This document shows, piece by piece, positions 1-32,418 of a stretch of 32,418 nt of DNA. The notes beneath the pieces are model-generated. The model was not told the origin of the DNA. It made no database searches and saw only the letters and a list, made by a program, of their open reading frames with translations. The position numbers and the translations under genes are program-made. This stretch comes from Clostridia bacterium (GTDB taxonomy: Bacteria > Bacillota > Clostridia > Christensenellales > UBA1242). The stretch is from positions 1 to 32,418 of the forward strand of contig SAAW01000013.1 in the NCBI GenBank assembly GCA_009929275.1, read 5' to 3'. Each line of letters starts with the position of its first letter. Positions within the stretch are counted from its first letter, which is position 1.

Positions 1-1413
1 TCTAAAAACGTTGACACAATTGTCAAAGATGTTTATTCTGACGGGACAGAATCTCAAGAAAGAAAATCAAATTTTTCATACGATTTGAATGATACAAATG
101 AAAAAAGTCAACCTGCTGTTGAAATGAAATCAATTTCACCTGAAGTGGCAATTGAGATTGCGCCTAAAAATTTGGAAGAAAATTCAGCAGTTGTGACGAT
201 TGAAAATAAATATGTTGTGTCGACTGAGAGCGAAGTTACAAAAGTTACGGACATTTCAATCAAAGAAACAACATATTCAAAAGGCGAAGTTGTCACTCAA
301 AATGTCACAACTGTCAAAACAGATGTTAATATGAACGGAGTTGAATCAACAGCCATTTTCACAATTTCAGAACAAACTGAAACACCTGCTGAAAAAGAAT
401 TTTCTTTTAATATGTTTGAAAAAAGTTATTCATTAGAAAATTTTTGTGCAGACTTTTTTAGAAATAGAATTCTTGAAGATTTTATTAAAAAATCAGGTGG
501 AAAAATAACTCTTAAATATATAGATTCAAAAGGCAATGAAACAACAGGAAAAATTAATTCAATTCAACTTTGCACAATTTATGATGCTTACAGCAGAAAA
601 TCTCAAAATTCAGTTTTCTATTTTGGCGAAAAGTCATTCTCTTTTGATAATAATGGCAAAATTCTAACTCCAAAAAAAGAAAATTTGGTTTCTGACATTC
701 CTTTTGAAAGATATTTAGACGACACTAATTTTAGGTTAGGAGTGAATGTTCTTGCTGGGAATTTAAGCGGATACAATCCAACTCCTTTCACTTCTTCTGC
801 AAACAATCCTAACATAATGCAAGCAACTGAACTGAGCAATTTTAACAGCCAAAATATGCGTTTGTATTACAATTTTGATGCAGGATATTACTTCCCTGTG
901 TCTAGGGATATTAAAGGCTCGATTTCTTCCAATTTGTTTGGAGTAAAAGATTTTTCAAACAATTTCTCTGTCTTTGGCGGTGAACTTCAAGGTGATATGG
1001 ATTTTTATGTTAAAAATGGAATTATTAGCCTTTATAGTGGTGTTGGATACACGAGCAACAGCACTCTTTTTGGAAATTTGGGAGTAAGTTATGACACTAT
1101 GACAAAAAACAATAATCTCGTGGGGGTCTATGCTGAAATTAATTCTTTGAGAAATACTGTCAGCCACGACAATTCTATTGCATTGAGTGCAGGCGCTCAC
1201 ATAAGTTTTGGTGGAAAATCAAAAAAGAATGCCTCTTCGAAAGAATTGAATGATAGTTTTCAAAAAAGCGCTTTGGATTATGATATAAAAAACAGAGATA
1301 AAAAACCATATACTGGTTCTAGTGGTCAAACTCAAAATCCAACTAATCCAAACTCTCCAACAATTAATCCACCTTTTGATGACGGACTTGGTGGAATGGA
1401 ACAAGGACTATAA
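1..1413 (+). CDS. Hypothetical protein, 5'-truncated by window edge; Thr/Glu-rich N-terminal part, beta-strand-rich C-terminal part and Pro/Asn-rich tail
   Basis: The reading frame is open from base 1 (SKNVDTIVKDVYSDGTESQERKSNFSYDLNDTNEK...), so the TTG at 85 is probably not the true start. Followed by an intrinsic terminator. Confidence 0.75.
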   Translation, partial: SKNVDTIVKDVYSDGTESQERKSNFSYDLNDTNEKSQPAVEMKSISPEVAIEIAPKNLEENSAVVTIENKYVVSTESEVTKVTDISIKETTYSKGEVVTQNVTTVKTDVNMNGVESTAIFTISEQTETPAEKEFSFNMFEKSYSLENFCADFFRNRILEDFIKKSGGKITLKYIDSKGNETTGKINSIQLCTIYDAYSRKSQNSVFYFGEKSFSFDNNGKILTPKKENLVSDIPFERYLDDTNFRLGVNVLAGNLSGYNPTPFTSSANNPNIMQATELSNFNSQNMRLYYNFDAGYYFPVSRDIKGSISSNLFGVKDFSNNFSVFGGELQGDMDFYVKNGIISLYSGVGYTSNSTLFGNLGVSYDTMTKNNNLVGVYAEINSLRNTVSHDNSIALSAGAHISFGGKSKKNASSKELNDSFQKSALDYDIKNRDKKPYTGSSGQTQNPTNPNSPTINPPFDDGLGGMEQGL

Positions 1414-1448
1414 TTTTTTAAAATAAAAAAGATAATGATTTATTTATA

Positions 1449-1480
1449 AAAAAAGCACCTTAATTTTAAGGTGTTTTTTG
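1449..1480. terminator. Intrinsic, probably bidirectional terminator
   Basis: 8-bp stem CACCTTAA-TT-TTAAGGTG flanked by A-run and T-run, between convergent genes. Confidence 0.85.
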
Positions 1481-1538
1481 TTTGATTTAAAATTTTTTTA
1501 ATTTAAAAAATGTTTTATAAAAATATATAAAAATTATT

Positions 1539-2918
1539 TTAGTCAAATATTTTTTTTGTTAGATATTCTTTTAAGTCAGCAATTTTTATGCGGTCTTGTG
1601 TCATTGTGTCCCTGTCTCTCACTGTGACAGAGTTGTCTTCCAGTGTGTCAAAATCCACAGTGACGCAACAAGGCGTGCCTATCTCGTCGTGACGGCGATA
1701 TCTTTTCCCAATGCTTCCCGACTCGTCATAGTCGCAAACAAAATCTTTTTGAAGAGTTTTAAAAACTTCTGTTGCTTTTTCACTAAGATTTTTCTGCAAA
1801 GGCAAGACTGCAACTTTCACAGGGGCAAGCGATGGCTTAATTTTAAGGACAATCCTCGTTTCGCCGTCGCTCAAAGTTTCTTCGGTGAGAGCACTTGCGA
1901 TGACTGTGAGGAAAAGTCTATCGGCTCCGACAGAAAATTCGATTATATATGGAATATATTTTTCGTTTGTGACAGGGTCGACATAATTCAAATTTTTGCC
2001 CGAAAATTCTTGGTGGCGACTGAGGTCATAGTTTGTTCTGTTGTGCACACCATTGAGTTCCTCCCACCCAAAAGGATAGTGAAAGACGATGTCTGTGGCG
2101 GCTTTTGCATAAAAAGCAAGTTTGTCGTGGTCTTTAAACTTCAACTTTTCGGCTGGAAGCCCGAGAGATTTATAAAATTCCATAACTTTATGTTTATATT
2201 CTTCAAAATGTTTTTCGTCCTCGCCCGGTTTACAAAAAAGTTGATATTCCATTTGTTCAAACTCAATGGTTCGAAAAATGAAGTTCCCGGGGGTAATTTC
2301 GTTCCTAAACGACTTGCCAATCTGTCCAATTCCAAAAGGGACTTTCGCTCGCATTGTGCGTTGGACATTCAAAAAATTGACATATTCACCCTGACATGTC
2401 TCTGGGCGAAGATAGATGACATCACTATTATCTTCCGTGACACCTCGTTTTGTTTGGAACATAAGGTTGAAATTTTTGATTTCTGTGAAGTCACACATTC
2501 CGCAATTTGGGCATTTGATTTTGTGGTCGACGATATATTTTGTCATTTCTTCTTTGCTCATCAAATCGACTGCCATTTCAACTTTGTTTTTTCTGTTGTA
2601 ATCTTCAATGAGAGAATCGGCTCTGTGGCGAGTTTTGCAATTTTTGCAATCCATTTTTGGGTCGGAAAAAGATTGGACGTGTCCGCTTGCTTCCCAAACT
2701 CGTGGGTTCATCAAAATGGCACAATCAAGCCCAAAACTATTGTCATTTTTTGTGACAAAATAGTCCCACCAGGCGCGTTTGATATTATTTTTGAGTTCCA
2801 CTCCAAGAGGGCCATAGTCCCAAGTGTTTGCAAGTCCGCCATAAATCTCACTTCCTGCGAACACAAATCCCCTGTTTTTACAGTAGGCAACAAGTTGTTG
2901 CATTGTCAATTCTTCCAT
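1539..2918 (-). CDS. glyS: Glycine--tRNA ligase (single-chain class II)
   Basis: 459 aa; N-terminus MEELTMQQLVAYCKNRGFVFAGSEIYGGLANTWDYGPLGVELKNNIKRAWW and core FRNEITPGNFIFRTIEFEQMEYQ are typical of glycyl-tRNA synthetase. Confidence 0.97.
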   Translation of the reverse strand: MEELTMQQLVAYCKNRGFVFAGSEIYGGLANTWDYGPLGVELKNNIKRAWWDYFVTKNDNSFGLDCAILMNPRVWEASGHVQSFSDPKMDCKNCKTRHRADSLIEDYNRKNKVEMAVDLMSKEEMTKYIVDHKIKCPNCGMCDFTEIKNFNLMFQTKRGVTEDNSDVIYLRPETCQGEYVNFLNVQRTMRAKVPFGIGQIGKSFRNEITPGNFIFRTIEFEQMEYQLFCKPGEDEKHFEEYKHKVMEFYKSLGLPAEKLKFKDHDKLAFYAKAATDIVFHYPFGWEELNGVHNRTNYDLSRHQEFSGKNLNYVDPVTNEKYIPYIIEFSVGADRLFLTVIASALTEETLSDGETRIVLKIKPSLAPVKVAVLPLQKNLSEKATEVFKTLQKDFVCDYDESGSIGKRYRRHDEIGTPCCVTVDFDTLEDNSVTVRDRDTMTQDRIKIADLKEYLTKKIFD

Positions 2919-2969
2919 TTTTAATTCCCTTTTTATCTCAAAAATTGATTTGAAAATATATTCTAAATT

Positions 2970-4163
2970 TTATAAAATATCTTTTGTTTGTCTTGCAATG
3001 CTCATTTCTTCATCGGTTGGAATGATATAGACTGCAACTTTGGAGGTGTCTTTTGAAATTTTAAAATTCACTCCACGGGTGAAATTTCTGTTTGCTTCTT
3101 TATCTAATTCTATGCCCAAAAACTCCAAATCTTCCATAACTAATTCTCTTATATCATCTCTGTTTTCGCCTGTGCCTGCGGAAAAAGCAATCGCGTCCAC
3201 ACCACCCATTGCGACGGCATATGCTCCAATATATTTTTTGACTGCATAGACGAACTTTTGAATCGCAAGTTTAGATTTTTCGTTTCCCTCTTTGGCTGAT
3301 TTTAAAACGTCTCTCATATCGTTGCTAACTTCACTTAACCCCAAAAGTCCGCTTTTTTTGTTGAAAACATTTATAACTTCATTAACACTCATTCCTGTTT
3401 TGTCCATTGCATATTCGACAACTGCAGGGTCTATGTCGCCACAGCGAGTGCCCATCACAAGCCCTTCAAGCGGAGTGAACCCCATCGAAGTGTCCACACA
3501 CTTGCCATATTTTATGGCACAAATGCTTGCTCCGTTGCCAAGATGACAAGAAATTGTGCGAAGTTTTTCGGGACTTTTACCCATTGCAAGAGCAATTTCT
3601 TTGCCAATGAATTCGTGGCTAGTGCCATGAAAACCATATTTTCTTATGCCATAGTCTTTGCACCAAGAATATGGAACAGCATACATATATGCATAGTCTG
3701 GCATTGTTGCGTGAAAAGCGGTGTCGAACACTGCGACATTGTGCTTGTCGGGCATAACTTCTTTGCAAGCCTCAATACCTTGAATGTTTGCTGGCATATG
3801 AAGAGGTCCGAGCGGAATGTATGATTTTAAATCTCTTAAAACGCTGTCGTTCACAAGGGTTGCCTTGTTATATTTTCCCCCACCATGAAGCACCCTATGC
3901 CCTATGGCGGAAATCTCTTTTAATGACTTTATGACACCAATCTCACCTTCCACAAGTGCTTTTAAAATAAGTTCAAGTCCTTCGGCGTGGTCTTTCAGTG
4001 GCTTTTTAATCTCGGTTGCCTTCCCATTTGCTTTGTGTGTGAGGACTGCGGACTCGCTCCCAATTCTTTCCACCAAACCTTTGGCTATGACGCTCTCGTC
4101 AGCCATATTTATAAGTTGATATTTGATTGAACTGCTCCCTGCATTGATGACTAAAATTTTCAT
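2970..4163 (-). CDS. ackA: Acetate kinase
   Basis: 397 aa; MKILVINAGSSSIKYQLI, GHRVLHGG, GFHGTSHEF, CHLGNGASICAI motifs. Confidence 0.98.
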   Translation of the reverse strand: MKILVINAGSSSIKYQLINMADESVIAKGLVERIGSESAVLTHKANGKATEIKKPLKDHAEGLELILKALVEGEIGVIKSLKEISAIGHRVLHGGGKYNKATLVNDSVLRDLKSYIPLGPLHMPANIQGIEACKEVMPDKHNVAVFDTAFHATMPDYAYMYAVPYSWCKDYGIRKYGFHGTSHEFIGKEIALAMGKSPEKLRTISCHLGNGASICAIKYGKCVDTSMGFTPLEGLVMGTRCGDIDPAVVEYAMDKTGMSVNEVINVFNKKSGLLGLSEVSNDMRDVLKSAKEGNEKSKLAIQKFVYAVKKYIGAYAVAMGGVDAIAFSAGTGENRDDIRELVMEDLEFLGIELDKEANRNFTRGVNFKISKDTSKVAVYIIPTDEEMSIARQTKDIL

Positions 4164-4274
4164 ATTTTTTTCTCCTGTTAAATTTTTTATAAATATTTTT
4201 TTAGTTTAGACTTTTTTTTTGTATTTTTCAAGCATAATGTTTAACAAAATTTTTTAAAAATGTGTTGTTGAATT

Positions 4275-5267
4275 TCATTGTGCTTGCAGACAAGTGATTG
4301 CCGTCATCACAACTATGTCGCTAACTTTGCAACCACGCGACAAGTCATTCACTGGCTTTTTAAACCCTTGCATTATGACTCCAACGGCTTGAAGATGACC
4401 AAACCGTTCCATAAGTTTGTAGCCAATGTTGCCAGAGTTTAAATCTGGGAAAATAAGAATATTCGCACGACCCGCCACATTTGAATTTTTTGATTTTATC
4501 TTAGCGACTTCTGGCACAAGCGCGCAATCAAGTTGCATCTCTCCGTCGATAAGGAGAGTTTTATCTTTTGCTCTCACAAGTTCAATGGCTTTTCGAACCT
4601 TTAAAACACTTTCGTCATTATCTCCCCCACTGCCAAAACTTGAAAAAGAAAGCATTGCGACGCGTGGAGTTATGGAGCAAAATGTTTTTGCCGACTGGAC
4701 TGTGGACAGCACGATATCTTTTAACTCGTCTGCATTTGGGCTGATGTTTAAAGCACAATCGGAGGTGACAATAACATTATTTTCGCCAAAATTATGCTTT
4801 TTTGTTCCCACCATAATCAAGCAAGATGACACAAGTTTGATGTCATTTTTTGTTTTTATTATTTGCAAGGCAGGACGGAGAGTGTTTGCAGTGGAAGTCT
4901 CACTCCCGCCAAGATAGCCGTCAGCATAACCAAGTTCAACAAGCATTGAAGCAAAATAAAAATTGTTTTTTAGTAGTTCCCTTGCTTGCTCGGTTGTCAG
5001 CCCTTTATTACTCCTTATTTCAACAAGTTTTTCTATAAATTCGCTTATAAGTTCGCTCGTCTTTGGATTGATTATTATGGCACCTTTAAGGCATTTTGAC
5101 TTTGATAATATAACCTCTTCGTCGCCAAGTAAAATCACATTAGCAATTTTCTTTTTAAGCACAATTTCCACCGCTTTAATCACCCGTTCGCTTATCTCTG
5201 CTTCGGGGAAAACAATGGTTTTGTTCAACTTTTTTGCACAGTTGATGAGTTCTGTTATTTTAAACAT
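4275..5267 (-). CDS. pta: Phosphate acetyltransferase
   Basis: 330 aa; KTIVFPEAEISERVIKA, GYADGYLGGSETSTANTLRPALQI, VAGRANILIFPDLNSGNIGYKLMERFG; directly upstream of ackA. Confidence 0.95.
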   Translation of the reverse strand: MFKITELINCAKKLNKTIVFPEAEISERVIKAVEIVLKKKIANVILLGDEEVILSKSKCLKGAIIINPKTSELISEFIEKLVEIRSNKGLTTEQARELLKNNFYFASMLVELGYADGYLGGSETSTANTLRPALQIIKTKNDIKLVSSCLIMVGTKKHNFGENNVIVTSDCALNISPNADELKDIVLSTVQSAKTFCSITPRVAMLSFSSFGSGGDNDESVLKVRKAIELVRAKDKTLLIDGEMQLDCALVPEVAKIKSKNSNVAGRANILIFPDLNSGNIGYKLMERFGHLQAVGVIMQGFKKPVNDLSRGCKVSDIVVMTAITCLQAQ

Positions 5268-5385
5268 TTATCTTCCTTTTTGAATAATTTATATAATATT
5301 ATAATATTCAATTTAAGTCCAGCAATTTTAGAGTTTTGCATAATCTTTGCTTACAAAAAAAGTGTTTTATGCTATATTTTGTATA

Positions 5386-5414
5386 TTGAAAGTGGGCTTT
5401 TTGTGTGATATAAT
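5386..5414 (+). promoter_or_regulatory. Candidate sigma-A promoter
   Basis: TTGAAA - 17 bp - TATAAT upstream of the 5442 CDS. Confidence 0.6.
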
Positions 5415-5441
5415 ATTTTAAGCAATAAAGAGGTAAAAAAA

Positions 5442-6077
5442 ATGAAATCAACTGATGCGATTAAAACTATAATGGATTTGGGCGACAAAAAAGTTGCGGT
5501 TATGGTCGATAAAGACGGCAAATTGCAAATTATTGATGCTATTTTTCAAAACGTATTGAATACTTTTGAATTCGAAAGTTATAATGAAAATTTGGAGAAT
5601 ACAAATAGTTTGAGTTTTTCACTTGATGATAATAATAAAAAAAGACTTCTTTTGAAATTGATTTTAACTAGAAATTGTCAATTTGGTAAAAATCTTAGCA
5701 CAAACGCAAACACTTTTGCCGAATTTATTATGAAAAATGAGCCTTATAAATTTATTTATGGGATTTTTTCACCTGGAAAATATGATAATGAAAGTGTTGG
5801 CAATCTTACTCCTGCGAAACTTGATTTTAAGGCAAGAAAATTTTATGCAAGAAATGGTTTTGAGATAATTAGCCTGTGCAATTATTTAGAAAATCCTGAA
5901 AAATATCCTTTTATTTCTAAAAAAGACTTTGAAGATGGTGATTTTCTTTTTAAACTTGTAGCGAAGGAAATTCAAAATGAAAAAAAGGACTACGGTTTTA
6001 AAAAAATCAATGGAATCTTTGTGAAAGACAATGTTCCAGAGAACATTAAAGAAGAAATTGACTGTATGCAAATGTAA
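5442..6077 (+). CDS. Hypothetical protein with GNAT-like C-terminal motif
   Basis: 211 aa; upstream AGAGG-type RBS and promoter, downstream terminator. 'ARKFYARNGFEIISL' resembles the motif-B end of GNAT acetyltransferases. Confidence 0.75.
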   Translation: MKSTDAIKTIMDLGDKKVAVMVDKDGKLQIIDAIFQNVLNTFEFESYNENLENTNSLSFSLDDNNKKRLLLKLILTRNCQFGKNLSTNANTFAEFIMKNEPYKFIYGIFSPGKYDNESVGNLTPAKLDFKARKFYARNGFEIISLCNYLENPEKYPFISKKDFEDGDFLFKLVAKEIQNEKKDYGFKKINGIFVKDNVPENIKEEIDCMQM

Positions 6078-6091
6078 AAATTTTTTTGTAA

Positions 6092-6124
6092 AAAATAAGA
6101 GTATGATTTAATACTCTTATTTTA
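6092..6124. terminator. Bidirectional intrinsic terminator
   Basis: AATAAGAGTAT-gattta-ATACTCTTATT hairpin with flanking A and T runs between convergent CDS. Confidence 0.75.
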
Positions 6125-6205
6125 TATTTAATCTTTAATAAGCACTTTTAAGTCGAATTTTGCCAAATTTTGTGCCAAAAATAACGCTTTTTAAAATAAA
6201 AGAAT

Positions 6206-6988
6206 CTATTCTTTAAGCATTTTTAAGATTTCAGGGAGAAATATTTTTGCACATTTTCTTCCATATTTTATGGAAGTGAGAGCATTTCTTTGAGTGAGTT
6301 TGGTGAATGCAGTGTTTGGTTGTTCAATGTATATGTGGACATCGCCCTTATCTTTTATGTTTTTCATCGACCTTGAAACTGTGAGATTTATCCCACTGAC
6401 CAAAATGTCAATGGCAGATTTTAGGTTGTTTTCTTTTTTATAATAACTTGTGACATCAACAGAAACAACCTTTTCCGCACCCAATTCCCTCGCTTCTTTC
6501 ACGGGCAAATTGTTGCAAAGTCCCCCGTCAACAAGAACACAATCATCTTTCTTAACTGGCTTGAAAACTCCGGGGACAGACATACTCGCCCTCATTGCCT
6601 CTGCAAGAGAACCGCTATTTATGAGGACCTCTTTGCCCAAAACAAGATCGGTGGCGATGCAAGCAAACTTCTTTTCGCAATCTTCAATCTTCTTTTCTCC
6701 AATTTGTTTTTTAAAATATTTTATTATCTTATTCCCCGACACAAATCCACCATTAACAAGCCCAAACATATCAAGGTCCATCACCTTGTTTCTCGTGAAC
6801 GAAGTGAGGATTTCTTTCATTTGCTTTGCGTTCATTCCTGAGGCATAGAGCCCTCCAACAATTGCACCCATAGATGTGCCTGTGACGATGTCAAAATTTA
6901 TGTTATTTTTTTCCAGCACTTCCAGCACCCCAATGTGTGCAAAACCATATGCCGAGCCTCCACTTAAAACGAGTCCAATTTTTTTCAT
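6206..6988 (-). CDS. Patatin-like phospholipase family protein (RssA-like)
   Basis: MKKIGLVLSGGSAYGFAHIGVLEVLE, GTSMGAIVGG and VDGGLCNNLPV motifs (Ser-Asp dyad). ATG at 6988 has an AGGAGA RBS, so the 7036 start in the ORF track is likely too long. Confidence 0.92.
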   Translation of the reverse strand: MKKIGLVLSGGSAYGFAHIGVLEVLEKNNINFDIVTGTSMGAIVGGLYASGMNAKQMKEILTSFTRNKVMDLDMFGLVNGGFVSGNKIIKYFKKQIGEKKIEDCEKKFACIATDLVLGKEVLINSGSLAEAMRASMSVPGVFKPVKKDDCVLVDGGLCNNLPVKEARELGAEKVVSVDVTSYYKKENNLKSAIDILVSGINLTVSRSMKNIKDKGDVHIYIEQPNTAFTKLTQRNALTSIKYGRKCAKIFLPEILKMLKE

Positions 6989-7085
6989 TTTATCTCCTAT
7001 ATTTATATTATACATAGTTTCAAAAACAATTTGCAATATATTTTAATATTTTCATAATAATTAAATTTTAATAATAAAAATATGT

Positions 7086-8081
7086 ATGAAAATATATATA
7101 AAAAATTTTGTGAAAAACAACTATCAACTCTTTTTTTGTTACTTTCTTTTTTTGGTCATCTTATTGGTTGCGATTAATCCAAAACCCATCATTTCCTCCA
7201 CTTTTGAGGGATTGACAGTTTGGGCAAAAATAGTTCTGCCCAGTCTTTTTTGCTATTTCATTCTCACAAAAATGCTTTTGCAACAACAAGATAGTTTCAA
7301 AATTTTTAGGATTTTAGACAAGCCCTTTGAAAAAATTTTTAAGACAAAAAGTTTTGGGGGATATATTTTTTTTATGAGTATTCTCACGGGATATCCGCTT
7401 GGTGCAAAATTAATATACGAATTTTCCTGCCAAAAATTGATTTCAAAAAATGATGCAAAACGAATGATTTCATTCTGCTCGACGTCGGGTCCAATGTTTG
7501 TCGTTGGAAGTGTGGCGGTGGGAATGTTTTCAAACACAACTTTGGGCATCGTTGTCTTCATTTGTCACATTCTTTCGGCACTCATAAATGGTTTATTTTA
7601 TAGAAATTTGAAAGAAAAAAAAGGCGAAAATAAAATAAATTTATCACAAAATATGCCAAATATTAAAAAAGAAACACTGAATGACATTATGTTTAACACC
7701 ATAATTTCGGTGCTGATGATTGGGGGTTACATTTCACTTTGCTTTTCACTTATGGAATTTGTCACAAACTTAAAAATTTTTGAAATAATAAACAACTTTT
7801 TTGCAAGTATTTTTGGAAACAATATTTTTGAAAGCATTATAAAAGGTTTGGTGGAAGTGACAAATGGCTGTGTAAGTCTGACAAACGACAGTTTTTCATC
7901 AACTATTTTGGGGTGTTCTCTTTGCACGCTCATTTCTTTTGGAGGATTGTCCATTCATCTGCAAAGCAACTTTTTCTTGTCTAAAATTGGCATTTCATAC
8001 AGATATTTTTTACTCACAAAAATTACCCAAACGCTGATTGCATTTCTTTTGAGTTTGATTGTTTGCATAGTAGTTTTTTAA
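7086..8081 (+). CDS. ylbJ: YlbJ/SpoVV-like sporulation integral membrane protein
   Basis: 331 aa polytopic protein; GLTVWAKIVLPSLFCYFILTKML, GYPLGAKLI, CSTSGPMFVVGSVAVGMF are YlbJ-like signatures. Confidence 0.8.
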   Translation: MKIYIKNFVKNNYQLFFCYFLFLVILLVAINPKPIISSTFEGLTVWAKIVLPSLFCYFILTKMLLQQQDSFKIFRILDKPFEKIFKTKSFGGYIFFMSILTGYPLGAKLIYEFSCQKLISKNDAKRMISFCSTSGPMFVVGSVAVGMFSNTTLGIVVFICHILSALINGLFYRNLKEKKGENKINLSQNMPNIKKETLNDIMFNTIISVLMIGGYISLCFSLMEFVTNLKIFEIINNFFASIFGNNIFESIIKGLVEVTNGCVSLTNDSFSSTILGCSLCTLISFGGLSIHLQSNFFLSKIGISYRYFLLTKITQTLIAFLLSLIVCIVVF

Positions 8082-8182
8082 AATAAATTGAATTTTCAAA
8101 AGAATTGCATAATAGTTCTTTAAACAACATTTTAGCCCAATATTAGCACAATTTTGTGCCAAAATATAGATTATTTTTATAA

Positions 8183-9079
8183 TTAGGCATAAAATTCAAA
8201 GCAAATATTATTAATCTCTTTGAGTTCTTGTTTGATGACTCGTTCTCTGTGAGCGACAAGGTTAAGTGATAAAATTAGAGCCACGGCAATCTTTTTGTTT
8301 TTAATCGCACAACTCTCAATGAGTGCATCAACAATAAGATATATATTTGACTTTTTGAGGGTGTCTTTTATCCCTATTGACTTACTCTCGATGATGCCAC
8401 ACATTCTGGAAATCCTGCTGAAAAGCAAAGATATTTCTTCATCATTTGCTTTTTTTGAATTTTGTTGCTCCAATAGGTCTTCTTCCTCAATTTTTGATGC
8501 AACATTTTCTGCATTCACGGCTTCAAGTTGCTTGTCAATTTCATTTTTCTTAACAAGTTCAAGGTCGAGTTCTTCAATCTCTTTTAATTTTTTATCAATG
8601 ATATTTATCTCTTCTTCCACAATCTTTTCCTCAAAAATATAATTTTTCGCATCCACTCCAAAAATCTGCGCAATAGCGTTCCTAAAAGGCAAAATGACAT
8701 ATTTTGAAAAGAGTTCATATTCCTCTTTTTGAGTGTTTGCAATCGGGAATGAAGAAGAAAGAAGAGTGTCAAAATTTAACTTTTTACTGTCTATCTCCAC
8801 AAGCATTGAAAAAACAAGCGGAATGATTTGTTGATTATCAAGAGGAAGTTCGAGGTGATTGCTTCCTTTGCCAACACTACTGTCTTTGATTTTTTTGAAT
8901 TCTCTTTCAAAATCATAGTTGATAAGACTCTCGGCAATGAGGTTATATATTTCTTTTAAAGTGGAGATTGAACGCAAAATTTTGGAAATCTTAATATCTG
9001 CAAGAATGAATTTCCCTTCAATGAATTCGTTGCAAGATGTGATAAAATCTGAAATATCAATTTTTTGATTTTGTTCCAT
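8183..9079 (-). CDS. Hypothetical protein, predicted coiled-coil/helical
   Basis: 298 aa; GGAGG RBS upstream of ATG at 9079; rich in E/K/I/L; no family recognised. Confidence 0.75.
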   Translation of the reverse strand: MEQNQKIDISDFITSCNEFIEGKFILADIKISKILRSISTLKEIYNLIAESLINYDFEREFKKIKDSSVGKGSNHLELPLDNQQIIPLVFSMLVEIDSKKLNFDTLLSSSFPIANTQKEEYELFSKYVILPFRNAIAQIFGVDAKNYIFEEKIVEEEINIIDKKLKEIEELDLELVKKNEIDKQLEAVNAENVASKIEEEDLLEQQNSKKANDEEISLLFSRISRMCGIIESKSIGIKDTLKKSNIYLIVDALIESCAIKNKKIAVALILSLNLVAHRERVIKQELKEINNICFEFYA

Positions 9080-9234
9080 TTTTCCTCCAATTCAAAAGGA
9101 TTTTAATTTATTTATTCACTACATAATATCACAATTTAATTTTTTTAAAAACGATTTTAGGACAAAAAATTCATTTTTATTTGTTTTTTTTTGATTATAT
9201 GCTATAATTGCTTTCGTTTAAAAAGGATTGAAAT

Positions 9235-9789
9235 ATGAATATACTTCAAGATGAAACAGTTAACAAACTTATTTTACTTTTTGTTTTCGACAAAATGGAA
9301 ATCCCGCTGACGGAAGACTCCATTGTTGACATTTGCACCAGCAGAAATGACTGGCTAAAATATATGGATTGTAAAGAATCGTTGTCGCAACTGCTTGATG
9401 TCAATTTTCTCTGCAAACTGGACGGAAGTGGGGCTGAAAATAACCCAAAAGACACGAGATATACAATCACTATGGACGGAAGAAACTGTCTTGCGAATTT
9501 TTTCAATCGCATCAAACAACATACTCGTGAGGAAATTTTTAATTACGCCAAAACAAACAGAATGGTTTTTAAGCGAAGTCAGGAATATGTATATGAATAT
9601 TTTAAAAATCACGACGGCTCTCACACTGTTGTTTTTAAGATTAAAGAACCAATAATTGCACAGCCAATGTTTGAAATCAGGCTCAAAACTTCCACCAGAA
9701 GTTCCGCTGTGACGGCAGGGAAAAAATGGAACAAAAAGGCAGCGCAAATCTATGAATATGTGTTTGAAAACTTAATTTCAGACAATTAA
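9235..9789 (+). CDS. DUF4364 family protein
   Basis: 184 aa; DETVNKLILLFVFDKMEIPLTEDSIVDICTSRNDWLKYMDCKESLSQLLD resembles DUF4364, a winged-helix-like family common in Clostridia. Confidence 0.8.
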   Translation: MNILQDETVNKLILLFVFDKMEIPLTEDSIVDICTSRNDWLKYMDCKESLSQLLDVNFLCKLDGSGAENNPKDTRYTITMDGRNCLANFFNRIKQHTREEIFNYAKTNRMVFKRSQEYVYEYFKNHDGSHTVVFKIKEPIIAQPMFEIRLKTSTRSSAVTAGKKWNKKAAQIYEYVFENLISDN

Positions 9790-9865
9790 TTTGATGACGT
9801 TTTAAAAGTTTTTTAAAAAATTTCTTGCACAAATAAAAAAAATAAAAAATATGTTAATTTTTATT

Positions 9866-9893
9866 TTGAATAAACTTTCACTTGTTATATAAT
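9866..9893 (+). promoter_or_regulatory. Candidate sigma-A promoter
   Basis: TTGAAT - 16 bp - TATAAT upstream of the 9917 CDS. Confidence 0.55.
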
Positions 9894-9916
9894 GTCAATA
9901 AAAAAAGGAGTTTATT

Positions 9917-10444
9917 ATGGAATTTAAAATTAAACGTGACTATCTTTTGATTACTCTTTCTAATTTGGCACTTCTCTTCTTAATGTTCATTCCTTTCGTT
10001 GGGCTGTGGTCTGAATATGCTGCAATTTTCTTTTTAATTCTTTTCGGAATTGTTCTAAGCATTTTCATTCTTTACAACACTGCAATCATCTTTGCATCTT
10101 GTGAACTTAGAAATAATGTGCTTGTAATTAAGACTGGGGCTTTCAAAAAAGTGATTTTTCTCGACAAAGTTGTGTCTGTTAACAAACTTAACACGATCGC
10201 AGGTTCTCTTATCTTTTCAAGAGAAAGAATTGAGATTGCAACAGAAAATAAAGGCAAAAGAGAATATTTCTACATTTCTGTGGTTGACAATGAAAAGTTA
10301 TACAGTTTAATCTCTGCAAATCTTCCAAAAAAAGCAGAAAAAATGGCTGAGAAAACAGAAAAAACTGCCCAAGTTGCCGACAAAAAGCCTGCTGTTAAGA
10401 AGACAACAAAGAAAAAAGTAACAACAAAGAAAAATTCTAAATAA
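9917..10444 (+). CDS. Membrane protein with bacterial PH-like domain and Lys/Ala-rich C-terminal tail
   Basis: 175 aa; two N-terminal TM segments, then VLVIKTGAFKKVIFLDKVVSVN...GSLIFSRERIEI (bPH/DUF304-like) and a KKAEKMAEKTEKTAQVADKKPAVKKTTKKKVTTKK tail; AGGAG RBS. Confidence 0.7.
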   Translation: MEFKIKRDYLLITLSNLALLFLMFIPFVGLWSEYAAIFFLILFGIVLSIFILYNTAIIFASCELRNNVLVIKTGAFKKVIFLDKVVSVNKLNTIAGSLIFSRERIEIATENKGKREYFYISVVDNEKLYSLISANLPKKAEKMAEKTEKTAQVADKKPAVKKTTKKKVTTKKNSK

Positions 10445-10460
10445 ATATATTAAAAAATTT

Positions 10461-10492
10461 AAACACTCAAATTATTTTGGGTGTTTTTTTTG
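10461..10492 (+). terminator. Intrinsic terminator
   Basis: AACACTC-aaattatttt-GGGTGTT followed by a T8 run. Confidence 0.75.
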
Positions 10493-10540
10493 TTTGAAAA
10501 TTTCTTCACTTTTCATTGAAAATGCTTAAAAAATATTATA

Positions 10541-10569
10541 TTGAAAATTGAAAAAATGTATGTTATACT
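10541..10569 (+). promoter_or_regulatory. Candidate sigma-A promoter
   Basis: TTGAAA - 17 bp - TATACT followed by AGGAGGTG and ATG 10595; overlaps the ORF-track start at 10541, which is therefore unlikely. Confidence 0.6.
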
Positions 10570-10594
10570 TAACATCAAATTAGGAGGTGTAAAA

Positions 10595-11314
10595 ATGGAA
10601 GAAAGAAATATTGATGAGGCTATTGTGAATGAACAAGTTGAAAAAAATGATGAAAAGGATTATAGACAAGAGCAATTAGGTTTCTATGGTCAATATCCTA
10701 TAACTCAATATAAGACTACCCCACTTGCATTTAGTGTCTTACAAAGAGAAGTTGGAAATGAGATAATTTTATTTTCAAAAAATCATTATAAACCAAATAC
10801 TGTTATTAAATTTAAAGATGATGTTGATAGAAATCAATTTCAAATTGCATCTAAATATTTTGAAGGTAGAAGATTTAAGGACTTTATTGGGTTCTTAGAA
10901 GAATTGTCAAATAAAAATTTTGATGAATTTTGGCAATCTGTTGCAGATGAAGAAAAAACTAGTATTGAAGATCACCTCAGTGAAATTTTAAACATGTCAA
11001 GTCTTTGCGAAAAAAAACGAAATGGGTTAATTAATCATAATTTGTCCTCAAAAATCACATCAAAAATTTATAAATATAATATCAAATCACTTGAAACTGA
11101 GATGGAAGACTTGTCATATACTTATCTTGGAATTTGTGATTTATATAAAATTTGGATCTCTATGACAAAAAACGAGCAAAAACAATATGTGGCAAAAAGA
11201 TATTTATCCACAGGTAGTATAGATTTTAATCCTAATGCGGCTGATAAATATGCCATTAAGTCTGTTAGAAATAATGACAAATTATACGAAGAAAAAATGG
11301 ATCTAGGAATTTAA
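10595..11314 (+). CDS. Hypothetical protein
   Basis: 239 aa from ATG 10595 with strong RBS AGGAGGTGTAAAA; no family recognised. Confidence 0.75.
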   Translation: MEERNIDEAIVNEQVEKNDEKDYRQEQLGFYGQYPITQYKTTPLAFSVLQREVGNEIILFSKNHYKPNTVIKFKDDVDRNQFQIASKYFEGRRFKDFIGFLEELSNKNFDEFWQSVADEEKTSIEDHLSEILNMSSLCEKKRNGLINHNLSSKITSKIYKYNIKSLETEMEDLSYTYLGICDLYKIWISMTKNEQKQYVAKRYLSTGSIDFNPNAADKYAIKSVRNNDKLYEEKMDLGI

Positions 11315-11360
11315 TAATAAAAATTTCAATTATATAATATTATCTGTATTAAGAAAAATT

Positions 11361-11388
11361 TCACCCTACTTCTGGGTGATTTTTTTAT
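11361..11388 (+). terminator. Intrinsic terminator
   Basis: TCACCC-tacttct-GGGTGA followed by T-run. Confidence 0.75.
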
Positions 11389-11485
11389 TGAAAAAAGTTT
11401 AAAATTTTTTTAATAAAAGCAAAGTATTGTTTTAAATAAAGATATGTTTTTTTATTTTTCAAAATAATACATTTTATGTTCTAAG

Positions 11486-11511
11486 AATAAAAAAACCCGC
11501 TTTGTGCGGGC
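11486..11511 (-). terminator. Intrinsic terminator of tRNA-Val transcript
   Basis: Minus strand CCCGC-ACAAA-GCGGG-TTTTTTT. Confidence 0.8.
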
Positions 11512-11518
11512 AAAATTT

Positions 11519-11595
11519 TGGTAGTCTTAATAGGACTCGAACCTATGACCTCTTCGATGTGAACGAAGCGCTCTAACCAACTGAGCTATAAGACC
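11519..11595 (-). tRNA. tRNA-Val(CAC), CCA encoded
   Basis: Minus strand GGTCTTATAGCTCAGTTGG...CTTCG-TTCACAT-CGAAG...GGTTCGAGTCC...TAAGACTACCA; cloverleaf assignable. Confidence 0.93.
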
Positions 11596-11696
11596 ATTTT
11601 TTACTTTTTTATTATATCACAACAATATAAAATTGCAACTTTTTTATTATAAATTTAGATTTTATTTAAAAAAATAGTTTCATTTTTTGATAAATT

Positions 11697-12359
11697 CTAA
11701 TTCAATCTATTCATTTTTTTGAGTGTGCTTTTTGCTTTACGAGCAATCTTTTTGCTGTTTTCATAAAAAATTATTTCATTACTTAAAACTTCTTTTATCT
11801 CTTTTTTTATGAAATTATAATGAGTGCAACCAAGAACAACATTCTTTATTTTACAATTTTTAAACTTTGAGAGTTGAGTTGTTAATATACTTTTTATTTC
11901 GCCAAAGTCCCCATTACATTTGTCAATTTTAATGGCAAGATTGCCAAATCCTTGCAAAAAAAGGTTAGGACTTCCCTTATAAAAATGAATTATTTTACTA
12001 TGTTTTATCGTGTTTGACGTGGCAATCACAAGTGTTTTATTTTCTAAAATTTTTTCATTAAGTTCTGGCTCAACGAAAAGAATTGGACAATTTGAAAAAT
12101 GCAGAGATAAATAATCTTTAAAGAGACTACTTATCGTGTTACAGGCGATAATTAGCAATTTTATGTTGTTTGTTTTAAGAAGATTTTCAAGGGTTTTTGA
12201 GACAATTGACTTTAATGTTTTAATTTTTTTATTTCCGTATGGGCAATTTTTTTCATCACAAAAAAATATGTAATTTTCGTGTGGCAAAACTTTTTTAAGT
12301 TCGTTTAAAACAAATTTTCCGCCACTCCCACTATCAAAGATTAAAATATATTCAGTCAT
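11697..12359 (-). CDS. murI: Glutamate racemase-like protein (Asp/Glu racemase family)
   Basis: 220 aa; ILIFDSGSGGKFVL, CPYGNK, LIIACNT and VLGCTHYNFIKKEI carry the paired catalytic Cys motifs. Confidence 0.88.
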   Translation of the reverse strand: MTEYILIFDSGSGGKFVLNELKKVLPHENYIFFCDEKNCPYGNKKIKTLKSIVSKTLENLLKTNNIKLLIIACNTISSLFKDYLSLHFSNCPILFVEPELNEKILENKTLVIATSNTIKHSKIIHFYKGSPNLFLQGFGNLAIKIDKCNGDFGEIKSILTTQLSKFKNCKIKNVVLGCTHYNFIKKEIKEVLSNEIIFYENSKKIARKAKSTLKKMNRLN

Positions 12360-12390
12360 AATGTGTTTTATGCTTTATTTTCAATTTATG

Positions 12391-12534
12391 TTAAGTGTCA
12401 TCTTCAATTTTTTGAAAAATGCGTTTGTCTTTTATCTCTTTTTCGTGTTCTTTTTCCTTTTCTCTCAAAGCAAGTTGAAGTCCTTTCAGCGCGTCAAAAG
12501 GAGCAAATTGCTTGGCACGATTTTGGCGTGGCAT
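12391..12534 (-). CDS. YolD-like small protein (47 aa), not in supplied ORF track
   Basis: Minus strand ATG at 12534 one base after the polymerase TAA: MPRQNRAKQFAPFDALKGLQLALREKEKEHEKEIKDKRIFQKIEDDT*; GGAGAGG SD-like sequence upstream; resembles the N-terminal motif of YolD-like proteins next to Y-family polymerases. Confidence 0.8.
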   Translation of the reverse strand: MPRQNRAKQFAPFDALKGLQLALREKEKEHEKEIKDKRIFQKIEDDT

Positions 12535-12535
12535 T

Positions 12536-13810
12536 TTAGTCCTCTCCACTTTTGTGACCTCCAATTGATGTATTTCTCTCTCTTTGGGTTGCTTTTTCGT
12601 CTAAATCTAGCCCTTTGATAAGTGAGTTTTTACCATATTTATCTTTCACATCAAGAACAGTTTTCACCATATTTTTCTCTTTTTTAACTTTGTTTAAGTC
12701 TGTGAAAAAGTCATATTGCTCACATTCGCTTGATGTGATGTCCATAAAAACATAACCAACTTTTCTGACGAGACGAGAGGCTTTCACCACCTCATTATAA
12801 ATTTTTTCTGCACTTTTCACAATGATTGAATATAGGTTTGTGTTTGCATTCAAATGCTCAATTCCCTTTGAAATGTCGCCACGTTTGTCGCCATAGGCAA
12901 CAAAAACTTCAATGAAACTTGTGGCATAATTTTGATTTGTAAGATCATAACAACCGTTTTGAATCATCTCTTTTAACACAATTTTTGCCTCATTGAAAGT
13001 GTAGTTTTTTGGAAGAATTTGCGAAGACGAGATTGATTTTGACTTTGATTTATAACTTTTTATATCACTCATCAAGCAAGTTTCTCTTCCCCACGCGTGG
13101 TCGATGAGGAGTTCCGCATTCACTCCAAACTCCTTATACAAAATATTTTCGTCAAAATGGGCGAGGCGTTCCATATCATAAATGCCATATTTTGCAAGTC
13201 GTTCTTCCGTGCCATATGAAATTTGCCAAAAATCTCTCAGCGGAGTGTGTTTCCAAAGGGTTTGCCGATATTTTTCCTCGTTAAGCCAGCCGATTCTGTC
13301 GGGTGTTTTCTTGCCTGTTATGTCAAGGGCAATCTTTGCAAGATACATATTTGTGCCAATGCCCGCACTCGATGGAATGTGCAAAGTTTCCAAAATTTCG
13401 CCCATCAATTTTTGAACAAATTCTTTTGTTTTCAAATTATATAGTTTCAAATAGTCCGTGGCATCTATGATACATTCGTCAATTGAATATGTGTGAATGT
13501 CGTTTTTATCAATGTATTTTAGGTATATCGCATAGATATTTGCAGAATAATCGATGTATTTTTTCATTCGAGGTTTGGCAATGATGTAGTCAATTCCCTT
13601 TGGAATTTCAAAAAGTCGACAACGATTTTTCACGCCAAATTTTTTCATTGCGGGAGTGACAGCCAGACAAATTGTTCCCTTTGAACGCTCTTCATCAGCG
13701 ACGACAAGGTTTGTGGTCATTGGGTCAAGCCCTCGTTCGGCACATTCAACCGAGGCAAAAAAAGACTTCATATCAATCACAAAATAAACTCTATCTTCCA
13801 AAATTTTCAC
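12536..13810 (-). CDS. Y-family DNA polymerase (UmuC/UvrX/DinB-like)
   Basis: 424 aa; VYFVIDMKSFFASVECAERGLDP, YSIDECIIDATDY, SSAGIGTNMYLAKIALD, C-terminal RERNTSIGGHK. Start codon uncertain (GTG 13810). Confidence 0.93.
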   Translation of the reverse strand: MKILEDRVYFVIDMKSFFASVECAERGLDPMTTNLVVADEERSKGTICLAVTPAMKKFGVKNRCRLFEIPKGIDYIIAKPRMKKYIDYSANIYAIYLKYIDKNDIHTYSIDECIIDATDYLKLYNLKTKEFVQKLMGEILETLHIPSSAGIGTNMYLAKIALDITGKKTPDRIGWLNEEKYRQTLWKHTPLRDFWQISYGTEERLAKYGIYDMERLAHFDENILYKEFGVNAELLIDHAWGRETCLMSDIKSYKSKSKSISSSQILPKNYTFNEAKIVLKEMIQNGCYDLTNQNYATSFIEVFVAYGDKRGDISKGIEHLNANTNLYSIIVKSAEKIYNEVVKASRLVRKVGYVFMDITSSECEQYDFFTDLNKVKKEKNMVKTVLDVKDKYGKNSLIKGLDLDEKATQRERNTSIGGHKSGED

Positions 13811-13929
13811 CCGTCAAAATTATTTTACAAGTTTAGTATATGTAAAAATATAAGACAACATTTGTCATCAAAATAATATTTTTTTCTTAGTATCAGCAAA
13901 AAAATATATAAAAATTACTTTTAAAAAAA

Positions 13930-13955
13930 TAAAAAGAATTACAAATTGTAACTCA
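13930..13955 (-). terminator. Intrinsic terminator
   Basis: Minus strand GAGTTACA-ATT-TGTAATTC followed by TTTTTATTTTTTT, just after the stop of the 13974 CDS. Confidence 0.65.
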
Positions 13956-13973
13956 TTTTATTATCACTATTTT

Positions 13974-14666
13974 TTAAAATTCCAAGGTTTCTTCTTTTTC
14001 AGTTTTAATTTTCTCTTTTTGGTTTGTTACTTCATTAGTTCCATTTTCAGAACTCTCTTCTTCGTTTAAGTTTGTCATATTTTGATTTGAGATATTTTCT
14101 TCTTTAATTGAAGTGCTTTCTTTTTCAGTTAAAATGTTTTTGTTTTCCAACAAATCCTCAATGATAAGTTCGTTTAGTTCGTCCCAAGTTTGAGGGTCGT
14201 TTTCTTCAATCATAGCATCAACATATTTTTTCAATTTTTTCCTAACTTTGTTTATATCCAGTTGTTCAAAAAGGGTGTGAACATCAATCTCATTTTTAAT
14301 CGTAAGCCTGTTTTTTTCTTTACCTAATATTAATGGTCTTTGAACATAAACAACTCGCTCTTTATCATAGGAGTAGTAATAGTCCCTCGTTTCATTTTCA
14401 ACTACCTGAGAACCTATATAAAAAATTAGTTTTGAATTACTAACATTTCTTAATTTTTCAGATATGTTTTCATAGCATTTCACATCATTCTCATGCTCTT
14501 TATGTATATTTGATTTTAAAATCATCTTTTGGATTACATTTTTAGTTATATCTGTTTTGACTGCTTTTAATTTTTCAATGTGATCCTTATCACAATCAAC
14601 ACGCTTATTCATATAGTATTTTAATATTTCAATATTTGATTTTTTCTCAAAAAGTAATTTTTTCAT
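13974..14666 (-). CDS. Hypothetical protein with Asn/Glu/Thr-rich C-terminal tail
   Basis: 230 aa; AGGAG RBS upstream of ATG at 14666; terminator downstream; no family recognised. Confidence 0.72.
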   Translation of the reverse strand: MKKLLFEKKSNIEILKYYMNKRVDCDKDHIEKLKAVKTDITKNVIQKMILKSNIHKEHENDVKCYENISEKLRNVSNSKLIFYIGSQVVENETRDYYYSYDKERVVYVQRPLILGKEKNRLTIKNEIDVHTLFEQLDINKVRKKLKKYVDAMIEENDPQTWDELNELIIEDLLENKNILTEKESTSIKEENISNQNMTNLNEEESSENGTNEVTNQKEKIKTEKEETLEF

Positions 14667-14738
14667 TCACAAAACTCCTATATATTTTTAGATTTTATCA
14701 TAAAAATAGACAGTTGTAAATATTTGATTTTTTAACCG

Positions 14739-14786
14739 CTTGCACCCGCACTAAAAAACAGTCTTTCGACTGTTTCTTTGGTGCGG
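14739..14786. repeat. 48-bp direct repeat, copy 1 (terminator hairpin module plus tRNA-3'-end-like flank)
   Basis: Sequence cttgcacccgcactaaaaaacagtctttcgactgtttctttggtgcgg is identical to 14937-14984; on the minus strand it is preceded by GAGTCCCGGCGTCCCGCACCA, resembling a tRNA 3' end. Confidence 0.95.
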
Positions 14787-14894
14787 GACGCCGGGACTCG
14801 CTCCGCTTGTAATAATATTTTTTCTTTCAAAAGCGTTTTATGAACAATTTCTTTTCAAATTATTTTTGCATAAGGCTATCACGCCACTCGCTAA

Positions 14895-14920
14895 AAATGT
14901 GATACTATCACATTTTTTTA
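14895..14920. terminator. Palindromic hairpin, bidirectional terminator-like
   Basis: AAAATGTGATA-c-TATCACATTTTTTT between the two 48-bp repeats. Confidence 0.65.
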
Positions 14921-14936
14921 CGCTCCGTTCGAACCC

Positions 14937-14984
14937 CTTGCACCCGCACTAAAAAACAGTCTTTCGACTGTTTCTTTGGTGCGG
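14937..14984. repeat. 48-bp direct repeat, copy 2, overlapping the 3' end of tRNA-Leu
   Basis: Exact match to 14739-14786; includes CCGCACCA of tRNA-Leu and its terminator hairpin. Confidence 0.95.
14951..14976 (-). terminator. Intrinsic terminator downstream of tRNA-Leu
   Basis: Minus strand AAACAGTC-GAAA-GACTGTTTTTT. Confidence 0.85.
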
Positions 14985-15059
14985 ATGAAGGGACTCGAAC
15001 CCCCAAGGTCGCCCACTAGATCCTAAGTCTAGCGCGTCTACCAATTTCGCCACATCCGC
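14977..15059 (-). tRNA. tRNA-Leu(TAG), CCA encoded
   Basis: Minus strand GCGGATGTGGCGAAATTGGTAGACGCGCTAGACTTAGGATCTAGTGGGCGACCTTGGGGGTTCGAGTCCCTTCATCCGCACCA; anticodon loop CTTAGGA; long variable arm. Confidence 0.95.
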
Positions 15060-15140
15060 CTATTTATAATTAAAAAGATTAAATTAAAAAATATATTTAT
15101 AAATTTTTATATGATTTTATATAATCTTATTCTAAAAAGA

Positions 15141-15216
15141 TGGTGATCCACCCGAGGTTTGAACTCGGGACCCCTTGATTAAAAGTCAAGTGCTCTACCA
15201 GCTGAGCTAGTGAATC
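15141..15216 (-). tRNA. tRNA-Lys(TTT), CCA encoded
   Basis: Minus strand GATTCACTAGCTCAGCTGG...CTTGACTTTTAATCAAG...GAGTTCAAACCTCGGGTGGATCACCA. Confidence 0.95.
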
Positions 15217-15221
15217 TTATT

Positions 15222-15296
15222 TGGCTGGGGTGGCAGGATTTGAACCTACGGATGCAAGAGTCAAAGTCTTGTGCCTTACCACTTGGCGACACCCCA
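15222..15296 (-). tRNA. tRNA-Gln(TTG), CCA encoded
   Basis: Minus strand TGGGGTGTCGCCAAGTGG...CAAGACTTTGACTCTTG...CACCCCAGCCA. Confidence 0.95.
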
Positions 15297-15316
15297 CTAC
15301 TTCCCACGACTTTGCT

Positions 15317-15345
15317 ATTATAACTTCTAACGCTGAAAATATCAA
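15317..15345 (-). promoter_or_regulatory. Candidate sigma-A promoter for Gln(TTG)-Lys-Leu tRNA operon
   Basis: Minus strand TTGATA - 17 bp - TATAAT. Confidence 0.7.
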
Positions 15346-15395
15346 GTATTTTTTTTGTTTTTTTTGAAATTTTTCTTTTTATTTTTCAAAAAAGA

Positions 15396-15470
15396 TGGCT
15401 GGGGTGGAAGGATTCGAACCTACGAATGTTGGAGTCAGAGTCCAATGCCTTACCACTTGGCGACACCCCA
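15396..15470 (-). tRNA. tRNA-Gln(CTG), CCA encoded
   Basis: Minus strand TGGGGTGTCGCCAAGTGG...TTGGACTCTGACTCCAA...CACCCCAGCCA. Confidence 0.95.
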
Positions 15471-15484
15471 CTGAATATTTATAT

Positions 15485-15513
15485 ATTATGCAATAAAATC
15501 ATATAAAAATCAA
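15485..15513 (-). promoter_or_regulatory. Candidate sigma-A promoter for tRNA-Gln(CTG)
   Basis: Minus strand TTGATT - 17 bp - CATAAT. Confidence 0.55.
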
Positions 15514-15544
15514 TACAATTTTTGCAAATTTTCAAAACAAAAAG

Positions 15545-15573
15545 TTGACAATAAAATAATTGTGTGGTAGAGT
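15545..15573 (+). promoter_or_regulatory. Candidate sigma-A promoter for Gly-Arg-His tRNA operon
   Basis: TTGACA - 17 bp - TAGAGT. Confidence 0.6.
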
Positions 15574-15604
15574 TATTTTGCATTAAAAATTGCTTTAATT
15601 TTAT

Positions 15605-15678
15605 GCGGGTGTAGCTCAGTGGTAGAGTTCCAGCCTTCCAAGCTGGCCGCGAGGGTCCGATTCCCTTCACCCGCTCCA
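15605..15678 (+). tRNA. tRNA-Gly(TCC), CCA encoded
   Basis: GCGGGTGTAGCTCAGTGG...CCAGCCTTCCAAGCTGG...CACCCGCTCCA. Confidence 0.95.
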
Positions 15679-15683
15679 CATTT

Positions 15684-15760
15684 GTTTCAGTAGCTCAGTT
15701 GGATAGAGCACCGCCCTTCTAAGGCGGGTGTCGGGGGTTCGAATCCCTCCTGGAACACCA
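15684..15760 (+). tRNA. tRNA-Arg(TCT), CCA encoded
   Basis: GTTTCAGTAGCTCAGTTGG...CCGCCCTTCTAAGGCGG...CTGGAACACCA. Confidence 0.95.
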
Positions 15761-15764
15761 ATAT

Positions 15765-15842
15765 GGTGGATGTAGCGCAGTTGGTTAGAGCGCCAGATTG
15801 TGGATCTGGAGGTCGTGGGTTCAAATCCCATCTTTCACCCCA
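15765..15842 (+). tRNA. tRNA-His(GTG), CCA encoded
   Basis: GGTGGATGTAGCGCAGTTGG...CCAGATTGTGGATCTGG...CTTTCACCCCA; extra 5' G opposite C73, typical of tRNA-His. Confidence 0.93.
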
Positions 15843-15843
15843 A

Positions 15844-15872
15844 TAAAGACTGTTGCTACGGTCTTTTTTTTT
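15844..15872 (+). terminator. Intrinsic terminator of plus-strand tRNA operon
   Basis: AAAGACtgttgctacgGTCTTTTTTTTT. Confidence 0.75.
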
Positions 15873-15965
15873 AATAAAAAACAAGGACTTTCTTTGCACT
15901 TTGTTTTGCAAAAATTGTTCTTGTTTTTTCTTGCTTTTAAATTAAAATCTTAAAAATAATTTTAA

Positions 15966-16832
15966 TCAATATAACTGTTTATAATCATTTTCTCTCTTTT
16001 GCTCGTTCTTTTGAGATGATTTCTGTGTAAAACTATTTACCCCGAGAACGCTATCTTGAATGTATTTTTCATCTTTTTGCAAAATATCAAATAAATCTTC
16101 AAAAGAATTAAATTGGGCTTTCATTTGATAAAAAGCATCAACTTTTTCATAGTCTTGCACACTATTTTTATCTCTTTTTAGCATACTGATTTTTTGTTTT
16201 AAAATAAAATCTTCAAACCAGTTTTCTTTTGAAAAATCTGTTTGCTCAAAAAACTGGGGGTTACTTTCAACAAAAATTGTGGACAATTCATCAATAAAAT
16301 TAATTGCGCACCCAATAAATTCTGTTTTTAAATACCCATGAGGAGGAGGTTCAATGCTCAAACACTGCAATAAAACAGATTCTTTTTTTGTATTTTTATC
16401 AATTTTAAGAACTTTTTCAATCTTTTTAAAAAAGGCTTTTTTAATCATTTTATAGTTATATCTTTTTTCATTTTCTGTGCAAATGTTTTCTTCTAATATT
16501 TTCATAAAGTCGGCAGGATTAAATTCTTTTTGAGCAAAAGTCTTTTTGACATCTTTTAGAAAATCTTCCCTTGAATATTCTTCTGGAAAATCAACCAAAT
16601 CGTCAATTTTTTGCAAAATCATTGTCACGTTAAAATTTGGCTTGTTAGACTCACTCATTAATACATCTTTGTGTGCCATTATGAGTGCATATGCAAGTGC
16701 CTCAACTGCATCTTCAAGAAATAAACCCTTGCCATAATCTTGGTCTAAAATAGTGCCTTCTTTAACAGCATCGTCCTCAACGTAGCCACTCAAATTGAAA
16801 CGTTTAACTTTAACATCAACCTTTTTTTTCAT
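15966..16832 (-). CDS. Hypothetical protein, paralog A of tandem pair
   Basis: 288 aa from ATG 16832 (GTG at 16835 also in frame); RBS GTGAGGAA; shares spaced motifs with the 16953-17852 product. Confidence 0.82.
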   Translation of the reverse strand: MKKKVDVKVKRFNLSGYVEDDAVKEGTILDQDYGKGLFLEDAVEALAYALIMAHKDVLMSESNKPNFNVTMILQKIDDLVDFPEEYSREDFLKDVKKTFAQKEFNPADFMKILEENICTENEKRYNYKMIKKAFFKKIEKVLKIDKNTKKESVLLQCLSIEPPPHGYLKTEFIGCAINFIDELSTIFVESNPQFFEQTDFSKENWFEDFILKQKISMLKRDKNSVQDYEKVDAFYQMKAQFNSFEDLFDILQKDEKYIQDSVLGVNSFTQKSSQKNEQKRENDYKQLY

Positions 16833-16915
16833 CACAAATTCCTCACTTATTATAATATTTTATCCCAATTAAGTTCGAATGTCAATGCTGGATTGCTTTT
16901 TAAACTATTTTCTGA

Positions 16916-16944
16916 AAATAAAAAACCCACAAATTTGTGAGTTG
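16916..16944 (-). terminator. Intrinsic terminator
   Basis: Minus strand AACTCACAAATTTGTGGGTTTTTTATTTT just after the stop of paralog B. Confidence 0.75.
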
Positions 16945-16952
16945 TTTAAAGT

Positions 16953-17852
16953 TTATTCTAAAAAAAATTCAGAAGAGTCGACATTAAAATAGTTTGTAGG
17001 AAATTCTGGTTCGGCCTCTTTTTTCAAAACCTTGTGGGAATTGTAGGTTAAAAGTTCAATTAAATCATTAAGAGAAATTTGTATTGCTTTCATATGCTGG
17101 CAGATGTCAATTGCTTCATTATTGTCAATAATTGCTTTTGCATTATTCCTTATTTTCCCTTCATTGATTTCTTTAATAAGTTTATCTGCCCAATCCCAAT
17201 CGTATGGCATAAATCTAAAACCTTCAAAAAGTTCTGGAAAGTTTTTTAAAAGTAAATTTTCTTGGGCGTTAAAAATATCCATTGCATTTGTGATTAGGCT
17301 TGTTTTTGAATATCCTTTTGGAGGAGTTTCCAAATTGGAAATCTGAGAAATTATATCCTCTGGTTTTGTTAGATTATAAATTTTAATTATATTCTTTAAT
17401 CTCATAATAAAAGCATTTTTAATAATCTCGTGATTACTTTCACCTTTGTTTGACAAATCCATATTTTCTTCCAATTCATCAAAAAAATGATGAGGATTAG
17501 CATTTTTTTGTAAAAATATTTTTCTCACAACATCGTGAAATTCTTCCTTTGTGAAAATACTTGGAAAATCTATAAATCTATTAATCCTTCCTAATAATTT
17601 ATCTTTATAAATTTCTGACCTTCTCTCATCTTTCAAAAGTGCTTTGTTTTCCATTATTAAGAGATATGCAAAAACTTCAGCTGGATTGGTTAAAAATGAC
17701 TCTTTACCATAGTCTTCACCAAAAAAAGTTCCAGTTTTTTCTGCATTTTCATCAACTAAATTGTCACCATTAAAACTTATCCGTTTGCCATCAATTTCTA
17801 TATTTTCTGCGCTATAAACTGCAATGATGGAGTCCCCTATTTTTCTTTGCAT
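16953..17852 (-). CDS. Hypothetical protein, paralog B of tandem pair
   Basis: 299 aa from ATG 17852 with GTGAGGAAGAA RBS; the ORF-track start at 17903 is less likely. Confidence 0.82.
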   Translation of the reverse strand: MQRKIGDSIIAVYSAENIEIDGKRISFNGDNLVDENAEKTGTFFGEDYGKESFLTNPAEVFAYLLIMENKALLKDERRSEIYKDKLLGRINRFIDFPSIFTKEEFHDVVRKIFLQKNANPHHFFDELEENMDLSNKGESNHEIIKNAFIMRLKNIIKIYNLTKPEDIISQISNLETPPKGYSKTSLITNAMDIFNAQENLLLKNFPELFEGFRFMPYDWDWADKLIKEINEGKIRNNAKAIIDNNEAIDICQHMKAIQISLNDLIELLTYNSHKVLKKEAEPEFPTNYFNVDSSEFFLE

Positions 17853-17974
17853 TTCTTCCTCACTTTGTGTTTTTATTCTATTATATAAAAAACAAGAAGT
17901 CAATATTTAATATTTTAAAAAATTTGAATAAAAATTTTTTTAAAACTTAAACTAGCATAAAAAGGGGGTTAATT

Positions 17975-18193
17975 ATGAAAATTGCTAACATAATTGCTTG
18001 GATTCTTCTTATAATCGGGGGGCTTAACTGGCTGATTATTGGAATATTCACAATAAACATTGTGAGTCTGCTGGTGGGAGGAGTTGCCATTCTTCTCAGA
18101 ATTGTCTACATTCTCGTTGGACTAAGTGCACTTTGGATTCTCTTCGTGCCACTAATTGAAAAAGGACGAATCTCATTTTGGGGAGTAAAATAA
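17975..18193 (+). CDS. DUF378 family small membrane protein (YuzA-like)
   Basis: 72 aa; IIAWILLIIGGLNWLIIGIF...VYILVGLSALWIL; upstream GGGGG-type RBS region. Confidence 0.88.
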   Translation: MKIANIIAWILLIIGGLNWLIIGIFTINIVSLLVGGVAILLRIVYILVGLSALWILFVPLIEKGRISFWGVK

Positions 18194-18220
18194 CTTGTAT
18201 TTTTTTTAATCTATTCTTTA

Positions 18221-18250
18221 AAAAAACTCACTTTTTAGGTGAGTTTTTTA
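18221..18250. terminator. Bidirectional intrinsic terminator
   Basis: AAAAAACTCAC-ttttta-GGTGAGTTTTTT between convergent genes. Confidence 0.8.
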
Positions 18251-18291
18251 ATGTTTAGAAATTATTTTTTTTTGTTAATTTATCTTTATAA

Positions 18292-19770
18292 TTAAAGCAA
18301 TATGCAAATTATTCCGCCCTTGCCCTCGTTGACAATCCTTGAAAGAGTTTTTCTAATTTTTCTCTGAGCCTCGACAGGCATTTGCACGATTTTTTTGTTA
18401 AGCCCTTCGTTCACAAGGCTGTGCATACTCTTGCCAAACATATTTGTGTCCCAAAGGCTTTTTGGATTGTTTTCAAACTCTTTTAAAAGATATTTCACAA
18501 GTTCTTCACTTTGTTGCTCGGAGCCCACGATTGGGCTTATCTCTGTTTCGACATCAACTTTCATTATATGCCAACTTGGAGCACTGGCTTTGAGCCTGAC
18601 GCCGTAACGAGAACCTTGTTTCACCATTTCGGGTTCTTCAAGTGTCATTTCTTCAATTTTTGGACTGACAACTCCATATCCCGTTTCTTCCACCTGCGAG
18701 AGTGCCTCACTAAATTTATCATATTCACCTTTTGCGTAAGCAAGTTTTTTGATGTAAGTAACAAGTTCAAAATCGCTGGAAATTTTTTGGTCGCATTCAC
18801 GAGAAAGCACTTTGTAGAACAAGTCTTGCTTTGGCTTGATGTCAAGATATGCAATTCCTTTCCCCATATCGATGCCAGCCATACTCACTGTTTCAAAATT
18901 TTCACTTGCCTCAAACGCCATTTTTTCACTGTCAAGTTCGCCAATTTTTCTTGTTTTGTCAATTATATATTTGCTTTGAGCGACAATTTCTTGAATGAGT
19001 TCGTCGTCATATGGCAGTGCTTGGAGCCAACTTGGCATCTTAACCCGCAGAGAATATAATGGAAATTCTTGCAAAATATTTGAGAAAATTTCGTTTATAT
19101 TTTGCTGTGTTAAGTTTAAAACGTCCAATGTTATCACGGGGATTTCATATTTTTTGCTAAGAGACTCTCTCAAAGAAAGCGTGTCTTCATCTTTTGGTCT
19201 TGCTGAATTTATGACGACAACAAAAGGTTTTCCAAGGGCTTTTAGTTCAAGGATTGCCTTATTTTCGGCGTCTACAAAACTTTTCCTTTGAAGTTCTCCA
19301 AAACTTCCGTCTGTCGTGAGCACCACTGCAATCGTCGAATGGTCGGTGATAACTTTTTTTGTGCCAATTTCCGCTGCGTCTTCAAAAGAAAGAGATTTGT
19401 CGCTCCAAGGTGTTTTGACAAGTCGAGGTTTGTTGTTTTCAACGAGTCCTTCTGCCCCGCTTACTGTGTATCCCACGCAATCCACAAGGCGAATTTTCAA
19501 ATTCACTTTTTCATTAACTGTAATTTTGACTGCCTCTTTTGGCACAAAACGGGGTTGCGTCGTCATTATTGTTTTGCCGTCGGCACTTTGAGGAAGTTCG
19601 TCTACTGTTCGTATTTTATCATAGTCATTTGTTATGTTTGGCAATACCATTTCATTCATAAAATTTGTGATGAACGTGGATTTTCCGCAACGAACAGGTC
19701 CGACAACACCAAGATAGATGTCGCCAGATGTCCTTGTTGAAATGTCATCATATATATTGTTTGAATTCAT
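18292..19770 (-). CDS. spoIVA: Stage IV sporulation protein A
   Basis: 492 aa; YDDISTRTSGDIYLGVVGPVRCGKSTFITNFMN and conserved C-terminus; GGAGG RBS. Confidence 0.97.
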   Translation of the reverse strand: MNSNNIYDDISTRTSGDIYLGVVGPVRCGKSTFITNFMNEMVLPNITNDYDKIRTVDELPQSADGKTIMTTQPRFVPKEAVKITVNEKVNLKIRLVDCVGYTVSGAEGLVENNKPRLVKTPWSDKSLSFEDAAEIGTKKVITDHSTIAVVLTTDGSFGELQRKSFVDAENKAILELKALGKPFVVVINSARPKDEDTLSLRESLSKKYEIPVITLDVLNLTQQNINEIFSNILQEFPLYSLRVKMPSWLQALPYDDELIQEIVAQSKYIIDKTRKIGELDSEKMAFEASENFETVSMAGIDMGKGIAYLDIKPKQDLFYKVLSRECDQKISSDFELVTYIKKLAYAKGEYDKFSEALSQVEETGYGVVSPKIEEMTLEEPEMVKQGSRYGVRLKASAPSWHIMKVDVETEISPIVGSEQQSEELVKYLLKEFENNPKSLWDTNMFGKSMHSLVNEGLNKKIVQMPVEAQRKIRKTLSRIVNEGKGGIICILL

Positions 19771-19801
19771 TATGTTCCTCCGTGTAAATTCGTTATAACA
19801 A

Positions 19802-19830
19802 AATATATGACTAAGAAATTATCGTTATGC
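19802..19830 (-). promoter_or_regulatory. Candidate sigma-E promoter of spoIVA
   Basis: Minus strand GCATAAC - 14 bp - CATATATT (ATA-N16-CATA spacing), about 30 bp upstream of the spoIVA start. Confidence 0.45.
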
Positions 19831-19846
19831 AAAAAAAAAGAAAAAG

Positions 19847-20551
19847 TCAGCCTATTTCTTTTCTTTTTATTTGTTCTTTTTCCAATTTGCTGAGTTTATT
19901 TTTTGAGGAATGTTTTAAAAAACTCTTTTTAAAATTTAACCTATTCTCTTTGCCAGTTAAAAGCCTGAAAATGTTTCGCCTGTGAGCGTATATGATGAGG
20001 AAAAAAATTGCAAAGAGCAAAAAACTTAAAACTATGTTGCCTTGCCCTGTTAGAAGTCCCAAAGAATATGCCTCATAGATTGTGAAAATGGTGACGATGC
20101 AAAAAGACATCACCGACGCATAGTCGAACAAAAGCAAGAATAGAAATCCAAAAACAAAAGTGAGGACACCTAAAACAGGAGTTGCGACACAAAACATTCC
20201 ATAGACAGCAGCGACACCTTTCCCACCTTTAAAATGATAGAACAGCGGAAAAATCGTGCCAACAAGTGAGAACAATCCACCCAAAAATAAGCCAATGTAG
20301 GACTCTATCCCCGTCCACCCAAACAGCCATTTGCCAAAAAGAGCAGGGATAATTCCCTTTAACATATCAAACAAAAGAGTGATTAAGCCGACCCAAAAAC
20401 CAAGATTTCTGATCATATTCATAGTCCCCGGGTTGCCACTGCCGGCTTTTAAAATGTCGTAGTGATTTGCTTTGCTGATTATTTTGGCGAAAAAAATATT
20501 ACCTATAAGGTAGGAAATTATTATTAAAATGACATATTTCCACCATTCCAC
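19847..20551 (-). CDS. plsY: Glycerol-3-phosphate acyltransferase PlsY
   Basis: 234 aa; ISYLIGNIFFAKIISK, SGNPGTMNMIRNLG, FKGGKGVAAVYG motifs. Confidence 0.95.
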   Translation of the reverse strand: MEWWKYVILIIISYLIGNIFFAKIISKANHYDILKAGSGNPGTMNMIRNLGFWVGLITLLFDMLKGIIPALFGKWLFGWTGIESYIGLFLGGLFSLVGTIFPLFYHFKGGKGVAAVYGMFCVATPVLGVLTFVFGFLFLLLFDYASVMSFCIVTIFTIYEAYSLGLLTGQGNIVLSFLLFAIFFLIIYAHRRNIFRLLTGKENRLNFKKSFLKHSSKNKLSKLEKEQIKRKEIG

Positions 20552-20555
20552 TTTC

Positions 20556-21887
20556 TTATTCTTCCTTATCAGTTCGATTTTTAATCACAATTTTAATTGG
20601 CGTGCCACTGAAATCGACCGCCTTTCTTATGGTGTTTTCAAGATATCTCAAATATGAAAAGTGCATATTTTCCTTGTCATTCACAAAGATGACGAATGTT
20701 GGAACCATAACACCTGTCTGCGTTGCATATAAAATTTTGAGCCTTTGACCATTCTTGGAAGGTGGCTGTTTCAAATTGATTGCAGTTTGAATGATGTCGT
20801 TGAGTTGCCCTGTGGTGATGCGTTTGTTCGCATTTTGAAGGACTTTTTCCACTGTTTCCATAATCTTTGGAATTCTTTGATTTGATTTAACAGACACAAA
20901 AAGGGGGACAAAATAGTCCATAAACTTCAAGTCTTCTTTCAAATTATCGGTGTATTTGTTGATTGTATATCCGTCTTTATCTTCAATCAAATCCCATTTG
21001 TTAAGCACAATTATGCTTGGCTTGTGCTGTTCGTGGACGAACCCTGCCACTTTTATGTCTTGCTCTGTTATGCCGTCGGCAACGTCAATCATCACAAGCA
21101 CAATGTCGGCTCGTTTGATTGCTTCAATCGTCCTCAAAACACTGTATCTCTCAATTGAACCGCTTTCAATCGCGTTTTTCTTGCGAAGCCCTGCGGTGTC
21201 GATGAGAATATAATCTTTGCCGTTATATCTAAATTCAGAGTCAATAGCGTCGCGTGTGGTGCCAGCAATTTTGCTGACGACAAGCCTTTCTTCACCCAAA
21301 AATTTGTTCACCAGACTGCTTTTCCCTGCATTTGGCTTGCCCACAATGGCAATTTTGATGGCATCTGGCTTCTCTTCTTTTAAAGCATTTTTATCTTTCA
21401 AGCAAACAATAATCTCGTCTAAAAGTTCACCTAACCCCTTTCCTTGCTCTGAAGAAATGGGGAAAACTCGCTTGAACCCAAGTTCATAGAAATCAAAAGA
21501 TTTCTCAATCTCAAAATTATCTAGTTTGTTCACAACTAAAATTACTTCTTTTCTTGTTTTTTTCATAAGAAAATCGGCAACTTCTCTGTCGGCATTTGTA
21601 ATCCCCTCTTTGCCGTCGACAAAAAACAAAATTACTTGTGCTAAATCAATGGCAATCTGGGCTTGTGCCAATATATTTTTCTCAATCTCGCCTCTATTTT
21701 CAAAGTCGAGCCCACCTGTGTCCACAAGCGTAAAATAGTTGCCGAGCCATTCAGCGTCTCCATAAATTCTGTCCCGCGTGACACCTGCAATGTCATCGAC
21801 AATGCTTATTCTTCTGCCACATATTCTGTTAAAAAAGGTGCTTTTACCAACATTTGGTCTGCCAACAACGGCAACTAGTGATTTCAA
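20556..21887 (-). CDS. der: Ribosome biogenesis GTPase Der
   Basis: 443 aa; two GTPase domains (GRPNVGKSTFFN and GKPNAGKSSLVN) and KH-like C-terminus. Confidence 0.98.
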   Translation of the reverse strand: MKSLVAVVGRPNVGKSTFFNRICGRRISIVDDIAGVTRDRIYGDAEWLGNYFTLVDTGGLDFENRGEIEKNILAQAQIAIDLAQVILFFVDGKEGITNADREVADFLMKKTRKEVILVVNKLDNFEIEKSFDFYELGFKRVFPISSEQGKGLGELLDEIIVCLKDKNALKEEKPDAIKIAIVGKPNAGKSSLVNKFLGEERLVVSKIAGTTRDAIDSEFRYNGKDYILIDTAGLRKKNAIESGSIERYSVLRTIEAIKRADIVLVMIDVADGITEQDIKVAGFVHEQHKPSIIVLNKWDLIEDKDGYTINKYTDNLKEDLKFMDYFVPLFVSVKSNQRIPKIMETVEKVLQNANKRITTGQLNDIIQTAINLKQPPSKNGQRLKILYATQTGVMVPTFVIFVNDKENMHFSYLRYLENTIRKAVDFSGTPIKIVIKNRTDKEE

Positions 21888-21974
21888 AATTAATTTTTCC
21901 TTTATATTACTATCAAAAACAAACTTTTTAGTTTAATTCTTTGTAATGAATTGTATCACATAAAAAATTTTTTA

Positions 21975-24101
21975 TCAATTATTTAACAAAAAACATTTTT
22001 TGCAATTAAAGTTGCAAGTTGAACATTTTTCGCATGTCTTTTTTGAAAAAATGAGCAAAAGAAAAGTTCCTAAAAGCACGAGAAAACCAATCAAAAATTT
22101 AAAAACAGCGCTTCCCGTTGCAAAATTGTAGATTAAAAAGCAAATTCCATATGCAATGGAAAATTGAAGTGTGCAGGCAAAAAGTGTCCATTTTAGCCCA
22201 ATTTCTTGCCTTAAAACTGCCATTGTGGACACGCAAGGGAGATATAGAAGACTAAACACCATCATCACAATTGCGGTGACGGGCGAAAAAGTTATAACAA
22301 AACCGCTTGAGAGAAAACTACTCCCTAGTTGCTCGTCAAAATTGTTTGAGTTTGGCACTTTGTTTATTATCGCCATTGTGGCGACCACCATTTCCTTTGC
22401 CATCACCCCAACAAGCAAACTGACGACAATGCCATAGTTGCCAAGTCCAATTGGGACAAATATGAAGCACAGCCATTTGCCGACTGTTTCAAGCATACTC
22501 ACCGCATAGGTGCTTGTCGGAACATAGATAAACGAAAAACTGAAATTTTGCAAAATCCAAACAATTACACTGAAAGAAAGCAAAATCGTGGACACTTTCA
22601 CCACAAATGTCTTGCAATTTTGCCAGATAACACTGAAAACACGCCTGAAATTTGGGAGTCTGTATTGCGGAAATTCGAGGATAAAAGACCTTTCCCCGCT
22701 TCTTAGTTTGCCACGATTTAGAATGTTTGACACGATGAGTGCGACAATTAGCCCCAAAACATACATTGAAATGATGACTAAAATGTTGCCCTTGCCAAAA
22801 AAAGACCCGCCAATAACTGCATAAATGGGCAATTTTGCACTGCAACTCATATATGGCGTGAGCATTGCAGTTTTTAATTTTGTATTTTTATCTTCAATGT
22901 TTCTTGCCGTCATCACCGCCGTTGTCGAGCACCCAAGGCTCATCAAAATGGTGAAAATACTTTTGCCACTCAGCCCAAATTTATAGAAAATTTCCTCAAA
23001 AGAAAATGCTAGACGCGACATATATCCGCTGTCTTCAAGCAGTGACAAAAATAAAAATAGAAGCACAATTTGCGGAATGAAACTGAGGAGCCCGCCCACG
23101 CCCGAGATTATCGCCGTCGAAAAAAGCCCCACCACCCAAATGGGAGAATTTATGCTGATGAGAAATTGCTTTGTTGGAATGGCGACGAGGTCGAAGAGTT
23201 CTTTTAATCCTTGCGATAAAAATGACCCGACAGACGAAAAAGTGATGAAAAAAATGCCAAATAAAATGAGAAGAAAAATGGGGAAACATAAAAATTTGTT
23301 TAAAATAATCTTATCAATTTTGTGTTTGCCATAGACACTTTCACCTTTTTTAACAGTGATTTCTTTCATAATTTGAGAAATGTATTCAAAGCGAAGTGAA
23401 GCAATTTTTGATAAAAAATCTTCTTTTTCAATTATCCTATTAACTCTCTTTTTTTGGATTTCTGTTAAGTTTATTTTTTCAAAAACACTTTCGTCTTGTT
23501 CCAAAATTTTTATACACAAAAAGTTTTCTTTGCCATAAAAGATTTGCATTTGCTCTTTTGTCAAAATTTCTTTAATTTCGTCTAGTGGCAATTTGCAAAG
23601 ATATGGCAAAGGGGTTGAAAAATTTTCAAATTTTTTTGTTAATTTTTCAAGTAAATTTTTTTCTATTTTTTTATCAATTGAAATAACACAAACTCCTAAA
23701 ATTTGCGAAAGTTTTTTATAGTCATAAATCGTTCCCTTTTCCTTTATTTCTTTTGCAAAATTGACGAAAATAACGGGAGAAATATTCATTTCAAGTAGAC
23801 CCAAAGTTAGATAAAGATTTCTTTGAAGGACATTGCCGTCGACGACATCGATGACGATGCCAGAATTTTTTTGGATATAATCAATGGAAACTTGCTCCTC
23901 AAAACTGAAACTTGAGAGCGAATAAAGCCCCGGCAGGTCGACAAGGTCGAACTTTTTCCCTAAACATTCGATTTGTTTTTCCTTTTTGTCAACCGTCACG
24001 CCGTGCCAATTTCCAGTGTGTTCAAAACTGTTTGAGAGGCAATTAAAAAGCGTTGTTTTCCCAACATTTGGGTTGCCCACAAGCATCAACTTTTCAGACA
24101 T
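21975..24101 (-). CDS. feoB: Ferrous iron transporter B with Cys-rich C-terminal tail
   Basis: 708 aa; MSEKLMLVGNPNVGKTTLFNCLSNSFEHTGNWHGVTVDKKE, membrane core MSLGCSTTAVMTARNI; ends KKTCEKCSTCNFNCKKCFLLNN. Confidence 0.97.
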   Translation of the reverse strand: MSEKLMLVGNPNVGKTTLFNCLSNSFEHTGNWHGVTVDKKEKQIECLGKKFDLVDLPGLYSLSSFSFEEQVSIDYIQKNSGIVIDVVDGNVLQRNLYLTLGLLEMNISPVIFVNFAKEIKEKGTIYDYKKLSQILGVCVISIDKKIEKNLLEKLTKKFENFSTPLPYLCKLPLDEIKEILTKEQMQIFYGKENFLCIKILEQDESVFEKINLTEIQKKRVNRIIEKEDFLSKIASLRFEYISQIMKEITVKKGESVYGKHKIDKIILNKFLCFPIFLLILFGIFFITFSSVGSFLSQGLKELFDLVAIPTKQFLISINSPIWVVGLFSTAIISGVGGLLSFIPQIVLLFLFLSLLEDSGYMSRLAFSFEEIFYKFGLSGKSIFTILMSLGCSTTAVMTARNIEDKNTKLKTAMLTPYMSCSAKLPIYAVIGGSFFGKGNILVIISMYVLGLIVALIVSNILNRGKLRSGERSFILEFPQYRLPNFRRVFSVIWQNCKTFVVKVSTILLSFSVIVWILQNFSFSFIYVPTSTYAVSMLETVGKWLCFIFVPIGLGNYGIVVSLLVGVMAKEMVVATMAIINKVPNSNNFDEQLGSSFLSSGFVITFSPVTAIVMMVFSLLYLPCVSTMAVLRQEIGLKWTLFACTLQFSIAYGICFLIYNFATGSAVFKFLIGFLVLLGTFLLLIFSKKTCEKCSTCNFNCKKCFLLNN

Positions 24102-24143
24102 TTTCTTTCACCAAAATAACTTCTTTTTCACTCATTTTTCACC

Positions 24144-24218
24144 TTTTTTTTTCAATTTTTCTTTTTCAATTTTTCTTTTTCAATTTTTCTTTTTCAATTT
24201 TTCTTTTTCAATTTTTTT
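24144..24218. repeat. 14-bp tandem repeat (caatttttcttttt), five CAA-anchored units
   Basis: CAA at 24153, 24167, 24181, 24195 and 24209, spaced exactly 14 bp, in the feoA-feoB intergenic region. Confidence 0.93.
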
Positions 24219-24242
24219 TAATTTTTCTTCAAAAATACAATT

Positions 24243-24479
24243 TTATCTATAATTTTCCACCATAATTGAGGAAACTTCTTTTCTTTTGAGCGACAAAACA
24301 TAGCCCCTTATTTGCAAGAGAAACACCCCTTTAAAGTTTGATTTTTTTAAAATGATGACGCTTGCGTCGACAAATCCGAGGTCGAGTAGTCGCCTTTTGA
24401 CTTTGCCACTTGCGTCTATTTTAACTATTTTATATCTAATGTTTTCATAGCCTTGGCACAACGAAAAAAAACTTTCCAT
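24243..24479 (-). CDS. feoA: FeoA domain protein
   Basis: 78 aa; IVKIDASGKVKRRLLDLGFVDASVIILKKSNFKGVFLLQIRGYVLSLKRKEVSSIMV matches FeoA (SH3-like) layout; upstream of feoB. Confidence 0.88.
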   Translation of the reverse strand: MESFFSLCQGYENIRYKIVKIDASGKVKRRLLDLGFVDASVIILKKSNFKGVFLLQIRGYVLSLKRKEVSSIMVENYR

Positions 24480-24519
24480 AACTTATGATTATGAAAAGTA
24501 TTTAAAAATTATATTAAAA

Positions 24520-24966
24520 TTAAGATACTGTATTTAAAAAAGTGATGAACGTTGTGAGATCTTTGAATTTTCTGTATACAGCAGCAAATCGAACATAGGA
24601 GATTTCGTCAAGTTTTTTAAGCCTTTCCATCACCATTTCACCAATAGCCGAACTTTTAACTTCTTGGTCGAGTGAGTTGCTGATTTGCTTTTCGATGCTA
24701 GACACAAGTTCGTCGATTTGAGTCATTGTAACTGGCCTCTTTTCGCAAGATTTAATGATGCCACGCTTAATCTTTTGCGGGTCAAAAACTTGCCTTGAAC
24801 CGTCATTTTTTATGACAAGAACGGGGGTGCTTTCAATCATTTCATAGGTGGTGAAACGCTTGCCACACTTCAAACATTCGCGTCTGCGTCTGATGGAATT
24901 GCTGTCTTCACAAGCACGAGAATCAATCACTTTGCTGTCTTCAAAGCCACAAAATATACATTTCAT
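24520..24966 (-). CDS. nrdR: Transcriptional repressor NrdR
   Basis: 148 aa; MKCIFCGFEDSKVIDSRACEDSNSIRRRRECLKCGKRFTTYE. Confidence 0.98.
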   Translation of the reverse strand: MKCIFCGFEDSKVIDSRACEDSNSIRRRRECLKCGKRFTTYEMIESTPVLVIKNDGSRQVFDPQKIKRGIIKSCEKRPVTMTQIDELVSSIEKQISNSLDQEVKSSAIGEMVMERLKKLDEISYVRFAAVYRKFKDLTTFITFLNTVS

Positions 24967-25019
24967 AATTTTATCCTCAACTTTATTTCCTCAAAATTAT
25001 ATCAAAAAATTAATTTTTT

Positions 25020-25361
25020 TCAAACTGTTTTTTTAGTTGTTGTTTCTTCAGTTACATTTTCATCGGCAGTTTCGCCTGCGTCAAAAATGCGAACAGGTTT
25101 GTTTCTATTCTTTTTGTGAGGGGTTTCCACGACTTCCACCAAAATGACATCTTCCCCAATTTTGCAAATGTTGCAATATGGAATGAAAATCTCTTGAGTG
25201 GGGCGAAAAAAATTTAAAAAAGATTTGCAATTTGGCACCATAAAGCCAAGCACGCAATTTCGTGACAAATCTATGATGACGTCATTTATGTTTCCAAGCA
25301 AGCGACCGCTCAGCACATTTATGACTTCTTTGTTTCTTAGTTCCGTGAAAGAAGTTTCCAT
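25020..25361 (-). CDS. YlmC/YmxH family PRC-barrel sporulation protein
   Basis: 113 aa; FTELRNKEVINVLSGRLLGNINDVIIDLSRNCVLGFMVP. Confidence 0.88.
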   Translation of the reverse strand: METSFTELRNKEVINVLSGRLLGNINDVIIDLSRNCVLGFMVPNCKSFLNFFRPTQEIFIPYCNICKIGEDVILVEVVETPHKKNRNKPVRIFDAGETADENVTEETTTKKTV

Positions 25362-25517
25362 TTTATTCCCTCAATCAATTAATAGTTATCTTTATGCAAA
25401 AAAAATATAAAATAAAACAAATTTCGCAAAAATTACTTTAATTTAACAACTATTTTTGAATAATATTTTTTTCAATAGGACAACCTACTTTTATTCAAAC
25501 ATTAAAAGTGGTAAAAA

Positions 25518-26291
25518 ATGGCAAATAAAGTGGACATCTGCGGGATTAACACCGCTGAAATTCCGAAGTTAAAAGCACAGGAAATTGCTGTCCTTATGAA
25601 AAGACTTAAAACTGGCGACGAAGACGCTCGTCAACTTTTTCTTTATTCAAATATGCGACTTGTTCTCAGCGTGGTGAAGCGATTTGCCACAAAAAGAGAC
25701 AATGTTGACGATATTTTTCAAGTCGGATTTGTTGGACTCATAAAGGCAATGGAGAATTTTGACGAAAACTTTAATGTAAAATTTTCCACTTATGCTGTGC
25801 CGATGATTATCGGTGAAATTAGGAGATTTTTGAGAGATAATTCGCCTGTGCGAGTGAGCCGAAGTTTGAGAGACACCGCATATAGGGCTCTTCAAGCACG
25901 AGATAAACTCTCAAAAGGCAATCCAAATGAGCCAAATTTAGACGAGATTGCGGACGAAGCGGGGCTGAAATTGAGAGAAGTTTTGAACGCACTTGATGCC
26001 ATTTCCGAACCAATTTCGCTTTTTGAAAACGTTTATAACGACAGCGATGAGAGTGTTCTTGTGATGGACCAAATTAAAGATGTTAAAAATAGCAGTGATG
26101 AATTTATTGAGCATGTGGCACTAAAAGAGGCACTTAATGGGCTAAAAAGCCGTGAAAAAGAGATTTTGTGGTTGAGATATTTTTTGGGAAAAACGCAAGT
26201 GGAGATAAGTTCACAGGTTGGGATTTCTCAAGCACAGGTGAGCCGACTTGAAAAAAATGCTCTGGAAGAAATTAAAAAAGAATTCGTTTGA
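25518..26291 (+). CDS. sigG: RNA polymerase sporulation sigma factor SigG
   Basis: 257 aa; MANKVDICGINTAEIPKLK N-terminus and sigma-70 regions 2-4. Confidence 0.95.
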   Translation: MANKVDICGINTAEIPKLKAQEIAVLMKRLKTGDEDARQLFLYSNMRLVLSVVKRFATKRDNVDDIFQVGFVGLIKAMENFDENFNVKFSTYAVPMIIGEIRRFLRDNSPVRVSRSLRDTAYRALQARDKLSKGNPNEPNLDEIADEAGLKLREVLNALDAISEPISLFENVYNDSDESVLVMDQIKDVKNSSDEFIEHVALKEALNGLKSREKEILWLRYFLGKTQVEISSQVGISQAQVSRLEKNALEEIKKEFV

Positions 26292-26393
26292 TTTTGTTTT
26301 TTTTGTTCTAATTTATTTTTTATTTTAATTTTTTGATTATTTTTTTGATTATATTAACACAATTTTTCCTAAAAAACTTTTTGCAAAAATATT

Positions 26394-27122
26394 TTAGTTT
26401 GCATTTGCTTTAACAAGGTCTTTTTTGAGTCTTAAAAGGATTTTTTTCTCTATTCTTGAAATGTAACTTTGCAAAATCCCTAACATATCCGCCACTTCTT
26501 TTTGCGTGCTTTCGTCGTCTCCATTGAGTCCGAAACGAAGTTCCATAATTTTTTGCTCCCTTATGTTTAACTTTCTGACTGCATTCCACAAGAGAATTTT
26601 CTCGTTATTTTTCTCCATTTCATTGTTTATATTGTCATTTTCGTTCACCAAAATGTCTGCTAAAATAAGTTCGTTGCCGTCTTTGTCTAAATTTAGAGGT
26701 TCGTCGATGCTCATCTCAAAACTTCGTTTATTTTTCTTGCGAATATACATCAAAATCTCATTTTCAATGCACCTTGACGCATAAGTGGCAAGTTTTATGT
26801 TTTTCTCTATGTCAAAAGACTGCACCGCTTTGATAAGTCCGATTGCGCCGACGGAAATCAGGTCGTCGAGTTCAATGCCTGTGTTGTCAAATTTTTTGGC
26901 AATGTAGACGACGAGCCGAAGATTATGTTCGATGAGTTCAGATTTAGCACTTTCATCTTTATTCCTAAGTCTGTCCATAATTATGAGTTCTTCTTCCACA
27001 GAAAGAGTTTTTGGCAAGACTTCTTTGCCTGAAATGTATGCAATTAATTTTTCCTTTATTTCAAAGTAATCTCTGTGAAAAAATTTTTTAATTATTTTAA
27101 CCAAAACATTAATAAAATTCAT
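26394..27122 (-). CDS. sigE: RNA polymerase sporulation sigma factor SigE
   Basis: 242 aa; LPKTLSVEEELIIMDRL...HNLRLVVYIAKKFDNTGIELDDLISVGAIGLIKAVQSF; directly downstream of spoIIGA. Confidence 0.95.
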   Translation of the reverse strand: MNFINVLVKIIKKFFHRDYFEIKEKLIAYISGKEVLPKTLSVEEELIIMDRLRNKDESAKSELIEHNLRLVVYIAKKFDNTGIELDDLISVGAIGLIKAVQSFDIEKNIKLATYASRCIENEILMYIRKKNKRSFEMSIDEPLNLDKDGNELILADILVNENDNINNEMEKNNEKILLWNAVRKLNIREQKIMELRFGLNGDDESTQKEVADMLGILQSYISRIEKKILLRLKKDLVKANAN

Positions 27123-27165
27123 ATAAACCCCTTTTTTAGTTCAGTTTTGTTCAAATTCTGTGCCA

Positions 27166-27972
27166 CTACAATGCAAGTGGACTTAAAAGCGCTTCATAAT
27201 CCTTATCGTAAAAATTGTTTGAAAGACCTACTAAAAGGTGAAGTTCTTCCCTTTTGTTATTTTCATTTTTTAACACTTTTTCAATGTGGCACACAAACAT
27301 TTTTGACTTTGAACCGACTGTTGAAAAAGTTATGTATTTGCCATCAATTTTTTTGTCAAGACGGCTTTGAAGATAATCTACAACCGTCGCACTTTTGCCA
27401 AAAAGTTTGTTGAATGTTTCAAAATTAAGAAGTAAAATCGACAAGCCTGTTTCGTCATCTTGCAAAAGATTTCCACTGTCGAGATAGGCTTTTATGTCAT
27501 ATTTGTTTTCTCCATTTTGCAAGGTGAGATTATAGTAGAAACTAACAAGTTTTTTCTTTTTGTAAAATTGTTTTATTATGCTTGAAAGAAGGCTAAAACT
27601 ACAAACGCAAAGAAATGTTTTTGCAAGATTAAGAAGAGTTCCTTGGCAAAAAATCTCTGCAAACGAAAACAATCCATTGAGCAAAAAGTTTGAAAAAATT
27701 ACGACAAAAGAAAACAGTAAAAATGTTTTTGAATAATATTTTTCCACCAAAATGCAGGACATAATTAGTTGTAGAATAATGTTAACAACAACTAAATATA
27801 AGGTTGAAATGGTCAAAAAAATGTTGATAACGCTTGAAAAAACACCTATTATGCTGACACAAAAAGTCTTTAAAAAATTGACTTTTTGGCAAACAAACCT
27901 TTGTGCTAAAATAAGTATCAAAAAATTTGTTAGGATATTTAAAAAGATTATGTCTTCTATGTATTCAACCAT
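27166..27972 (-). CDS. spoIIGA: Sigma-E processing peptidase SpoIIGA
   Basis: 268 aa; N-terminal TM segments starting MVEYIEDIIFLNILTNFLIL, KAYLDSGNLLQDDETGLSI Asp-protease-like motif, adjacent to sigE. Confidence 0.9.
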   Translation of the reverse strand: MVEYIEDIIFLNILTNFLILILAQRFVCQKVNFLKTFCVSIIGVFSSVINIFLTISTLYLVVVNIILQLIMSCILVEKYYSKTFLLFSFVVIFSNFLLNGLFSFAEIFCQGTLLNLAKTFLCVCSFSLLSSIIKQFYKKKKLVSFYYNLTLQNGENKYDIKAYLDSGNLLQDDETGLSILLLNFETFNKLFGKSATVVDYLQSRLDKKIDGKYITFSTVGSKSKMFVCHIEKVLKNENNKREELHLLVGLSNNFYDKDYEALLSPLAL

Positions 27973-28030
27973 AATCCAATTATATTCAAAGAAAACTCAA
28001 TCTTTAATTAAAATTTTATACAAAAAAAAT

Positions 28031-28068
28031 AAAAAATGACTTCTTTTGTATTTTGAAGTCATTTTTTT
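28031..28068. terminator. Bidirectional intrinsic terminator between ftsZ and spoIIGA
   Basis: AAAAAATGACTTC-ttttgtatttt-GAAGTCATTTTTTT. Confidence 0.8.
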
Positions 28069-28118
28069 AAAATTTATTTTATGTAATCTTATTTTTATTA
28101 GTTTTTTAAAAAATTTTG

Positions 28119-29309
28119 TTATCTCTTGTTTCGAAGTTTGTTTAAAAATGGCGGAATATGGTCGTCATCTTCATCAACATGGACAACAGAAGTTAAGTTT
28201 GGACTTTTTCTTTCGTCAACATGATCGACGTTCTCTTTTTTTAGACTATTCTCCAAGTTTTCCACTGAATTAAACCTTTCAAAATTGAGGTTAATTCTTG
28301 GCACGTCATTTTCCACTTTCACAGTTTCTTTTGATTGTTCAAAACTCTTGTTGTGAAATCCTGTGGCAATGACAGTGATCTCCACTTGTTCGCTAAGTCC
28401 ATCTTCCACACCAGCACCAAAAATAATGTTGCAATTTGGGTCTACGACTTCTCGCACCAAATTCGCGGCCTCATTAACTTCGTCAATTGGCAAATCTAGC
28501 CCGCCTTTAACATTGAGCAAAATGCCCGTTGCACCCTCAATATTAGTTTCAAGAAGTGGGCTTTGCACGGCTTGACGGACGGCGTCGATAGTTTTATTTT
28601 CGCCTTTTCCTCGCCCGATCCCCATATGCGCAAGGCCTTTATCTTTCATAATAGTCTTCACATCAGCAAAGTCAAGATTGATGAGACTTGGGGTGACGAT
28701 AAGGTCAGAAATACCTTGAATTCCTTGTCTTAAAACGTCGTCTGCACACCTGAATGCCTCGACGATTGGAGTGCCTTTTGGCACGATTTTGAGGAGTTTA
28801 TCGTTTGGAATTATAACAAGTGTGTCCACATATTTTTTGAGGTTTTCGATGCCTCTTTCTGCATTTTCCATTCGCTTTCTGCCTTCAAAATTGAAAGGTT
28901 TTGTGACAACGGCAATGGTTAAAATGTCCATTTCTTTCGCAATCTGAGCAACAATTGGAGCAGCACCTGTTCCCGTGCCACCGCCCATTCCTGCAGTGAT
29001 GAAAACGAGATCACACCCTTTGAGCATCTCGGTGATGACTGCTTTGCTTTCTTCAGCGGCTTTTTGCCCAATCTCTGGGTCAGCGCCTGCACCTAACCCC
29101 CTTGTGAGTTTCTCCCCAATTTGAATTCGGTGAGTTGCCTTACTCATAAGCAACGCTTGTTTGTCAGTGTTTATCGCAACAAACTCAGCACTGGTGATGT
29201 TCGCTGCCACCATTCTGTTCACGGCGTTGTTGCCACCTCCCCCGATGCCCACAACTTTGATGTTTGCCACCTGACTGATGCTATTTGATGAATACATATT
29301 TTCCTCCAA
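28119..29309 (-). CDS. ftsZ: Cell division protein FtsZ
   Basis: 396 aa; [27 protein letters not shown] tubulin signature, C-terminal [12 protein letters not shown]. Confidence 0.99.
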
Positions 29310-29317
29310 TTTTTCTA

Positions 29318-30427
29318 TTAATTGTTGATTGCATAATTTAGAACCGACATAGATGATGAAAAGTTTGGTTTGTTATATTGAGAATATGGCACGTCTGCAA
29401 TTGTCACATTTTTGCCAATAAGTTTTGAAAAAATGCTTTTTCCGCCTTTAATGAATGAAAGCCCTCCGCCAGTTAGATTGATTGAGATGAAATCTGGGAA
29501 GTTGTATTGCCAAAGATTGAAACATTTTTTGATGCCTTGGGCAATCATTTCAATTCGGCTTTCAACAATGGCATTTGCCACTTTCATTGAGACTGGGATT
29601 GCTTGTCCGTCCACCATTATGTCATATGTATCGTTTTCGTCTGGTTCAATGCACAAAACAACTTTTTTGAGAAGTTCTTCTGCTGATTGAAAAGAAATTT
29701 TGAGGCATTTGGAAAGGTCTGCTGAAATGTAGCCTCCTCCCAAAGAAAAACTGGAAAGATTGAGCATTCCTCTGCCTCGAATGAGTGCGACAGATGTTGT
29801 GATGTAGCCACAATCGACGAGTAAAACATATTGGTCACGCTGTTCTTCATCGAAAAGATATAACGATTGAGCATAGATTGAAGAAATAAAATTAATCTTA
29901 AAAATGCTCTGTTTATTCAAAATGTTTGAAACTTTGACAAGAAAACTGTTTTTTGCATAGAGAAATGATAGACACCCCGAAATCTTGCTTTCAATTTGAG
30001 AAAGGGGATTTTTAATCTTAATATTGTCGCCCAAAACATAGTAGATTGAATCTTGATTTATCACCGAAAAATTGGGGTATTCCACTCTTGCTTCGCTGAA
30101 CAACTCGTCGATATCTTTTTTAGTAATCTTTTTTGGTTTCAAAAAAGTTTGAGTGTTTGTGAAGCATTTGCAAAAGCAAAACTCTGTGGGGACTCCAACT
30201 GTGAGAGATGAAATCTTGATGTCACAAACTCTTTGGGCTCCTTGAATACAGTGAAAAATAGCCTTTTCTAAGTTCTTTGGTTCAATGAACTCGCCGTCCA
30301 TAAAACCCTCATAGTTCTCACTATATTTCGCTTTGACATTAAGAGTGTTGTTCACATCTTTTTGTCCGATAAGAATGGTGAGTTTTTGACTTCCAAAATC
30401 AAGAATTGCGACTTCATTTTTAGCCAT
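29318..30427 (-). CDS. ftsA: Cell division protein FtsA-like (actin-fold ATPase)
   Basis: ATG 30427 with GGAG RBS (ORF-track start at 30544 too long); [45 protein letters not shown]; adjacent to ftsZ. Confidence 0.88.
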
Positions 30428-30558
30428 ATTTTCTCCATGTAAAAAAATTTTTTCACATAACTTATTATACCTTTTATATAAAAAAATTGTCAAACAAAAA
30501 AATGCCATTTTGATTTTTAGTATCAAAAATGTTTTTTGGCACAAAAAACGGCGTTTTT

Positions 30559-31728
30559 TCAGTTAAAAAAGCCTGTTAAGTCGAGAACTCCAAAACCCTC
30601 TTCGTTGCGATTTTTTGTTAGTTTAAAACAATTATTGATAAGTTTGATTTTCAATCTGTCGGGAGTTAAAGATGGATTTTTAGAAATGATAAGAGCACAA
30701 ATGCCTGCAATGATTGGAGTTGCGACGCTTGTTCCGCTCATTTTGACATAAAATTCCTTTGTTTCTTTGTTAAATCCTGCGCCTTTTATATTCACTGCAG
30801 GGGCGACAAGGTCGGGCTTGAAAAACATTCCCGCTGGCCCACGAGAAGAAAAGTTTGCTATCTCAAATTTGCTTCTGTCAAAATTTCCGTTTTCATCTCG
30901 CTTGTCGTCAAAACCGCCAACTGTGATTATTTTGCTGGAATATCCGGGGGATTTTATGGTGAAATTTTCTGGCCCGCTGTTGCCCGCAGCCGCCACCACG
31001 ACAAGTCCCATATTCCAAAGACTTTCTGCCCCCACAACAAGCGTATCATTTTTGCCAAGAGGGTTGCTCCCAAAACTCATACACACCACTTTGATGCCAT
31101 ATTTTTTATAGTTGTCGCTAATCCATTGCATTGCTTCCAAAATTTTGTATGCGCCTGTTTCGCCGTTTTGTTCAAGTGCTTTTATGGAAATTATGTTGCT
31201 TTTTGGAGAAACACCCGAATATTTCCCTCCACTTGCAAGCCCGCTTCCGCAAGCAATGCTTGTGACATATGTCCCGTGTCCGTTGTCGTCATAGCAGTTT
31301 TTTTTATCATTAATCAAGTCGACAAACTTTATAACTCTGTTTTTTGGCACGCAAAAGTCAATGTGCGGATTGAGCCCTGTGTCGATGAAAGCGACTGTCA
31401 CATTTTCCCCTGTATAACCGTTTTCAAAAAGATTTTTGACATTTAAAATTTTTTTGGCGACATCAATTTGTGTGGAAACTCTCGTCTGTTTTGCGATGAA
31501 ACCGACAACGCTTATTTTAGCAAACTTCACAATTTGTTTTTGTGAAAGTGTAACCCCAATTGCGTTTATAAAAGAGTATTCGTAGAACTTTAACCCCTGC
31601 TTTTTTGCCTCAATTTTGAGTTTTTGAAAGTTTTTGGCATAGACAACGCAGTCGTTATATATCTCATAACTCTTAATTTGCACGACGTTTAAAAGTTCCA
31701 AACAAATTTTGTTCAAATAATTATTCAT
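30559..31728 (-). CDS. S8 family (subtilisin-like) serine peptidase
   Basis: 389 aa; catalytic triad motifs VAFIDTGLNPHID, NGHGTYVTSIACG, MSGTSVATPIIAG; no evident signal peptide. Confidence 0.95.
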   Translation of the reverse strand: MNNYLNKICLELLNVVQIKSYEIYNDCVVYAKNFQKLKIEAKKQGLKFYEYSFINAIGVTLSQKQIVKFAKISVVGFIAKQTRVSTQIDVAKKILNVKNLFENGYTGENVTVAFIDTGLNPHIDFCVPKNRVIKFVDLINDKKNCYDDNGHGTYVTSIACGSGLASGGKYSGVSPKSNIISIKALEQNGETGAYKILEAMQWISDNYKKYGIKVVCMSFGSNPLGKNDTLVVGAESLWNMGLVVVAAAGNSGPENFTIKSPGYSSKIITVGGFDDKRDENGNFDRSKFEIANFSSRGPAGMFFKPDLVAPAVNIKGAGFNKETKEFYVKMSGTSVATPIIAGICALIISKNPSLTPDRLKIKLINNCFKLTKNRNEEGFGVLDLTGFFN

Positions 31729-32029
31729 CTAATTTACTTAACAAATTCTCAAAAAAGTTTTTTTGATTTTGGTTCATATATGGAGCAACACTGGAGAGAG
31801 TTTCTCGAATTTTATCCTTTGAAAGACTGCCTTGTTTTATCTTTTCTTTGCTACTTGAGAGAAATTCATCGACAAGTTCGTCTTTTGAATAGTTTTTATA
31901 TTTTTTATACAAATCTTTTGCGTTTGTCTTGGTGTTTTCGTCAATCTTTTTTTCTAAATCTTCCTGACAGATTTTTTCTTCTTTTTCATCAAACTTTTCG
32001 CTTGCAAAATCAAACAAATTTTTTTTCAT
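31721..32029 (-). CDS. Small charged hypothetical protein
   Basis: 102 aa, Lys/Glu-rich; stop overlaps the S8 peptidase start by 8 nt (ATGAATAA); GGGAAG-type RBS. Confidence 0.8.
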   Translation of the reverse strand: MKKNLFDFASEKFDEKEEKICQEDLEKKIDENTKTNAKDLYKKYKNYSKDELVDEFLSSSKEKIKQGSLSKDKIRETLSSVAPYMNQNQKNFFENLLSKLDE

Positions 32030-32155
32030 TTTCTTCCCTTTATAAATCGTTTGTATTATATATGTTGTCAGATTTTTTATTGTTAAAAATTAAAAATATT
32101 AACTTCAAAAATATGTTGTAAAATAAAAAAAGTTTTAATCATATAATAAAAATAT

Positions 32156-32418
32156 ATGAATGAAGAAAAAAACAAATCTCAGCAACATAAAGACATATCA
32201 TCTTGTTATCCTTTTGATATGATTGATGAAAAAATTGTTAAAAATCAGCAATATAACTCAAATGCGAAAACAAATGAGAATTTTTATAATGGAAATTATA
32301 ATTTTAATGCTGGCAGTAATCAAAATAATAATGAAAGTGCAAATGCAAATTCATTTAATGGCAATGAATCAAATCAAAATATGAATGAAAATAACAATTA
32401 CAATAACAATAATAATGA
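32156..32418 (+). CDS. Asn-rich low-complexity protein, truncated by window edge
   Basis: ATG at 32156, open to the end of the window: MNEEKNKSQQHKDISSCYPFDMIDEKIVKNQQYNSNAK...NNNYNNNNN. No clear SD; not in ORF track. Confidence 0.55.
   Translation, partial: MNEEKNKSQQHKDISSCYPFDMIDEKIVKNQQYNSNAKTNENFYNGNYNFNAGSNQNNNESANANSFNGNESNQNMNENNNYNNNNN

Follow-up and report, generated by a model that had tools for sequence, protein, structure and literature searches.

A tandem pair of divergent paralogous genes without detectable outside homologs in a tRNA-flanked slot of a Clostridia genome

Among the taxonomically restricted genes of Bacillus, nine possible paralogous pairs have been described, with similarities of 35–100% (PMC10003748). 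Tandem paralogs are also found in polyimmunity loci, which contain recognised immunity domains and short intergenic gaps and are apparently polycistronic (PMC3482391). Reduced genomes have been reported for the Christensenellales family UBA1242 (PMC12306168). We analyzed a contig from an uncultured, gut-type Clostridia bacterium of this family, whose genome of 1.18 Mb is 95% complete. The window, i.e., the whole stretch of DNA under analysis (32,418 nucleotides), is this entire 32-kb contig. An earlier note, made from the letters of the window only, had pointed to two adjacent genes next to a tRNA cluster, which we call A and B.

Gene A (15966–16832, minus strand) encodes 288 amino acids and gene B (16953–17852, minus strand) 299 amino acids, exactly the positions and lengths given in the earlier note. 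A and B are true paralogs beyond doubt. BLASTP aligned both products over 251 amino acids with 32% identity and 53% positives (125 bits, E 1e-38), and the Smith–Waterman alignment had a z-score of 39.6 against 300 shuffles. All motifs listed in the note are present in this alignment. The note had held that the pairing would fall if the two failed to align beyond chance in an HMM–HMM comparison; both sequence-alignment scores lie far from what chance yields.

The two genes are moreover genuine genes under protein-level constraint and no chance open reading frames. Identity between A and B at codon positions 1, 2 and 3 was 52, 62 and 44%, respectively, compared with 29, 33 and 33% expected by chance. 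Had the two proteins diverged to this extent by neutral drift, a mean of 17 stop codons would be expected. From the codon-position pattern and these expected stops we conclude that both frames are maintained. The pair had been described as recently duplicated and diverged. Duplication and divergence hold, but recency does not: protein identity of 32%, with third positions at 44% against a chance level of 33%, means that the split is either old or was very fast. Also, the high nucleotide identity between copies that marks a recent duplication was not found.

Both products are acidic, with pI values of 5.2 (A) and 5.0 (B). When the sequences were inspected by eye, no signal peptide, membrane segment or catalytic motif was recognised in either protein. 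Structure predictions were of low confidence (pLDDT of 37 for A and 45 for B); at this level, the model of A was almost wholly helical, and that of B consisted of N-terminal strands followed by helices. A and B are probably soluble, mostly helical proteins.

In the surrounding 2.9-kb region, the two best minus-strand matches to a sigma-70-type promoter are those immediately upstream of the starts of A and B. The promoter-like site of A (16857–16885, minus strand; TTGACA-17-TAAAAT) is the best in the region and matches the consensus at 11 of 12 positions, that of B (17875–17903, minus strand; TTGACT-17-TAGAAT) at 10 of 12, with a spacing of 17 bp in both. A common type of ribosome-binding site had been claimed for the pair; AGTGAGGAA precedes the ATG at a distance of 6 nt in A and 3 nt in B, and from the sequence, it reads GTGAGGAA in both, at 16839–16846 for A and 17856–17863 for B (minus strand). 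The earlier statement that a 0.1-kb gap with its own terminator separates the genes was likewise borne out. This gap measures 120 bp and holds the minus-strand terminator of B (16924–16943), i.e., AACTCACAAATTTGTGGGTT followed by a T-run, with the stem at 16943–16924. Downstream of A, we found a terminator-like hairpin (15873–15932, minus strand) with 26-nt arms that are 81% complementary and a T-run in the 3′ arm. It is strong, with −20.5 kcal/mol for the folded stretch. Neither the two promoter-like sites nor the terminator of A had been mentioned in the earlier note. A and B each look like a separate transcription unit with a SigA-type promoter-like site and a terminator, and the layout common to both, from promoter through ribosome-binding site and coding region to terminator, points to duplication of the entire unit.

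No known family had been recognised for the pair, and our searches agree. With A and B as queries, Pfam, NCBIfam, PHROGs, PADLOC and PDB returned nothing above noise. The low-scoring matches in Pfam (stem cell factor, DUF4315, Imm70, T4SS) all stayed below the curated cut-offs, and the PDB profile matches, AROM and glutathione transferase, had E-values of 0.05–0.09 over short stretches only. Searches of phages and plasmids with tblastn gave no acceptable homolog. The same was found for IMG/VR viral contigs and GTDB contigs, which were scanned with near-exact peptide patterns that detect close relatives only; one query of the GTDB scan was B joined to the neighbour gene 9235–9789, and its match lay in the neighbour part only. 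A profile built from the pair found no homolog in the 11 congeners of the source genome (the genus comprises 12 genomes). Profile searches were extended to 309 genomes of the family and to samples of about 400 genomes each of the order (396), class (391) and phylum (399); no homolog was accepted, all matches being at chance level or marginal. Matches with E-values of 0.001–0.1 in the family, order and phylum sets were short scattered segments of the profile, several of which spanned stop codons, and were rejected as chance-level.

The pair had also been suspected of having expanded elsewhere in the genome. This had no support: when the entire genome, 95% complete, was searched with profiles, only the two copies were found. 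A search at maximum sensitivity over about 55% of the genome (653 kb) found no further ones, and a 41-residue match on L161 (11.4 bits) was discarded as a short segment within a 99-aa frame. A and B are hence real coding genes with no detectable outside homolog, as expected of a taxonomically restricted, i.e., orphan, family; a marginal, partial match of 22.6 bits is taken up below.

The position of the pair became clear from comparison within the genus. To its left lie the genes for tRNA-Gly, tRNA-Arg and tRNA-His (15605–15842, plus strand), and to its right a gene for a DUF378 protein (17975–18193, plus strand), followed by one for a SpoIVA-like ATPase (18292–19770, minus strand). The latter served as synteny anchor and is present in 12 of 12 genus members; its name follows the known family rather than a library match. 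Throughout the genus, the gene for the DUF378 protein is kept next to spoIVA in convergent orientation. Where contigs allow, congeners keep the order tRNA-Gly, tRNA-Arg, tRNA-His, DUF378, spoIVA, with few rearranged exceptions. Between tRNA-His and DUF378 there are less than 90 bp in G149 and G150, about 0.4–0.5 kb without a long open reading frame in three other congeners that we read, and 2.1 kb in the source genome, where A and B account for it. Relative to its congeners, the source genome therefore has an additional stretch of about 2 kb between tRNA-His and DUF378/spoIVA. The proposal of an accessory family at a tRNA locus is thus in line with the conserved arrangement, to which A and B are an addition.

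Unrelated genes occur near this anchor in other congeners. In G075, a gene for a 186-aa orphan (L020 12446–13006, minus strand) lies next to a DUF378-like gene, in the same slot as A and B. G126 has a 357-aa protein with hydrophobic segments between spoIVA and DUF378, G149 and G017 have a family of 327 and 335 residues between two tRNA-Gln genes, and G147 and G137 have an ABC transporter near the anchor. From these genes and from the slots that are empty, we conclude that the slot turns over genes. In a tree built from SpoIVA, PlsY and Der, the source genome sat on a long, poorly placed branch, and the deepest split had 57% support. As it has no close relative in the set, the apparent lack of A and B in its relatives could in part be due to a divergence too great for recognition. 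The distribution of A and B would fit a gain on the source branch as well as loss or extreme divergence elsewhere. The GC content of A and B is 0.29, compared with 0.36–0.43 in most conserved neighbours and 0.27–0.28 in the other orphans of the window. Low GC is no proof of foreign origin, because some vertical genes are equally low, i.e., the murI-like (0.27) and spoIIGA-like (0.30) genes. Congeners that have retained spoIVA lack the pair. Together with the SigA-like sites, found in a promoter scan that was itself sigma-70-type, this leaves a link of A and B to sporulation without support.

Several other orphans were observed in passing. A 230-aa protein encoded at 13974–14666 (minus strand) beside tRNA-Leu(tag) belongs to a second orphan family of the same genome. 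Its paralog (L178 1462–2157, minus strand; contig C126) is 28–29% identical and lies at a distance of 0.8 kb to tRNA-Leu(cag), from which a single open reading frame separates it; no member was found in the 11 congeners. Two further orphans, at 5442–6077 and 10586–11314 (both plus strand), have a GC content of 0.27–0.28, and the second adjoins tRNA-Val. Neither had a convincing match in congeners or in the libraries searched. Homology of A or B to these three orphans was rejected, as scores did not exceed those of shuffles or the noise of the profiles; the lowest p-value (0.04, B against 13974–14666) was one of many comparisons. At the contig edge, a gene at 85–1413 (plus strand) encodes a 442-aa protein with a Thr/Val/Glu-rich start and an Asn/Pro/Gly-rich tail, for which Pfam and NCBIfam gave no match. 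The two members of the 327/335-aa family (L022 17287–18270 and L025 7661–8668, both plus strand) are 49% identical and contain an F-S-H-S-Y-G-S stretch that resembles the serine-hydrolase elbow. This family does not occur in the window.

Four other explanations for the pair were considered. A and B could form a small homogeneous polyimmunity-type locus, in which tandem paralogous immunity proteins neutralise the toxins of competitors. They are tandem, divergent and in the same orientation with no toxin gene between them, they encode acidic proteins of patchy presence, and they match part of the published description of such loci (PMC3482391). However, those loci appear to be polycistronic with short gaps, whereas A and B each have their own promoter-like site and the 120-bp gap between them holds the terminator of B. 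Moreover, no recognised toxin or recombinase adjoins the pair, Pfam showed no recognised immunity domain above cut-off, and the sole match to an immunity family, Imm70, scored 12.6 bits where the cut-off is 26.7. We regard a polyimmunity-type locus as quite unlikely. Old, fast-evolving vertical genes with orthologs that are no longer recognisable appear similarly improbable to us. The slot beside DUF378 in G075 does hold an orphan on the same strand, the 186-aa gene described above, which could be such an ortholog, but it compared with A and B no better than shuffles did (p 0.46 and 0.35), and in G149 and G150 the slot measures less than 90 bp.

If A and B had been left behind or brought in as cargo by a phage or integrative element with its attachment site in the tRNA-His gene, this would explain why they lie directly beside a tRNA gene, at low GC, in a variable slot. 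Yet no integrase or other mobility gene was found between the conserved flanks, the tRNA 3′ end is not repeated on the far side, where weak AT-rich repeats are all that was found, and phages, plasmids, PHROGs and viral contigs were all without match. Such an origin is very unlikely. The C-terminal part of a zinc metallopeptidase could also be the ancestor of A and B, which would have kept only its third-ligand helix (DYGK..FL..A.E.fAy.LIM) as a module that is now non-catalytic. The idea comes from the highest-scoring match outside (22.6 bits; E 2.3e-5 when a single genome is counted), to residues 221–287 of a 294-aa protein from another family of the class. The matched protein has HEMYH upstream and weakly matches models of putative zinc peptidases and lipoproteins. 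However, the alignment covers only 66 of about 290 residues, mostly via B, and with about 1700 genomes searched chance alone would yield about 0.04 matches of this E-value. HExxH is absent from both A and B, which are hence no zinc metallopeptidase enzymes. Judged by this alignment, the 66-residue segment around the presumed third-ligand helix may be of common descent, but derivation of A and B from such an enzyme is highly improbable.

We therefore favor, with a probability of roughly 70%, the reading that A and B are taxonomically restricted accessory genes, i.e., tandem duplicates of a whole unit that are separately expressed; this is a statement on evolution and expression. An ancestral unit would have been duplicated as a whole, yielding two tandem copies in which promoter-like site, ribosome-binding site and terminator are arranged alike. 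Selection at the protein level has acted on both copies throughout their divergence to 32% identity. Each is presumably transcribed separately by the housekeeping polymerase in growing cells. The product would be an acidic cytoplasmic protein, mostly helical after a short N-terminal stretch, in which strands were predicted only in the weak model of B.

Tandem diversification and patchy presence would fit a protein-binding role, as would small diverging paralogs in a variable slot, and A and B might act through contact with another protein, in the manner of immunity proteins, inhibitors or anti-phage accessory proteins; we hold this guess to be doubtful. PADLOC gave no match for the pair. It also seems unlikely that the pair represents a new protein family with an undescribed fold, of which two copies have specialised for a lineage-specific conflict or symbiosis. 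As a single pair, A and B are an ordinary orphan gene family of modest general importance. That a genome of 1.18 Mb keeps and diversifies two orphan copies nevertheless suggests that it presumably benefits from them, which makes the pair a fair candidate for a lineage-specific trait. The locus is moreover a clean example, within this genus, of a tRNA-flanked slot that turns over orphan and accessory genes.

Compared with described systems, the pair shares with the putative zinc metallopeptidase of L183, a protein with weak Peptidase_Mx and LIC13305 matches, a local resemblance of 66 residues around the glutamate helix; A and B differ from it in lacking HExxH and in not aligning elsewhere. With homogeneous polyimmunity loci (PMC3482391) they share the arrangement of tandem divergent paralogs in one orientation, but they are separate units with no match to an immunity family and no recognised toxin system nearby. 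Like the paralogous pairs among taxonomically restricted Bacillus genes (PMC10003748), A and B are confined to one lineage, have no outside homolog and occur as two paralogs in one genome. In contrast to those pairs, they encode proteins of about 290 amino acids, stand in tandem with a promoter-like site and a terminator each, and belong to an uncultured Christensenella-like organism.
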